A DNA stretch of 64,000 nucleotides from Streptococcus downei MFe28 (GTDB lineage Bacteria > Bacillota > Bacilli > Lactobacillales > Streptococcaceae), in assembly GCF_900459175.1 (NCBI RefSeq), contig NZ_UHFA01000002.1:1612001-1676000 (forward strand), in the 5' to 3' direction. This document shows positions 1 to 64,000 of the stretch, one piece after another; the stretch's first letter is position 1, and every line of letters starts with the position of its first letter. The notes under the pieces are model-generated. The model was given only the letters and a program-made list of their open reading frames with translations, ran no database searches and was not told the origin of the DNA. The translations under genes and the position numbers were made by a program.

Positions 1-26
1 TTTTTGAAAATCATTGAAAGCCAGTT

Positions 27-1049
27 CTAGTTAGCGTTTGAAAAGCCGCCGAAACCTTCGGACAGGCCCTTGTTGAGGTGCTTGATGGAATCGCTACCTG
101 GGATTGGTGAGAGGCCGAAAGAACCTTCCGAAGTAAAGGCTTGGAGCAGACCAGGGGTCCAATGGGCCTTTGCCAACTGTTCTGGCGAGATTTCATGGAC
201 AATGTTGTCGCCCTTGCCTTCATCAATCTTCTTACCAAAGAGAGGATCAACCAGGGTACCCCGACCGACGGCAATCAGGTCGGTATGATTTTCAACCGCA
301 TCCCTGGCCGCTTCTTCTGAAAAGACCCCACCGACAACCAGCAACTTGGTTTGGTCGTCGAGAATTTCCTTGAAGTAGTCCGCAAATGGTCGGTCAGCCC
401 CTTGAGGCTTAGAAGCATAACCATCCCAGAGGGAGAGGTGAATATAGTCCAAATCATGCTTGATGACTTCCTTGATTAAAGCTATGGCATCTCTGTAGGT
501 ATAACCCACCGTGTCGCCGTAAATTTCTTCGGGACTAATCCGATAGCCAACGATAAAATCATCAGTGGCATATTGGGCAACAACTCGCACTTGATTTCTT
601 CAAGCACAGCAAGGGGAAAGGCCATGCTTTTTTCAAGGCTGTCCTACACTTATCAATCCTTTTATTGGAATAGGCTGAGAAGAATTGCTGGATACCATAG
701 TGATTGGCCCCGTGAATTTCCACCCCATCAAAGCCAGCATCCATAGCTCGCTTGGTGGCCCGTCCGAAGTCCTTGATAATTTCTTCAATCTCTTCACCAG
801 TCATTTCCCGAACCGGATAAGAAAGGAAGGAGAAATCAATTGCTGAGGGGGCTAGAACTTCTTTGCCTTTGGCAGCCTGCCCTGTAGCTTCACGCCTATC
901 CTGATGGATTGCAAAATGGCCTTATTGCCATCCTTCTTGAGGGCTTGAGCAATAGACTTGACGGACTCAAGATTAGTATCATCATAAATCCCTAACTGCT
1001 CAGGAATACGAATACCGGCGAGCAGGCAATGATCACCCATCTCACTCAC
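27..1049 (-). pseudogene. Decayed NADH:flavin oxidoreductase (old yellow enzyme family)
   Basis: Three consecutive pieces in different frames together read as one old-yellow-enzyme FMN oxidoreductase. The first piece (852-1049) contains GNKAILQ and then leaves the family sequence. Another frame continues with GQAAKGKEVLAPSAI and VREMTGEEIEEI, then the family signature GFDGVEIHGA and QQFFSAYSNKR. The last piece (27-590) carries DFIVGYRISPEE, HLSLWDG and the C-terminal VGRGTLVDP. Frameshifts are therefore needed near 880-890 and near 600-625. About 60 N-terminal residues with the usual FMN-binding start are missing; the frame stays open slightly upstream of 1049 but has no recognisable start. 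A working enzyme would reduce alkenes or flavins with NADH. It is clearly non-functional as read. Confidence 0.85.
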
Positions 1050-1122
1050 GTAGTGATATTCAACAATTAGCTGTAATATATTTAAATACAGATTTCCATC
1101 AATTGTATGTTTTTTATGTACT

Positions 1123-2724
1123 CTACAACTTCAGATCTTTCAGGAAGTCATCCAGTTCTTTTTGGCTTTCGGGGTTGGTGCCCTTGAGTTGGCCCAGCAT
1201 GGCCATGAGTTCAGACGTCTTTTCTTCGATGGCTTGATTGGTTGTTTTGATATTGGCGACAATCTCCGTCAGAGGTGCCACTTCTTCTTCCTCGAAGGTG
1301 TCAACATAGCGAGGGATATTAAGGTTGAAGTCGTTCTCTTCGATTTCCTCAAAGCTGGCCAGATGGGCGAACTTATCCGAATCCTTGCGTTTGCGATAGG
1401 TCTCCAGAATCTTCTCAAGATGGCTGTCTTCCATGATGTTTTGGTTCTTACCCTTGGTAAATTCTTTGGAAGCATCAATGAAATAGACATCCCGCTCTTG
1501 GCGGTCCTTCTTGAGAATAATGACCGTCGTCGGAATCGAGGTATTAAAGAAAATATTGGCTGGCAGGCCGATTACGGTATCAATAGCCCCTTCTTCCAAG
1601 AGGTGCTTGCGAATAGTACCTTCGGCATTGCCCCGGAAAAGAACCCCGTGTGGCAAAACGATGGCCATGACGCCACCGTCCTGCTTGAGGTGAAAATAAC
1701 CGTGCAAGAGGAAGGCCAAATCTGCCTTGGACTTAGGCGCCAGTTTGCCAAAAGGTGAGAAACGAGGGTCCTGAAGGAAACCAGCATCCGCTGACCACTT
1801 GGCCGAATAGGGCGGATTCATGAGAACCGCATCGAAATTGGTCGGCTCCTGGGTCGGCCAATCCTCATCCAGGGTATCGGCATTGTGGAGCTTCTGATTT
1901 TCAATAGGAACCCCGTGCAGAATCATGTTCATCCGAGCCAGATTGAAAGTGGAGGTGTTGAGCTCCTGGCCAAAATAGGCTACGGTATTAGGCTTGTGGC
2001 TATACTTCTTGGCATTGAGGAGGAGGGAACCTGACCCCATGGTCGGGTCATAGAGACTAAAGCCCTGCTTGTCCTCGCGCCCCATGAGGGCAATCTGGGT
2101 CATGAGCTTGGCCACAGGCTGGGGCGTATAGAACTCACCCGCCTTCTTGCCCGAGTCGGTCGCAAACTGACCGATCAGATACTCATAGGCATCCCCCAGC
2201 ATATCACCAGCGTGACCAGCCACATCCAGAACTGCCAGCTCCTTCATGACATTGGCAATAGTCTGGTTCTGCTTCTGAGGTGTGGCCCCTAGCTTTTTGG
2301 AATAGAGGTCAATGTCCTCAAAAAGATTCTCAAAGAGCTCATCATCCTGCTCGATATTGCGGAAACCTTGGGCTAAGTGCTCCAGCTGAAAGGTCCCGGC
2401 ATTAATCTCCTGCACCAGAGCCGTAAAGGTCAAATTTGGTTCAATGGCATAGGAAAGCTCATCTTTGACTACAAGAAGCAAGTCATCATGAGTGGATTCA
2501 TCTTCATAGTAGCCCCGATAAATCTCTAGAGCCTGCTCCAAATCATCGGTCTCCTCTTGCATGGTCTCTACCACATGAAAGAGCATCTTATCTGAGAGGT
2601 ACTTGTAGAAAACCATGCCCAAAAGATAGGACTTGTAATCATTGGCATCCATCTTGGAGCGCAGAATATCCGCCGAGTTCCAGAGGGCCTGATAAAGCGA
2701 CTGCGAGGTTTGTATTTCTGACAT
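1123..2724 (-). CDS. hsdM: Type I restriction-modification methyltransferase subunit HsdM
   Basis: HsdM transfers a methyl group from SAM to adenine as part of an M2S complex whose target is set by HsdS. The 533-residue protein has the helical N-terminal domain, then the SAM-binding motif I DPTMGSGSL at about residues 226-234 and the catalytic N6-adenine motif NPPY at about 303-306, followed by a C-terminal helical tail. Length and motifs match intact family members. The start ATG at 2724 is preceded by AAGGAA with 8-10 nt spacing. It is the most downstream gene of a dispersed hsdR-hsdS-hsdM set, separated from hsdS by a KAP ATPase gene and an opposite-strand MazE-like gene. It appears functional while hsdR is broken. 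Confidence 0.95.
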   Translation of the reverse strand: MSEIQTSQSLYQALWNSADILRSKMDANDYKSYLLGMVFYKYLSDKMLFHVVETMQEETDDLEQALEIYRGYYEDESTHDDLLLVVKDELSYAIEPNLTFTALVQEINAGTFQLEHLAQGFRNIEQDDELFENLFEDIDLYSKKLGATPQKQNQTIANVMKELAVLDVAGHAGDMLGDAYEYLIGQFATDSGKKAGEFYTPQPVAKLMTQIALMGREDKQGFSLYDPTMGSGSLLLNAKKYSHKPNTVAYFGQELNTSTFNLARMNMILHGVPIENQKLHNADTLDEDWPTQEPTNFDAVLMNPPYSAKWSADAGFLQDPRFSPFGKLAPKSKADLAFLLHGYFHLKQDGGVMAIVLPHGVLFRGNAEGTIRKHLLEEGAIDTVIGLPANIFFNTSIPTTVIILKKDRQERDVYFIDASKEFTKGKNQNIMEDSHLEKILETYRKRKDSDKFAHLASFEEIEENDFNLNIPRYVDTFEEEEVAPLTEIVANIKTTNQAIEEKTSELMAMLGQLKGTNPESQKELDDFLKDLKL

Positions 2725-2829
2725 AGGTGTTGTTTCCTTTAGTTTGATGGTAAATAGCAGAGCTGACTCTTGAAGGAGACCGCTCTAAATGAAGGGACTT
2801 AAAATCTGACCAATTCAGCCCCATTTTTA

Positions 2830-2838
2830 TGATAAAAT
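2830..2838 (+). promoter_or_regulatory. Extended -10 promoter for the MazE-like gene
   Basis: TG-A-TAAAAT matches an extended -10 element (TGnTATAAT type) about 50 nt before the ATG at 2887. No good -35 is seen, which is usual for extended -10 promoters. Confidence 0.5.
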
Positions 2839-2886
2839 AGACTTGAACGTAAATCCAGTAGATTTAATAAGCCCAGGAGGTAGACC

Positions 2887-3105
2887 ATGAAAAGCATTAA
2901 AATCCAGCAAGTGGGAGAGAACCTCGTCCTAGTCCTGCCAGAAGACTTAGGCATCCAGACAGGACAAGAATTTGACCTCCAAGTCAAAGCAAACGGTGTC
3001 ATTAGACTAATCCCTCTCCCAAGCAATCCCTTTCAGGGGGACGATGACTTAAGAATGACTGACGACTTCGAGGACATCAGGCTCCTAGACCAAGAAATCC
3101 AGTAA
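2887..3105 (+). CDS. Orphan MazE/AbrB-fold antitoxin-like DNA-binding protein
   Basis: This is a 72-residue protein with an N-terminal SpoVT/AbrB-MazE swapped-hairpin barrel (GENLVLVLPEDLG followed by G-x-EFDLQVKANGVIRL) and an acidic C-terminal tail of the kind that in MazE wraps around the toxin. A strong AGGAGG box lies 7 nt before the ATG, so the start is secure. No MazF-like toxin follows: a terminator begins about 20 nt after the stop. It therefore stands as a solitary antitoxin or small transcription regulator, on the strand opposite to the flanking hsd genes. The family call is firm at fold level; a toxin partner or target is not visible. Confidence 0.8.
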   Translation: MKSIKIQQVGENLVLVLPEDLGIQTGQEFDLQVKANGVIRLIPLPSNPFQGDDDLRMTDDFEDIRLLDQEIQ

Positions 3106-3123
3106 TCTCAACCCTTCCCAGAG

Positions 3124-3153
3124 AATCCGCTCACCCATCTGAGCGGATTTTTG
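3124..3153 (+). terminator. Rho-independent terminator after the MazE-like gene
   Basis: Nine-base arms AATCCGCTC / GAGCGGATT are followed by a T-run. The octamer GAGCGGAT recurs at about 3153 and 3164 as short direct repeats, the last also followed by TTTTT. Confidence 0.75.
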
Positions 3154-3179
3154 AGCGGATTATGAGCGGATTTTTATAT

Positions 3180-3562
3180 TATTTTAAGCTGTATTGTCTG
3201 TCTCGTGTAGAACCTGACATGGCTAAGAGGTCTTTTTCGACAAAGCTTGTCAGATAGCGACGAACACTGGCATGACAATTTATTACTCAAATTTGTCTGG
3301 TCCATAAACCTTAATTTATCAGAGTCAAATTTATTAATTTTTACAGTGAAATTATTTTTCTCTAATGAACCTATTTTTTCCTAATATGGGATAAAATAAG
3401 CGGTCCATCACTATTCTGGTCTGGATTGAATTGAAAAATATTGAATTCGATTTCTTTCAAAAAATCTCGGTCAAGCCAATATCTAATAAAATTATCATCA
3501 TTAAAAATATTAACAGCTTTCCAGAATTTTCCCCTAGATCTTTCCAAGAAGTTCCATAATAT
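3180..3562 (-). pseudogene. Detached 3' part of the KAP ATPase gene
   Basis: Directly beyond the TAA at 3563-3565 the same frame stays open for 63 codons to a TAG at 3371-3373 and reads as plausible protein (for example DDNFIRYWLDRDFLKEI). At a run of six A just before that TAG a shift of one base gives another open stretch (GSLEKNNFTVKINKF, then DSDKLRFMDQTNLSNKL) that continues toward about 3180. This composition matches the low-GC KAP gene and not the flanking intergenic DNA. The simplest reading is that the ATPase once extended about 100 residues further and lost this tail through a stop codon and an indel. No independent start or ribosome binding site is seen. Confidence 0.5.
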
Positions 3563-5092
3563 TTAAAATAGCTTAAATTGATATGTTTTAAAATCTGATC
3601 TTGATAGCTCAGGAAAGTCTATATTAATGCGCTCAAAAGCAATATTATCGCGGTAGTAACAATAATTTACTAAAATAAATAATAAGATGCTATAATCATT
3701 GATTTTAAATTCTTCGAGTTTTGTTTTCCAAAAAATATATAATAACTCCTCAAAGTCAACTTCCACATCATTCTCCCTGATGTACTTTTCGGTTACTCTC
3801 CTAAGTATAAAATCCACAGAATAACTCACATTACCGGTCTTCGCAGGCTCTCCCAACGCAATTTTGAGAAGCATTGTTTTCGTAGTTTCAGGAAAGTTAT
3901 CATATTTATCTTGAAGGTAAATATAAAAGTCACTAATAATTTCAGAATCTGCAATGTAAGAACTGAGAGCTTTTTCATTATCAAAGATATTTTTTAGTTC
4001 TTCGTTTGTCAAATTACTCGGTGACTCATAAACATAGTAATCTTTCTTATTCGTTAGGAAGTCTCTTGGGAGTTGGTGTAATTCTGTTCTCAGGATTGTT
4101 TTGAGAATTTTTGGGATTATATCATCTCCAAGTTCTTCATCTGGTAATAGTAACACGATTTCGTCGTTAAAAAGTTTTGTATACCCGCCTGGATAAAATA
4201 AATAAATGTATATTACTACGAGTATTTGTTCTACCTGTACACGACCATATTTATTTCTATCAATAAATTCCTTGGTAACATAATCATTAAAATGAACTCT
4301 ATCTCTTAAATTCCGTCTCTCTATTATAAAAAGTTGTTTAAATTCCTTACTTAAAGCAATATCATATTTTCTTTCAAACTCTTTGAAATATCCATTCCAA
4401 ATATTTGACGGGTGAAGTCCAAATGGTAAATCAATCCTTCTATCGATAACTTTTGAAAGAAAATTGTCTGGTGCATTATCGTAAACTTTTTCAATATCTC
4501 CAACAAAAACTATTGGAAGTTTTCCATTTAATAATGCAAATAATTTGTACGATTCCTTTTGCTGTCCTTCGGTTAATCTATCAAAGTCGTCAATGATTAG
4601 GAGCTTATTTTTTATTTCAAGCCTTTCAAATTGACTAGCATAAAAAATATCAGATTTGGGTTTAAAAAATTGATAGATGGCAGCTCCTAATGCAATAACC
4701 CCGAATAAAAGGGTTATAAAGTTTGCCCATGCTCCAAATCTTTCATTAATAAAACTTTGTAATCCAAAATTAAATTGGGTCGTAAATAGCAAAGCTATGG
4801 CAACTATGGCAACAAGTAATCCCTTATATGACCTGTATAATTGTGGGTGTATCTTTGAAAAACCGACTTCAATAATCGATCTATTATCAGATAATCGCCA
4901 TAAATCTAATACTACAAAGTCCATATTACTATAACTTTTAACCTCGTTTAGAAAGGTACTCTTTCCTGAACCCCAAGCTCCATTCAGAAAATAGGTTTTA
5001 TTTTCTTCAAAAAGTTTAGCAACATTTTTAGCTGCTTCCCTTGTATCAATATGGTTTAATTCAATAAATCTTGTATCTTTGTTTTTTTCCAA
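3563..5092 (-). CDS. KAP-family P-loop ATPase with two membrane segments, probably C-terminally truncated
   Basis: KAP NTPases are STAND-like ATPases in which a pair of transmembrane helices is inserted between Walker A and Walker B; several act in phage-defence loci. Here Walker A GAWGSGKST is at residues 38-46, two hydrophobic helices lie at about 91-108 and 125-143, and Walker B LLIIDDFDRL at 164-173. This order is diagnostic. The 509-residue reading uses a TTG start at 5092; a ribosome binding site AGAGGAG lies about 13 nt upstream, so the true start is uncertain. It sits 27 nt after hsdS on the same strand and is probably cotranscribed. The reading frame continues past its stop (see 3180-3562), so this copy may be truncated. 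The bound partner or trigger is unknown. Confidence 0.85.
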   Translation of the reverse strand: MEKNKDTRFIELNHIDTREAAKNVAKLFEENKTYFLNGAWGSGKSTFLNEVKSYSNMDFVVLDLWRLSDNRSIIEVGFSKIHPQLYRSYKGLLVAIVAIALLFTTQFNFGLQSFINERFGAWANFITLLFGVIALGAAIYQFFKPKSDIFYASQFERLEIKNKLLIIDDFDRLTEGQQKESYKLFALLNGKLPIVFVGDIEKVYDNAPDNFLSKVIDRRIDLPFGLHPSNIWNGYFKEFERKYDIALSKEFKQLFIIERRNLRDRVHFNDYVTKEFIDRNKYGRVQVEQILVVIYIYLFYPGGYTKLFNDEIVLLLPDEELGDDIIPKILKTILRTELHQLPRDFLTNKKDYYVYESPSNLTNEELKNIFDNEKALSSYIADSEIISDFYIYLQDKYDNFPETTKTMLLKIALGEPAKTGNVSYSVDFILRRVTEKYIRENDVEVDFEELLYIFWKTKLEEFKINDYSILLFILVNYCYYRDNIAFERINIDFPELSRSDFKTYQFKLF

Positions 5093-5119
5093 TAGTTTTA
5101 TAAAGCTCCTCTAATAATA

Positions 5120-6247
5120 TTAGACAAACATGTCCTGTAAAAGTTTCTTCTTCAAAGTTTTAAGTTCTTCGATTTTAGATTGGATTGATGATGTTAAATT
5201 GTCTAAGTTGGAGAAGAAAGTACCCAGAACACGTTGTTCATCAAGACTAGGAAATTGTATATAATAATTTCCTAATTGTGGAGCTGTTAATTGAGGAACT
5301 CCCGTCGATTCATTATATATCCTGATAGAATTTATCATATTTTCTAAAAAATCAACATCAAAATCGTTTGATTGCAAACTCAATAATCGAACAATTGGAG
5401 TAAAACTAGTATGACGTGCGATAGCATGGCCAACGTCTCCTCTACCTGTGACAGTAACCGCAGGAGCTTTTACTTTATAATCGTCGTAATATCCAACAAT
5501 ACCTTTGTTGGTCAAGGCATTTGCAACAACAGGATACTTGTCGATAGTTTTAATTCTTGATTTATCTATATCGCCCCCTGCACTAATGTTCATCCTATTT
5601 TTCAGTTTATCTGTTTTCCACTCGCCATCAAATCCAGTTAAGCGGATTTCAGGGACTGTTTGACCATGCTTGGGAAACATTTTAGAAAGCATGGTAGATT
5701 TGAAAGATTTTAACTCTTCTAGCTTACGCTGATGAAGAGTAAGGAGGGTGTCCAACTGACGGAAAAAGTCACCAATGACGGTTTGTTCGGTAGAAGTTGG
5801 TAATATGACTGAAGCATTATTTAAATCAGTAGAATTTATACTTTCAAATGTTGAACCTGTGCTTAGTGCATTCCAATAACCTGACTGCTTCATTTTTCCA
5901 AGTATATGAAAAACAAATTCATTTCCTTTAATTGCAGCCACACCACGACCAATAACAACGTCATAATCCGTTTTCCCAACATCTCCTACAGGTGCTCTAA
6001 CACTAATTATCAAGTCCCCTTTTTGTGCTTGCTTAGTTATTTGAGTCGTCCAAACACGAGGAACAACCCGATTATTTTTTATATCTGCATTCCCTTGAAC
6101 AAGAATATGGTCATTTGGGTTTTCTGTGTAGTTTTCAGAACTTGGCGATTGTCCCATAACTATTTTCGCCACTTCCCCCAACTTCTGCTGTTCCCAAGCG
6201 TCAGTATAATTATTAAATCTTATCTTTGGAATTTTTTGCTTTGTCAT
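5120..6247 (-). CDS. hsdS: Type I restriction-modification specificity subunit HsdS
   Basis: HsdS recognises the bipartite DNA target and positions HsdM. The 375-residue protein has two target-recognition domains, each followed by a conserved helical spacer: first TRD about 15-150 with spacer FFRQLDTLLTLHQRKLEELK, second TRD about 205-335 with FFSNLDNLTSSIQ and the terminal KKKLLQDMF. The start ATG at 6247 follows GGAG at 6-nt spacing. It is 13 nt downstream of the membrane-protein gene of the reverse transcriptase module and so is likely transcribed together with it. It appears intact. Target sequence cannot be read from the protein. Confidence 0.93.
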   Translation of the reverse strand: MTKQKIPKIRFNNYTDAWEQQKLGEVAKIVMGQSPSSENYTENPNDHILVQGNADIKNNRVVPRVWTTQITKQAQKGDLIISVRAPVGDVGKTDYDVVIGRGVAAIKGNEFVFHILGKMKQSGYWNALSTGSTFESINSTDLNNASVILPTSTEQTVIGDFFRQLDTLLTLHQRKLEELKSFKSTMLSKMFPKHGQTVPEIRLTGFDGEWKTDKLKNRMNISAGGDIDKSRIKTIDKYPVVANALTNKGIVGYYDDYKVKAPAVTVTGRGDVGHAIARHTSFTPIVRLLSLQSNDFDVDFLENMINSIRIYNESTGVPQLTAPQLGNYYIQFPSLDEQRVLGTFFSNLDNLTSSIQSKIEELKTLKKKLLQDMFV

Positions 6248-6260
6248 TACTACTCCACTT

Positions 6261-6851
6261 CTATTTATTCACTAATTGCCAGTCATCATCAATTTTATTA
6301 TTGCTAATCTCCCAAGGGTTAGAGATGTCAAAGATTTTATACTCGTGATACCTATCTTTTGTATCAAAATAAGATAATCTCACTTCATCGAAATCACTAT
6401 TCAGTTCATTTTTTCCAACGACAAAGTATAGATTGAAACGTTTAATTTCATTACCCCGAATCAAAAAAGAATAAGACTCTTCATTACCAAAAATAAATTT
6501 TTCTTCATCATTTGAAGTAGAGGTTATCTGAATTGTTTGACCAACTCTTTTATTGTCCAAGTAAAGAGTCAAATTCAAATTTCTCACGACTTGCTTTACG
6601 GACTTCGTATTATGAATCTCTAACCATAAGGGAACTTGAAATAGCATATCAGAAATCCCTTGAAAAAATCCCCAAGGTTTCTGATTGGAACGATTATAGA
6701 CGGATTTAATATATAGTTTCACTTTTCCCTTATGCGACAGAAAACTATTAAACAGGGTTTGTGCAAACATACCTATAAGCGTAGACACAAAAGATACTAC
6801 CCCACCGATTAACAACAATTGATATTGAGGATTTTCAAAAAATGATTTCAT
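6261..6851 (-). CDS. Single-pass membrane protein coupled to the reverse transcriptase
   Basis: I do not recognise a named family. The protein has an N-terminal transmembrane helix (LLLIGGVVSFVSTLIGMF) and about 165 residues of predicted beta-rich soluble domain (LWLEIHNTKSVKQVVRNLNL, LYLDNKRVGQ, LYFVVGKNEL). The ATG at 6851 lies 9 nt after the reverse transcriptase stop; a GTG at 6863 would overlap that stop by 4 nt. The GGAGAG at the end of the upstream gene is the likely ribosome binding site, implying translational coupling. hsdS follows after 13 nt. Tight coupling argues that it works with the reverse transcriptase, perhaps as a membrane-anchored sensor or effector; that role is inference. 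Confidence 0.75.
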   Translation of the reverse strand: MKSFFENPQYQLLLIGGVVSFVSTLIGMFAQTLFNSFLSHKGKVKLYIKSVYNRSNQKPWGFFQGISDMLFQVPLWLEIHNTKSVKQVVRNLNLTLYLDNKRVGQTIQITSTSNDEEKFIFGNEESYSFLIRGNEIKRFNLYFVVGKNELNSDFDEVRLSYFDTKDRYHEYKIFDISNPWEISNNKIDDDWQLVNK

Positions 6852-6859
6852 TAAAATTA

Positions 6860-8425
6860 TCACTCTCCATAAATATCCATAAAGCTATCAATATCTGTAA
6901 TATCTGTATTAAGCGTCAAACTTTCAATTTTTTCTTCATCAATAAAACAATTCTCATCTAACCTCTTATCACTTTTTAGCCAGTTTGAATTCCAAAGTTT
7001 AACAGAATTTTTGTCACTTACTTTTTTACACATCCTATTTTTGTAGTCTTTGGTCCTATCAACAGTTAAAGAGATACGTTGAAGCCAGATTTCTACAAAA
7101 TCTGAATTTGGGAGTGATTGATACTTTTTCAGTATCCTATCAATCAAAGCTGGAATTTCTTCTGGAGCTACATATTCAAACAATTTTGCTAGGATAGTTG
7201 CTGATATTTCAATCGTCTTTGGATTATTAATCATAATAGAGACTATTATACTAATCAGTTGAGGAATATCCGAAAGTTGATTTACTTGTGAGTCTAACGT
7301 GCTAATTCTATATTTAAAAAATTCAGTCAGAGCTTTTTTCAATTGTCCACAATTTAGAAATTTATCACCTAGTAACTTTATTTGCAGTAAATGTTTCTGC
7401 ATAGAAAGCTTATATTCTCTGATATGTGATTCTCTTGCAGTCTCAAAATTTATTTTAGTAATTTTATTATAAAAGCCAACATTCTGACTTGTCCAGTAAA
7501 GTTTATCTGGCTTAATAGCATCTACAATAATATCCTTACATAAAAAGGTCTTCTTTGAATTAATTTTTAAATTTAATTCTAGTAAAATCTCAGAAAGAAG
7601 CTTCATTAATCTCTCAGCTACATCAAGCTGATTGGTGAAAATTCTATAATCATCCCGGTATCGTAAAACTTTGAAACCTGTAATACCACATTCTGTTGCT
7701 TTTTTTGACAATAGGATATCAGCATAGCCTAGAACTATCTCTGCGATAAAATCCATCAAGGCACTTCCTTGAGGAATTCCATTAGTTTGACCATTCTGCA
7801 TTTGTCGTATTTTGGAATCTATAGTATTTCCAAGTCCTTTACTTCTATCTTTCTTTGCCCACTCTTTACCATGAATAGCCCATGGGATTGTATGTGTATA
7901 AATTGAAGGATAGCAATCTGTGATATCAGTTTGCAAACAATAATTATAATCTAATGCTAATTCAATTTGTGCCTGCTCTAAATTTTTCCACCAATTTAGT
8001 ATTTGTTCAGCTTGATCTTGTTTTTTTCCTGTTGACTCAAGAGGTACAGATATACAGATAATTTTCTCGTCCGATTGAAAATCACGAAACCTGCTTTTTA
8101 GTTCATCCCAGTTTTCTTCCTTTGTTATCAAACGAACTAAATCAACATACAATATGGGGTGAATTAGTTGTAAACTCCTCCAAGCGTATTTTGCATCTTT
8201 GTTGGTAACTATTGTTAAATTTACATCCGTTGCAAATCTTTTTAATGCCTTTTTTGTGTATATAATACTTTTTAACTCAGATCTCCCCAATATATTTTTG
8301 GCATTCTCTAATAAGTTCTCAACACTAAAATAAGGAGGTAGCTTGATGTTAGAATAGGATGTCGGTTTGAGAAAGAAATCTTGAGCTTCCTTATTCGACA
8401 TATCCAATACACTCTTTTGATTCAT
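6860..8425 (-). CDS. Reverse transcriptase of the defence-associated (Abi/UG-like) kind
   Basis: RNA-directed DNA polymerase of about 521 residues. Motif A reads LQTDITDCYPSIYTH (about 165-178), motif B NGIPQGSALMDFIAE (about 215-229) and motif C YRDD (256-259) in place of the usual YADD; a Lys-containing motif D follows (KINSKKTF). The catalytic aspartates are present. There is no maturase, endonuclease or integrase domain, and no group II intron features are seen, so it is not an ordinary retroelement. About 240 residues after the palm are helical and could serve as thumb plus the extra C-terminal domain of Abi/DRT enzymes. The ATG at 8425 fits AAGGTGG better than the GTG at 8440. It lies between two membrane-protein genes inside an R-M locus, which suggests phage defence. 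The subtype is not determined. Confidence 0.88.
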   Translation of the reverse strand: MNQKSVLDMSNKEAQDFFLKPTSYSNIKLPPYFSVENLLENAKNILGRSELKSIIYTKKALKRFATDVNLTIVTNKDAKYAWRSLQLIHPILYVDLVRLITKEENWDELKSRFRDFQSDEKIICISVPLESTGKKQDQAEQILNWWKNLEQAQIELALDYNYCLQTDITDCYPSIYTHTIPWAIHGKEWAKKDRSKGLGNTIDSKIRQMQNGQTNGIPQGSALMDFIAEIVLGYADILLSKKATECGITGFKVLRYRDDYRIFTNQLDVAERLMKLLSEILLELNLKINSKKTFLCKDIIVDAIKPDKLYWTSQNVGFYNKITKINFETARESHIREYKLSMQKHLLQIKLLGDKFLNCGQLKKALTEFFKYRISTLDSQVNQLSDIPQLISIIVSIMINNPKTIEISATILAKLFEYVAPEEIPALIDRILKKYQSLPNSDFVEIWLQRISLTVDRTKDYKNRMCKKVSDKNSVKLWNSNWLKSDKRLDENCFIDEEKIESLTLNTDITDIDSFMDIYGE

Positions 8426-8462
8426 ACTTATTAGAGCCACCTTCCTGAAAATTTCACTATTT

Positions 8463-8471
8463 ATTATACCA
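8463..8471 (-). promoter_or_regulatory. Extended -10 promoter upstream of the reverse transcriptase
   Basis: On the minus strand the 77-nt gap before the reverse transcriptase contains TGGTATAAT, a perfect extended -10 about 38 nt ahead of the ATG at 8425. It allows expression separate from the upstream membrane gene and would give a short 5' leader. Confidence 0.6.
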
Positions 8472-8517
8472 TCATCTTAGTGGCTTATGTGATTGTTGTC
8501 TGCTGTATTAGTTAATT

Positions 8518-9369
8518 TTATTTTAAATTCTTCGCTAATATCGCTAACATATTTTCCATTTCAACACCATCTGTCTTGACCAATCCTGTATCAACTTTAT
8601 TAAATAGTGAGTTAATGATAATCAGACGTTCATTTTCATTGATTGATTCACCATCATAAGTCAAGGCTTGGAAGAAGCGTGTCATAGCTGCTTTTTGCTC
8701 ATACTCAATAGCCAAATGGTTGTTTGACATTGACAATTTCACAAGTATTCTAATGATGTAAATAAAGAAGGAAATAATAGCAACTACAAAGAAAGATTGT
8801 GATAAGAACGGAATCTTTTTACTTATATCCAGTGGAAATTCATATAGAAACCATACTAGCATTGAAAAAATTAATGCCAACATTATTGAGGCTCCAACGA
8901 GGAAATATGTCCAAAACTTAGCCTTCTTCCGATAATTTTCAGCACGTAAATTCCAAAGTTTTTCAGGCTCTTCTAATTGTAATTTGTTTTTATATGTTTC
9001 TTCAAGCTCTCTTAACTTATTTTCTTTTTCTTCCTCCCATTTCTCCATGTTTTCAGTAAAATTATTCAAATACTGCTGATAAATGAAACTTTTAATTTCA
9101 TCGAGATTAAACTCTTCAATCTTTGAAAAGTGGCCTCTGATTTCATTTATCTTAGAATTGATATCATTCCAACTATTTGTAATGTCAATTGGAATCTCTT
9201 CATGCTCTATAGACTTCCAAATATCCAAATTTTGTTTTGAAATCCTTTCGAGTTCAATAAAGGTTAATTGTTTCTTCTCATAGTTTATAGAGTAATCATC
9301 ATCAACTTCAATTTCAAACCTAATTTTACTATCCATAAGATTAGCAATCTGCTGCTTTGTGTAAGTCAA
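8518..9369 (-). CDS. Two-TM coiled-coil membrane protein (DUF6161/SLATT-like) next to the reverse transcriptase
   Basis: The 283-residue protein has an acidic, Glu/Lys-rich N-terminal half with coiled-coil character (about 75-135), two closely spaced transmembrane helices at about 155-178 and 190-210, and a conserved-looking cytoplasmic tail (TRFFQALTYDG, LFNKVDTGLVKTDG). This layout resembles DUF6161 and SLATT-type two-TM proteins; the latter accompany some defence nucleotidyltransferases and reverse transcriptases and are thought to act as membrane effectors. The start is TTG at 9369, supported by GGAGGGAG 5-7 nt upstream. It has its own promoter at 9417-9422 and lies 92 nt ahead of the reverse transcriptase. 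The family assignment is from memory of pattern only. Confidence 0.7.
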   Translation of the reverse strand: MTYTKQQIANLMDSKIRFEIEVDDDYSINYEKKQLTFIELERISKQNLDIWKSIEHEEIPIDITNSWNDINSKINEIRGHFSKIEEFNLDEIKSFIYQQYLNNFTENMEKWEEEKENKLRELEETYKNKLQLEEPEKLWNLRAENYRKKAKFWTYFLVGASIMLALIFSMLVWFLYEFPLDISKKIPFLSQSFFVVAIISFFIYIIRILVKLSMSNNHLAIEYEQKAAMTRFFQALTYDGESINENERLIIINSLFNKVDTGLVKTDGVEMENMLAILAKNLK

Positions 9370-9416
9370 ATTATCTCCCTCCTAAAATTAGAATTGTAAC
9401 TTTTTTCTCATCCTCT

Positions 9417-9422
9417 ATTATA
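9417..9422 (-). promoter_or_regulatory. -10 element ahead of the membrane-protein/RT/hsdS unit
   Basis: TATAAT on the minus strand lies 48 nt before the TTG start at 9369 and just downstream of the hicB terminator, so a transcription unit appears to start here. Confidence 0.55.
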
Positions 9423-9455
9423 CACCTCTTCTAGTCCTCCCACCACTTATCCTAA

Positions 9456-9483
9456 CTAAAAAACACGACAGCCTCGTCGTGTT
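9456..9483 (-). terminator. Terminator after hicB
   Basis: Arms AACACGAC / GTCGTGTT with a six-base loop are followed on the minus strand by a run of six T. It separates hicB from the membrane-protein/reverse transcriptase unit. Confidence 0.8.
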
Positions 9484-9506
9484 GATTCATATCATTGCTA
9501 CTAAGA

Positions 9507-9965
9507 TTAACTATTACTGCCTAGCTTTTTATTGGCGATGGCGTCGGTTAGGGTCTGGGAAAAATTAAGTCCTAACTGACGCCCTAGTCTGTCGGCCCAG
9601 CGGGGGATGGTCAGGGTTTTCTTGATGGGCTCCTGGTTACCCCGATAGTTGGCCAGGTCCACGCTGACCATGGAGATAAAGGACTTATCAGGGTCATAGT
9701 TGAGGGTCATGTCCTCGTCATCCTTAAAGGGATTATTGACTTCCAGAGACAGGCTGTTGATGTCTGAGGGCTGAGCCAAGCTTCTGCCCTGCTCTAGGGC
9801 ATCTGCCAGGGTTATTCCCAGATAGTCACTAGCCATGAAGATGGCATGGGCTGGTGATTCCCCTTGGGTGGCTGAGAGCTCAATATCTGGAAAGCTGACA
9901 AAGTAAGGATTGGCTGACTCCTCGTTTGGGTCGTAGTAAAAGAGAGCGGGATAAGCGACTAGCAT
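9507..9965 (-). CDS. Orphan HicB-family antitoxin-like protein
   Basis: This 152-residue protein has the HicB N-terminal partial RNase-H-like fold (YPALFYYD...YFVSFPDIELSATQG...A) and a C-terminal DNA-binding segment (LTIPRWADRLGRQLG). A GGAGG box precedes the ATG at 9965. In HicAB modules a roughly 60-residue HicA mRNA interferase sits beside HicB; none is seen in the 100 nt upstream or the terminator-bounded region downstream. It may be a remnant antitoxin or a regulator or decoy. It has higher GC than the neighbouring low-GC reverse transcriptase genes. Confidence 0.75.
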   Translation of the reverse strand: MLVAYPALFYYDPNEESANPYFVSFPDIELSATQGESPAHAIFMASDYLGITLADALEQGRSLAQPSDINSLSLEVNNPFKDDEDMTLNYDPDKSFISMVSVDLANYRGNQEPIKKTLTIPRWADRLGRQLGLNFSQTLTDAIANKKLGSNS

Positions 9966-10067
9966 GATAGACCTCCTTCTGGATGGGGCTGGACTACTTA
10001 GATGAGGCCAGCTTGTTTTGATGATAGGTTTACCCCACCAAAGCTTAATGATTTCTGCCTCTTCCCT

Positions 10068-10571
10068 CTAAACAGATAAGTTAATTTCCCTAAAAAATTG
10101 ATTCATGTCAATACAGTTCACATTCAATTGGTGGCAAACATCAGGGATTTTTGCATTTCGACTAGGGCGTCCTTGATTTAGATTGGTAACCGGTTGCTCA
10201 CTCGTCACTACAGTATAGCCTTCTTCTTTAGAAATAGCGATTAACCAAGGGTCCGCAATTTTTTCATGTGCCCATCCCTTATCAGCTATTAAGGCTTCCT
10301 GTTTATAAAAGCCACATGTTTGGATATGCTCCAGAACTTCTCCCCATTCTTGAGCATAATCACGATGATCTAAAAGATCTTTATTGTAGTTTTCGGATAA
10401 CCAAGCTTTAAAAGCTTCATTTTGATAATTTTCAGAGACAACTATTTTAGGGATGATAACATTTTCATTTAATAGCTTTGGTAATTTTTGCCAAAAGCTG
10501 GGAAAGAATTCTTTTCGGTAATATCTATCATAGAAGTTGATGTAAATATTTGAATCTAATAGGTATTTCAA
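10068..10571 (-). CDS. PIN-like nuclease domain protein (DUF4411 type)
   Basis: The 167-residue protein starts YLLDSNIYINFY, a PIN-fold first strand with its acidic residue, has KIADPWLIAISKEEG (central acidic motif) and YTVVTSEQPV, and a terminal ID strand. PIN domains are Mg2+-dependent RNases and are common toxins. Its ATG overlaps the stop of the ImmA/IrrE gene by 4 nt, so the two are translated as a pair. The pairing of a DUF4411-type PIN protein with an XRE-ImmA/IrrE protease resembles a two-gene toxin-antitoxin or stress module. RNase activity is inferred from fold. Confidence 0.82.
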   Translation of the reverse strand: MKYLLDSNIYINFYDRYYRKEFFPSFWQKLPKLLNENVIIPKIVVSENYQNEAFKAWLSENYNKDLLDHRDYAQEWGEVLEHIQTCGFYKQEALIADKGWAHEKIADPWLIAISKEEGYTVVTSEQPVTNLNQGRPSRNAKIPDVCHQLNVNCIDMNQFFREINLSV

Positions 10572-11680
10572 GCAATCTTCCCTCCTTTAAGTAGAGCTTG
10601 ATAACCCTTATAGCCTACTCCAACAATATTGAAAGCATCGGTATAGGTTATCTTATTTTGTAAGACAGCATTGTTTACATAATTAAAGAAGTTGTGGTCC
10701 ATCCTAAAATTAAGATTTAATCGGTAATTACCGCCAGAATCTTCCTTGCGCTTGGGGCTGGATTCAAATTCCAGGTCAAGTTCTTTGATAATAGCATCAT
10801 ATTCCTTTTGACTTATGAACTGACAGTCCAACAACCGCCTTGTAATAACATACTGGCTAACCTCAAAAGAATGAGCCAGATGGCTTAATTGTTGCCGATA
10901 AGTCTGGTCTGCTGTTAGTAAATTATTTAGTTCCTGCTTGGGTACTAGAATTTCACCAGTAACTTTGTTTACCAAAGCCTCCAAAGAATTGCTTGACCTT
11001 GCTTCCTTTGATGTATATAAATCACTATCTCCTAGAAAGAGATGGACAAACTCATGGATTAAAGTAAAGAGCCGTCCAGTCTTTGAGTCCCTTTGGTTAA
11101 TAAAAATAATAGGTGCTTTGGAGTCTGATAGAGCAAATCCTCGAAATTCTGACAAATCAAGCTTTCGATGGCTATTATCTTTCACTTTTCCATTGAAAAA
11201 TACGAATACACCAGCTTGACTAATTTTTTCCCGATATTTTTCTAATCTTTTTTTACGGTCATCCATCCCAAGATGAGCCTGGACAGCATGCAATAAATCC
11301 TCACTACTGTCATTAATTGTGAATGACCCAACAAAATCCAAGCTATCTTCGATTTCAGATTTTAGGAATTCTTGCTTCTCTTGCATTTCTAAAATAGTAT
11401 CTCTTAACTCCGGACTCATATCATCAATAGTCTGCGAATTAATTGTTCGGAAATTAACGCTTGTTGCAGTTGAGTCAATCTTTTGCTTTAAAAGCAGGAC
11501 ACCTGTAGGTAGATTAAGACGCTTGGCAATTTTAGAAATCTGATTAAAAGTTGGCTTCTTCTTGCCCTCCAATATATCCTCTATTTTAGGGACATCTTTT
11601 CTTATTATTTCCATTGGGATATTGGATGCTTTGATATAGCTTTTTAAATTTTCCGTATTGATAGCCACTTCCTTAGCCAT
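10568..11680 (-). CDS. XRE-HTH and ImmA/IrrE metallopeptidase fusion
   Basis: This is a 370-residue protein. The N-terminal 65 residues form a degenerate XRE-type helix-turn-helix (KPTFNQISKIAKRLNLPTG). The central part has the zinc-peptidase motif HEFVH followed by LFLGDSD, characteristic of ImmA/IrrE, which cleave repressors. The C-terminal third (YRLNLNFRMD, ITYTDAFNIVGVGYKGYQALL) is helical. GGAGGTGG lies directly upstream of the ATG at 11680, and TGTTAAAAT about 60 nt upstream is a possible extended -10. It overlaps the PIN gene by 4 nt. It probably acts as the antitoxin/regulator of that pair; this is inferred from similar gene pairs. Confidence 0.85.
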   Translation of the reverse strand: MAKEVAINTENLKSYIKASNIPMEIIRKDVPKIEDILEGKKKPTFNQISKIAKRLNLPTGVLLLKQKIDSTATSVNFRTINSQTIDDMSPELRDTILEMQEKQEFLKSEIEDSLDFVGSFTINDSSEDLLHAVQAHLGMDDRKKRLEKYREKISQAGVFVFFNGKVKDNSHRKLDLSEFRGFALSDSKAPIIFINQRDSKTGRLFTLIHEFVHLFLGDSDLYTSKEARSSNSLEALVNKVTGEILVPKQELNNLLTADQTYRQQLSHLAHSFEVSQYVITRRLLDCQFISQKEYDAIIKELDLEFESSPKRKEDSGGNYRLNLNFRMDHNFFNYVNNAVLQNKITYTDAFNIVGVGYKGYQALLKGGKIA

Positions 11681-11930
11681 GTCTCCACCTCCTATCTCAT
11701 GATTGTCGTAAAAGCAAGACTTATACTACTTATATTTTAACATAGATATTATGGTAATTGGACTCCTTCTTAAACCTTAGCTAGTTTGTTGGCGGGAACC
11801 ATTGAGGTTTAATCCTTGGTATCCAATCACTTCATTTATTTTTTCGGATTTATTTTTGACTTTGCTCAAGTTCAGGACTTTTGAATAAGTGATAGGGCCA
11901 AGCCTAGGCTGGCAAAATCAGGACTCTAGC

Positions 11931-12194
11931 CTACTTATAGATGTCCCTCCTATGACCAAACTCTAAGGCCAGAATGATCAACTTGTCGTCCTCAATATCA
12001 CAAATCAAGCGATAGTCGCCGATACGATACCGCCACTCTCTAGCGTGATTGCCCGTCAGTCCTTTCCCAAACTGTCTAGGGTTGTCGCTTCCGTCTATAT
12101 GCTTGTCAATCCAAGAAAAGAGGAATCTCTGAACAGACTTATCCAACTTTTTAATTTGCTTCTGGGCTTTCTTGGAATAGCGAACCTGATACAT
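11931..12194 (-). CDS. RelE/ParE-family toxin
   Basis: The 87-residue protein shows the RelE fold: YSKKAQKQIKKLDKSVQ, GLTGNHAREWRYRIGDYRL and VIILALEFGHRRDIY-like ending (ILALEFGHRRDIY). Arg/Tyr/His residues needed for ribosome-dependent mRNA cleavage are present. The ATG begins immediately after the antitoxin stop codon, the classic antitoxin-first arrangement. It appears complete. Whether it cleaves mRNA (RelE) or targets gyrase (ParE) cannot be decided by eye. Confidence 0.88.
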   Translation of the reverse strand: MYQVRYSKKAQKQIKKLDKSVQRFLFSWIDKHIDGSDNPRQFGKGLTGNHAREWRYRIGDYRLICDIEDDKLIILALEFGHRRDIYK

Positions 12195-12416
12195 TTAGAA
12201 ACCTAATTCCTTTTTAAAATCTGCGTGAGAAAGAGTCTCTGGATCCTCTTGGTAGGCTCGATAGGCCTCTTGATAGAGTTTCAAATCATACTCATCTTCA
12301 ATGGCCTTTTCCAGAGACTTTTTAAAGAGGGTTGAAAGACTGACTCCTGTAATCTGAGCATAGGTTTTAAAGAAGTCTTCTTCATCTTTGTTTAATCTGA
12401 CTGTTACTGTACTCAT
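12195..12416 (-). CDS. RelB-like ribbon-helix-helix antitoxin
   Basis: This small protein has a ribbon-helix-helix N-terminus (STVTVRLNKDEEDFFKTYAQ, SLSTLFKKSLEKA) and a C-terminal toxin-binding tail ending DFKKELGF. The start is set at the second of two ATGs (12416), 7 nt after AAGGAG; the first ATG at 12419 has only 4-nt spacing. The longer open frame reaching 12467 lacks a ribosome binding site. It abuts the RelE-like gene and should autoregulate the pair. Confidence 0.85.
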   Translation of the reverse strand: MSTVTVRLNKDEEDFFKTYAQITGVSLSTLFKKSLEKAIEDEYDLKLYQEAYRAYQEDPETLSHADFKKELGF

Positions 12417-12538
12417 CATGCTTCTCCTTGTGTAACACATTGTAGCACCCCCTTTTGAAAAAGTCAAACTAAGTCTGTAAAAGACACCCTATCGAGTGCC
12501 TTCATTATTTATTCATAATTAATCCGATTTTTTTGCTC

Positions 12539-15535
12539 CTATTGCTTAGCTAACAGGGGATAGATGACCTCTTGGATGAGCTTAAGATAGTCTTCCTTGA
12601 TGGCCTTCTTGTATTTGAGGGGATTGAGGGGTTCAGCGACTTGGGCCTTATAGTCCTGATAGCGCTGGCTGGCGATCAGTTCGCTTTCGCCCGCTTGCTT
12701 TTGCGCCTTAGGGTTATAGTGCTTGGCCAGATAGTAGAGTTCCTCCTCACCGATATACCACTTCCTTGCCAGCTGGGTGACCTCTTGTTCAATGACCTGG
12801 TCAATCATTTCTTCCAAGAGCTCAGTCACCGACTGACCTTGGTAGCTCTGTGGGTCTTTCTGAATGGACTGCCAGAGCTGGCTGACCACCTTGGCCAACT
12901 CAGGCCGGCGCTTGGCTAGATCGGCGATATAGCTATCAATAGTTGTCAAGTCATCTGGTGAAAAGGACTTGACTTCCTTAGCATCTTGACCAATCAGGGC
13001 CTGAATCAGGTTGATAATATAGTCGTAGTTGATGTCATCAACCTGGACGGCCTCCAGCTCATACAGGATATCCAGTAAGTCATCATCAGTCTCCTCGTCA
13101 TCTTCTTGCCGTCTGAGCTTCAACTCCGCTAGAACATTTTGATAGACACCTAAGTAGCTATCTAACTTATCTTGGCTTAGCCCAGCTTCACTATAGACCT
13201 GGTCTTGGTCATACTGACCATAGACTTGAATGGAGGCAAATGCTTTGTCAAACTCCTGATAGGCCTTAGCAAACTGCTTGAGCTGGGCGGTATCCGCCAA
13301 GTCAGGATCAATGCCCAGACCTGCCTGTTCAGAGATATGGCTGCGGAATTGCGCCAGCTTATCATCAAACTTAGCCTTCTCATCCTCCCATTCAGGGGCC
13401 AGAACATAGTTCTCCCCGCCCTTGGAGTAGAGCCAGAGGGCCTTATCCACAGCTTCTTTAAAGGCCTTGGGCTGTTGGAAGGTGATAATCTGACCAAACT
13501 TCTTGTTCTTGTCAAAAATCCGATTGGTCCTGCTAAAGGCCTGAATCAAGTGCTGGGGCTTGAGGGGATTGCGGTCCATAAAGAGGGTCTGAAGGCAGGG
13601 AGCATCAAAACCAGTCAGGAGCCGGTCGACAACGATTACTAAGTCCAACTGCTCCTTGCGGTTGAGATAGCGGTCTTCCTTTCTGGCCAGACGTTTATTG
13701 ACATCGGTATTAAAGCCAGCCAAATCCGCTAGACCAAAATGGGTCCCAAATTCCTGATTATAGTCTTTTAGGGTCTCCTTCATCTTGTCTTGGTTGTAAG
13801 AAGAATCTTCCTCATTTTCTGTCAGAGACTAGGTGATGGTCATCTTTGGAAAATCAGGTAAGAGCTGCTTGGTCTTTTCAGAAATTTTCACACTGCTTCG
13901 ACCTTCTTTGACAGCCTTAATCAGGTCATAGTAGGCCTGGGCCTGCTTGATGGAGGAGACTGTCAAAATGGCATTGTAGGTCTTGCCGATACCATTGCGA
14001 AATCCGAAAAGACGGGCGGGTTTGCTTAGGATATAGCGAAGAACTTCCAGCATGTGCTCTTGGGACTCATAAACCGAGTCAGGGATGGACTTTTCATCCA
14101 GCTCTTCACCAACCGTGGTCTGGTATTCCACCCGAAAACCGAGAACAGCCCCGTCATGGATGGCATTTTTAACGGTATAGGTATGCAGACAGTTGCCGTA
14201 GAGTTCCTCGGTAGTCTGTGCCAGATCACCTAGGGCTGCTCGGCGATTTTCACCAAAGATAGGGGTACCGGTAAAGCCGTACCAGAGGGAATGGATAAAG
14301 AACTTGGACAGGGAGCGTTTGGCCTGAGGCGTTACTGCCCTGTGACACTCATCAACAACGAAAGCGACTCGCAGCTGACGAATCTTATCCTGATTTGCTT
14401 GGTAATGACCCTGATCAAACTTTCGCATCATGGCAGAAATTTTCTGAATGGTGGTTACCACCACCCGCCGTTCCTTACCGGCCAGAGTCTTAATCAGATC
14501 CTTGCTGGAATTGGTCTCATCAATGTCAATGGTATCATTCTGAGCATAGGAGAGAAAGCTAGAGGTTGTCTGGTCATCCAAATCCTTGCGGTCAACGATA
14601 AAAATCGTCTTATCAATGGAAGGGATAGTCAGGAGGTTTCTGGCTACCTTATAGGAAGTCAGGGTCTTGCCTGAACCGGTCGTATGCCAGACATAGCCGG
14701 ATTCTCCGCAATAGCTGGCTTCCTTGACCGCCTCAATAGCATGAATCTGGTAGGGCCGCAGCAAAATCAGGCTCTTCTTGCTATTATCCAGAACAGAGTA
14801 CTGCATGACCAGCTGGTGGGCTTGAGGGATGGATAGGACCGCTTGGGCAAAGTCAAATAGATTGAGAACGGGCTGATTTTCTGTATCAACCCACTTGGTT
14901 AAAAAGCGAGGATTGAGCTTATTCTCCTTGGCTGCTGCAATATAGCGGGTGTCTTCTATATTAGAGATGACGAACATCTGCAGGCTGGAAAAGATGCCAC
15001 GGAACTTGCCCTCCTTATCATATTTTTTGAGTTGATGAAAGGCATCCATGAAGGGGCTGTGCTGACTTTTCAGCTCTAATTGAATCAAGGGCAGGCCATT
15101 GATGAGGAAGGTGACATCCCCTCGGCGGTTATGGTCCAAGTCGTCTTCCGCAAAGGTCTTAACTTGATTGACAATCTCGTAGGAAGATTTTCCGCCAGCC
15201 ACATGGTCACGAAAGAGGACATCTAGATTGATGGTGCCCAGACGGGCATCTTCTCTTTGAATCCGAACCTTGGCAATGCCATTTTCTCCGACCAGCCACT
15301 TGGCTGCTTCATAGTAGTTGACAAAGTTGAGCTGGTTTTGAATTTGCGACTTCTCCTGCTGGGTCAAGGGGTGTCCATCTAGGGCAGGGACATTATTTTG
15401 CTCCAATTTGAGGAAAAAATTATCCCACAGCTCTGCTGGAGTCTTGAGATCTGGCCGATAGGTCCATTGACTGTCGCCACTTATTAGGGTCTGAATTAAA
15501 CGCTTTTCTTGCTGGGTTTCTTGATATTGGGGCAT
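12539..15535 (-). pseudogene. hsdR: Type I restriction endonuclease subunit HsdR, interrupted by one in-frame amber codon
   Basis: HsdR is the ATP-driven translocase and nuclease of type I systems. The two halves are in the same frame, 12539-13783 and 13829-15535, separated only by TAG at 13829-13831; the codons between (SLTENEEDSSYNQDK) continue family sequence, so a full 998-residue protein needs just one changed base (for example a Tyr codon TAC/TAT to TAG). The N-terminal part has the PD-(D/E)xK nuclease (D140, ELK 154-156), Walker A TGSGKT 286-291, DECH 395-398 and the TGTP helicase motif. The distal part has LTGFDAP and QAFSRTNR. Termination before the last helicase motifs should abolish translocation and cleavage unless suppressed. 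Confidence 0.92.
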
Positions 15536-15766
15536 CTTATGCCTTTCTAATCTAGTTTGATAATTTAATTATAGCATATCCAGAATTGCTGGAAGGCCAG
15601 CCTCAGATAATTTTAGGCAAGGAAGAAGTCCGAAACAAGGCTCCATAAGGACTTGATGACCACTCCTAGCCCTGCATCCAAAATGACTATAAGCTCCCTT
15701 TTTCATGATGGTCAGACCTACTCTACTTCTTTCATTCTCGGCCAAGTCATTTCATGGGCGGTTTTA

Positions 15767-15775
15767 TGCTACAAT
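15767..15775 (+). promoter_or_regulatory. Extended -10 promoter for birA
   Basis: TGCTACAAT lies 25 nt before the birA ATG and fits an extended -10 element. No strong -35 is present. Confidence 0.6.
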
Positions 15776-15800
15776 AAGAGAAGAGGAATGAGGAAATACT

Positions 15801-16742
15801 ATGAAAACCTATGAGAAAATTTACCAAATTTTGTGGGAGGCTCACGATTTCGTTAGTGGACAGGATTTGGCTGACCAGCTAGATGTCTCAAGGACGGCCA
15901 TTTGGAAATCTATGAAAACTCTTGAAAGCAAGGGCTTGGTTATTGAGCCCATCAAGAACCGAGGCTACCGGCTGCTTCTTGGTGACCTGCTCCTGCCTGA
16001 CGAAATTACATCAGCCACAGGCCTAAAGGTTTATCTCAATGAGACTTCTGCCTCCACTCAAGAGGATGCCAAGGAGGGCATTAAAAAAGGGCAGCCTTCT
16101 CCTGCCATTTATCTAGCTCCCAATCAAAGGTCGGCTCGAGGTCGTTTTTCACGCCCCTTCTTTTCTCCTGAATCGGGCGGCATCTATATGTCCCTCCACC
16201 TGCAACCCAACCTGCCCTACGACCAGGCTCCTGCCTATACCCTCATGGTAGCTTCCAGTATTGTCAAGGCTATTTCTCGACTGGCGGGCATCGACTGCCA
16301 GATTAAGTGGGTCAATGATATTTATCTGGGTCAAAAAAAGCTAGCTGGCATCCTGACCGAGGCGATTTCCTCCATTGAGACGGGACTGATTACTGATGTC
16401 ATTATTGGAATTGGGCTTAACTTCCTAGTGCCTGAATTTCCTGAGGACTTGCAGGACAAGGCTACTAGCCTCTTCACCAAACAAGCACCTATCAGCCGCA
16501 ATCAGCTGATTGCTGAAATCTGGAACATTTTCCAAAATACTCCTGAGCGAGATCTCATAAAAGTTTACAAAGAAAAATCACTCGTTCTGGATAAACGAGT
16601 GACCTTTGTGGAAAATCAATTATCTTATACTGGTCTAGCGACTGACATTACTGACAGCGGCCAGCTAGTCGTCCGGCTGGATGATGGTCAAGAAAAAGTC
16701 CTTAATTCTGGGGAAATTAGTCTCTCTTCTTGGGACTATTAG
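15801..16742 (+). CDS. birA: Biotin-protein ligase / biotin operon repressor BirA
   Basis: BirA makes biotinyl-AMP and attaches biotin to carboxyl carrier proteins such as AccB. The 313-residue protein starts with a winged helix (QDLADQLDVSRTAIWKSMKTLE), so it is the bifunctional type that can also repress. The ligase domain has GRFSRPFFSP in place of the common GRGRxGR loop, SGGIYMSL, and KWVNDIYLGQKKLAGILTE, which contains the catalytic Lys; a C-terminal SH3-like domain follows. GAGGAATGAGG lies before the ATG. It ends convergently with and overlaps by 26 nt the small membrane gene 16717-16938. Confidence 0.95.
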   Translation: MKTYEKIYQILWEAHDFVSGQDLADQLDVSRTAIWKSMKTLESKGLVIEPIKNRGYRLLLGDLLLPDEITSATGLKVYLNETSASTQEDAKEGIKKGQPSPAIYLAPNQRSARGRFSRPFFSPESGGIYMSLHLQPNLPYDQAPAYTLMVASSIVKAISRLAGIDCQIKWVNDIYLGQKKLAGILTEAISSIETGLITDVIIGIGLNFLVPEFPEDLQDKATSLFTKQAPISRNQLIAEIWNIFQNTPERDLIKVYKEKSLVLDKRVTFVENQLSYTGLATDITDSGQLVVRLDDGQEKVLNSGEISLSSWDY

Positions 16743-16938
16743 TCCCTTGGCCATGAGATAGGGATTTAAGCAATTCCTTGAGCAGACGGTCTGCCAGATA
16801 GGCATTCTGCAAATTGCGAATAATGAGGAAGGCCCAAAAGGCCGCCAACCAAAAATGTCCTGTAAGCAAGGCATCGCTGAAAAAGTAACTTTCAACAGCA
16901 CACCAGAGAGCCATGCTGATAAACTGTAATCGATTCAT
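16717..16938 (-). CDS. Small membrane protein of the streptococcal DUF3272 type
   Basis: The 73-residue protein has two hydrophobic stretches (FISMALWCAVESYFF and FWLAAFWAFLII) and a basic tail. It resembles the short DUF3272 proteins found beside dnaX in streptococci; function is unknown. It lies downstream of dnaX on the same strand and its last 26 nt overlap the end of birA. Confidence 0.65.
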   Translation of the reverse strand: MNRLQFISMALWCAVESYFFSDALLTGHFWLAAFWAFLIIRNLQNAYLADRLLKELLKSLSHGQGTNSPKKRD

Positions 16939-16957
16939 ATAAGGTCATTATAGCAGA

Positions 16958-16984
16958 AATTCCACCGCAATGGTGGATTTTTTT
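16958..16984 (+). terminator. Terminator in birA orientation
   Basis: Arms TCCACC / GGTGGA with a five-base loop precede seven T on the plus strand. It lies beyond the antisense small gene and would stop birA readthrough before dnaX. Confidence 0.6.
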
Positions 16985-17181
16985 ACGCTTATTACTATTT
17001 AGTGGGATTTTATTGACCGCTTGTTAAGAAGGAAAGCACATTTTCTGATTGGTGACTAGCCCAGTCAGACCTGATTTGATAGGGCTGGTTATTACTAATT
17101 AGTGAAAGGTTATCAACAACTGAGACCTCTTGCAGACAATCGGTATTTGCTCTGCTGAATCGGCCAGCAGTCTCAGTTCGT

Positions 17182-18882
17182 CTAGTCTTCTTCCACTTCT
17201 AGCTTATCAGAGAGAAATTCAAAGCCGTCTGGAATCAGGCCATCCTCTTCCTTAGCTTCTACTTGATCATCTGGGGAGTCTGATGAAACCTCTGAACCTT
17301 TTTGACCTCGCATCTTTTGGGCAAATTCGGCACGGATTTCTTCAAAATCAGCCTTGGGCACGGCCATAATCTGCGGAGAAAAGCCGGCGGCCTGGCTCAT
17401 AATATTACCAAACATGGTATTGAGGTCGCTGCGTTTCATGGCCTGCTCGGCATTGAAAGCAGCTCGAAAGGCTAAAATAGCATTTTCACTATTGGCTAGG
17501 ACTGGCTCAGAACCCAGCAACAGGGCGCGATCCTGGGGTCCGATAGAGTCTAAAATTTCATTCCAGGAGGACTTGAGGGCATCCAGATATTGGCGAGATT
17601 TTTCACTATCAGCAACCGTTTCTTCCATGATGGTCAAAATCTTGGCCTTGTCCACCTTGAATTTGAAATTAGTGGAAGCCTTGGGCTTGCTGACTGGAGC
17701 GGAAGCTGTGAAATTCCCCGTCTCTAGTTGAGCCTTAAGCTGAGCTACTTCTCTTTTGAGGATTTGAATTTCTTTCTCTAATTCTTCTGAGTTTCCAGCT
17801 CGGTCTTGACTTGGTGCTTGCTGGGCATCAGCCAGTTGGATGGTCATCATCTCCGCATAGATTTTCGGCTGGGTGCCGTTCTTTAGCTCAGGCATGGTCC
17901 GGGTGATGATGTCAATCATGGCAAAGAGCCGTCTCTGGTCCAGCGTCAAATTTTCCTCAAAAGCCTGCGAACTCCGACTAACCTGACCACCTGCCTGAAC
18001 CAAAAGGATATCTCGCAGATAATCCAGTAGGTCGGTGGCAAAACGACTCATGCCCTTGCCACTATCAAAGATGGTATTGAGATTGGTCAGGGCGGCTAGG
18101 CTATCATGCTGGATTAGGTTGGCTAGATAATCATCCAGAGCCGCTTGACCGACAGAACCTGTGATTTCTTCAGCTATGGCTGCTGTCACCTGATTGTCGG
18201 CCGAAAGGCTGAGGGCTTGGTCTAGGATGGACAAGGCATCGCGCATTCCTCCTTCGGCCTGTCGAGCAATCAAATTGAGGGCCTGGTCCTCATAGGCGAT
18301 GCCTTCCTTGTCCAAAATCTCAGCCATATGTTGGCGGATGGCAGTCTGCTTAATAGCCTTGAACTCAAAACGTTGAACCCGAGAGAGGATGGTCGCTGGA
18401 ATCTTATGCAACTCGGTTGTCGCCAGGATAAAGACAACATTCTCCGTCGGTTCTTCCAAGGTCTTGAGCAGGGCGTTGAAAGCCCCTGTTGAGAGCATAT
18501 GAACTTCATCAATAATATAGACTTTGTAGGTAGCCCGACTGGGCGCATAGGTCGACTTATCGCGAATTTCTCGGATTTCATCGACTCCATTGTTGGAGGC
18601 TGCATCAATTTCGATGACATCTTCCAGACTACCTTCGGTTATGTCTCGACAGATGTCACAGTCATTACAAGGCTCACCATCTACTTGATTAGGGCAGTTC
18701 ATAGCCTTAGCAAAGATTTTAGCCACACTAGTTTTCCCAGTCCCCCGTGGGCCTGAAAAGAGATAGGCATGACTGATTTTTCCAGAAGCTACCGCCTGCT
18801 TGAGGGTGGTGGCCACTACTTCTTGACCAACTAATTCCTGGAAGGTCTGGCTGCGGTATTTTCGATAAAGGGCTTGGTACAT
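17182..18882 (-). CDS. dnaX: DNA polymerase III subunit gamma/tau
   Basis: DnaX is the clamp-loader ATPase and organiser of the replisome. The 566-residue protein has Walker A GPRGTGKTS at 44-52, a four-cysteine zinc site (C63, C72, C75, C78), Walker B with DEVH at about 125-128 and the SRC-type sensor ATTELHKIPATILSRVQRFEF. A tau-like tail with coiled coil and acidic end follows from about 370. Its ATG overlaps the stop of the upstream GAF gene by one base (TAATG), so translation is coupled. It appears intact. Confidence 0.96.
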   Translation of the reverse strand: MYQALYRKYRSQTFQELVGQEVVATTLKQAVASGKISHAYLFSGPRGTGKTSVAKIFAKAMNCPNQVDGEPCNDCDICRDITEGSLEDVIEIDAASNNGVDEIREIRDKSTYAPSRATYKVYIIDEVHMLSTGAFNALLKTLEEPTENVVFILATTELHKIPATILSRVQRFEFKAIKQTAIRQHMAEILDKEGIAYEDQALNLIARQAEGGMRDALSILDQALSLSADNQVTAAIAEEITGSVGQAALDDYLANLIQHDSLAALTNLNTIFDSGKGMSRFATDLLDYLRDILLVQAGGQVSRSSQAFEENLTLDQRRLFAMIDIITRTMPELKNGTQPKIYAEMMTIQLADAQQAPSQDRAGNSEELEKEIQILKREVAQLKAQLETGNFTASAPVSKPKASTNFKFKVDKAKILTIMEETVADSEKSRQYLDALKSSWNEILDSIGPQDRALLLGSEPVLANSENAILAFRAAFNAEQAMKRSDLNTMFGNIMSQAAGFSPQIMAVPKADFEEIRAEFAQKMRGQKGSEVSSDSPDDQVEAKEEDGLIPDGFEFLSDKLEVEED

Positions 18883-19379
18883 TAGTTCTTAACTCCAAAC
18901 ATAGCAAAATTCCAGTCTGTCTTTTCCAACAGAATGGCCACAAATTGCTCCAAATAATCCTTGTCCATCTGGTCATAATCGCCAACCAAACTGGAATCCA
19001 AATCCAGTACACCGAGGAGCTGGTCGTCTTGATAGATAGGGACAACAATTTCTGAAAGAGCAGCTGAATCACAGGAGATATAATTGGCGTGCTGGGTCAC
19101 ATCGTCCACAATCAGCGTTTGATTTTTATGGGCGGACTCGCCGCAGACACCCTTGCCAAGCTGGATATGAACACAAGAGACCTTACCCTGGAAGGGTCCC
19201 AAAATCAATTCTTGGCCATCATAAAGATAAAAGCCGGCAAATACCGAATTGGGCAGGGCTTCCTTAATCAGGGCCGAGGCATTGGCCAGATTAGCGAGAA
19301 CATTGGTCTCCCCTTCTAAGAGGGACTCCAACTGGACAAGCAACAAGTCATAAAGGGATTTTTTCTCTGAATTCGTCAT
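18882..19379 (-). CDS. msrC: Free methionine-(R)-sulfoxide reductase (GAF domain)
   Basis: This 165-residue single-GAF protein reduces free methionine-R-sulfoxide. The three family cysteines are present with the expected spacing: VSC, ten residues on GVCGES, and 24 residues on [21 protein letters not shown] near the end is also typical. The ATG at 19379 starts the family homology; the open frame extends upstream to 19517 without family similarity. The stop overlaps the dnaX start codon by one base, an arrangement seen in streptococci. Confidence 0.88.
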
Positions 19380-19486
19380 AAGGTTATTATAGCAAAAATT
19401 GGGACCAGAGGCGAGCTGGCCAAGTCGTAGATTGGTAAAAGTAAAAAGCGAATTTAGGGGCAGGCTCCCGACTTCTTCGCAGACCA

Positions 19487-19520
19487 TTAAAAAGACCTGA
19501 AATCGTCCTGATTTCAAGTC
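19487..19520 (-). terminator. Terminator after the aquaporin gene
   Basis: On the minus strand the arms GACTTGAAATCA and TGATTTCAGGTC-like (GATTTCAGGTC) pair around GGACG and are followed by TTTTTAA. Confidence 0.75.
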
Positions 19521-19547
19521 TAGAAGGAAGTTACTTGGCGCTTAATA

Positions 19548-20222
19548 TTATTCTTCAGTTCCCAACAATTGATCACCAACAATAGCAGCAAAGATACCAC
19601 CAACGATTGGTGCCAGGATAAAGATCCAAACTTGCTTGAAAGCAGAGCCACCGATAAAGAGGGCTGGTGCCAAGCTACGAGCTGGGTTGACCGAAAGTCC
19701 TGTGATGTTGAGGCCGACAAGAATCATCAGCACCAAGGTAAGTCCGATAACGATGCCAGCAATCTTGGCGTTACCCTTACTTTCAGAAGTTACGGTAACA
19801 ATAACCAAAATAAAGATAAAGCTAGCCACTACTTCAAAGAGGAAACCTCCAAGAGCCGTTACGCCATCAGCCAAGGCATTTTGACCAAGACCGACCTTAT
19901 CAACGGAAAGACCTGAGTTGCTGACCAAGAAATAAAGGAAGGAAGATGCCAAGAGGGCACCAACCACTTGAGCAACAATATAGCTAGCCAGATCCTTAGC
20001 ATTAAGGCGTTTATTGACAAACATAGCGATTGAAACCGCTGGGTTGAGGTGGGCACCTGAAATCGTGCCAATTGAGTAAACTGCTGCTACGATGGACAAA
20101 CCGAAGGCAAGAGCGATACCGACATGGCCGATCCCCTCCATACCATTACCAAAAGCGACAGTTCCCGTCCCAACGAAAACTAGGATAAATGTACCGATTA
20201 ATTCTGCGAAAAATTTCTTCAT
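19548..20222 (-). CDS. aqpZ: Aquaporin / MIP-family channel
   Basis: This is a 224-residue six-helix channel with both NPA motifs (GAHLNPAVS and SVNPARSLAPAL). The Arg after the second NPA is the selectivity filter Arg, and the small size and SVNPARS motif favour a water channel over a glycerol facilitator. A terminator follows directly and the gene has its own upstream gap, so it is monocistronic. Confidence 0.88.
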   Translation of the reverse strand: MKKFFAELIGTFILVFVGTGTVAFGNGMEGIGHVGIALAFGLSIVAAVYSIGTISGAHLNPAVSIAMFVNKRLNAKDLASYIVAQVVGALLASSFLYFLVSNSGLSVDKVGLGQNALADGVTALGGFLFEVVASFIFILVIVTVTSESKGNAKIAGIVIGLTLVLMILVGLNITGLSVNPARSLAPALFIGGSAFKQVWIFILAPIVGGIFAAIVGDQLLGTEE

Positions 20223-20400
20223 TTTTCCCTCCCAAAAGTTTAGTTATTTAGTACGGGAATTATTATAGCCTTCCTTCTTTGAAGAATCAAATAATACGAC
20301 TTGAAAACGCAATGAGTTTGTAATAAGTTTGACTTGATGGTTTTCAGAAAAAAACGCAAAGCTAGTAAACAACAAAAGACCACCAAGTGGCCCTTTAATT

Positions 20401-20979
20401 CTAGTTCTTTTGGCAAGAATAAGCTATCCAACCTCCCTTTTGATAGGTGGCGATAAGTTGAAAGCCCAAAGGTTGGATAAAAGCCTTAAAATCCTCCGTC
20501 GTTTTCAATTGAGGAAGAAAATAGGCTAATTTACTTTGTTCACAAGCCAGCAATAACTGCCCCCTTTCTTTCAACAGACGGTAAATTTCGTTCAAACCTG
20601 CTGCCAAATCATCCCAATGAAAATGTGTTTGAAAGCCACAGACCAAATCAAAACATCCAGTTTGAAAATCGGTCTGTTCAATAGATGAGACAGTAAAATC
20701 TAGCCTACCCGCAATTTCTAGCTTCTTAGCCTCTCGAATTGCTGTTGGGGAAATATCCAAACCATGAACCTCTGCCAAAGGAAAGACTGAACTGAGATAG
20801 GCACTCGATTTTCCGTTACCGACCCCAACATCTAAGATACGCTGAACTTGAGAAGTCCTAACAAATTGCAAACTCCACTTGACCATGGGTAAATAGGATT
20901 TGTTCCAGATTGCCATCATCATCCTACCAATGGAGCCTGATGGCATCTTGGACTGATTGATTAAGTAGTTTAAAATCAT
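20401..20979 (-). CDS. Class I SAM-dependent methyltransferase
   Basis: The 192-residue protein has SAM motif I ILDVGVGNGKSS, motif II VHGLDIS, and FDLVCGFQTHFHWDDL as the post-motif. The substrate is unknown; it resembles small-molecule methyltransferases near UbiE/COQ5. AAGGGA precedes the ATG at 20979. A decayed relative lies upstream at 21112-21450, suggesting an old tandem duplication. Confidence 0.85.
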   Translation of the reverse strand: MILNYLINQSKMPSGSIGRMMMAIWNKSYLPMVKWSLQFVRTSQVQRILDVGVGNGKSSAYLSSVFPLAEVHGLDISPTAIREAKKLEIAGRLDFTVSSIEQTDFQTGCFDLVCGFQTHFHWDDLAAGLNEIYRLLKERGQLLLACEQSKLAYFLPQLKTTEDFKAFIQPLGFQLIATYQKGGWIAYSCQKN

Positions 20980-21111
20980 AAATATCCCTTTTTAGTAAAC
21001 ATCTTATCGCCCTGTAATTTTTCAACAAGTTAGTTTATGGAAGGCCGATGTCTTCATTATAGCAAAAAAGCCACAAACTAAGTCAAAATTCTTACTAGAA
21101 AATCAGCCTGC

Positions 21112-21450
21112 TCAAGAGCTGAAACGGAAATGTATCTGGTCGGGGTTTTCTAGCATTTTAGCTGTCTTGATGGCTGTCAGGAGAATGTTAGTGCCCTTGT
21201 TTGAGGAAAGGCCGAACTGAGGGTAGACAATGGATTTTCCATTGCCATTCTGATATCGAAAATCCTTGGCAAAACCTGCAAGGGACTAAGTTTAAACTCC
21301 AGCTAATACCATCGGGAGATAAACCTTGTTCCACATCTGCATCATAACTTTTCCAGCTAAACCAATTGGCTTTTGGGCTATCCAACAAAATAGACAAAAA
21401 CAGCTTGACAGCATAGCTGCAACTAAGCAATTCTGTAAAATTGTCATTTT
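21112..21450 (-). pseudogene. Remnant of a second methyltransferase paralogous to 20401-20979
   Basis: In different frames the minus strand gives QKPIGLAGKVMMQMWNK followed by VYLPMV, then GNGKSIVYPQFGLSS and TAIKTAKMLENPDQIHF. These line up with GSIGRMMMAIWNKSYLPMV, GNGKSSAYLSSVFP and TAIREAKKLEIAGRLDF of the neighbouring intact methyltransferase. Frameshifts and stops separate the pieces and nothing C-terminal of the SAM-binding half remains. It is a decayed duplicate, not a gene. Confidence 0.7.
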
Positions 21451-22019
21451 TCATATCTTCTCTTATATTCTTCCTTAGCTTTTTGGGTATAGGTTTTGAT
21501 AAAATCACTCTTAGCTTCTGTATAAGCATCGCGATTGTGTTCATATTTTTTCCAGAGAATTTTTTTTAAAGACTCATAGTCTTTAGCAAGGTCGGGATAC
21601 TCTCTGAGATAATCGCGAAAATAGAGTTCATCATTATCTCCTTGATAGCGTAAATGGAGATGAAAAACCTTATCCGCAAAGCCCTCTGGCTCATAGCCTT
21701 TATTAAAAGACAGGCGGCTGCCACTTTCAGACATGAGCTGATAACCAGCATTAAAAAGTCTCTGCTTGATGGACTGAAGGTCTGAACCTTTTGGCACTTC
21801 CAGCAAGATATCAACGATATTCTTAGCCCAAATACCATCAATAGCGGTGCTGCCAATATGGGACAGTCTACTGACACTTGATTCAGAAAGCAAGGCCAGC
21901 AGGCATCCCGCTTCCTGCTCGTACCAGTCTGCCCAGTCATCCTGATGCTCGACTAAAAAGATAGGAAAAAGCTGCCAAAGTTCTTCTAACGTCATTTCTG
22001 TTAATGATTTTACTTTCAT
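21444..22019 (-). CDS. GrpB family protein (UPF0157)
   Basis: The 191-residue protein shows the GrpB nucleotidyltransferase-like pattern: SHIGSTAIDGIWAKNIVDILLEV, with the paired acidic residues replaced in part, HLHLRYQGDNDELYFRDYLRE and an alanine/lysine-rich last helix. The family belongs to the nucleotidyltransferase superfamily, but its substrate is not established. The ATG at 22019 lies 8 nt after the stop of the hydrolase gene, whose final GGAGG may serve as the ribosome binding site. Confidence 0.85.
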   Translation of the reverse strand: MKVKSLTEMTLEELWQLFPIFLVEHQDDWADWYEQEAGCLLALLSESSVSRLSHIGSTAIDGIWAKNIVDILLEVPKGSDLQSIKQRLFNAGYQLMSESGSRLSFNKGYEPEGFADKVFHLHLRYQGDNDELYFRDYLREYPDLAKDYESLKKILWKKYEHNRDAYTEAKSDFIKTYTQKAKEEYKRRYEK

Positions 22020-22026
22020 TTGATCG

Positions 22027-22830
22027 TCAACCTCCATTCCCTTGCAAAAAATCAAAGACTCTCTGATTAAAATCTTTAGCTTCGCTGTAGGCTGAGTGTC
22101 CTAAATTCTCATAAAGATAGAAAGGACATCCCAGCTTATTCGCCAACTCTAGACTTGCTTGGCCAGATACCACCAAATCTTTGGCAGCGCCGATAACCAG
22201 TGTCGGACAGTTGATAGCCCCTAGCTCTTCATAGACATCAAAGGTCAGACAGGCTTGGGCTAAAATCAGAAAACGCTCGATTTCCTTTGGCTTTAAGCAT
22301 TTGGCTAGCAGTGCAATCAGCCATCTATGTTTTTGCACATAATTTTCGGAATAGGTTTTGGCGAACATGTCCTTAATCAATTTTTCCCGGTCTCGTTTTT
22401 GTGCCAAGGCAATCCAGCCACCAATAGTTGACTGAACAAGAGTATTTTGCCGCGATAATGTTACGCCCAGTACCAAGCGGCTGACTAATTCTGGATGCTT
22501 AATGGTTAAGCTTTGTGCAATCATGCCGCCCTGCGATATTCCCACGACATCCGCATTTTTAACCCCTAACTCCGTCATTACCAAGGCCAAATCATCTGCC
22601 ATATCTGATACCTGATAGCCCCTTGGGATATGATTTCTGCGGTCAAACATATAGACCTTATAATCTTTAGCAAAGAGCCGATACATGAAGGACATCTGCC
22701 AGGCCTTTCCACGCAGGCGAGACAGACTCAATCCAGAAATCAAAACCAGTGGCTGCTGTCCTAAACCAAAAGTGAGGTAGTCAACCTCAAAATTATCTCT
22801 CTTGAATAAGACGTTTTTAGCTTTATACAT
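22027..22830 (-). CDS. Alpha/beta hydrolase
   Basis: The 267-residue protein has an oxyanion-type PLVLISGLSLS strand, the nucleophile elbow GISQGG with Ser, LVIGAAKDLV with the acidic residue, and NLGHSAY with the catalytic His. The ATG at 22830 is preceded by AAGGAGAG at 7 nt; the frame extends upstream to 22923 into repeat DNA. The substrate is unknown. It forms a pair with the grpB-like gene. Confidence 0.85.
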   Translation of the reverse strand: MYKAKNVLFKRDNFEVDYLTFGLGQQPLVLISGLSLSRLRGKAWQMSFMYRLFAKDYKVYMFDRRNHIPRGYQVSDMADDLALVMTELGVKNADVVGISQGGMIAQSLTIKHPELVSRLVLGVTLSRQNTLVQSTIGGWIALAQKRDREKLIKDMFAKTYSENYVQKHRWLIALLAKCLKPKEIERFLILAQACLTFDVYEELGAINCPTLVIGAAKDLVVSGQASLELANKLGCPFYLYENLGHSAYSEAKDFNQRVFDFLQGNGG

Positions 22831-22869
22831 TGCGGCTCTCCTTAGATTAGCAGTTATTCTATCAAAAAG

Positions 22870-23457
22870 GGAGTGGGAAGGAAGCCAAAATTGAAAATTT
22901 TGGTTCGTATTCCCACCCCGCACAGCTTAAACGAGCTTGGGACAAAAGTCCTAAGCTTGATTCTGTTGTGTAGTACTAAACAATTGACGCAGTGGTTGGG
23001 AGTATGACTGTTGGCTATGCCAAGAAGTCTTACCCCTGCACAGTTCATTAGGTGCCTTAGCACCAATGAACCACTGCTGATTGGAAGTCCTTATCCCTTG
23101 CCTTGCAAGTGATAGCGGCCTTCCTAATCAACTGTGCGGAGGTGGGATTGAAATGCTCCAGTGGAGGATTTCAACCCGATCCTTAAAATAAGAGAGCGAG
23201 GAAAATCGAAATCGCCATTTTTTATGACGATTTACCGATTTTTGCCCCACTCTCTTTCTTTCGCTCTTGAATTAGAAAAAGGCGAAACCGTCTGGGGACT
23301 TTTTGAGGTTGGAAATAGGATGAACACCGTTCATCACATGCATTTAGGTTTTTCTGCTTTGGCCTTGCGACAAAAGGAAAACCAGCCAACCACTGCGTCA
23401 AGAATTTATCCCAAAACAAAGAATACTGGACAAGTTTTTGCCCAGCCTTCATTTCTT
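22870..23457. repeat. Long non-coding block with inverted repeated segments
   Basis: This gap has no credible gene. It contains an inverted pair TTGACGCAGTGGTTGG (about 22982) and CCAACCACTGCGTCAA (about 23388), the palindromic AAAATTGAAAATTTT, and a GGTGGGA-rich stretch. The short open frames here show no codon structure and no ribosome binding site. It looks like dispersed intergenic repeat DNA common in streptococci. Confidence 0.55.
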
Positions 23458-24243
23458 TTAATAATATTCACCTTGGCGGTAGTTCCATGAGTTAAAGGCG
23501 TCTGAGAGGTTCATCATAATCTTGTCGATGTCCAGTCCCTTACGGATGACAACTGGGCAGTTATTGATGGAACGGCTGTCCTTTCCTTGTTCAGGAATGA
23601 GCTTACCATCCTTATCGACCATTGAAACCATAACGCCTTGTTCGTAGCGGGTTTCAACGTTCTTGTCTGGTTGGATTGAAGCAACATAGTCATCGGCCTC
23701 GATAACCAGGTCAACAGCTTCTTCGATTTGACTACCGATGCCTTCAACCTTACCACGGTTCCCCTTACCTGATGGGTTGGCAGAGGAAGCGTAAACCATC
23801 TTACCTTCTTTTTCCCACATTTCCTTAGCAATTTGTTCTCCAGCTACGCCGAACTTGATAACAAAACAAGAGGTCTTACGGCTATCGGTCATCAATTCTT
23901 CCCGACCATCACCAAAGGCTTGGAGTTTAGCATAGGCTTCTTCCTTCCATGGGAGGATACAACCCAGCAGAATATCTTGGTCCCAATGTTTTTGGTAGAA
24001 GCTTTCGATTTCTGGGGTCAATTGAGCCAAGGCACGTAGCTCATCCATGCTACCACAGAGGACAACACCTGGTTTATTGCGCTTGCGGTTTTTGGCAGCG
24101 AACTTGCGTTCCAAACCAGCCTTGTCGCTGGTCATGATGATGTAGCCAACCTTGGTTGGGCAGACGATACAGCCGCCCTCACCTTTTACAATCTCAAGTC
24201 CTTCTTGTGAAAGATTTCCGTCCCATTGAATGTGTTTTGTCAT
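23458..24243 (-). CDS. Sua5/YrdC-like (threonylcarbamoyl-AMP synthase family) protein
   Basis: The 261-residue protein has the YrdC-fold pattern: EGGCIVCPTKVGYIIMT, AKNRKRNKPG, a Lys/Arg-rich nucleotide site and VYASSANPSGKGNRGKVEGI. Family members make the tRNA t6A intermediate; this one has a C-terminal extension and diverged motifs, so it may be a YciO-like paralogue with another role. It has its own gap on both sides. Confidence 0.75.
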   Translation of the reverse strand: MTKHIQWDGNLSQEGLEIVKGEGGCIVCPTKVGYIIMTSDKAGLERKFAAKNRKRNKPGVVLCGSMDELRALAQLTPEIESFYQKHWDQDILLGCILPWKEEAYAKLQAFGDGREELMTDSRKTSCFVIKFGVAGEQIAKEMWEKEGKMVYASSANPSGKGNRGKVEGIGSQIEEAVDLVIEADDYVASIQPDKNVETRYEQGVMVSMVDKDGKLIPEQGKDSRSINNCPVVIRKGLDIDKIMMNLSDAFNSWNYRQGEYY

Positions 24244-24351
24244 GTTACTTCTCCAAATTATTAATCAATTGCTTCGCTTATTTTACCATGAAAAGTTGGA
24301 ATTTTCAAGGTTTTTTCAGAATTTTCAAAAACTAAGTAATTCCCGTTGGGC

Positions 24352-24945
24352 CTAGTTCTGCCAGTAGCTTGGACGATGCTTCTCGTAGTCGCTAATCAGA
24401 TCCTCATACTGGAGGGTGATGCCGATGTCGTCCAGACCATTGAGTAGCCTGTGTTTCCAATCACCGTCAATTTCAAAATCAAAGTCACCGACTGGTGAGA
24501 TGATTTTTTGCTGCGGCAGATCAACGGTTATCTGGTCGGTTGGCGCTAAGCGGGCCAATTTCTGGCGAACCTCTAAGGGCTGGACAATGGGCAAAATGCC
24601 ATTGTTGAGGTCATTATTGTAGTGAATGTCCCCGAAGGAACCAGCGATGATGACCTTGAAACCATAGTCGGCCAAGGCCCAGGCAGCATGTTCCCTTGAG
24701 GATCCAGCACCAAAATTATCTCCGGCAATCAAGATAGTTGCCTTGCGGTAGGGGGCAGTATTGAAAATAAAATCAGGATTTTCGGTATAGTTGTCATCTA
24801 AATAGCGCCACTCGTACATGAGGTACTTGCCGAAGCCCTTCTTATCAATCAACTTGAGGAACTGCTTGGGCAAAATCTGGTCGGTGTCGATATTGTCATT
24901 CATCAGAGGCACGGTAGTCCCTGTATAAACGGTAAATTTTTCCAT
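24352..24945 (-). CDS. leuD: 3-isopropylmalate dehydratase small subunit
   Basis: LeuD joins LeuC to isomerise 2- to 3-isopropylmalate. The 197-residue protein starts [14 protein letters not shown] and contains [27 protein letters not shown] and [15 protein letters not shown]. The ATG at 24945 follows AGGAGG at 7 nt and lies 13 nt after leuC; a longer frame to 25107 only overlaps leuC. It is the last gene of the leu operon. Confidence 0.96.
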
Positions 24946-24958
24946 GCTAGGCTTCCTC

Positions 24959-26347
24959 CTACTGGGCTTCTGGTAGTTGTCGGACATCGACAAAGTGGCC
25001 GTTGATGGCTGCTGCTGCTGCCATAGCTGGACTGCAGAGGTGGGTTCTGGCCCCCACACCTTGGCGGTCTTCAAAATTGCGGTTGCTGGTTGAAGCACAG
25101 TGAACACCGGCAGGAACCTTGTCTGGATTCATGCCCAGACACATAGAACAACCGGGATCCCGCCATTCAAATCCAGCATCAGTAAAGATTTTATCCAACC
25201 CTAGCTTTTCGGCAGCTGTCTTGACTGGTCTCGAGCCTGGCACCACGATAGCCGTCAGATTAGGGGCAATATGCTTGCCCTTAACAAACCTAGCGGCCAA
25301 CTTGAGGTCACTCAGTCTAGCATTGGTGCAGGAGCCTAGGAAGACATAACCAATGTCCAGGTCTTCCACCTTCTCACCAGGCTTAGTATCCATGTACTTA
25401 TAGGCCCGCTCATCGTTCATATCACGAATTTCAGGAAAGGGTTGGTCAAAGGCCACGCCCATGGAGGGATTGGTTCCCCAGGTGACCATTGGAGCCAGTT
25501 GGGAAACATCAATCTCGATAACCTTGTCATAGTGGGCATCTGGGTCTGAAACCAAGGTCTTCCAATCAGCGATAGCCTGCTCGAACTTCTCCCCTTTAGG
25601 TGCCTGATCTCGTCCTTTGACATAATCAAAGGTGGTCTGGTCAGGGTTCATAATGCCCATTTTAGAACCAAATTCAATAGACATATTGCAGATGGTCATG
25701 CGTTCTTCCATGGAGAGGGCCTGAACAGCCTCGCCTCTGTACTCGACAACGTGACCGACACCGACAGAAACACCATACTGGGCAATCAGGGCCAGAACAT
25801 AGTCCTTGGCATAGACGCCCTTTTGGGGCTGGCCGACAAATTTAACCAAGAGTTTCTTGGGCTTGACCTGCCAGATAGTCTGGGTTGCAAAGACATGCTC
25901 GACTTCTGTGGTCCCAATTCCAAAGCCGATGGCACCAAAGGCGCCATGGGTGGCCGTGTGGCTGTCCCCACAAACGATGAACTTGCCAGGCTGGGTGCGA
26001 CCCGTTTCAGGGCCAACCATATGGACAATTCCCTGACTGGCAGAACCATGGTCTGCATGGGGAATATCAAATTCCTTGAGGTTGCGAGCCAAGGCATCCA
26101 TCTGGGCCTTGGAAATGACATCCCGAATATCGTAGATGTTGACCGTTGGTACATTATGATCAAAGGTCCCAAAAGTTAGGTCGGGTCGTCTGACCTTGCG
26201 ACCTGCTTCTCTCAGACCATCAAAGGCCTGGGGACTGGTCACTTCGTGGATGTAGTGCTGATCCACATACATGAGTTGAGGCTCACCTTCCTTGCCAGTA
26301 ATGACATGGCGGTCCCAAACCTTATCAAAAATTGATTGTCCACTCAT
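24959..26347 (-). CDS. leuC: 3-isopropylmalate dehydratase large subunit
   Basis: LeuC is the aconitase-type subunit with a [4Fe-4S] cluster. The 462-residue protein has [20 protein letters not shown], the cluster cysteines in FLGSCTNAR and the CSMCLGMN motif, and [15 protein letters not shown] near the end. It is full length. The preceding DUF1294 gene overlaps its start by 23 nt. Confidence 0.97.
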
Positions 26348-26612
26348 TTTTAAATCTCCATAAACAATAGATAAGACTGACTTGGATTAATATGCCTAGA
26401 TACCAAGCTAGTCTAAAATACCACTTCTTGGTCTTGTGGTGAAATAATTTTCCTGCTAGATATGCTCCCAGACCAGCTCCTGTCAGACTAAGGATTAAGA
26501 GGGCCTTTTCTGGAATTCGCCATTGCCCCTTTATCGCTCGTCTTTTATCAATCCCGTAGAGGCAAAAAGTCAGAGCATTCCAGAAAATCAAGAGGGCTAG
26601 TAAAATCTTCAT
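26325..26612 (-). CDS. DUF1294 small membrane protein inside the leu operon
   Basis: This protein of about 95 residues has an N-terminal membrane helix, the DUF1294 signature [28 protein letters not shown] and a HKTKKWYF stretch, and a final helix. The ATG at 26612 begins one base after the leuB stop; a TTG at 26627 would overlap leuB. It overlaps leuC by 23 nt, so it must be cotranscribed with leucine biosynthesis. Function is unknown. Confidence 0.85.
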
Positions 26613-26613
26613 C

Positions 26614-27651
26614 CTAGAGGTTAGCAATAATAGCTGCGGTCATTTGAGCCGTTGTCGCCTGGCCTCCCAGATCACGAGTCAGCACACCTTGATTGAGGGT
26701 TTTATCGACGGCCTGCTCAATGAGACTGGCACCAGTCTCTTGGCCAAAGGAATCCCTTAACATCATGGCAACCGAGAGAATCATGCTAATAGGATTGGCA
26801 ATCCCCTGTCCAGCAATATCTGGAGCAGAACCATGAATAGGCTCGTAAAGGCTAGGGCCATCCTGAGAATGGCTGGCCGAAGGCATGACACCAAGGGTTC
26901 CTGGCAGGACTGAAGATTCGTCAGACAGGATATCGCCAAAAAGATTTTCGGTCACGACCACATCAAAACGAGCTGGGTCCGTAATCATCAACATGGCGGC
27001 ACTATCAACTAGCTGGTGCTCCAGGGTGACTTCAGGATAGTCCTGGGCTACTTGATCAGCAACCTTTCGCCAAAGTTTGGAGGTAGCTAGGACATTTTGC
27101 TTATCAATGCTGGTCACCTTCTCGCCACGCCCTTGGGCAATGGTGAAGGCTTTGCGGACAATACGCTCAATCTCCTCAGTCGAATAATCATTGATGTCTC
27201 TGGCGCTAGTTCCCTTGAGATCATGCTGACCAAAATAGATACCACCTGTCAGTTCCCTGACGACGACAAAATCAACACCCTCGATCCGCTCTGGCTTTAG
27301 TGGTGAGAGATGCTTAAGAGCCTGAAAAATCTTGACAGGCCGAATGTTGGCAAATAGCTTGAGCTCCTTGCGCAGGGCTAAAAGACCTTGCTCTGGTCGA
27401 ACTGGAGCCGCGTCATATTGGGGACTCCCAATGGCAGCTAGGAGAATGGCATCAGCTGAGCGAGCAGCGGACAAGGTTGCCTCTGGCAGCGGATGACCAG
27501 ACTGGTCAATCCCCGCTCCGCCAAAGGGCTGGGCATCCAATTGGTAGGCGAAGTCAATCTTCTTAGTAAGAGCCTCTAGCACTTTTAGACCTGCTGCCAT
27601 GATTTCTGGGCCAATGCCGTCCCCTGCTAGGGTCACGATTTTTTTAGTCAT
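26614..27651 (-). CDS. leuB: 3-isopropylmalate dehydrogenase
   Basis: LeuB oxidises and decarboxylates 3-isopropylmalate with NAD+. The 345-residue protein has GDGIGPEI, LLGAIGSP-like LLAAIGSPQYD, the substrate-binding RPEQGLLALRKEL and VRELTGGIYFG, NLFGDILSDE and EPIHGSAPDIAGQGIANP. It is intact, 46 nt after leuA. Confidence 0.97.
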   Translation of the reverse strand: MTKKIVTLAGDGIGPEIMAAGLKVLEALTKKIDFAYQLDAQPFGGAGIDQSGHPLPEATLSAARSADAILLAAIGSPQYDAAPVRPEQGLLALRKELKLFANIRPVKIFQALKHLSPLKPERIEGVDFVVVRELTGGIYFGQHDLKGTSARDINDYSTEEIERIVRKAFTIAQGRGEKVTSIDKQNVLATSKLWRKVADQVAQDYPEVTLEHQLVDSAAMLMITDPARFDVVVTENLFGDILSDESSVLPGTLGVMPSASHSQDGPSLYEPIHGSAPDIAGQGIANPISMILSVAMMLRDSFGQETGASLIEQAVDKTLNQGVLTRDLGGQATTAQMTAAIIANL

Positions 27652-27697
27652 TGAATTTTCCTTTTTCTAGTTTAGCGAACCGTTGGCTGATTTCTGC

Positions 27698-29251
27698 CTA
27701 GTAGTCTTTTTCTGACAGGCGACGACCAATTTGGCCATCGTTTTCCTTTTGGACAAAGACATTGGCATTAACATAGGCAATGGAGCTAGCCTTCATAACA
27801 TCGAAATCGACACCGGTAGCATTGAAAATGGTGCCTGTATCAACATTTTCAACGGATACCGCTACTCGGGCTTGGGCATCAATCCCATCGGTGATGGCAT
27901 CAATACTGTAGCTGAGCAGGCGAACGGTTTGATTGAAGAATTTATCAATGGCATTGAAAGCCGCTTCAACAGAACCCTTACCGTTGGCCACCACATCCAC
28001 GGCTTCGGCATCCTTATTGGTCATGGTAACGACGGCAGTAACTGTCTCGTCTTCGTTGGAGGTCAGCTTAAGGTCGGCAAAGTGGAAGCCTTCTGGATTC
28101 TCGATATCAGTCCCATCAACTAGGGCAATGATATCGGCATCTCTGATATCATGCTTCTTATCCGCCAATTTCTTGAACTTGGCGAAGAGTTCCTTGATTT
28201 CGGCTTCAGCAAAATCCAAATTTAACTCTTTGAGTTTTTCGATAAAGGCATGACGACCAGACAATTTGCCAAGAGGCAGAGAACTTTGTTTCACTCCAAC
28301 CAATTCTGGGGTGATGATTTCGTAGGTCAACGGATTCTTGAGAACACCATCCTGGTGGATACCGGATTCATGAGAAAAGGCATTGCCACCGACAACAGCC
28401 TTATTCTTAGGCACAGGAATGCCTGAGAAACGTGAGACCATAGCTGAGGTGTTGACCGTTTCATTGAGGATGATATCACTAGTAGCATTGAAATAGTCTT
28501 CCCGAATTTTGAGGGCAACAGCCACTTCTTCCAAGGCAACATTACCAGCTCGCTCGCCGATACCATTGATTGTCCCTTCAACCCGACCAGCACCATTTTT
28601 AATGGCAGCTAGAGTATTAGCAGTCGCCATTCCTAAGTCATCATGACAATGGGGGCTGAAAATAATATCACGATCAGATTTGACATTTTTAATCAAGTAG
28701 TCAAAGATGTGACCAAATTCGCTCGGCGTGGTGAAGCCGACCGTATCAGGAATATTGATGTAGGTCGCCCCGGCATCCACAGCCGTCTGAACCACCTGCA
28801 GGAGGTAATCCAGCTCAGTCCTGGTCGCATCCTCAGGTGAGAACTCAACGACATCAAAGAACTGGCGAGCATAGGTCACATGCTCCTTGATGACTTCCAA
28901 AATCTCTTCCTTGGACTTCTTTAGCTTAAATTCCCGATGAATGGGACTGGTGGCAATAAAGACGTGGCATTGGGGATACTTGGCATCCTTGAGGGCCTGG
29001 TAGCAAGCATCAATATCAGACTTGACTGACCGGGCCAAACCTGTAACAGCGGTCTTGGTCAAAGTTGCCGCAATCTGCTTGACTGCTTCAAAGGAATCGG
29101 GGCTGGCAGCTGGAAAACCAGCTTCAATGGCGGAAATGCCCCACTTCTCCAATTGCTTGGCAATGGCGACCTTTTCTTTGATGGAAAAATTAACACCAGG
29201 GGTCTGTTCCCCATCCCGAAGACTGGTATCAAGAAATTCTACCTTACGCAT
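27698..29251 (-). CDS. leuA: 2-isopropylmalate synthase
   Basis: LeuA condenses acetyl-CoA with 2-ketoisovalerate, the first committed step to leucine. The 517-residue protein has [15 protein letters not shown], the metal ligands [20 protein letters not shown] and the C-terminal regulatory domain (about 390-517) that binds leucine. The start is ATG at 29251, with AAGAGGT at 5-8 nt; the frame to 29287 is not needed. It is the first gene of the leu operon, behind an attenuator. Confidence 0.96.
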
Positions 29252-29351
29252 AATGACCTCTTTCTTTTGGATAATAGTTGATAACAAATTTTATGAAGCA
29301 TTTGCAAGTCAGAAAGTAAAGCCTGCTTAGTAAGACTTGCTTTTGCATCTT

Positions 29352-29400
29352 AATAAAAAAACATCCCGCCAAGCAGGATGTTTGTCAATCCCGCTTGGTA
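29352..29400 (-). promoter_or_regulatory. leu operon attenuator: mutually exclusive terminator and antiterminator
   Basis: On the minus strand ACATCCTGCTTGGCGGGATGT (29361-29381) folds as a terminator followed by TTTTTTTA. The upstream CCAAGCGGGATT can pair instead with the ATCCTGCTTGG arm, giving an antiterminator that spans 29369-29398. The two structures share the same bases, the classic attenuation layout. Confidence 0.8.
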
Positions 29401-29426
29401 AGCCAAACAGGACTAATGCTTTTGCA

Positions 29427-29474
29427 CTAGCCCTCACACCTCAACAACAAGACTGTCATAGAACGTGTCTTCAT
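29427..29474 (-). CDS. leuL: leu leader peptide
   Basis: A 15-codon open frame reads MKTRSMTVLLLRCEG and contains three consecutive leucine TTG codons. It sits between the promoter (29509-29537) and the attenuator. Ribosome stalling at the Leu codons when charged tRNA-Leu is scarce would free the antiterminator. A modest GAAGGGA lies about 8 nt before the ATG. No T-box motif is present here. Confidence 0.72.
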   Translation of the reverse strand: MKTRSMTVLLLRCEG

Positions 29475-29508
29475 TTGACTTTTTCCCTTCGATGTTTTCT
29501 TGTTTAAT

Positions 29509-29537
29509 ATCCTAACCTATTTGAAAATCATTGTCAA
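29509..29537 (-). promoter_or_regulatory. Promoter of the leu operon
   Basis: On the minus strand a consensus TTGACA (29532-29537) is spaced exactly 17 bp from TAGGAT (29509-29514), 35 nt ahead of the leader peptide start. Confidence 0.75.
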
Positions 29538-29604
29538 GGATTTTTTAGAAATTTTCTGAAAAATCGCATAATTTGCCCCAGCAAAGTTTTGTATAGAGGC
29601 AAAA

Positions 29605-29631
29605 GAAAAAGGAACAGGGGGACTGCTCCTT
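29605..29631 (-). terminator. Terminator after the lipoprotein pseudogene
   Basis: Minus-strand arms AAGGAGCAG / CTGTTCCTT flank a CCCC-rich loop and are followed by TTTC TTTT. It ends the udk-lipoprotein unit ahead of the leu promoter. Confidence 0.7.
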
Positions 29632-29642
29632 CATTATGACTA

Positions 29643-30408
29643 TTACTGGGCCTCAACCTTATGGGTAACCTGCTCGAGGATATTCTTGAGATAGGCGACA
29701 TTGCTTTCTATCTTTTCTTTAGCATCATTGGCATCAGAATCTAATGGGAAAACCAGGGAGCCGACTAAAATTGAATCTGAAAAACTACCAGTATTCTCTA
29801 GATAATAGAAGGTGAGCTGGGCGGAATTATTTTTCTCACTATTGGTCAAGCCGACATGCCAGGTCTTGTCCTTAATGGTCACTGTGGTCTTATAATCAAA
29901 CTTCTGCTGGTCCTGCTCAAGGTTCTCATCTAAATCACTCTCTTGATAATGCTCACCTCCATTAAAGGGGGATTTGTCATAGGCATTGAGGGTATAGAGC
30001 AGGGCATAGATTTGTGGGTCAGAAGAATTGGCTTCAGAGGTGACATCCCTGCGGCTCATCCTTAGTCCTAGACGAATCAACCGTCCAGCTCTCAGGAACA
30101 TCATAATAGCGCCAATCCACCAGCTCCTTGCCAGAACCGTCCGTCTTGGAAAAACCATTTTGAGCTGAGCTCAACTGATGGCCTTTTCTGCTTGGGGTCA
30201 GCTGGCTCCTTGTCTTTAACCGCCTTTTCCTCCACCTTGGCCAACTTCTTAAACTCACTTTGGCTAATGGCCTTATCCTCCTGATTCGTGCTAGATGATG
30301 AGCTGGAACTCTCTTTGCTGTGAAGTTTGTTAAAGGGGAAGGGGAGACAGGCGGTCAGGATGAATAAGGATGCTACTAGGCTAAGGAACAAAAATAGTCT
30401 TTTTTCAT
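29643..30408 (-). pseudogene. Frameshifted lipoprotein gene
   Basis: A lipoprotein signal peptide (LFLFLSLVASLFILTAC, lipobox Cys) begins the protein, followed by a serine-rich linker and a charged region. Reading needs three frames: the start ATG at 30408 has AGGAG 7 nt upstream but six A follow where seven would keep MKKRLFLF in frame; near 30175 a shift joins ADPKQK to GHQLSSAQNGFSKTDGSG and WTVDSSRTKDEPQ; near 30040 another shift joins DVTSEANSSDPQIYALLY and the rest to 29643. The mature protein would be a secreted lipoprotein of unknown function of about 250 residues. As given it cannot be made. Confidence 0.8.
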
Positions 30409-30428
30409 GGACTGACTCCTGCAAATCT

Positions 30429-31055
30429 TTATTTTTCGCTCAAAATTGAAGCAATCTTGGTATTGATGAGGTCAATGGCTACGGTGTTAGAGACCCCTTC
30501 GGGGATAACAATGTCAGCATAGCGCTTGGTAGGCTCGATAAATTGGTGATACATGGGCTTGACCACACTGGTGTATTGCTCGATAATGCTGTCCAAACTA
30601 CGACCACGCTCCTCCATGTCACGCTTAATCCGACGAATAATCCGAATATCATCATCGGTATCAACGAAGAGCTTGATGTCCATGAGGTTTCGCAAGCGTT
30701 CATCCTCTAAAACCAAAATGCCTTCAACGATAAAGACATCCTGGGGCTCCTGCCGATAGGTCTCGCTACTTCTGGTATGCTGGGTATAGTCATAGATGGG
30801 AATATCAACCGGACGACCAGCCTGCAATTCCTTGATGTGTTCAATCATCAAATCCGTATCAAAGGCTAGGGGATGGTCATAATTGGTAGCCACCCGCTCT
30901 TCAAAGGTCAGATGAGATTGATCCTTATAATAGGAATCGTGCTCAATCATGGCAATTTTGGAGTGGGGGAAATGGTTGAGAATTTCCCGAGAAACGCTGG
31001 TCTTGCCACCACCAGAACCACCAGTCACGCCAATAATAATCGTTTTTTTCTGCAT
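30429..31055 (-). CDS. udk: Uridine kinase
   Basis: Udk phosphorylates uridine and cytidine in pyrimidine salvage. The 208-residue protein has the P-loop [41 protein letters not shown] and VEGILVLED motifs. The ATG at 31055 is favoured over the TTG at 31076 because family homology starts at KKTIIIGV. The lipoprotein pseudogene follows 20 nt downstream. Confidence 0.95.
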
Positions 31056-31068
31056 AAGAACCCCACTA

Positions 31069-31170
31069 ATACTCAATAAAAATCAAAAGTAGCCGAGGCA
31101 ACGAACTGCAGGCAGTACTTGAGTACGGCAAAGTGAGTTAACGATGGATAATTTTGATTTTTGAAGAGTA
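31069..31170. repeat. 102-bp dispersed repeat with inverted ends (copy 1)
   Basis: This begins ATACTCAATAAAAATCAAAA and ends with TTTTGATTTTTGAAGAGTA, with GAGGCAACGAACTGCAGGC and TACGGCAAAGTGAGTTAAC between. A second copy of the same length lies in inverse orientation at 54189-54290. Its ends are imperfect inverted repeats (AAAATCAAAA / TTTTGATTTT). It resembles a miniature, non-coding streptococcal insertion sequence. Confidence 0.8.
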
Positions 31171-31211
31171 AACATTCTAATCTAAAGTCATCCCTATTAT
31201 ACCCTAAAAGA

Positions 31212-31220
31212 TGGTATAAT
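31212..31220 (+). promoter_or_regulatory. Extended -10 promoter for the helicase gene
   Basis: TGGTATAAT is a perfect extended -10, 37 nt before the ATG at 31258. Confidence 0.7.
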
Positions 31221-31257
31221 TAAAGGCGACTTTAAAGAGAATAAGGATGAAAAAAGC

Positions 31258-32340
31258 ATGACAATCCAATTACCTCAGGCCATAAATGAGCTACTAGAAA
31301 ACAAAGGCATGGACCAGCTGACTCCAATCCAAGAGAGAAGCTTCCAGCCTATTATGTCTGGCAAAAATGTCTTGGGTATCAGTCCAACAGGGACAGGTAA
31401 GACCTTGGCCTATCTCCTGCCACTTCTGAACAAGCTGACTAGTCCCAAGGCCCAACAAATTTTGGTTCTGGCCCCCAATACCGAATTGGCTGGGCAAATT
31501 TTTGAGGTGGCCAAGGACTGGGCTAGCCCATTAGGCTACACCGCCCAAGTCTTACTGTCTGGTTCCAGCCAAAAACGCCAGATTGAACGCCTAAAAAAGG
31601 GACCCCAAATTCTAGTGGGAACCCCTGGTCGTGTCTTTGAACTGGTCAAGCTCAAAAAAGTGAAAATGATGAATGTAGACACCATCGTTCTCGATGAATT
31701 CGATGAATTGCTGGGAGACTCTCAGTACCAATTTGTCAGCAAAATTTGTCACCATGTGCCAAGAGACCACCAGTTGATCTATATGAGTGCGACAGCCAAG
31801 ATTGATAAAGGCCAACTGGCCGAGGATACCCTAGAGATAAACCTGAGTGACCAGAAGTTAGACAATATCAGTCACTATTACCTACAGGTCGATAAACGTC
31901 ATCGCTTAGATACCCTACGCAAGCTCTCCAATATTCCTGACTTCCGCGGCCTAGTCTTTTTCAACAGCCTGTCTGATTTGGGAGCCAGCGAGGAGCGTCT
32001 CCAATACAATGGGGCTTCTGCTGTCTCTCTGGCCAGCGATGTCAATGTTAAATTGCGCAAGGTTATCTTGGAGAAATTTAAGAACCATGAACTGGCCCTT
32101 CTGCTGTCAACCGACTTGGTGGCTCGCGGGATTGATATTGACAATCTGGAAACCGTAGTCAACTACGAGGTTCCTCGTGACAAGGAAGCCTATACCCACC
32201 GAGCTGGACGGACGGGCCGCATGGGTAAGGAAGGGGCTGTTATCACTCTGGTCAGCCATCCTGAGGACCTCAAAAAGCTTAAGAAGTTTGCCCAAGTTCA
32301 AGAAATCATCTTCAAGAACCAAACCTTCTATGTGAAATAG
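31258..32340 (+). CDS. DEAD-box RNA helicase
   Basis: The 360-residue protein has the Q motif TPIQERSFQPIMSG, motif I SPTGTGKT, Ia APNTELAGQ, GTPGR, motif II DEFD (for DEAD), motif III SAT and motif VI HRAGRTGRMG. There is almost no C-terminal extension, so it is a minimal core helicase of the small streptococcal type, probably in ribosome or RNA metabolism. It has its own promoter and terminator. Confidence 0.9.
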   Translation: MTIQLPQAINELLENKGMDQLTPIQERSFQPIMSGKNVLGISPTGTGKTLAYLLPLLNKLTSPKAQQILVLAPNTELAGQIFEVAKDWASPLGYTAQVLLSGSSQKRQIERLKKGPQILVGTPGRVFELVKLKKVKMMNVDTIVLDEFDELLGDSQYQFVSKICHHVPRDHQLIYMSATAKIDKGQLAEDTLEINLSDQKLDNISHYYLQVDKRHRLDTLRKLSNIPDFRGLVFFNSLSDLGASEERLQYNGASAVSLASDVNVKLRKVILEKFKNHELALLLSTDLVARGIDIDNLETVVNYEVPRDKEAYTHRAGRTGRMGKEGAVITLVSHPEDLKKLKKFAQVQEIIFKNQTFYVK

Positions 32341-32348
32341 ATAGAAAG

Positions 32349-32374
32349 AGAGCCATCCACAATCGGATGGCTCT
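32349..32374 (+). terminator. Terminator after the helicase gene
   Basis: Ten-base perfect arms AGAGCCATCC / GGATGGCTCT with a six-base loop lie 9 nt after the stop. The downstream T-run is weak. Confidence 0.75.
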
Positions 32375-32498
32375 TCTGGTATTAATCTGAATAGAACCGA
32401 TGGTCCTAGAAGCTGTTTCACTTTTATTTCTTTGGATTGAGAAATCCTTCCATTTCCCAACCTTGAAATGGAGGGTTAAGCTTTGCCACTAGCAAAGT

Positions 32499-32840
32499 TT
32501 ACTTATTCAACTCTGCTAGGGGGCCAAAGACGATTTTTTCAATATCGCTGAGGTAGACAGACAGAGCTTGTTGGGCTTCGATGTAGGCCTTAAGAATGGG
32601 ATTGGCTTCAATCTTTTGACCCAACTCCTGCATCTTCTTTTGCTCATCCTGGCTTGGTATTTGGCCGGCCTGCATGGCCTGGTAGAGGCCTTCTTGGAAG
32701 GATGTGAACTCGCTAAAGAGGTTTTTGGCTTCTGGGTCGGCATCAATTTTAGCCTTCTTTTCTACCAAGGTCTGGTATTCAGGCAGGGCACGGATGCCCC
32801 GCTCCAATTCGTTGGCCAAATCGTAAATATTAGTTGTCAT
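32499..32840 (-). CDS. YlbF/YmcA (YheA-type) family protein
   Basis: The 113-residue all-helical protein ([38 protein letters not shown]) belongs to the YlbF/YmcA/YheA superfamily. Relatives in Bacillus help RNase Y and development; the exact role here is not known. It is 12 nt after tyrA and ends the aromatic operon. Confidence 0.85.
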
Positions 32841-32852
32841 TGCTTTCTCCTT

Positions 32853-33956
32853 TTAAATGGTTACCTTATAGTCAGGGTGTTTTTCAAGTAAATCAAAGGC
32901 TATCGACTGGTCCTTTTGATTTTTAAAAGTAATTTGCAGAATTCCGTTAATATCTTCACGGTTTTCCTCGTTAATACGGATATTCATGACAGAAATCCCT
33001 CGCAGGATTTCCAATACCTTGAGGATACTGTCTTCCTGGTCAGGGATGGTGACATAGAGGTCAAAACCACTATCAACGCCACCCTTCTTATGGATTTCCA
33101 TAGCCTTTCGGGTAAGGCGAGCTTGATTGAAGAAATTCCAAATCCCATCGTCATCACCAGCTTCAATGAGCTCAGCGACAGCATCAAGATGTCCCTTGAA
33201 GTCAGCAATCCGTCCCAGAACCGCCTCCCGATTACTGAGGAGTATAGAGGTCCACATGCCTGGCTCACTCTCGGCAATCCGAGTCATATCTCTAAAACCA
33301 CCAGCCGCAAAATGATTGGTCAGCTCATGGTCCTTGGCATAGGCCCCAGCCTGTTCCATAAGACTGGCAGCCAAGATATGAGGAAAATGAGAAACCTGAC
33401 CAGTCACTCGGTCGTGCTCAGCTGCATCGATTTGAACAAAGCGGGCGTGAAGACCAGTTAGGAGTTCTTTCATCTCAGAAATAGTTGTCTCTCTGGTCAA
33501 ACTGGTCGGGGTGAAAATATAATAGGCATTTTCAAAGAGATTGACATCCGCAGCAATGGCCCCCGACTTGTGGGAACCGGCCATGGGATGCGAGCCGACA
33601 AATTGAACCTTAGCGGGATCCAAATACTTCTGGGCAGCCTGGACAATTTGATCCTTGGTCGAGCCAGCATCGGTAATAATGACCTGGTCTTTAAGGGGCA
33701 AGTCAGCCAAAACCTTGATAAAATCAATGGTTTGTTTGATCGGAACGGCTAAAATGATGACATCTGCTCGGGGAGCAAACTCCGCAAAATTAGCCGTTGC
33801 CTCATCTACCAAACCTCGCTCCAAGGCAATATTTCTTGACTTGTCTGAACGGTTGTAGCCTAAAATTTCATAATCGGGGTGGTCCCGCTTGATGCCTAGG
33901 GCCAAGGAGCCACCAATCAGTCCCAGACCTGCAATATAGATGGTTTTTGTTTTCAT
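32853..33956 (-). CDS. tyrA: Prephenate dehydrogenase with C-terminal ACT domain
   Basis: TyrA converts prephenate to 4-hydroxyphenylpyruvate for tyrosine. The 367-residue protein has the NAD-binding GLGLIGGSLALG, GSHPMAGSHKSG and a conserved His in VTGQVSHFPH. The last 75 residues (FDLYVTIPDQEDSILKVLE) form an ACT domain for feedback control. It lies 132 nt after aroC in the same direction. Confidence 0.95.
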   Translation of the reverse strand: MKTKTIYIAGLGLIGGSLALGIKRDHPDYEILGYNRSDKSRNIALERGLVDEATANFAEFAPRADVIILAVPIKQTIDFIKVLADLPLKDQVIITDAGSTKDQIVQAAQKYLDPAKVQFVGSHPMAGSHKSGAIAADVNLFENAYYIFTPTSLTRETTISEMKELLTGLHARFVQIDAAEHDRVTGQVSHFPHILAASLMEQAGAYAKDHELTNHFAAGGFRDMTRIAESEPGMWTSILLSNREAVLGRIADFKGHLDAVAELIEAGDDDGIWNFFNQARLTRKAMEIHKKGGVDSGFDLYVTIPDQEDSILKVLEILRGISVMNIRINEENREDINGILQITFKNQKDQSIAFDLLEKHPDYKVTI

Positions 33957-34088
33957 AAGTGCTCCTAAGCTCTTAAAAATCGGGAAGGTCAGTCGTTTGC
34001 CTGTGCTGACTCTTTCTATGCTTGTTTCCTAGTGATGCCAACTGAGGGCAAGACAATATCTGTGTCAGTTCCAAGTTTAGCTTGGCAT

Positions 34089-35255
34089 TTAGAAATTCTT
34101 GACATAGTCCCGATGACGGGCTAGAGCTTCTTTTAATTCTTCAAGGTTATCCGAGGTGAAGGTTTCAAAAATTTCATTGGCAATGACTGTTGCAACGACA
34201 GCTTCCATGACTACTCCTGCTGCTGGCAGGGCCGTTGGGTCAGACCGCTCAACGGTTGCCTTGTAAGGTTCGTGGGTCTCAATATCAACGGACATGAGTG
34301 GCTTGTAGAGGGTGGGAATGGGTTTCATGACCCCTCGGATGACCAAGGGTTGGCCATTAGTCATACCGCCTTCAAAGCCACCCAGGTTATTGGTCTTACG
34401 GGTGTAACCCTCTTGGGGATTCCAGAGGATTTCATCCATGACCTGACTACCAGGCAGATAGCCATCCTTAAAGCCTAGGCCGAACTCCACGCCCTTGAAG
34501 GCATTGATGGAGACGATAGCCTGGGATAATTTGGCATCCAACTTCCTGTCCCATTGAACATAGGAACCAAGACCTGCCGGAACACCCCCGACGATAGTTT
34601 CAACAACACCACCAATGGTATCGCCATCCTTTTTTATCTGGTCAATATAGTCTTTGATTTCTTGCTCACGGTCCTGGTTGACAATGGACACCTCTGACTT
34701 CGCAGTTAGTTCCTTAATTTGGGCGACGCTCAAGCCGTCTGGGACATCAATTTCCTTGCCGCCAAAGACAACCACATGATTGGCAATCTCAATATCAAGT
34801 TCGGCCAAAATCCGCTTGGCCACAGCTCCGATAGCTACCCGCATGGTGGTTTCACGAGCAGAGGAGCGCTCCAAGGAATTGCGCAGATCCTCAAAGCGAT
34901 ACTTCATGCCACCAACCAGGTCGGCATGGCCTGGTCTCGGATGAGTAATCTTACGCTTGGTCTTGAGGCGGTCCTCAATATCCTCAGCCGACATGATGTC
35001 CAGCCACTTCTGGTGGTCCCGATTGACCACATCCATGGTAATGGGGGCACCCGTGGTCTTGCCATGGCGAATGCCTGAGGTAAAGACGACCTGGTCGCTT
35101 TCAATCTTCATTCGACCACCCCGGCCGTAACCACCCTGACGGCGCATTAAATCGATATTAATGTCCTCAGCGGTCAAGGGTAGACCCGCTGGAACCCCTT
35201 CAATTATGGCAGTCAGACGGGGGCCGTGTGACTCACCAGCCGTTAAATATCTCAT
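34089..35255 (-). CDS. aroC: Chorismate synthase
   Basis: AroC makes chorismate from EPSP using reduced FMN. The 388-residue protein contains [40 protein letters not shown] and [12 protein letters not shown], and the C-terminal [16 protein letters not shown]. Its ATG abuts the aroB stop (no gap). Confidence 0.97.
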
Positions 35256-36323
35256 CTACTTCACCAAATAATCTTTCATTTCTGCTAAAGGAACTTCTTT
35301 GATACTAGCTCGGCCAATTTCTGGAACCAGGACAATCTTGATGGCCTTGCCCCTAGCCTTCTTATCATGGCTGAGGGCTTGGTAGAGCTTGTCAAGATCC
35401 CAAGGTTCAAAATCTGTTGGCAAGCTAAATTTGGCACAGATGTCCGCAATGTCCTGAGACAATCCTTGGGGCATAAGGCCTTTTGCTTCAGCTACTTTTG
35501 CAATCTGCACCATACCGATGGCAACAGCTTCCCCGTGCATGACCTTACCGTAGCCAGCTGTCTGCTCGATGGCATGGCCAATAGTATGGCCGAAATTAAG
35601 GTGCATACGGATACCGCCTTCGAATTCATCCTCAACGACAATCTTGCGTTTAACATTGCAGGAATGGTAGATGATGAATTCAGCCTGGTCTAAGATGGCC
35701 TGCCTGTTACCTGGCATCTTTTGCAATTCCTGCCAGAGCTCGACATCGGCAATCAGGCCATACTTGATGACCTCGCCCATGCCTTCAAATAATTCCCGTT
35801 TTCCCAGAGTTTCCAAGGTATCAGCGTCAATCAAAACCCCGTCGGGTTGGGTAAAGGTCCCGACAATATTTTTGGCCCAGGGGGTATTGACACCAGTCTT
35901 TCCTCCAATGGAAGAGTCCACTTGTGCTGTCAGGCTTGTAGGAATTTGCAGGAAGTGAATCCCTCGCATATAGGTAGAGGCAACAAAACCAGCTAGGTCA
36001 CCAGCAACACCACCACCCAGGGCAATGATACCATCACTCCTAGTCATTCCGTGCTTAATCAAAAACTCATAGGCCTTATTGGCTGTGGTCAAAGTTTTGC
36101 TGGCTTCGCCTTCTAGAAAATCAAAGACCAGAACTTCAAAACCGGCCGCCTCCAAACGTAGTTTGACCTTTTCAGCATAGAGACCACCGACATGATTATC
36201 GGTGATGATGGTAATTTTCTGTGGATCCCAAAGGCTGGCAACCCAGTCGCCAACCTTGCTCAAGGCTCCTTTTTCAATAAGAATATCATAGGGATTGTGA
36301 CTCAAATCAACGCCTAGTTTCAT
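35256..36323 (-). CDS. aroB: 3-dehydroquinate synthase
   Basis: AroB closes the DAHP ring, the second shikimate step. The 355-residue protein has [23 protein letters not shown], the metal ligand [13 protein letters not shown] and HGEAVAIGM. It ends directly against aroC. Confidence 0.97.
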
Positions 36324-36357
36324 ACTCGCTCCTTTTAAGATCTCTGCATTAGCTTAA

Positions 36358-36416
36358 GGCTCAGCAACATCAGCTCATGGCTCAAACATCATCAGCTTTT
36401 GGCTCAAACGTCATAA
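36358..36416. repeat. Short tandem repeat between aroE and aroB
   Basis: Three imperfect copies of a 21-22 bp unit beginning GGCTCA(A/G)(A/C)AACATC start at about 36358, 36379 and 36401. The last copy reaches into the end of aroE. Confidence 0.55.
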
Positions 36417-37273
36417 CGCTTCTCCAGCTCTTGCCAGATAGCATCGGTTGGCATCTGACTACCCGTCCAAAGTTGGAAGGACTTGGCTGCCTGGTAAAGC
36501 AACATGCCCAGACCATTGCTGGCCTTGAGCCCCTTAGATCTGGCATAGGCTAAGAAGGATGTTTCAAAGGGTTGATAAATGGTATCAGCCACCCTTAAGC
36601 CTGCTGGCAATTCTGTATCATCAGCAAGAACCATGGACTTGCCATCCATGCCTACGCTGGTCGCATTGACCAAGAGCTGGCTTTCAAGAATTTTTTCCTG
36701 GATTAAATCCTGATTCTCAACAGGAAAGACTTCCAGTGTAACGCCAGTAGCTTCTTTATACTTTTGAGCCTTGGCCTCGGTTTCTTCTAAAAATTGAGTC
36801 TGGTTGAAAATATTAATTTTCTTGGCGCCATCAAGGGCAGCCTGGACAATCAATGAGGTGGCGGCACCTCCACCACCGAGGATGGTCATGGTCTTACCAG
36901 CTATGGTAAAACCATCATTCTTTTCAAGAGCCTTGAAAAAGCCATAACCGTCGGTATTATAGCCAATCAGTCGTCCTTGACGATTAACAACCGTATTGAC
37001 AGCCCCAATCAGCTCAGCAGCCTGGTCTAATTCATCTAAAAAAGGGATTACCACCTGCTTGTAAGGCATAGAGATGTTAATCCCAAACATGTCGTAACGA
37101 CGGACATTTTGGACAGACTCTTCTAGGTCTTCCTCAGGAATGTCCCAAGCGACATAAACGCCGTTGATACCACTAGCATCAAAGGCATAGTTATGAATAA
37201 AAGGTGAAATCGAATGTCTAATTGGCCGAGCCACGACCGCGGCCATGCGAGTATGTCCATCAATCTGCATCAA
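36404..37273 (-). CDS. aroE: Shikimate dehydrogenase
   Basis: AroE reduces 3-dehydroshikimate with NADPH. The 289-residue protein has [25 protein letters not shown] with the catalytic Lys, NTDGYGFF, the NADP loop [10 protein letters not shown] and [18 protein letters not shown]. It overlaps aroD by 14 nt. Two adjacent ATGs (37273, 37270) are possible starts. Confidence 0.96.
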
Positions 37274-37937
37274 GAATCTCCCTTACTTTAAACATATCTG
37301 CCAAACCGATTTGGCCAGGTGCACTTTCCTCATCAACGCTGGCAAAGGTCCAAGAGGAACCCATGAGATCACTAGCTAGGCGGGAAACCTGCCCCAATTT
37401 ACCCATGGACATCGTCACATAGTCCTGCTCAGGATTGAGGACCTTGAAGCCTCTGGTAAAGTTCATCAAATCAAGAACATCTTGCTCATTTTCTGGCATG
37501 ACAGCCACCTTGACCACACGAGGGGTCAGGCTGGTCAGCTCAGACAGGATACTCATGAGATTGTCAGGGGTTTCCTGAAAATTATGGTAGGAGAGTATCA
37601 GATTTGGAAATTCCAACATTTGCGAAAAGACAGCCTGATGGGAATAATATTCAAAGTCAATATAATCTGGATGATAGAGGGAAGAGACCTCCTTAATCAG
37701 GCTAACATACTCGTCATCGGATAGGGAAATCTGACCGCCCTCGGCCTGGGTTCTCAGGGTAAAGATAATTTCTCGACCTGGGAATTTTTCAAAAATTGCC
37801 GGAGCTACCTCAACAATGGCTTCCTTGGGTAAAAAGTCAGCCCGCCATTCGATAATATCGGCGTGGTCGTATTTGACAGCATCAAGCTGATTGGCCTCTT
37901 CCAAGGAAGTTGGCATTACGGGTACTACTATTTTCAT
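37260..37937 (-). CDS. aroD: Type I 3-dehydroquinate dehydratase
   Basis: AroD dehydrates 3-dehydroquinate through a Schiff-base Lys. The 225-residue protein has [19 protein letters not shown], the catalytic His in LSYHNF and Lys in [10 protein letters not shown], and [14 protein letters not shown]. It lies 6 nt after the methyltransferase gene. Confidence 0.96.
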
Positions 37938-37943
37938 ATTTTA

Positions 37944-39104
37944 CTACTCTACCTTTATTGTATATACTTTCAAATAATTACTGCTGGGGTCAGCCCTATT
38001 AACCCTAAAATCGGCAGGCAACTGTTTCAAATCTAGATAATGATGCTTACGACCAGAAAAACCTTTTTCTAACTGCTTTTTAAACTGACCCAGCGATAGA
38101 TTAGCAGCATTGGTGGAGGCAACAATGGTCCCACCCGGCCTGAGAATGTCCAAGGCCTGGGCAATCAACTTGTGGTAATCCTTGGCAACGGAAAAAGTCT
38201 GCTTCTTGTTACGGGCAAAACTAGGTGGGTCAAGGATGATGATGTCATAGCTCAAGCCCTTGCGCTTGGCATATTTATAATAGTCAAAGACATCCATAAC
38301 CAGCAAGCCATGCTGGTCCATGCTGAGACCGTTGGCCTGGAAATGAGCCTGAGACAGCTCTCGAGAGCGCTTGGCCAAATCGACCGAGGTCGTCTCCAGA
38401 GCCCCTCCCATGGCTGCTGCTACTGAAAAAGCAGCGGTATAGGAGAAGGTATTGAGAACCGACTTACCTAGTGCCAAGCCATCAACCAAGCTGGCTCTAA
38501 CCTCGTGCTGGTCCAAGAAAATTCCCGTCATAAGGCCGTCATTGAGAAATACCCTGTAGCTGACCCCATTTTCTAGGATAGTAAAAGTCTCAGGTGCTTC
38601 TTGACCATAGAGATGGGCCGATTGGTAATCCAGCCCCTGAAAACGAATCTTTTCATAGGCACCGACCAGATCTGGATAGACTTCCTGAAAGGCCTCAACA
38701 ATCACAGGCTTCAGGCTATAAATATAGGCATTGTACCAGGAAAAAAGGGCATAATCCCCATATCGGTCAATACTTAAACCACCAAGATTATCCCCGTCTT
38801 GGTTAAAAAGACGGTAGGCGGTGGTCAAGTCATCATTTTCATAGGCCCGACGCTGGTCTCTAGCCTTTTCAAAAAGACTGATAAAGAAAGGCTTATCTAA
38901 TTGGACCTCTTTTCGGGAGACCAGCCATCCAATTCCCTTATTTTGCTGAGAAAGATAGGCTGTCCCCAAAAATTTCTGCTTGGCATTATAAAGGCCAAGC
39001 ACTTGGTCGGTCATGGAAAAATCACTAAAATCCTGTCCCTGAAGGAGTTGGATTCCACGATTGATTTTCTTTTCAACCAAGGCATCCACAATAAGCTTAT
39101 TCAT
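37944..39104 (-). CDS. Class I SAM-dependent rRNA methyltransferase (RlmI/RlmK-like)
   Basis: The 386-residue protein has an N-terminal PUA domain (about 1-75), NLGGLSIDRYGDYALF, the SAM motif VLNTFSYTAAFSVAAAMGGA, SVDLAKRS and the catalytic-type DPPSFARNKK. It resembles the 23S rRNA m5C1962 enzymes. As first gene of the aro operon it is divergent from ltaS. Confidence 0.88.
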   Translation of the reverse strand: MNKLIVDALVEKKINRGIQLLQGQDFSDFSMTDQVLGLYNAKQKFLGTAYLSQQNKGIGWLVSRKEVQLDKPFFISLFEKARDQRRAYENDDLTTAYRLFNQDGDNLGGLSIDRYGDYALFSWYNAYIYSLKPVIVEAFQEVYPDLVGAYEKIRFQGLDYQSAHLYGQEAPETFTILENGVSYRVFLNDGLMTGIFLDQHEVRASLVDGLALGKSVLNTFSYTAAFSVAAAMGGALETTSVDLAKRSRELSQAHFQANGLSMDQHGLLVMDVFDYYKYAKRKGLSYDIIILDPPSFARNKKQTFSVAKDYHKLIAQALDILRPGGTIVASTNAANLSLGQFKKQLEKGFSGRKHHYLDLKQLPADFRVNRADPSSNYLKVYTIKVE

Positions 39105-39169
39105 ATTAAATATTGTACCAGAAATTGTCTGAACTTTCTACCTCGTTCCCAGTCCAAATTTTATTTTGT

Positions 39170-39178
39170 GGTATAATG
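39170..39178 (+). promoter_or_regulatory. Extended -10 promoter for ltaS
   Basis: TGGTATAAT lies 44 nt before the ltaS ATG in the 117-nt divergent gap. Confidence 0.7.
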
Positions 39179-39221
39179 TAAATTAGATTTTTTCTGAAAT
39201 TATTTTTATCGAGGATATGAA

Positions 39222-41375
39222 ATGAAAAAGTACTTAAGTCCCTTTAGAAAAATGGGCAAAATCATCAATACACGCCTAGGTTTTGTTTTACTCTTGCTCT
39301 TTTTTTATTGGATTAAGACCCTCTGGGCCTATAGCGTTGACTTCAATCTCGACCTAGAGAATACGGCACAGACCATCGTTGCCATTTTCAATCCCTTGCC
39401 GCTGGGACTTTTGCTTTTGGGGCTTCCTCTCTACTTCAAAAAGAGTAAGATTTTTTATCCCCTAGAAATTCTCATTTATCTGATTCTGAATATCCTGATT
39501 ATCAGTAACGCCATTTATTTTAGGGAATTTACTGATTTTATCACCGTAAACACGCTGATGGCTAGTTCTAAGTCAGCAGCTGGTCTAGGAGATACGGCAG
39601 GCAACTTGATTGAGCTAACCGACCTCTTCTTCCTGATTGATTTGCTGGTCTTTGTTCCTCTGCTCTTCTTCAAGAAGATGAAATCGGATAAGCGACCCTT
39701 CAATAAGCGGGCCAGCTTTGCGGTTACAGCCCTATCAGCCCTCCTCTTTTCTGCCAACCTCTTTGTGGCCGAAACCATTCGTCCCCAATTATTGACTCGG
39801 GGATTTGCCAACTATTACGTGGTCAGAGGGATTGGACTTCCAGCCTTTATGACCTATAGCGCTAATCAAACCTATCAGGCCCACCGAGAAAGAAGCGCTG
39901 CAACTGCTGGTGACCTCAAGAAGGTTGATACCTATGTCAAAAAGAATTACGCCGCCCCTAACAGCAAATACTTTGGTATCGCTAAGGGTCGTAATGTCAT
40001 CGTCATTCACCTTGAGAGTTTCCAACAATTTCTCCTCGATTACAAGCTAAAATCAGATGACAAGGAATACGAAGTTACGCCCTTCCTAAATTCCCTCTAT
40101 CACTCCAAGTCCTCTATCGCCTTCTCTAATTTCTTTAACCAAGTAAAAAATGGGAAGACCTCGGACGCCGAGACCATGATGGAAAACTCCCTCTATGGTC
40201 TTAATAACGGTTCCTACATGGTTAACTACGGTGGTGATAATACCGCCTATGCGACACCTTCCATCCTCGCCCAAAAGGGTGGCTACACCAGTGCCGTCTT
40301 TCACGGTAATACCGGAAGTTTCTGGAACCGCAATAATACCTATAAACAATGGGGTTACAACTACTTCTTCGACTCTACCTACTTCGAAAAGCAAGATGAT
40401 TCCAACTCCTTTCAGTATGGGCTCAATGACAAGTACCTCTTCAAGGACTCCATCAAGTACCTAGAGCAGATGCAACAGCCCTTCTATACCAAGTTTATTA
40501 CCGTATCCAACCACTACCCCTACACCAGCCTCAATGGCGACAAGAAGGAGCTCGGTTTCCCTCTAGCAGATACCAAGGATGACACGGTTAATGGCTACTT
40601 TGCCACAGCCAACTACCTTGACTCAGCCCTCAAATCCTTCTTTGATTACCTCAAGTCCAGCGGTCTCTATGATAACTCTATCATCGTTCTCTATGGCGAC
40701 CACTACGGTATTTCTAATGACCGTAATACCAGCCTGGCTCCACTCTTAGGTAAGGATGCCGAGACCTGGTCTGACTACAATAATGCCATGATGCAGAAGG
40801 TCCCTTATATCATCAATATTCCGGGCTATACCGATGGCTTTATCAGCGATACCTATGGGGGTGAAATTGACTCCCTACCAACCCTGCTGCACCTCCTCGG
40901 AATTGATACCAAGGGTTACCTACAAATGGGACAAGACCTACTGTCACCACAAAATGATAATCTAGTGCCCCTGCGGACTTCTGGTTACTTCATTAGTCCA
41001 ACCTATACTAGCTATGGTGGCAAGGTTTATTACACCCAAACTGGTCAAGAAATTACAGCACCAAATGCCCAAACTAAGGCTGACCTTGATAAGCTCAAGG
41101 ATGCGGCAGCTGCTCAACTGTCTAATAGTGATGCTATTCAAACAGGAGACCTACTCAGGTTTGCTACCATTCCAGGCCTAAGCAAGACAGATTCCAGCCA
41201 GTACAATTACAACGGCGCCCTGAAGCAGATGGAAAAAATCAGTAAGAACAAGGGTGATAAGTCAACCAGTCTCTACCACAAAAAAGGAGACCAATCAACA
41301 GAGGATCTCTATCAGGCCAAGTCCTATGAAGAAATCCACGGTAGCTCTGATTCCTCCTCATCCAGCTCCAAGTAG
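39222..41375 (+). CDS. ltaS: Lipoteichoic acid synthase family sulfatase-fold protein
   Basis: LtaS polymerises glycerol phosphate from phosphatidylglycerol outside the membrane. The 717-residue protein has five N-terminal membrane helices (to about 190) and an extracellular sulfatase domain with NVIVIHLESFQQF, the nucleophile Thr in NGKTSDAETMMENSLYG, FHGNTGSFWNRN and YGDHYGIS. The last 60 residues are low-complexity and Ser-rich. GAGGATATGAA precedes the ATG. It could be a paralogue with altered substrate, but the active site is intact. Confidence 0.92.
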   Translation: MKKYLSPFRKMGKIINTRLGFVLLLLFFYWIKTLWAYSVDFNLDLENTAQTIVAIFNPLPLGLLLLGLPLYFKKSKIFYPLEILIYLILNILIISNAIYFREFTDFITVNTLMASSKSAAGLGDTAGNLIELTDLFFLIDLLVFVPLLFFKKMKSDKRPFNKRASFAVTALSALLFSANLFVAETIRPQLLTRGFANYYVVRGIGLPAFMTYSANQTYQAHRERSAATAGDLKKVDTYVKKNYAAPNSKYFGIAKGRNVIVIHLESFQQFLLDYKLKSDDKEYEVTPFLNSLYHSKSSIAFSNFFNQVKNGKTSDAETMMENSLYGLNNGSYMVNYGGDNTAYATPSILAQKGGYTSAVFHGNTGSFWNRNNTYKQWGYNYFFDSTYFEKQDDSNSFQYGLNDKYLFKDSIKYLEQMQQPFYTKFITVSNHYPYTSLNGDKKELGFPLADTKDDTVNGYFATANYLDSALKSFFDYLKSSGLYDNSIIVLYGDHYGISNDRNTSLAPLLGKDAETWSDYNNAMMQKVPYIINIPGYTDGFISDTYGGEIDSLPTLLHLLGIDTKGYLQMGQDLLSPQNDNLVPLRTSGYFISPTYTSYGGKVYYTQTGQEITAPNAQTKADLDKLKDAAAAQLSNSDAIQTGDLLRFATIPGLSKTDSSQYNYNGALKQMEKISKNKGDKSTSLYHKKGDQSTEDLYQAKSYEEIHGSSDSSSSSSK

Positions 41376-41401
41376 GTCTGGAAGAAAGCAGATAGAATAC
41401 A

Positions 41402-41432
41402 AATAAGCTGAGATTGAAAGTCTCAGCTTATT
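41402..41432 (+). terminator. Terminator after ltaS
   Basis: Twelve-base perfect arms AATAAGCTGAGA / TCTCAGCTTATT with a seven-base loop run into TTTTT, 26 nt after the stop. Confidence 0.9.
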
Positions 41433-41475
41433 TTTTACCGTCAAAAATCTGACCCCTCTACAAAAGTGAAACAAA

Positions 41476-41513
41476 TCAAAAAAGACCCCTACCATATAAA
41501 TTGATGGTAGGGG
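41476..41513 (-). terminator. Terminator after the CPBP protease gene
   Basis: Ten-base arms CCCCTACCAT / ATGGTAGGGG with an eight-base loop are followed on the minus strand by TCTTTTTTG. Confidence 0.75.
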
Positions 41514-41639
41514 AATACTTAGCTTAATGACATTGTACATTCTAGAGGGTCTTTGCTCTTATTTCTAGCTCTTAGGATCTAAGGATTTATGGAGCTCCCT
41601 AATTCTAGCCCAAAATCGGTCTTCAAGCTTAAGCTCCTT

Positions 41640-42257
41640 CTAAAAAGGAAGACTTAGAAGCAGAAAACTTGAGAAAAAATTAGTCAGAGCATGAATGAGC
41701 CAACCATAGATAATACTCCCATCTGCCTTCTTAGCCATCAACCAGCCCAAAGCGTAGGCCACACCAGCTGTCAAAAGAAAGACCAGAAAGGCTGCTAAAA
41801 GATTGTACTTGGCCAAAGCCAAGGTATGAAGGCTACCGAAGAGCAAGGCTTGAAGACTATTGCCCTTGACAAAGCCGAGCCTGGCCATCAGTCTTTTACC
41901 GAGAAAGCCTCGAAAAAAGATTTCTTCGCTAAGGGAAGTCTGAAAGACCGACCAGACAAGGATGACCAGTACCGTTTGCCAGGACCATCCCAACTGATGA
42001 AAGACCTGCGCTCGAAAATCAGAAAGCTGGAGGCTTCCAGTTTGGTAGAACCAAAGATAGGGTAGACCTGCCAGGATAAAATAGGCTAGGAAAATCCCTA
42101 GCATGGGTTTCCAGGGCAGGGACTTGCTTGATTTTAGTCCCAGCCAAGAAAAATAGCCCTGAATTTTGTGCTGGCGAATGAAATACCAAACTAAGGAAAG
42201 CAGGATAACTAAACCTAGTTGCAAGAAAGCACTGAGTAATTGATTGATGACTAACAT
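41640..42257 (-). CDS. CPBP-family intramembrane glutamic endopeptidase
   Basis: The 205-residue multi-pass protein has the CPBP/Abi motifs SEEIFFRGFLG (EExxxR), FGSLH and a third motif near HALTNF. Relatives process CAAX proteins or give bacteriocin self-immunity. The ATG at 42257 is preceded by AGAGGAAA. No bacteriocin gene is visible nearby, so the role is open. Confidence 0.85.
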   Translation of the reverse strand: MLVINQLLSAFLQLGLVILLSLVWYFIRQHKIQGYFSWLGLKSSKSLPWKPMLGIFLAYFILAGLPYLWFYQTGSLQLSDFRAQVFHQLGWSWQTVLVILVWSVFQTSLSEEIFFRGFLGKRLMARLGFVKGNSLQALLFGSLHTLALAKYNLLAAFLVFLLTAGVAYALGWLMAKKADGSIIYGWLIHALTNFFSSFLLLSLPF

Positions 42258-42425
42258 AAGATTTCCTCTCAAATTTAGACTTGACATGACGCAAAGCTTC
42301 TTCAGCTCAGCTGCTCAATCCGATTTCATTTTTATGATAAGTCTTATAGCTTTCAGAAATCTTAATTATTTTTGGTGACGTCTCTCATTAGCTCAGGCTA
42401 GAATCTTAAAGCCACTTCTCCAACC

Positions 42426-42740
42426 TTAGTAGTCCGTAATTTCTGGGCGGTCATGAATGCGGGATTGTTTTCCCTGGCGGGCTTGAAGGACCGCTGCGAC
42501 ATCTGTCAAGCTCAAGCCTGTCTCAACCAGGGTGACAGCCAGGTGATAGAGGAGGTCAGCTGTTTCGTTGGCGATTTCTTCCTTATCTCCATTCTTGGCA
42601 GCGATGACAACTTCGGTTGCTTCTTCTCCAACCTTCTTGAGAATCTTGTCCAGCCCCTTGTCAAAGAGATAATTGGTATAGGAGCCTTCCTTGGGATTGG
42701 CCTTGCGGTCCTGAACTTCTTGGTAAAGTGTTTCTAACAT
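42426..42740 (-). CDS. hisE: Phosphoribosyl-ATP pyrophosphatase
   Basis: HisE hydrolyses PR-ATP to PR-AMP. The 104-residue protein has SYTNYLFDKGLDKILKKVGEE, the metal ExxE/ExxD motif in EEIANETADLLYHL and a helical end. It is separate from HisI, 116 nt downstream, and is the last gene of the his operon. Confidence 0.95.
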   Translation of the reverse strand: MLETLYQEVQDRKANPKEGSYTNYLFDKGLDKILKKVGEEATEVVIAAKNGDKEEIANETADLLYHLAVTLVETGLSLTDVAAVLQARQGKQSRIHDRPEITDY

Positions 42741-42856
42741 AGCTTCCTCCTTATGAAATATAGCTGTCCTAATAAGTAGACCCTACCAAAGTTGATAAAA
42801 ATGCTAAGCATGGGCCTAAGAATTTCTGCTGGACACCACTAATGGAATTTGTGACT

Positions 42857-43177
42857 TTATAAAATATCGTTAAAAAAGCAAGAGTAGGCACCGGTATGGC
42901 AGGCGGCACCAATTTGCTCAACAGCTACCAAGAGGGTGTCACAGTCACAGTCGGTCTTGATAGACTTGACCTTTTGGAAATGACCGCTGGTCTCGCCCTT
43001 GTGCCAGATTTCCTGACGGGAGCGACTCCAATAGTGCATTTCTTTGGTTTTCAGGGTCAGGTCATAGCTCTCCTGGTTCATATAAGCCAACATGAGAACT
43101 TGCCCTGTTTGGTAATCGGTCACAATGACGGGAATGAGCCCGCCTTGCTTGGCAAAATCAAGGGTAATCTCTGTCAT
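42857..43177 (-). CDS. hisI: Phosphoribosyl-AMP cyclohydrolase
   Basis: HisI opens the adenine ring of PR-AMP. The 106-residue protein has [34 protein letters not shown] and the zinc cysteines DCDCDTLL and ACHTG. It overlaps hisF by 4 nt. Confidence 0.95.
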
Positions 43178-43932
43178 AAGCGAACCTCCAATCCTGCTTG
43201 GGCCATGGCCTCTTTGGTCTCCTTGATTGAGACCTCACCATAGTGAAAAATGGAAGCAGCCAAGGCACCCGTCACTGGTGTTTCTTGGAAAACTTGGACC
43301 ATGTGCTCCAGCGACCCTGCCCCACCCGAAGCGATGATGGGAACGCTAACCACTTCTGCAACTGCCTGTAGCATGGGCAGGTCAAAGCCAGACTTGGTTC
43401 CGTCCTTGTCCATGGAGGTCAGGAGAATTTCCCCTGCTCCCAGCTGGACAGCCTCTTGAACCCAATCCAACAAATCTCGACCCGTATCTTTTCGGCCACC
43501 GGCAAGATAGACATGCCAGCTTCCATCTGCTTCCTTCTTGGCATCGACGGCCAAGACCACGCACTGACTGCCAAATTTCTGGGCGCAGTCCCTAATCAGC
43601 TGGGGATTGTTGAGGGCGGAGGAATTGACCGCTACCTTATCAGCACCAGCCTTGAGCATGCGATTCATGTCCTCCACCGAGCGTATCCCACCACCAACGG
43701 TAAAGGGAATGAAGACCTGGTCGGCCACCTGCTTAACCATATCGACGGTGGTGTCGCGTTTTTCATGGGTTGCTGTAATGTCGAGAAAGACTAATTCATC
43801 ACAGCCAGCCTGATAATAGGCTTGAGCTGAGTCAACAGGATCGCCGACATCGGTCAGGTTGACAAAATTGACCCCCTTGACCACACGCCCGTCCTTGACA
43901 TCCAGACAGGGAATAATTCTTTTTTTAAGCAT
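43174..43932 (-). CDS. hisF: Imidazole glycerol phosphate synthase subunit HisF
   Basis: HisF is the (beta/alpha)8 cyclase that uses ammonia from HisH. The 252-residue protein has [49 protein letters not shown] and [11 protein letters not shown]. It starts 3 nt after hisA. Confidence 0.97.
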
Positions 43933-43935
43933 GGG

Positions 43936-44655
43936 CTAACCTCCAAACGCCTTAAGCTCTGCCAGACTGATATTACCACTATAATAAGCTTTGCCTACTA
44001 TAGCGGCTGGCAGGCCAATCTTGGCCAGCTCCTCCAAATCCGAGAGCTGGGCAATGCCACCAGAGGCAATAACTTGGGCTGATGTCAACTTGGTCATCAG
44101 GGCTTGATAGTGCTGGAGATTAGGGCCTGTAAGGGTGCCATCGCGGTCAACATCGGTGTAGACAAAGAGCTTGACCCCCATTTTTTCCATAGCTAGAGCC
44201 AAATCTAGGTAATTAACCTGACTGGTTTCCAACCAGCCTTCGGTGGCTACTAGACCAGCCTTGGCATCAATTCCAACAACGATGCGGTCAGGACCGAATT
44301 TATCTAGGGCAGCTTGAACAAAGCCAGGACTTTTGACTGCCATAGAGCCAATAATGACTCGGTCAATGCCGACTTCCAAATAATCCTCAATCTGCTCCAA
44401 AGTGCGAATGCCACCGCCGACCTCGACTCCTAAACCAGTAGTTTCTTTAATCTTAGCAATCAAATCGCGATTGCTGGCCTTGCCCTCCAAGGCACCATCC
44501 AAATCTACCACATGGATAAAGCGGATGCCAGCTTCTTTAAAAAGGCGAGCCTGGTCGAGAACGTCAGGATTTACAACAGTCTGCTGGGCAAAATCCCCCT
44601 TAAAGAGGCGGACGGCCTGGCCGTCCTTAATATCAATGGCTGGTAGAATTTGCAT
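43936..44655 (-). CDS. hisA: ProFAR isomerase HisA
   Basis: HisA isomerises ProFAR to PRFAR. The 239-residue barrel has [42 protein letters not shown] and VIASGGIAQ. The ATG at 44655 overlaps the end of hisH by 23 nt; the longer frame to 44730 is overlap only. Confidence 0.96.
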
Positions 44656-45259
44656 AAACAACCTCCGAAAATGCTTGTAAAATACCCAAGCCAACCTGAC
44701 CTGATTTCTCAGGGTGGAATTGGGCCCCAAAGACCAAATCTCTATGAATCATGGCAGGAATTTCTAGGCCATAGTCTGCTGTGACATCAATATAGCCTTC
44801 TGGAACATCAGTGTAGTAGGAATGAACAAAGTAGACAGCCTGTCCCTCCAGACCTGCTGTTAGCGAGCTAGCCTTTTTGATCTCTAAATCATTCCAACCC
44901 ATATGGGGAACAGGAAAAGAGGGCTGGCCGGGAATGGGCCGACAGACCCCAGGAATAAGACCCAGACCAGGAGTCTGACCATGTTCTAGCCCCTGCTCTA
45001 GCAGAATCTGCATCCCTAGACAGATACCTAGGAGGGGCTTGCCCTTTGCTACTGCTGTCTGGATGGGCTCAATCAGACCTCGCTTTTCCAATTCAGTCAT
45101 GGCGCTAGTAAAGGCTCCCACGCCCGGCAAAATCAGGCCGTCAGCCTCAGCCAGAACCTGAGGGTCAGCTGACAATTGAGCCTGGATTCCCAATTTAGCC
45201 AAGGCCCTCAGGACATTGGCAGTATTGCCAGCATCGTAATCAATGACAACTATCTTCAT
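44633..45259 (-). CDS. hisH: Imidazole glycerol phosphate synthase glutamine amidotransferase HisH
   Basis: HisH releases ammonia from glutamine for HisF. The 208-residue protein begins [11 protein letters not shown] and has the nucleophile GICLGMQ, HMGWNDL and [10 protein letters not shown] with catalytic His and Glu. It starts 1 nt after hisB. Confidence 0.96.
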
Positions 45260-45260
45260 A

Positions 45261-45845
45261 TCAGAGCATTCCTTTGGTCGAATTGACCCCGTGAATTTCA
45301 GGGTTGAGGGTAATGGCTTCTCGTAGGGCCCGCCCTGTTGCCTTAAAAAGACTCTCCGCCTTATGGTGGTTGTTTTTGCCATGGAGAATGGTCAGATGGA
45401 GATTCATCTGAACATTAAAGGCCAGAGCTTGGAAGAATTCTTCCACTAGCTCGGTGTCAAATTTACCCAGCTTGGGATTGTCAAAGCTGGCTTCAAAAAC
45501 CAGATAGGACCGGCCTGACAAATCAAGGCTGGCCATGCCCAGAGTCTCATCCATGGGCACAAAACTGGTCCCGTAGCGGTTGATACCTGCCTTGTCATCC
45601 AGGGCCCGCTTAATGGCCTGCCCCAGAACAATACCGACATCTTCGACCGTATGGTGGCTGTCCACCCAGGTGTCGCCATTAGCTTCCACCACCAGAGAAA
45701 TTCGGCTGTGGCGGGCAAAAAGGGTCAACATATGGTCAAAGAAGCCCACACCCGTCTTAATATCAACTGGCTCTTGGGCATCCAGATTGAGATCTAATTT
45801 AATCTGCGTCTCTGCTGTTTTACGTTCAATACTTGCTTGTCTCAT
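45261..45845 (-). CDS. hisB: Imidazoleglycerol-phosphate dehydratase
   Basis: This is the single-domain HisB without the phosphatase domain found in enteric bacteria. The 194-residue protein has [30 protein letters not shown] and [15 protein letters not shown] as Mn ligands. ATG at 45845 follows AGGAG at 6 nt. Histidinol phosphatase must be supplied elsewhere. Confidence 0.96.
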
Positions 45846-46043
45846 GCGGACTCCTTTACTATTTTGCTGGATTGGCAAGGGAAATGGATAGGCGGTCTAA
45901 ATTGTCAGGACAAAACTCCACTTCTACCTCACTCTCCAGTTAAAAGACTTAATAAGAGCCAGAAAGGGAAGTAAAAGCCAACTCGCCCTTCGATTGTTAT
46001 GGCTCAGTCTAGACTGCTCCAAAAGGGCTCAAGCCTTAACCTA

Positions 46044-46691
46044 CTACTCCTGCTGGCTATCCAATATCTCAATAACCTTGTAAAGATTTTTTTCATTGAT
46101 TTGATAGGGAGCCTGCTGGCGCACTAGGGGTTTGGCACAAAAGGCAATGCCGATACCAGCTGCCCCAATCATGGGCAGGTCGTTAGCACCGTCACCCATG
46201 GCAATAGTCTGCTCTAGGCCTAAGTCATTCTCTGCTGCCCAGTCCTGCAGTTTTTGCAGCTTGACTGCCTTGGTCACAATCTGTCCCAGAACTCGGCCTG
46301 TCAGATAGCCGTCTTTCACTTCCAGCCGATTGGCCTGGACATAGTCAATACCTAAGTTTTGGGCTAGGACATCAACGGTCTCATGAAAGCCACCTGAAAC
46401 TAGACCAACCTTGATGCCCCGTCTATGGAGCTCATCAACCAATTGAGCCGCTCCTGGCGTAAAGTGGATTTCTGCTAGAACTTCCTCAAAAATGGACTCT
46501 GGTAGACCCTTGAGCAGACCAACCCGCTCTCTTAGGGCAGCCTCAAAATCTAACTCCCCCCTCATAGCACGCTCAGTAATCTGGGCAACCTTTGCACCAA
46601 CACTAGCCTTGTCACCTAAAATATCAATGGCTTCTTCTAAAATCAGGGTGCTATCCACATCCATGACTAAAAGTCCCTTAGTCTTTGTCAT
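46044..46691 (-). CDS. serB: Phosphoserine phosphatase-like HAD enzyme within the his operon
   Basis: The 215-residue HAD phosphatase has MDVDSTLI (nucleophile DxDST), GLVSGGFHETV and GDGANDLPMIGAAGIGIAF. Family members make serine from phosphoserine. It overlaps hisD by 14 nt. The his operon has no obvious histidinol-phosphatase here, so it could also serve that step; the motifs alone favour SerB. Confidence 0.85.
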   Translation of the reverse strand: MTKTKGLLVMDVDSTLILEEAIDILGDKASVGAKVAQITERAMRGELDFEAALRERVGLLKGLPESIFEEVLAEIHFTPGAAQLVDELHRRGIKVGLVSGGFHETVDVLAQNLGIDYVQANRLEVKDGYLTGRVLGQIVTKAVKLQKLQDWAAENDLGLEQTIAMGDGANDLPMIGAAGIGIAFCAKPLVRQQAPYQINEKNLYKVIEILDSQQE

Positions 46692-47961
46692 TTCTCACCT
46701 CTATTGCTTTTGCGTGGGCCTGCAAACCTTCAGCATAGGCCAAGGTTGTAATATCTGCCTCAGCCTGATTAACTGCCGTCTTACTGTACTGGGTGTACTG
46801 GATGCGCTTGATGAAATCGTGAACTCCCAGAGCCGAAGAAAAGCGACTGGTGGCTGTAGTCGGCAAGACATGGTTGGCTCCGGCATAATAGTCTCCAATT
46901 GGCTCACTGGTATAGTGTCCTAGGAAAACAGAACCGGCATTTTGAACCCGATCCAGATAGTCATAAGCTCCCTCCATAGCGATTTCTAAATGCTCGGGCG
47001 CTACCTGATTCATGAGGTCAAACATATCGTTCTTATTGGCTGCGATAATTATCCGACCATTATTTTCAACTGACGGACGGGCAATCGCCTCACGCGGCAA
47101 GGCTTTCAGCTGCTTCTCAATTTCCGCTTCAACAGCATCAGCCAATTCTTGCGAATCTGTTACCAAAATGGCACGGGCCAAAACATCGTGCTCTGCCTGA
47201 GAGAGGAGGTCGGCTGCCACGTATTTAGGATTAGCCGAATCATCTGCGATGACCCCGATTTCTGACGGACCGGCAATCATATCAATACCAACCAAGCCGT
47301 AGACCTGCTTCTTGGCAGTCGCTACGTAGATATTACCTGGTCCCGTAATCTTGTCCACTTTGGGAATGGTTTCCGTCCCGTAAGCCATAGCCGCAATTCC
47401 TTGGGCTCCACCGACCTGATAAATCTTATCCACACCGGCCAACTTAGCCGCAACCAGAATAGCTGGCACAAAGTGCTCTTGAGGAGGCGTAATCATGATG
47501 ATTTCCTTGACCCCTGCAATCTTGGCTGGAATGATGTTCATCAAGACCGAAGAAGGATAGGCAGCTGTCCCGCCAGGGACATAGACCCCGACCCGCTCAA
47601 TCGGCCGGATGACCTGACCACGGATAACACCCTGACTGGGTTGGTCCTCAAAGCCCTTCTCCATCTGTTGGCGGTGGTAGGATTCAATGTTGGCTTTGGC
47701 ATTTTCCAGAGCGCTCAAGACAGCCGGGTCTACCTCCGCAAAGGCCTGATCAATCAAGCTCTGATCAACCTCAAAATCAGTCAGACTGACCCCGTCAAAT
47801 CTTTCTGAGTAGTCTCGCAGGGCTTGGTCACCCTCTTTCTTGACGGCTTCGATAATCTGGCGAACAGCTTCGTCAACATCTGCATTCTGCCGACTGAGCT
47901 CCAGCTGCTCGGCCGCTAGAATTTTTGAAATTTCTTTATTACTTCCACTTAAACGTTTCAT
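46678..47961 (-). CDS. hisD: Histidinol dehydrogenase
   Basis: HisD oxidises histidinol to histidine. The 427-residue protein has [57 protein letters not shown] and [18 protein letters not shown]. It overlaps hisG by 4 nt. Confidence 0.96.
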
Positions 47962-48605
47962 TGGAAAGGTACCTCCTCTTGACCCACTTGCTCTTGGATT
48001 TTCTTGATAAAGGGCAGAATTTGCGACTTGTTTTTTAGAGAAGCCGGATTGACAATCAAGCGGGCCGAAATCCGACAGATGTCTTCAAAAACTTGGAGAC
48101 CATTGGCCTTAAGAGTTGAGCCGGTCTCGACAATATCGACAATAGCATCGGCCAGACCGACAACAGGGGCGATTTCCACACTCCCTTGGATAGAAATAAT
48201 CTCAATATCCTCGCCCTTTTTATTGTAAAAATCAGTCGTTACGCTAGGGTATTTGGTAGCGATCCGCTTGCGTTTATGGTCATTGGGGTCAAAATTAGGA
48301 ACCGAAGCTACTGCAAATTTACAGAGACCAAAATTCAAATCCAGCATTTCCAGATAACCGTTAGGATGCTCAATCAAGACATCTTTGCCGACTACACCTA
48401 AGTCTGCTACACCATGGCGTACATAGGTTGTGACGTCAGGAGCCTTAACGAGAAGAAAGCGGAATTTTTTATCGGGGCTTTCAAAAATTAAATTACGGCC
48501 CTTATCTGCCATAAAGGACATATCAAAACCTGCTTTTTCCAGTAAATCAAGCGTTGACTTTTCAATCCGCCCCTTGGTCAGAGCTATGGTTAAACTTTCA
48601 GTCAT
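47958..48605 (-). CDS. hisG: ATP phosphoribosyltransferase, short form
   Basis: HisG starts histidine synthesis. The 215-residue short form lacks the C-terminal regulatory domain and needs HisZ, encoded immediately upstream with a 4-nt overlap. Motifs include [29 protein letters not shown] and [25 protein letters not shown] split across the PRPP site. Confidence 0.96.
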
Positions 48606-49576
48606 GCCGGACCACCTCCTTCCAAACTATCGTGAACCGCCTGATAAACACTATCCAAATCAACAGCCCAACCGACGGCCGTCAATTCCTTGGCACCGAA
48701 ACGCTCAAAAAGTTTGTCATAACGGCCACCGGAAACGAAGGCATCGGGAACGTGGGGACCGAAAACCTTGAACATCATACCTGTATAATAGGGCATACTA
48801 GGAACCTGAGCTAGGTCAACTGTCGTCTGAGGAAGAAAGCGATGGATATCCTGAAGGATGGCTTCCAAATCAGCAAGAGCAGCTAGAACAGCCGGGTTCT
48901 TAACCAGCCGGCGAGCCCGAGCTAATACTTGATGGCTCTCACCAAAAAGGAAGGGGAGCTCCGCCAAGAGGTCATCAAACTCACTAGGGTGAGCCTGAGT
49001 AAAACTGTTGAGCCCTGTAATATTTTTCTCCAGAATGGCTGTCCGTAAAACCTCAAGGCTGTTACCGTCCAAGTTCAAAGTTTCAGTGATAGTCTGAAGA
49101 ATAGTGGCATGAGAAAATTCAAACTGATAAACTTTGACGCCAGCCACATCCAAGGCTGATTTTGCGGTCAAAACGGCTTCCTTGAGCGCCTTATCGGCAG
49201 GAAAGCCAACAATTTCAACGCCCGCCTGAGTGTGCTCATTGAGCAGTCCCCTCAGCTCTTCATTGGATTTAAAAACCTTACCAGAATAGGAAAACTTGAT
49301 AGGAGTTTCCACCTTAGTTGAAGCGATAACCCGACCGATTTGACTGGTGATATCCGGTCGCAGACTAAGCAAATCCCCTGTCTTATCAAAAAGATGATAA
49401 TGATTAGGCTTGAGCTGATCGCCAAATACCTCGAAGTGCTCCATGGTAGGGGTCTCAATCCGATTAAACCCCTGCTCCATCAGGAGATCGCTGATATCAC
49501 GCTCCAAGCGATAGGTTGTCGTTGCCCGTTTAAATAATTTATCGTGCATCCCGACTGGCAGTGTTGTTTTTTTCAT
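48602..49576 (-). CDS. hisZ: ATP phosphoribosyltransferase regulatory subunit
   Basis: HisZ is a catalytically dead histidyl-tRNA synthetase paralogue that activates and regulates short HisG. The 324-residue protein keeps the class II aaRS-like core ([43 protein letters not shown]) and lacks an anticodon domain. Confidence 0.95.
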
Positions 49577-49602
49577 CCAAGTACCTCCTGAATTGAACTT
49601 GC

Positions 49603-50652
49603 TTAACGGCTTAGTATCTGTTGAATTTCCATGAGAACCTTTTCCATTTCGTCTTGCCGACCGATCGAAATTCGCAGGTAGTCCTTAATCCGCTCAACCT
49701 TAGGGAAATAGCGAACATAGATTCTCTTGCTCTCTAAATAGTTAAAGAGAGCTCCTGCCGAGAGAAGGGGCTTGGTCAAGATAAAGTTGGCTGAACTTGG
49801 CAGGACCACAAATCCTAGAGCCTGCAATTCCTGACTAAACCAGTCTCTGCTTGTCATAATCTTTTGGCAGGTGTCTTCATAGTAGCCCCAATCCTGGACT
49901 GCTGCAACCGCTAATTTTTCAGACAAGCTGTTGACACTGTAGGGATTAACCGAATTTTTGACGGCCTTGATAACAGCCATCAGGTCAGGATTGCCAAGGC
50001 CGTAGCCGACCCGCAGACCTGCTAGCGCTGCACCCTTAGAAAAGGTTCGTGTAATAAAGAGATTAGGGTATTTCTTCAGGAGAGGCAGGGCGGTTTGACC
50101 GCCAAAATTGATGTAAGCCTCATCAATGATAACAACGACATCCTGATTGGCCTTGAGAATCTCTTCCAGCTCCTCCAATGGTTTATAAATTCCCGTTGGC
50201 GCATTAGGATTAGCAAGAACAATGCCGCCATTGTCTGCCAAATAATCTGCCGTATCAATCTGGAAATTCTCATTCAGAGGAATTTCATGATAATTGATAT
50301 GATAGAGATCAGCCCAGACCTTGTAAAAACCGTAGGTCAGATCTGGAAAAATTATTGGCAAATCATTGTTGAAAAAAGCTTGAAAAGCCAGAGAAAGGAT
50401 ATCATCCGAACCATTGCCGACCACAATCCAGTCTGGGTCTATGCCTAGTTCTTGACCTAGGGCAGACCGCAGATCAGCTTGATCAAGACTGGAATATTTA
50501 CGCAAATCTTTACTATCAAATTTAGCCAATGCCTCAGCCACCTTAGGACTGGGGGCATAGGCATTTTCATTGGTATTCAGTTTAATCAAATTCCTGCCCT
50601 GAGGCTGATTTCCAGCTACATAGGGCTCAATCTCTCTTAGACCTCTAATCAT
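49603..50652 (-). CDS. hisC: Histidinol-phosphate aminotransferase
   Basis: HisC is the PLP enzyme that forms histidinol phosphate. The 349-residue protein has [30 protein letters not shown], the Lys in [19 protein letters not shown] and NFILTKP. It is the first gene of the his operon, preceded by a T-box. Confidence 0.95.
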
Positions 50653-50683
50653 AAGAACCTCCTAAAAATTTTGAACAGAGTCC

Positions 50684-50816
50684 AGCGGGATACAGTTCTC
50701 GCTTTGCTCTAACTGCATCAATAGCTCTAAACTTAATTTCACTTTCCGGCTTATTTCGCTAAAGGTATAGCGGAACGTAGTTCTCGCCTTGCTCTAACTG
50801 CATCAATGTCTCTAGG
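50684..50816. repeat. Imperfect direct repeat in the hisC leader
   Basis: Two 47-bp copies (50684-50730 and 50769-50816) share the segment CTTGCTCTAACTGCATCAAT and a preceding AGTTCTCGC. They lie between the T-box terminator and the hisC start. Confidence 0.6.
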
Positions 50817-50847
50817 CTCTGCTCCGCAATCGCTAAGAGACATAGAA

Positions 50848-51078
50848 AAGCCCTCGCAAAAAATTTGCAAGGGCGTTAAAACGCGGTCCCACCTCGATTT
50901 GAAAGGCAGTCACCCACCTTTCCTCATGAAGTCATTGACTCCCAGCCATTAACGGAACCACCCGTCAGACACTACTGTTACTTCGCACCTGCACTCAAGA
51001 ATGTGCGGCTAAACCGTTGTCCCTCTTTCAGCCACGGGACTCTCTGCTGCTTGGTTCTGCCTTTTTCTATCTTCGCTT
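50848..51078 (-). ncRNA. T-box riboswitch of the his operon
   Basis: On the minus strand the conserved T-box sequence AGGTGGGACCGCG is at 50882-50894 and is followed by a terminator with arms GCCCTTGCAAA / TTTGCGAGGGC (50850-50874) and TTTTC. Upstream the Stem I elements AGAGAG and GGCTGAAAG are present. A CAC triplet at 51003-51005 is a candidate His specifier; this needs a fold to confirm. T-boxes sense uncharged tRNA, here presumably tRNA-His, to switch on hisC and the genes behind it. Confidence 0.85.
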
Positions 51079-51949
51079 TAATTTAGATATAACGAGTATA
51101 ACAAAGTTTTCTGACAATTTCAAGTCGAAAAATTATTTTCTGATAATTTATTTTTATACAATTCTTTTTCTTAAAAATAGTCATTCCGACGGCGAAATAA
51201 GCAAGGCTGTGGTAAATTTTCCTCGTGTTTTACTGACTTGGTTTAGAATTTATATTCATAATCGCCAGTTTAATATCCTTTCTATATGATCTGCCCATCA
51301 GCATCTACTTAGACTGCTGTCACAATTAAAGCTCTTCGAAAATCAAAATCAGATTAAAAGGCTTCATGACTATTGGATAGCACGAAGCCTCTTGTATGAC
51401 TTGATAAGGGACAGTTTAAATGATGGGGTATCATTAAAGTACTTACGATAAAGCGAAGAATAGTTTATACTGCGTTAAAATCAAAACTAACAATTTGATA
51501 CTTTCTTAAAGAGGTGCGGATGCAAGCAAACTCTTGACCGGATACAAAGCCGTTAAGCACCACAAAGAAAAATAGGGAATCTGGCGTAGGAACTAACAGA
51601 GCTCCAAGTCAGATTTATAGCTCAAGGTAGTCATGGCTGTAAATTGACTAAAGTCAAAGCAGCTACCTCTCTTTTCCACGGTGATGTTAGGCGTGTTCAA
51701 TTACGGAGTTCTATTGCTAAATGTTGAGCTCCTTCTCTCTCTGGTTTTTAGGATCAGGCGGATTTAGTCCACTGGACTAAATCTCTCTCAAAATTTCCCT
51801 TATTAGCAACAACTGTACTTGTTGCTAATAATACCACTTTGGAGAAAGTATCCTCTGCCCTTACATTATCGGCTAAAGAACTCTGCCGTTTTTAGCAAGC
51901 TATGAGCATGTTAGAGCTGTCAGTTGAAAGTTTTGAACTTCAAGGAGTA
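51079..51949. other. Gene-free gap with strong palindromes
   Basis: No convincing gene in about 870 bp; short frames are interrupted by stops. It holds three hairpins: AGGCTTC/GAAGCCT arms at 51359-51390, GATTTAGTCC/GGACTAAATC at 51761-51783 with a 3-nt loop, and a perfect 12-nt arm pair at 51801-51830 (TATTAGCAACAA / TTGTTGCTAATA). None has a clear T-run. A fragment at 51332-51347 matches one end of the 102-bp repeat seen at 31069 and 54189. Confidence 0.55.
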
Positions 51950-53977
51950 TTATGAAATATCTTTTTCCGTAATTGTACCATCAAGGGCATTGATGGTATA
52001 ATCGTATTCTGTATCCCCTCGCTTAAATTCGATTTCATAAACAGGAATATCATCATCCGAATCACCTTCAACCTTGAGAGATTTCACATCAGATTCCATA
52101 AGACCAGCATCTGACAGCGCAATAGACTTGGCATCAGTTTCAGTTAACTTAGCGTGATGCTTGTCATCATTATCACTATCCTTAGCGTCATTTTTAGGAT
52201 CCTTATTAGGATTGGCTGGATTTTTTTCTGGTGGCACCCCATTACCTGGGAAGGCAGGCTTTTTACCATTAGGTAAAAGCGGTGGTGTTCCGTCCGGCAC
52301 ATTTCCTTTACTGTGTTGGGTATAGTCTTTCGTTCCCGTTACAGTTGCCGTATGGCCATCAGATGTGGAAATTGTATAGCTCTTGTCCTTCTTAATATCT
52401 TTGCTTGAGAAGACAACATGGTCAAAGTCCACTTCTGATTTTGTCTGGGCAACAACTCTGCCCTTAGAATCAGTGATGGTGATAGTATCGCCTGCAAGTC
52501 CGGAAACAATGGCTGAAACATAAGCCTGCTTTGTGCCATTAGAAAAGCCTTGGAAGAATCCCATATGTCCGATTGCCCAAGCTGTACCGCCAGAAATCAA
52601 GGCATCACCATCATGATCCAGTGCCGAATTGTAATTGGTAATGTTTTGTGATTTGAGACTTCCTTTGGTGATAATAATTTTACCATTAGAATCTACGCCA
52701 TCGCCATAGCCAATAAGGGAGATATCAGCCCCCTTAATAAAAATACCTAAGTCGTTTTTGATATCGGAAGGACTGTTTTTCAGTTTTGACAAGTCAGCAT
52801 CATCCTTGTCCGTCCACTCAGAAGCGTTGATCCCATCATCGCCTGCATTGATTGTGATGTTCCCCTTCTTCAGATTCACAAAGCGGCCTTCAATCCCTTC
52901 ATGACCAGAAGTGATGGTTATAGTCGATGCGCCATCTACTGTTACCTCATCGTAAGCTGCCAGTCCTTTATGTTGGGCGTTAATTGTTAGGGTTGAATCT
53001 TCAATTTTTAGATCTGCTGAATTGACATCGCTCTCATCTTTAACTTTAATACCGTCATCATCAGATTTAATCGTGATGGCAGAGCCATCAATAGTAACCT
53101 TTTTAGTAGCATGAATGCCGTCTTTAGCAGATGTTAAATCAAGGTTGACTTTTTTAACTTTTAGGTTATCTGCCTTGATGGCATGCCCTGCTGTACTTTT
53201 CAGTGCCAAGGCTGCTTTATTTTTACCTGAAATATAGAGAGCCCCTCCTGCTTCAATCGTGTTTGCCGTTGAAGAAGCCAGAGAACTGTCCGAGAGGATA
53301 TTGAGCGTCAAATCTTTGCGAGCAGAAATATTAGAGTCCTTTAAATCAAGCGTTTTAAGATTGAAGGTTACTGCATCAGTTACATTGTCTGCAATTCCGA
53401 TGCTATATCCATTGCCAGAACCCGTCAGAGTATAAGTGCCTGCTTGATTGATGGTAATAGTTTTCCCATCAATGGAGACCCTTGACGAGTTAGACTGCGC
53501 ATTGGCATCAGCAAAGGTAATCACCCTTGCTCTTTGTGCATCTTTATCGCGGCCACGTGCTTCATCCCAGTCGTATCTCTCATGGTAATGCGCCGCATCG
53601 GCTCTGATGACATCTGAATCTATAGCTGAATCAGCTGTTTGACTGCTAGGGCTGTCTGTGTCGGCAGCAACAGATTCCGTATCGGTGTCAATGTCAGCAG
53701 CATCAGCTGTTTGATCGGATGCTGCAGTGTTTTCAGTATCAGAAGCGCTTGTTTGGCTGTCAGCTGCTGTAGGGGTTTCCTCTACAGAAACCACCTTATC
53801 ACTGCTGTCACTAGCAGCAGTTGCCTCGTCAGCTGAGGCAGGTTGACTGGCTCCGAGTAATACAATGGTGCCAGCTAGGACAAGACCTGTTACCAAGCCT
53901 TTTGAGGACTTGCGCTTAATGTCATGTCCCTTGCTCTGAGAAAACGCAGATCGGTTGAAAATGTAATTTTTATTCAT
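51950..53977 (-). CDS. Secreted beta-helix carbohydrate-binding protein with C-terminal PepSY domain
   Basis: The 675-residue protein has a signal peptide (basic start, hydrophobic core VTGLVLAGTIVLLGA, cleavage near ASADE), an Ala/Ser/Asp-rich linker to about 130, and a repetitive beta-solenoid (about 150-520) of the Cthe_2159-type carbohydrate-binding domain with repeated strand turns such as DDGIKVKDE, EGIEGRFVNLKKG, DDGINA and DHDGDALISGG. A proline-rich hinge (PDGTPPLLPNG) leads to a PepSY-like domain (VKSLKVEGDSDD, VYEIEFKRGDTEYDY). No LPXTG is present, so it is secreted or wall-associated by other means. It is likely to bind polysaccharide; the ligand is unknown. Confidence 0.85.
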   Translation of the reverse strand: MNKNYIFNRSAFSQSKGHDIKRKSSKGLVTGLVLAGTIVLLGASQPASADEATAASDSSDKVVSVEETPTAADSQTSASDTENTAASDQTADAADIDTDTESVAADTDSPSSQTADSAIDSDVIRADAAHYHERYDWDEARGRDKDAQRARVITFADANAQSNSSRVSIDGKTITINQAGTYTLTGSGNGYSIGIADNVTDAVTFNLKTLDLKDSNISARKDLTLNILSDSSLASSTANTIEAGGALYISGKNKAALALKSTAGHAIKADNLKVKKVNLDLTSAKDGIHATKKVTIDGSAITIKSDDDGIKVKDESDVNSADLKIEDSTLTINAQHKGLAAYDEVTVDGASTITITSGHEGIEGRFVNLKKGNITINAGDDGINASEWTDKDDADLSKLKNSPSDIKNDLGIFIKGADISLIGYGDGVDSNGKIIITKGSLKSQNITNYNSALDHDGDALISGGTAWAIGHMGFFQGFSNGTKQAYVSAIVSGLAGDTITITDSKGRVVAQTKSEVDFDHVVFSSKDIKKDKSYTISTSDGHTATVTGTKDYTQHSKGNVPDGTPPLLPNGKKPAFPGNGVPPEKNPANPNKDPKNDAKDSDNDDKHHAKLTETDAKSIALSDAGLMESDVKSLKVEGDSDDDIPVYEIEFKRGDTEYDYTINALDGTITEKDIS

Positions 53978-54188
53978 AATATAATGTCTTAACCCTTTCT
54001 AAAAGTGTTGTTACCAGTTTAACGGGGATAATTTACAAGAAGTTAAACGTCCGGCAACAAAGTGAAAACAAAATGATGACAGCTTTGACATCTTAGGTGA
54101 TAGATCAGCTCTTATCATCCTGCGAAAGACCCATAATCCGCTGTTTTTAATGAATAGAGGCAGTTGTCCTTCTTCAGACATTAACTAA
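53978..54188. other. Intergenic region upstream of the beta-helix protein gene
   Basis: This is the presumed 5' region of the minus-strand gene that starts at 53977. On the minus strand it contains GTTTAAC and GTTAAAC as an inverted pair about 17 nt apart, roughly 60 nt ahead of the start. It may be an operator or promoter part. No gene is visible. Confidence 0.35.
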
Positions 54189-54290
54189 TACTCTTCTAAA
54201 ATCAAAAAGATACTTTGTTAACTCACTTTGCCGTACGTCAGTACTGTCTGCAGTTCGTTGCCTCGTCTGTTTTTGATTTTCATTGAGTAT
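54189..54290. repeat. 102-bp dispersed repeat with inverted ends (copy 2, inverted)
   Basis: The reverse complement runs ATACTCAATGAAAATCAAAA to TTTTGATTTTAGAAGAGTA, and keeps GAGGCAACGAACTGCAG and TACGGCAAAGTGAGTTAAC. It matches copy 1 at 31069-31170 over its full length. Partial ends also occur near 51332 and 55550. Confidence 0.8.
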
Positions 54291-54322
54291 AAAATAGTTA
54301 TTCATACTATTTTATACTAGTT

Positions 54323-55281
54323 ACCCGTTGTGCTAGTTAAAAAGTTACGAAAAAAGCCCAATTGGACTATACTGTAAGTGCAAAAATCAAACAGGAGGTT
54401 GTCCAAATGAGCCACTTACAGTATACCGCTAATTGTCATCACTTACAATACAAGGTGAAGCAATTGTCCAAAATTTGTCATTGGTTCTATCAAAACTATT
54501 GTCCAGAAGCTATTAAGCACCGACATAATGTCAAATTAGCTCATGTCTCCGATGAGTCCCTCTTAACCTTACTTGTCCTACAAGCAGAACTGGGAATTAA
54601 GTCACAACATCACTTTTACCAGATGTGTCATCTATTTTGCTTGGAAAAGAGACTCAAAAGAAGTCGCTTCAATCGTCGATCCCAAAATCTGATTTGGCTC
54701 ATTCAGTTGATTCGACAAGGCTTGAACCAACAAATACCAGCAGATTCCATTGTCATTATTGATAGCTTTCCTTGCCTCTTTGTCAACCCGTTCGCAATAT
54801 AGGGTCAAAATCCTCCTCAATGGGTTAGCGGATATTGGCTACAATGCTTCCAAGCAGATGTGGTTTTATGGCTTTAAAGTTCACATGTTAGTGACTTTAT
54901 CGGGCTATATTTTGAACTATGTTGTCACGCCAGCCTCTGTTCATGATATCAGAGCTGTTGATGAATTACTTGAAAACTGTAGGCAACCGTTTATTCTAGG
55001 AGATTGAGGTTACCTTAGTCAGTCCCTTAAAGAGGAACTAAACAAGAGGGGCTATCACTTATGGACACCTTGGCGACAAAATATGCAGGGTTCAACTGAA
55101 CACAACAACTGGAAGTTACTAGCCATGCGTAGAACCATTGAGACACGCTTTTCCGAGCTCTGTAGTTTGTTTGGAATCGAGCATACATGAGCCAGAGGTC
55201 TAGCTGGGATTCAGCTAATGCTAGAACAAATTATACTAACCTATAATCTGAGCTATTTTATTGTGAACTAGCACCACGGGT
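54323..55281 (+). mobile_element. IS982-family insertion sequence, inactive, with target site duplication
   Basis: The 959-bp element has terminal inverted repeats starting ACCCGTTGTGCTAGTT (left) and, reversed on the right, ACCCGTGGTGCTAGTT. It is flanked by a perfect 7-bp duplication ACTAGTT (54316-54322 and 55282-55288), in the usual size for IS982. The transposase inside is broken. The intact duplication shows the element inserted here and has not excised. Confidence 0.92.
54407..55271 (+). pseudogene. IS982-family DDE transposase, frameshifted
   Basis: The start ATG at 54407 follows AGGAGG. The N-terminal part runs in one frame to about 54785 (DSIVIIDSFP), then another frame continues NGLADIGYNASKQMWFYGFK, VTPASVHDIRAVDELLE and WKLLAMRRTIETRFSELCSLF. 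In-frame TGA codons occur after PFILGD (about 55004) and after GIEHT (about 55187). The catalytic residues are split, so it cannot transpose on its own. Confidence 0.9.
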
Positions 55282-55288
55282 ACTAGTT

Positions 55289-55581
55289 AGTGAGGGTGCT
55301 AGGAAACTGCCAGGACGGTTGCCGTTAGGGAGTCAGACAGAAAAAAAAAGGCTTTGACAGTCGTCAAAACCTTCGTGGTCCCTCACTTTCTAATTTCAAG
55401 TGTCGGGCTAAAATAGTCCACCGGACTATTTGACTACCCCAGCAAGGGTGATTGGCTGTCCTTCTGTACCTCAAAATGGTACCAAGACAGCCGTCAACTA
55501 CTGCAACCTGAGCTCCTTAGCAGCTGGGGTCTCTGTTCCTTGCCTCCTTTTGATTTTTTCATTGAGTATTAGATAGATCTA
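55289..55581. other. Gene-free gap after the IS element
   Basis: This holds a palindrome with arms AAATAGTCC / GGACTATTT (55411-55431), similar to the one at 51761-51783, and near 55551-55570 one end of the 102-bp repeat (GATTTTTTCATTGAGTAT). It also contains an A-rich run and a short stem GCTTTGAC/GTCAAAACC-like. No gene is seen. Confidence 0.5.
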
Positions 55582-58353
55582 TCAAGTCTGCTTTCTCCGC
55601 AGCCATGCCTTCCTGATTTCTTCTAAGAGGAAGATTGGGACAGGACAGAGGATAAGGATGCCCCATTCTAAGCTGGTAATTGGTGCAGTGCTGAAGAGAT
55701 CATTAAGGAAAGGGACATAAGCCAAGAGGCTGAAGAGGAGAACTTCAATAGCCAGCCCCAAGTTGATGGTGCGGTTGGTAAAGAAACCGCGCTTAAAGAT
55801 GGATTGGATTTGGGTCCGACAGTTCATGACCTGACCGATTTGACAAAAGATGATGGCACCCAAAGTCATAGTGGTCGCTTCTCGGTAGAGCTCTCCATTC
55901 GCGGGCAGGTTAACTAGGCTTTGTCCATGCAGAGCAAAGACTGCAAAGAAGGCAGCCATGGCCACTAAGGCTTCCATACCGCCATACCAGAGGAAGGACT
56001 TGACCAACATCTTGGGATTGATGAGCCGGTCTGTCTTGGCTCGTGGCGGCTGATTCATAATGCCTTCTTCTGGCTGTTCAACGCCCAATCCCAAGGCAGG
56101 CATCATATCACTCCCTAGGTCGATGGCCAGAATTTGCATCACGCTCAAGGGTAGAGGCACCAGACCTTTAGAAAAGAGGAAGACGGCCGAAGGCACAGCT
56201 TCCGATGTGTTGCTGTTGAAGATATAGCTGAGGAACTTCCGTAAATTACTGTAGATGGCTCGGCCTTCTTCAATGGCCCTGACGATGGAGGTGAAGTGAT
56301 CATCGGTCAGAATCATATCTGCCGATTCTTTGGCCACATCTGTACCGGTAATCCCCATGGCAACACCGATATCGGCCTTTTTGAGGGCAGGAGCATCATT
56401 GACACCATCGCCTGTCACAGCGACAACATGACCCAGAGCCTGCAGATTGGTAACAATACGGAACTTTTGTTCAGGGGCAATCCGAGCAAAGATGACCTCA
56501 TCTTTCAGAGCTTCCTGCAGTTCCACATCAGACATATCAGCCAGAATACGGCCGCTGATAACCCGCGGCTGCTCAGTCTTAACAATGCCGATACTTTTGG
56601 CGATGCTGACAGCCGTCAGGTCATAGTCACCTGTCATCATGATGATCCGGATATCCGCTGCATGACACTTGGCAACAGCTTCCTTGACTCCTTCACGCGG
56701 AGGATCCTGCATAATCAAAAGTCCCATGAAGACCATATCCTTTTCAGCCGTGTCAATCGCTGCAGCCTGAATACGAGATTCATCATCATAGAGCCGACAG
56801 GCCAGAGCTAAGACCCGTAAGCCCTTTTGGGCGTAGGCATCGTTGGCTCGAAGAATGGCTGATTTTTCCTGCCCATTAAGCTGACGGATTTGACCATTTT
56901 CACGAACATAGGAACTGAGCTCCAAAATTTCTTTTGGGGCACCCTTGGTGAAGGAGGCTGTTTCTTTACCATCAATGGCCTCTGACAGATGATTAAAGGT
57001 GGTCATCCGCTTGCGGTCCGAATCAAAGGGCAGTTCTTTAAGGCGATAGTTTTCTGCTTCATTGTCCGATAAATCAATCCCAGCCTTCTGCGCAGCTACT
57101 TCCAGGCAGGCTTCGGTCGGATCCCCCAGAACAGTATAATTAGGATTATCAGCATTGGGACTGCTGATTTTGGCATTGCTGCAGAGCGTAGCTCCCCGCA
57201 AAAGCCAATTGAGATCAGTATCCTGACTGGCTCTTACTGTTTGGCCGTGAAGAAGAACTTGGCCAACTGGAGCATAGCCAAGGCCTGTCAGCTTGTACTC
57301 TTTCTTAGGAGTCCAGAGGTTGTGAACGGTCATTTCATTCTTGGTCAAAGTTCCTGTCTTATCTGAACAGATGACTGAGGTTTCTCCCAGCGTTTCAACA
57401 GATGAGAGCTTCTTTACTAGAGCATTCTGCTTAGCCATTCTTTGAACAGCCATAGCCAGCGATAGGGTAATGGTTGGCAGGAGCCCTTCTGGAATGAAGG
57501 CGACAATCATCCCCAAAGAGAAGATAAAGGCCTTAGCCATAGGCTCTTTGACAAAGAAGACAGACGCAATAAAGAAGAAAATACCAACACTCATAGCAAT
57601 GACCGAAATCTGCTTGGTTAGGCGATCTACTTCCTTTTGCAGAGGACTCTTTTCATCAGCTACTGTCTGAGTCAAGTCAGCAATCTTCCCAAACTCAGTC
57701 TGCATGGCAATCTCGGTCACCACAACACGAGCCGAGCCATTAGCGACGGTCGTTCCCGCAAAAACGAGATTGTCAGCTTCTAAAGCTGTGACATCACTAT
57801 CGGTGATAATCTTGGCATTCTTACGAACAGGATTGGATTCCCCTGTTAGGGCTGACTGGTTGACCTGCAAATCAGTTGAGAGGATGATTCTAGCATCGGC
57901 CGAAATCTTGTCTCCTTCTTCAATCAGGAGAATGTCACCTGGCACCAGATCCTCAGCCAAAATCTTCTGCTCAATCCCATCACGGACAACCCGAGCATAA
58001 GAAGGAAGCATATTTTTCAAGGCCTCGGTCGCCTTTTGGGCTCGATTTTCTTGGATAAAGCTGAAGACGCCGTTGATAACATTGACTAACCAGATAGCAA
58101 TTCCCAGCTCAAAGGTTCCTGAGAGAATGGCCACTAAACCACCCACCCAGAGGAGAATGGCCATCAGACTGGTGAAATTCTTGAGAAACTTAAGCAGTTT
58201 GGATTCCTGCTTTCCGCTTGCTAAAAGATTTTTGCCGTATTGGCTTTGTCTTTGGCTGACCTCTTCATTATAAAGTCCTGTTTGACGGGTTGCTAAAGTT
58301 TGGTAGAGCTCCTCCGTCGAGAGACTTTGATAGTTATGCGATTGGTCACTCAT
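55582..58353 (-). CDS. Cation-transporting P-type ATPase (Ca2+ type)
   Basis: The 923-residue pump has the actuator motif SALTGES, the phosphorylation site CSDKTGTLT, KGAPKE for ATP binding, MMTGD and TGDGVNDAPALKKADIG, ten membrane helices, and a C-terminal four-helix block. The sequence is closest to PMR1/SERCA-like type IIA pumps, which export Ca2+ or Mn2+. Cation choice cannot be fixed by eye. ATG at 58353; a shared terminator separates it from the adhesin gene upstream. Confidence 0.92.
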   Translation of the reverse strand: MSDQSHNYQSLSTEELYQTLATRQTGLYNEEVSQRQSQYGKNLLASGKQESKLLKFLKNFTSLMAILLWVGGLVAILSGTFELGIAIWLVNVINGVFSFIQENRAQKATEALKNMLPSYARVVRDGIEQKILAEDLVPGDILLIEEGDKISADARIILSTDLQVNQSALTGESNPVRKNAKIITDSDVTALEADNLVFAGTTVANGSARVVVTEIAMQTEFGKIADLTQTVADEKSPLQKEVDRLTKQISVIAMSVGIFFFIASVFFVKEPMAKAFIFSLGMIVAFIPEGLLPTITLSLAMAVQRMAKQNALVKKLSSVETLGETSVICSDKTGTLTKNEMTVHNLWTPKKEYKLTGLGYAPVGQVLLHGQTVRASQDTDLNWLLRGATLCSNAKISSPNADNPNYTVLGDPTEACLEVAAQKAGIDLSDNEAENYRLKELPFDSDRKRMTTFNHLSEAIDGKETASFTKGAPKEILELSSYVRENGQIRQLNGQEKSAILRANDAYAQKGLRVLALACRLYDDESRIQAAAIDTAEKDMVFMGLLIMQDPPREGVKEAVAKCHAADIRIIMMTGDYDLTAVSIAKSIGIVKTEQPRVISGRILADMSDVELQEALKDEVIFARIAPEQKFRIVTNLQALGHVVAVTGDGVNDAPALKKADIGVAMGITGTDVAKESADMILTDDHFTSIVRAIEEGRAIYSNLRKFLSYIFNSNTSEAVPSAVFLFSKGLVPLPLSVMQILAIDLGSDMMPALGLGVEQPEEGIMNQPPRAKTDRLINPKMLVKSFLWYGGMEALVAMAAFFAVFALHGQSLVNLPANGELYREATTMTLGAIIFCQIGQVMNCRTQIQSIFKRGFFTNRTINLGLAIEVLLFSLLAYVPFLNDLFSTAPITSLEWGILILCPVPIFLLEEIRKAWLRRKQT

Positions 58354-58447
58354 GTAACCGCCTTCTTTCTAATGACACCTACATTTTAGCACGATTTAGC
58401 AAAAATGGAAAGAAACCTGAAAAGAAATCAACGTTTTCATCTATTGT

Positions 58448-58475
58448 AAAAGAGAGGACTTCAATCCTCTCTTTT
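58448..58475 (-). terminator. Terminator between the adhesin and the P-type ATPase
   Basis: Perfect 11-base arms AAAAGAGAGGA / TCCTCTCTTTT with a 6-base loop lie between the adhesin stop (58524) and the ATPase start (58353). T-rich on both sides, so it may work in both directions. Confidence 0.85.
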
Positions 58476-58523
58476 ATCGCTTTTTATTGAGAAATCTTAT
58501 CTAAAATTTGGTTAGATTTAATC

Positions 58524-61500
58524 TTACTTGCGCTTCTTTAATGAACCAAGCAGGGTTGCAGCAGCAAAAGCTGTCATCCCCATACCAAATAGAGCTAGTC
58601 CATAGCTATTGCTATCACCAGTCTGTGGCAGAGTTTTTTCAGATGTCACAGATACTGGAGCCGGATCGGCAACTTTAACAGGAGTTACAGGTTCCTTAAG
58701 CGCTGGTTTTTCCGGTTTAGGATCCTTGAATTTTTCAACAATCAAATTTTTATGCCATTTCACAGAAATTTGTTTGCGTTCTGGGGCTTCTGGTATCTCT
58801 GGTACGTCTACTGTTGGTTTGTAGTTTGGTTCTGTTGGTGGGGTTGGAGCTTTCGGCTCTTCACCTGGATCAGCTGGAACTTCTACAATGTCATAGTTTG
58901 GTGCTGTCGGTGGAGTTGGCGGGGTCGGTTCATCCGGTACGGACGGAACATCTACCGTCGGTTTCACTTCTGGCGCTGTCGGTGGAGTCGGTGGAGTTGG
59001 CTCATCTGGTACTGATGGAACATCTACCTCTGGTTTCACTTCTGGTGCTGTCGGTGGAGTTGGTGGGGTTGGTTTATCCGGTACGGACGGAACATCTACC
59101 GTCGGTTTCACTTCCGGCGCTGTCGGTGGAGTCGGTGGAGTTGGCTCATCTGGTACTGATGGAACATCTACCTCTGGTTTCACTTCTGGTGCTGTCGGTG
59201 GAGTTGGTGGGGTTGGTTTATCTGGTACTGATGGAACATCTACCTCTGGCTTCACTTCTGGTGCTGTCGGTGGAGTCGGTGGAGTTGGCTCATCTGGTAC
59301 TGATGGAACATCTACCGTCGGTTTCACTTCTGGTGCTGTCGGTGGAGTTGGCGGGGTCGGTTCATCCGGTACGGACGGAACATCTACCGCTGGCTTCACT
59401 TCTGGCGCTGTCGGTGGAGTTGGCGGAGTCGGTTCATCCGGTACGGATGGAACATCTACCTCTGGCTTCACTTCTGGCGCCGTTGGTGGAGTTGGCGGAG
59501 TTGGCTCATCTGGTACTGATGGAACCGGTACAGTTGGTTTATCCGTTGGCTCCGTCGGTGGGGTTGGTGGGGTTGGCTCCGTCGGCGGGGTTGGTACGGT
59601 CACCGTTTTTGGCGTTGGTGGAGTTGGTGGAGTTGGTTTTTCTGGAGCTTTTGGCGCATCTCCCGGATCCTTAGGGAATCCAACATTTGAGTTGATAGCA
59701 AACCAGTAAACCGTTGGTTGCCCATCAGCATTAGCACCATTAGCAGTAAAGACCAGATGACCGTCAGTCATCTTAACCCCCGCACCACCATAGTAAAGAT
59801 ATGGTGAGTCCGCATCATCCCAACCACGTAAAGTAGGTGTGGTTTCACCATTAAAGACAGCTCCATGTTCGATATATTGGTTGTCTTTTTCTGAGGTCAC
59901 TTCCTTAGTATCAGGATTATAGGTGACACTTGAGTTTGGAATAGCAACAAACTCTTTATCTCCAATATTAACAAACTCTTGGTGTTTGATCGATTGGAAT
60001 TTTTTCTTAGGTGTAAAAGTAATCAAGCCTGAAGTTGGATCAATCCTATAGGTTCCTAAAACATCATCCTGATCACCAAACTTATATTCGTCAAGACCTG
60101 TTGAGTGACCGTTCCCGCCACCTGAGGCATAGACATAATTTTCAGGTACAGTCGTTTCTTTTTCTACAATCCAACTCCCATTCCAGCCCGCTTTTTGCGC
60201 AATAATCTTCAGGGGATTCGATTCTGAAATGGTAACAGTTTTGCCACCAAAGCCTGCATAACCAGACTTGACAACTGGAGCACCGTTATTCAGACTAGGT
60301 GAGCTACCATCTGCATAAGGAGCCCAAGTACCACGAACGGTGTTGCCATCAGCATCTTTGGCTTCTACAACCAGTTCACGTGGTTTATCAGAACCATTGG
60401 CATAAGCAGCCCCATCCCAGTGGTTGAGAGAGTTAAGGGCAACGATAGCCTTACGTTGAGAGAGGTCATACATTTGACCATTTTCATCGTAGAACTCTAC
60501 ATCGACTGCAACCCTAATCGGCTCATCCGCCTTATCCGTTGACGCACCAACCGTCAGGGTAATCGTTGGGTCAGCATCAACCTTGGCAATCCCCTTACCA
60601 TTATTAGATGGCAGGTTGAGAATTTCATAGCGGTAGATAACCTTGCTAATGTCATGCTCGACACCATCAACAATCATCTTAGATTTAGACAGCCCATCGT
60701 AAGTGACAGAGAATTTATCCCCAACCTTGACGCTCAACCATTCAGCTTCTTTGTTAGAGTATGGACTGGTGCTAACCACATCACCTTCTTTGAGATTGTT
60801 AGATTCATATTGCTTAACGCCACCATCATTAGCCAAGCGCTGTTGTGCATCTTTAGTAAGATAAGAGCTAATGCCGTCAATCTTATGAGTCGCATTAGGC
60901 TCACGTAGGAAGGTCAACTCCTGTGCTTTTTGAGTCTGAGTTAAGCCAGTATCAGCTAAGAACTTATCATGAGCTTCTTTAGCATTTTTATACTGTTTCA
61001 GAGCAGTTTCATACTCTAGAAGCTCGGTATTGTAGTCAATGGTGTCTTTTTCAAACTGAGCTTTATCAGCATTATATTTGGCTTCAGCTTCCGCATTTGC
61101 CTTATCAGCAGCTGCTTTCTCAGCTACTTTAGCATCATATTCGGCCTTGTCAGCGTCGTACTTAGCCTTCGCCTGATCGTACTCGGCTTTCTTAGCATCA
61201 TACTCAGCCTTAGCCGTATTATAAGCATCTCTTGCCGCTTGATTGTCTGCCTGGATTTGTGTGTTTTGCGCTTCTGCAGCTGCCTTATCCGCTACTGCCT
61301 TGTCGTAGGCTGCCTTGTCTTGCTCGTACTGAGCTTGCGCAGTTTGGTACGCGGCTTGGGCCTGCTCATAGGCGGCCTGTGCTGCGGCATTATCCGCTTG
61401 GATTTGTGTGTTTTGCGCTTCTGCAGCTGCCTTATCCGCTACTGCCTTGTCATAAGCGGCCTTATCTTGCTCATACTGAGCTTGAGCAGCTTGGTACGCC

Positions 61501-63233
61501 GCTTGGGCCTGCTCATAGGCGGCCTGTGCTGCAGCATTATCCGCTTGGATTTGCGTGTTTTGTGATTCTGCAGCTGCCTTATCCGCTACTGCCTTATCGT
61601 AGGCTGCCTTGTCTTGCTCATACTGAGCTTGCGCAGTTTGGTACGCGGCTTGCGCTTGTTCATAAGCCGCTTGCGCTGCAGCGTTGTCGGCTTGGATTTG
61701 TGTGTTTTGCGCTTCCGCAGCTGCCTTATCCGCTACTGCCTTATCGTAGGCTGCCTTATCTTGCTCATACTGAGCTTGCGCAGTTTGGTACGCGGCTTGC
61801 GCTTGTTCATAAGCCGCTTGCGCTGCAGCGTTGTCGGCTTGGATTTGTGTGTTTTGCGCTTCCGCAGCTGCCTTATCCGCTACTGCCTTATCGTAGGCTG
61901 CCTTATCTTGCTCATACTGAGCTTGCGCAGCTTGGTACGCGGCTTGCGCTTGTTCATAAGCCGCTTGCGCTGCAGCGTTATCCGCTTGGATTTGTGTGTT
62001 TTGCGCTTCTGCAGCTGCCTTATCCGCTACTGCCTTGTCGTAGGCTGCCTTGTCTTGCTCATACTGAGCTTGCGCAGTTTGGTACGCCGCTTGGGCCTGC
62101 TCATAGGCGGCCTGTGCTGCAGCATTATCCGCTTGGATTTGCGTGTTTTGTGATTCTGCAGCTGCCTTATCCGCTACTGCCTTATCGTAGGCTGCCTTGT
62201 CTTGCTCATACTGAGCTTGCGCAGTTTGGTACGCGGCTTGCGCTTGTTCATAAGCCGCTTGCGCTGCAGCGTTGTCGGCTTGGATTTGTGTGTTTTGCGC
62301 TTCCGCAGCTGCCTTATCCGCTACTGCCTTATCGTAGGCTGCCTTATCTTGCTCATACTGAGCTTGCGCAGTTTGGTACGCCGCTTGGGCTTGTTCATAA
62401 GCCGCTTGCGCTGCAGCGTTGTCGGCTTGGATTTGTGTGTTTGTTGCTATAGCATTTTCATGTGCTACTTTGACAGACTCATAAAATGACTTTGCAACTT
62501 CATATTTAGTTTGCTCATCCTTATAAACTTGAAGAGCGGATTCATAAGCAGCCTTTGCTTCAGCGTTGCGAGCATCAGCTTGGGCTTTTTCAGCTACTGC
62601 TGCCTCGTAAGCTGCTTTAGCAGTATCATATTGAGCTTTAGTCTTCTCATATTGAGCAAGATCAGCTTCATACGCTGCTTGCGCTTGTTCATAAGCCGCT
62701 TGCGCTACAGCGTTCTCTGCTTGGATTTGAGTGTTTGTTGCTATTGCGGCTTCAGTTGCTTTTACAGCTGCTTCATATTCAGCTTGTTTTTGAGCATAGT
62801 CAGCATCTGCGGCTTTTTGAGCCTCCGTTGCTGCTTTCACTTCTTGGACCTGAGCTTGATTGTCAGCTGCAGCTGCTTCTGTCGATGGTTGAAACTGAGG
62901 TTCAGTCTCTTCCACCTGAACACCCGCTTGTTCAGCATTAGCCTTGGCATCTTCTAAAGCAGATGAAGTAACTTGACTAGTCACAGTTGTCGTATCATCT
63001 TCCCTTTCTACAGAGACTACGCTAGCTGTTTCCTGATCAGCAGTTGCCGAGCTCTCTCCTATGTTGTCTGTCGTACTGCTAGTTGGCTGGCTTGTACCAG
63101 ACGCGGAATTACCTGCTGTTTCATCAGCCAATACAGTAGGGCCATTAAGAGCAACAACAGCTGTCCCAAGTAAGACAGAAGCCGCACCCAAACTATACTT
63201 TCTAATAGAGAAGCGTTGTGAACGTTTTTCCAT
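58524..63233 (-). CDS. LPXTG wall-anchored glucan-binding adhesin, GbpC/Dbl-like, with 8 helical and 8 proline repeats
   Basis: This is a 1569-residue surface protein. It has a YSIRK-type signal ([16 protein letters not shown]), an acidic N-terminal part, an alanine-rich coiled-coil region with eight 49-residue repeats, then a GbpC/antigen I/II V-like lectin domain (about 790-1180; [68 protein letters not shown]). Proline repeats (eight 24-residue units) follow, then [11 protein letters not shown] and LPQTG with membrane helix and KKRK tail. It resembles the dextran-binding lectins of sobrinus-group streptococci. ATG at 63233 is chosen over 63248 because GGGGGAA is 8-9 nt upstream. A downstream LPXTG gene lies upstream on this strand (63777). 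Confidence 0.88.
58950..59525. repeat. Eight 72-bp repeats coding the proline-rich region of the adhesin
   Basis: Units of exactly 72 bp run from a first V codon at 59525 down to 58950; a ninth, diverged unit follows to about 58890. The unit encodes VPSVPD(E/K)PTPPTPPT plus APEVKP(E/A/T)VD. Variation is mostly at the E/K and the E/A/T position. Confidence 0.9.
61266..62441. repeat. Eight 147-bp repeats coding the helical region of the adhesin
   Basis: Units of exactly 147 bp (49 codons, seven heptads) start at NTQIQADN. Eight full copies are present; a ninth start (at 61265 downward) diverges after QADN. Differences are few: YQT or YQA near residue 24 and AEAQ or AESQ at the end. The ordering T-EA, T-ES, T-EA, A-EA, T-EA, T-ES, A-EA, T-EA points to past unequal recombination. 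Confidence 0.93.
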
Positions 63234-63303
63234 AATATATTCCCCCATATACTAGAAATGTTTTCTTCGTTTAAAGTTTTAGAAAATTAAACTTGCCTTA
63301 TCA

Positions 63304-63312
63304 ATTATAGCA
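63304..63312 (-). promoter_or_regulatory. Extended -10 promoter for the adhesin gene
   Basis: TGCTATAAT on the minus strand lies about 70 nt before the ATG at 63233, and is a perfect extended -10. The -35 region (TTGTAT at 17-bp spacing) is weak. Confidence 0.65.
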
Positions 63313-63621
63313 GAAACTTTACCGAATACAAGCAATTTTGTCCGCAAAAAACGGGCTGGAAAAGAAAGCGGTTTCTTAACAGATTATTAAAAACTATGAA
63401 CCAGTCCAAACCCTAATATTATCAGGCTTTCAAAGACCCTAAAAACCAAGTTAGCCTTAAACTGACTTAGGAAAATCTAATTTTTAAAAGTTTTTATCGA
63501 AATCTTTACAGTTATGTTAACGGCGATTCTGGCTAGATTTATAAGACAGATTCTGAAATCTGTCCACTTGGATAGTCTAAATAAAATTTCTTGACCTCCC
63601 GCAATAGGCTCCCTGAGAATT
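63313..63621. other. Gene-free upstream region of the adhesin gene
   Basis: AT-rich DNA with no credible gene. It separates the adhesin promoter from the repeats and terminator of the preceding LPXTG gene and is long enough to hold regulatory sites, but no recognised operator was identified. Confidence 0.4.
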
Positions 63622-63699
63622 TTTCTAGAAGTTAGTTGTCTCCCTAATTGCTGTACACCATTTCTAGAAATTGGTTGTCTCCCTAATTCCTGAACGCCA
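63622..63699. repeat. Two tandem 39-bp repeats
   Basis: Copies at 63622-63660 and 63661-63699 share TTTCTAGAA and GTTGTCTCCCTAATT with a period of exactly 39 bp. They lie between two LPXTG genes. Confidence 0.8.
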
Positions 63700-63700
63700 A

Positions 63701-63726
63701 AAGAGGACCAGTCGACTGGTCCTCTT
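63701..63726 (-). terminator. Terminator of the upstream LPXTG gene
   Basis: A perfect 26-bp palindrome AAGAGGACCAGTC/GACTGGTCCTCTT is followed on the minus strand by TTTTGG, 50 nt after the stop at 63777. Confidence 0.85.
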
Positions 63727-63776
63727 GGGTCTATCTCAAAATATGGGGAAAGAAGAGATATCTAGGTTAGACTATC

Positions 63777-64000
63777 TTAGTCTTCTTGGCGTTTTTTCGC
63801 AGCCAACATTGTTGAAACAGCGAAGGCAACCATGCCTAGTCCGAAGACTGCCAAGCCATAGCCTTCTGCATCACCAGTTTGTGGCAAGCTTTCTTGCGCA
63901 ACTGGTGTTGCCTTGACTGGTTTTGGACTTTCATTCTTAACTGGTTTACTTGGTTCAACCGGTTTAGAAGGTTTATTTGGAACATTAGGAGTTGTTGGTG
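63777..64000 (-). CDS. LPXTG wall-anchored protein, C-terminal end only
   Basis: The visible 73 C-terminal residues contain a Pro/Lys repeat-like linker (NVPNKPSKPVEPSKPVK), the sortase site LPQTG, a hydrophobic membrane helix (LAVFGLGMVAFAVSTML) and the positive tail KKRQED. The start is beyond the window edge. The anchor closely resembles that of the adhesin downstream (GLA.FG.GM.AFA), suggesting a tandem duplicated surface gene, but the body of the protein is not seen. Confidence 0.85.
   Translation of the reverse strand, partial: PTTPNVPNKPSKPVEPSKPVKNESPKPVKATPVAQESLPQTGDAEGYGLAVFGLGMVAFAVSTMLAAKKRQED

Follow-up and report, generated by a model that had tools for sequence, protein, structure and literature searches.

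An Abi-P2-like reverse transcriptase and its two membrane-protein neighbours in a type I restriction-modification locus of Streptococcus downei

Do a reverse transcriptase (RT) and the two membrane-protein genes that enclose it in Streptococcus downei MFe28 form one defence system, or are they separate genes standing side by side? The window, a stretch of 64,000 nucleotides of contig NZ_UHFA01000002.1, holds three adjacent minus-strand open reading frames (ORFs), and type I restriction-modification (R-M) genes flank them on both sides, in agreement with the earlier note on this DNA. Separated by 13 nucleotides from the third gene (G3) follows hsdS for the type I specificity subunit (5120..6247, minus strand; Methylase_S 132.3 bits), then, on the same strand, the gene of a KAP-family P-loop NTPase with two transmembrane (TM) segments (3563..5092; KAP_NTPase 47.7 bits), which ends at an in-frame stop beyond which tblastn finds homology to a 611-residue relative for about 60 further residues, and an open hsdM (1123..2724), the product of which is 94% identical to HsdM of locus L038. 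On the other side, the minus-strand hsdR (12539..15535) is interrupted into ORFs 13829-15535 and 12539-13783 by an in-frame stop at 13829-13831, with same-frame homology to the intact HsdR of L038 (1013 residues) spanning the stop. Loci of the hsd type gather many unrelated defence genes.

The reading to which a high probability is given here is that the RT is a self-sufficient Abi-P2 abortive-infection polymerase, one cassette of the R-M locus, with gene 1 and G3 as separate defence cassettes. The RT gene (6860..8425, minus strand) codes for 521 residues if read from the ATG at 8425, very probably the true start because it is used by the related protein P0001 and is aligned with the start of many relatives. 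Among profiles, PADLOC AbiP2 matches best, with 617 bits over positions 2-484 of 489, followed by Drt6 with 195 bits, and the top solved relative is Abi-P2 (PDB 7r08; 280 bits), aligned in two stretches that correspond to the RT and the helical domain, the latter at residues 334-520 (numbered from the GTG) against 332-525 of 7r08 with 44 bits. No TM segment is present, and within the 2.23-Mb genome this is the sole match to RVT_1 at E <= 0.001.

The residues expected to matter for catalysis and priming are in place. The YRDD of motif C, which the earlier note had already picked out, occupies residues 256-259 (codons 7660-7649). Of the 44 Abi-P2 ORFs in the alignment, which were chosen by BLAST only and include 41 distinct ones, 43 keep it, and all have the motif A aspartate (Asp167 in the window RT). 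By the residue roles published for 7r08, Tyr61 primes and Tyr46 is dispensable; in the alignment the former corresponds to Tyr32 (codon 8332-8330), retained by 42 of the 44 ORFs, and the latter to Phe17, at a position that varies between F, Y, H and a gap. The exceptions to the conservation of Tyr32 and YRDD are L108, the start of which overlaps an IS30 gene, and L164, a distant relative with a 31% match. With a dN/dS of 0.147 between the window and Streptococcus sobrinus, the gene is under purifying selection. Full-length homology to the RT and helical domains, the YRDD, the priming tyrosine and the single-gene nature are thus shared with the polymerase of P2-like coliphages, whereas the sequences are only about one-third identical and the window RT is encoded on the chromosome, within a type I R-M locus. 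Judged by its sequence, the RT looks like a standard Abi-P2 polymerase that adds one more member to a known family, members of which are described in PMC9508834 as single ORFs in P2-like prophages, one of them conferring resistance to phage T5.

That the RT belongs to another UG/DRT class or is a retron, group II intron or diversity-generating (DGR) enzyme has next to no probability. Weak profile matches do exist (NCBIfam Drt4 (UG15) 132.2 bits, group II intron 53.9, retron St85 26.1), but they fall far below the curated cut-offs (450 and 300 bits for the equivalog models Drt4 and group II, 235 for St85) as well as below the Abi-P2 score, so that these three assignments were rejected. With regard to the group II and DGR families, clustering with which the earlier note had named as speaking against its proposal, AbiP2 is the best profile and no DGR model is among the matches listed; the statement that intron and retron features are absent is supported, as the profiles place the enzyme among the UG/Abi defence RTs. 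AbiK, Drt4, Drt6 and UG14 are related UG/Abi RTs, but their profiles score at most about a third of the Abi-P2 value; AbiK is also described as template-independent and tyrosine-primed.

By analogy with its Abi-P2 relatives, the RT would fold into a palm/fingers lobe and a helical lobe and may oligomerise as a trimer or hexamer. Upon a cue from the phage it would prime from the hydroxyl of its own Tyr32 and, without a template RNA, build untemplated single-stranded DNA covalently attached to itself, a synthesis which may block phage multiplication or kill the infected cell. The DNA synthesis, the oligomer and the abortive outcome are here inferred from the relatives.

A need for a template RNA is most likely absent, none being expected for the Abi-P2 class. 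No Rfam match occurs in the window and both candidate gaps fold like their shuffles (z = -0.22 for the gap between gene 1 and RT), in line with the earlier note, which had seen no template RNA. That gap (8426..8517, minus strand) had been given as 77 nucleotides (8441-8517); with the RT starting at 8425, it measures 92. It contains the extended -10-like element TGGTATAAT, with TATAAT at 8468-8463 preceded by TGG, and a second TATAAT lies at 9422-9417. The promoters formerly placed at 9417 and 8463 are visible only as these -10-like boxes, and neither is listed by a two-hexamer scan, the 25 sites of which are near background (20.2 in shuffles, sd 4.3). The claimed insulation from hicB finds its counterpart in a terminator-like hairpin (9462..9483, minus strand) 3' of the HicB-like gene, which it sets apart from gene 1.

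With respect to the three genes as a unit, gene 1 (8518..9369, minus strand; 283 residues from a TTG start behind an AGGAGGG Shine-Dalgarno sequence) is of the AbiZ/DUF6161 type. The earlier suggestion of DUF6161 was a good one, as PF19658 is matched with 188.8 bits at a Pfam cut-off of 27. PADLOC AbiZ scores 139.5 bits over positions 186-394 of 398 only, compared to 32-394 for the full-length relative P0146. The gene is incomplete: alignment and tblastn against a 424-residue S. sobrinus relative reveal the loss of an internal block of 141 residues after about codon 98, near 9076, which leaves the AbiZ profile unmatched over most of its N-terminal half, and the product falls short of the full-length architecture of its relatives (about 413-436 residues). 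The earlier description as a two-TM coiled-coil protein holds for the two TM segments; the charged, coiled-coil-like stretch is a judgement by eye. Gene 1 thus resembles AbiZ of Lactococcus, reported in PMC10984412 to cause premature lysis of phage-infected cells, in the membrane half of both profiles, but differs in the missing 141 residues.

The order gene 1, RT, G3 recurs in S. sobrinus DSM 20742, which would suit a single new defence system whose two-TM effector is gene 1. Against this speaks that the S. sobrinus counterpart of gene 1 is split into two ORFs; between the two species the RT is under purifying selection, whereas gene 1 carries its internal deletion in the window and is in two pieces in S. 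sobrinus. Moreover, a -10-like element stands between gene 1 and the RT, and neither Abi-P2 nor G3 was found at 11 further streptococcal DUF6161 loci (9 full-length, 2 fragments; read from 11 of 12 further genomes, the locus of G087 being left out). Of 15 near-full-length Abi-P2 loci, a small and uneven sample, 13 have neither DUF6161 nor G3 as a neighbour, the other two being the window and S. sobrinus; both neighbours are likewise missing from all 29 viral-contig loci. Broken or contig-end loci (L041, L043/L044, L100-L103) were left out of the 15, L108 was kept despite its IS30 overlap, and L163, with no RT ORF above 350 residues called, was excluded from the 29; the loci were collected with queries from this locus or family and include near-duplicates such as L104/L105 and L106/L107. 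Outside the S. sobrinus group the neighbours, found in 11 of 284 Streptococcus genomes (G3) and in 14 of 247 (DUF6161), do not co-occur with the RT in the loci read, the outcome which the earlier note had named as speaking against its proposal of a new three-gene variant. A three-gene system is accordingly most improbable, and the internally deleted gene 1 and G3 would, on the preferred reading of separate cassettes, have come to adjoin the RT in the S. sobrinus group.

G3 (6261..6851, minus strand; 196 residues) is, on the basis of alignment and an AlphaFold2 model (pLDDT 90.4), a membrane-anchored protein with an N-terminal TM helix and a predicted beta-sandwich, and nothing in Pfam, NCBIfam or PADLOC matches over cut-off, which agrees with the earlier remark that the family was not a familiar one. 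Translation very probably starts at the ATG at 6851 rather than at the GTG at 6863, because most relatives begin near that methionine; G3 therefore begins 8 nucleotides past the RT stop without overlap. One TM and a beta-rich fold had thus been recognized correctly, while the overlap with the RT gives way to a short gap.

The close spacing recurs in S. sobrinus, and G3 is likewise under purifying selection (dN/dS 0.139), features that would fit a two-gene system of the S. sobrinus group in which the RT would act as phage sensor and its DNA adducts as the switch of an effector, G3, that works at the envelope. In L039 (17 nucleotides), L040 (0) and L042 (27), the 3' slot behind Abi-P2 is taken by unrelated membrane genes, those of L039 and L040 being CBASS-type 4TM genes, so that the general remark that defence RTs often pair with membrane effectors applies to other Abi-P2 genes. 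Furthermore, G3 recurs elsewhere as a partner of defence genes, and in DRT1 an effector domain is reported to be both activated and held in check by DNA adducts (PMC13275509). However, a tight 3' membrane gene is missing from 10 of the 15 near-full-length loci and from all 28 viral loci with the 3' side present (L142 ends at the RT), where looser TM neighbours appear at 156 (L136) and 78 nucleotides (L141). A tight same-strand 3' TM gene also follows 57 of 617 genes of more than 150 residues in the fetched loci (9%), and chance placement is therefore not rare. As G3 in addition adjoins hsdS without Abi-P2 in five other loci and follows AbiTii in eight, the two-gene system is judged unlikely. 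Some functional coupling of RT and G3 is conceivable because of the 8-nucleotide spacing common to S. sobrinus, the selection on G3 and the tight 3' membrane genes of L039, L040 and L042.

Among the streptococcal genomes with G3, those of the window and of S. sobrinus are alone in having it next to Abi-P2. In 21 G3 loci it adjoins hsdS in seven, upstream in three and downstream in four, which fall into two clusters of the G3 tree (with the long-branch rows L129 and P0141 uncertainly placed). This distribution could suggest an R-M accessory, linked to HsdS as its guard or regulator, with the position behind the RT incidental. The eight AbiTii loci (six genomes and two plasmid records, L110 and L111, out of nine E. 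faecium plasmid matches) argue against it; the two plasmid records do have GmrSD- and EcoRI-like R-M genes nearby, and in the six genome loci BLAST to a few R-M references found no R-M gene. Considering also that hsd loci collect unrelated defence genes, such an accessory role is doubtful, if not without some chance. The gene directly after AbiTii in other Lactobacillales is homologous to G3: the A1 profile search recovers the encoded proteins with E values down to 8.9e-75, and the relative on L110 is 43% identical over 95%. Unlike in these pairs, no AbiTii (PF18864) match exists in the window genome, where the RT sits upstream of G3 instead.

More broadly, chromosomal Abi-P2 genes of Firmicutes might recruit interchangeable 3' membrane effectors, 4TM in L039 and L040, a 5-TM protein in L042 and an AbiTii-derived G3 in the S. 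sobrinus group, with tyrosine-linked random DNA as a switch and not a toxic product and the window as a third independent assembly, an idea that is at present a long shot. For the class 1 UG/Abi RTs, PMC13275509 gives the role of the random DNA as undetermined. Better leads than the three-gene unit are the AbiTii-G3 pair and the Abi-P2 genes with a CBASS-type 4TM effector gene immediately behind them, seen in 2 of the 15 loci. If these hold, G3, without a confident family match, would be a recurrent partner after AbiTii and thereby a candidate membrane component of a poorly understood Abi system, and the Abi-P2 and 4TM pairs would make the role of random DNA testable in two genes.

The three adjacent minus-strand genes reported in the earlier note are present between a HicB-like gene with a terminator-like hairpin on one side and hsdS on the other, namely, by ORF and sequence reading, a two-TM DUF6161/AbiZ-type gene (gene 1, 9369-8518), a reverse transcriptase gene (8425-6860, start ATG 8425 set from alignment of relatives) and a gene for a one-TM protein (gene 3, 6851-6261, start ATG 6851 set from alignment). 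The reverse transcriptase, the sole RVT_1 match at E <= 0.001 in the 2.23-Mb genome, is spanned entirely by the PADLOC AbiP2 model at 617 bits, followed by Drt6 (195), Drt4 (171) and UG14 (168 bits), while its scores with the NCBIfam group II, retron and Drt4 models are far below the cut-offs, which agrees with the previously noted lack of intron or retron features.

Its best solved relative is Abi-P2 itself (7r08), with two aligned stretches corresponding to the polymerase and the helical domain. Abi-P2 is described as a trimer in which priming requires Tyr61, not Tyr46 (PMC9508834); in the 7r08 alignment these residues correspond to Tyr32 and Phe17 of the window protein, which shares the priming tyrosine, YRDD and both domains with Abi-P2. 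Among 44 Abi-P2 ORFs (41 distinct) chosen by BLAST alone, 15 from genomes, plasmids and a phage and 29 from viral contigs, the motif-A Asp is present in all 44, YRDD in 43 and Tyr32 in 42; position 17, by contrast, varies (F 16, Y 24, H 2, gap 2). Two ORFs depart from the conserved pattern: L108, from an Enterococcus plasmid, where the start of the gene lies within an overlap with an IS30 transposase gene, and L164, which is distant (31% match). As profile, structure and these conserved residues coincide, the best reading is by analogy that the enzyme would grow untemplated DNA on its own tyrosine, the known Abi-P2 mechanism. No template RNA was seen, as the window has no Rfam match and both gaps proposed earlier as template sites (8441-8517 and 9370-9416) fold like shuffled sequence, and on the best reading none is needed.

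Abi-P2 is rare, with matches above 380 bits in 6/247 Streptococcus genomes and, at E <= 1e-60, in 3/398 genomes of the class and 7/395 of the order (window genome included). Only two of the 15 near-full-length loci read (window, L033, L037-L040, L042, L098, L099 and L104-L109, with L104/L105 and L106/L107 being near-duplicates) carry DUF6161 or gene 3, the window and Streptococcus sobrinus DSM 20742 (L038), and none of 29 viral-contig loci does. Given these counts, the neighbours do not accompany the enzyme outside one species group in the loci read, and the three-gene unit suspected in the earlier note is not upheld. R-M genes are the better-kept company, as they lie in the flanks of 11 of the 15 loci (window, L037, L038, L039, L042, L098, L104-L108) in a lenient count by BLAST to a few Hsd references and record annotation over flanks of unequal length. 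PMC8934634 mentions that AbiK occurs close to R-M genes and that some of the AbiP2 genes lie within CRISPR-Cas loci. The hsd genes of streptococcal type I R-M loci (L037, L039, L073, L075, L076) are interspersed with or flanked by interchangeable defence genes, encoding HerA, SIR2-like, PDC-S06, PDC-S50, PDC-S61 and Abi-P2. On plasmids, 119 records match Abi-P2 at E <= 1e-30, 93 of them from Enterococcus; among the 60 matches listed, the gene overlaps an IS30 transposase gene in many, and L108, the one copy aligned, is without the priming tyrosine.

Gene 3 (196 aa) matches no Pfam, NCBIfam or PADLOC family above cut-off and one PHROG of unknown function weakly; its model (mean pLDDT 90.4) combines a long N-terminal helix, including the predicted TM segment, with a beta-sandwich, for which structure search gave generic matches. 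The protein search yielded 24 homologues, and the gene occurs in 11/284 Streptococcus genomes, 9/395 genomes of the order (two shared with the former) and nine E. faecium plasmid records. Among 21 loci read, it adjoins hsdS in seven (window, L038, L072-L076) and lies directly 3' of AbiTii in eight (L077, L110, L111, L125-L129), where the two ORFs overlap in seven and L128 carries a broken gene 3; six loci, mostly fragments or weak matches, have neither partner (L078-L080, L124, L130, L131). AbiTii exceeds the Pfam cut-off in L077, L110 and L125-L129, the L111 copy being identical to that of L110, and the six genomes with the pair fall in four families of the order, the E. faecium plasmids being additional. 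The window genome has no AbiTii match; here the reverse transcriptase takes the upstream position instead. In the tree, the window copy forms a fully supported group with those of S. sobrinus, P0122 and L072, the last of which is hsdS-linked. These contexts point to gene 3 as a mobile defence partner, which among the loci read lies 3' of the reverse transcriptase only in the S. sobrinus group.

Gene 1 (283 aa) matches Pfam DUF6161 with 188.8 bits and PADLOC AbiZ with 139.5 bits, the latter only over the C-terminal profile positions 186-394 of 398, whereas in the full-length S. sobrinus relative P0146 (424 aa) the AbiZ match starts at position 32. By alignment and tblastn, gene 1 equals P0146 minus a single 141-residue block after approximately residue 98, with both sides near-identical. 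In the handful of S. sobrinus-type alleles compared with window 8518-9369 (P0146-P0156), block differences concentrate in the N-terminal and middle thirds, with the membrane part nearly constant. In P0157, the C-terminal part is fused to a recombinase zinc-ribbon domain (PF13408). DUF6161 occurs in 14/247 Streptococcus genomes, and Abi-P2 is absent from 11 further streptococcal DUF6161 loci (nine full-length, two fragments). Premature lysis of infected cells has been reported for AbiZ (PMC10984412); the predicted structure of a full-length relative (mean pLDDT 61.8) is too poor for judging the shortened protein.

The nearest named locus, L038, has identical gene order, with the gene 1 counterpart split into two ORFs. 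Between both species, dN/dS and dS are 0.147 and 0.126 for the reverse transcriptase, 0.139 and 0.25 for gene 3, 0.078 and 0.44 for hsdM and 0.743 and 0.33 for hsdS; the dS of the reverse transcriptase, well under that of hsdM, suggests recent exchange of this cassette (6860-8425) between the two. In the assembly sequence, tblastn places an in-frame stop in hsdR (13783-13831), and the KAP NTPase gene has an early in-frame stop (3374-3565) past which in-frame homology to a longer relative runs on. With the shortened gene 1, these apparent stops give the impression of a defence locus in decay, where the reverse transcriptase, gene 3, hsdS and hsdM are still open.

A same-strand membrane gene starts within 30 nt of the reverse transcriptase stop in five of the 15 Abi-P2 loci. 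Two of these genes are gene 3; L039 (6993-9442) and L040 (7065-9473) have a 4TM gene after 17 nt and 0 nt (abutting stop and start codons), respectively, and in L042 (8036-10420) Abi-P2 follows a type I R-M operon and precedes by 27 nt an unrelated 5-TM gene, whose product matches neither Pfam nor PADLOC at the thresholds applied. The 4TM proteins match the PADLOC CBASS-type 4TM effector with 138.1 and 103.5 bits, and the same family has nucleotidyltransferase genes as neighbours on plasmids; Pfam assigns two of these nucleotidyltransferases to SMODS, one on a Lactococcus and one on a Staphylococcus plasmid. With a background of 57/617 genes in the compared loci and none among 28 viral loci with a readable 3' side, recurrent pairing of Abi-P2 with a 3' membrane gene is a lead, not a result. 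The idea is testable, given the report for DRT1 that an effector domain is both activated and restrained by DNA adducts (PMC13275509). Cumulatively, the window encodes an ordinary but well-defined Abi-P2 next to two unrelated cassettes, and it is the Abi-P2/4TM pairs of L039 and L040 and the pair of AbiTii and gene 3 that deserve follow-up.
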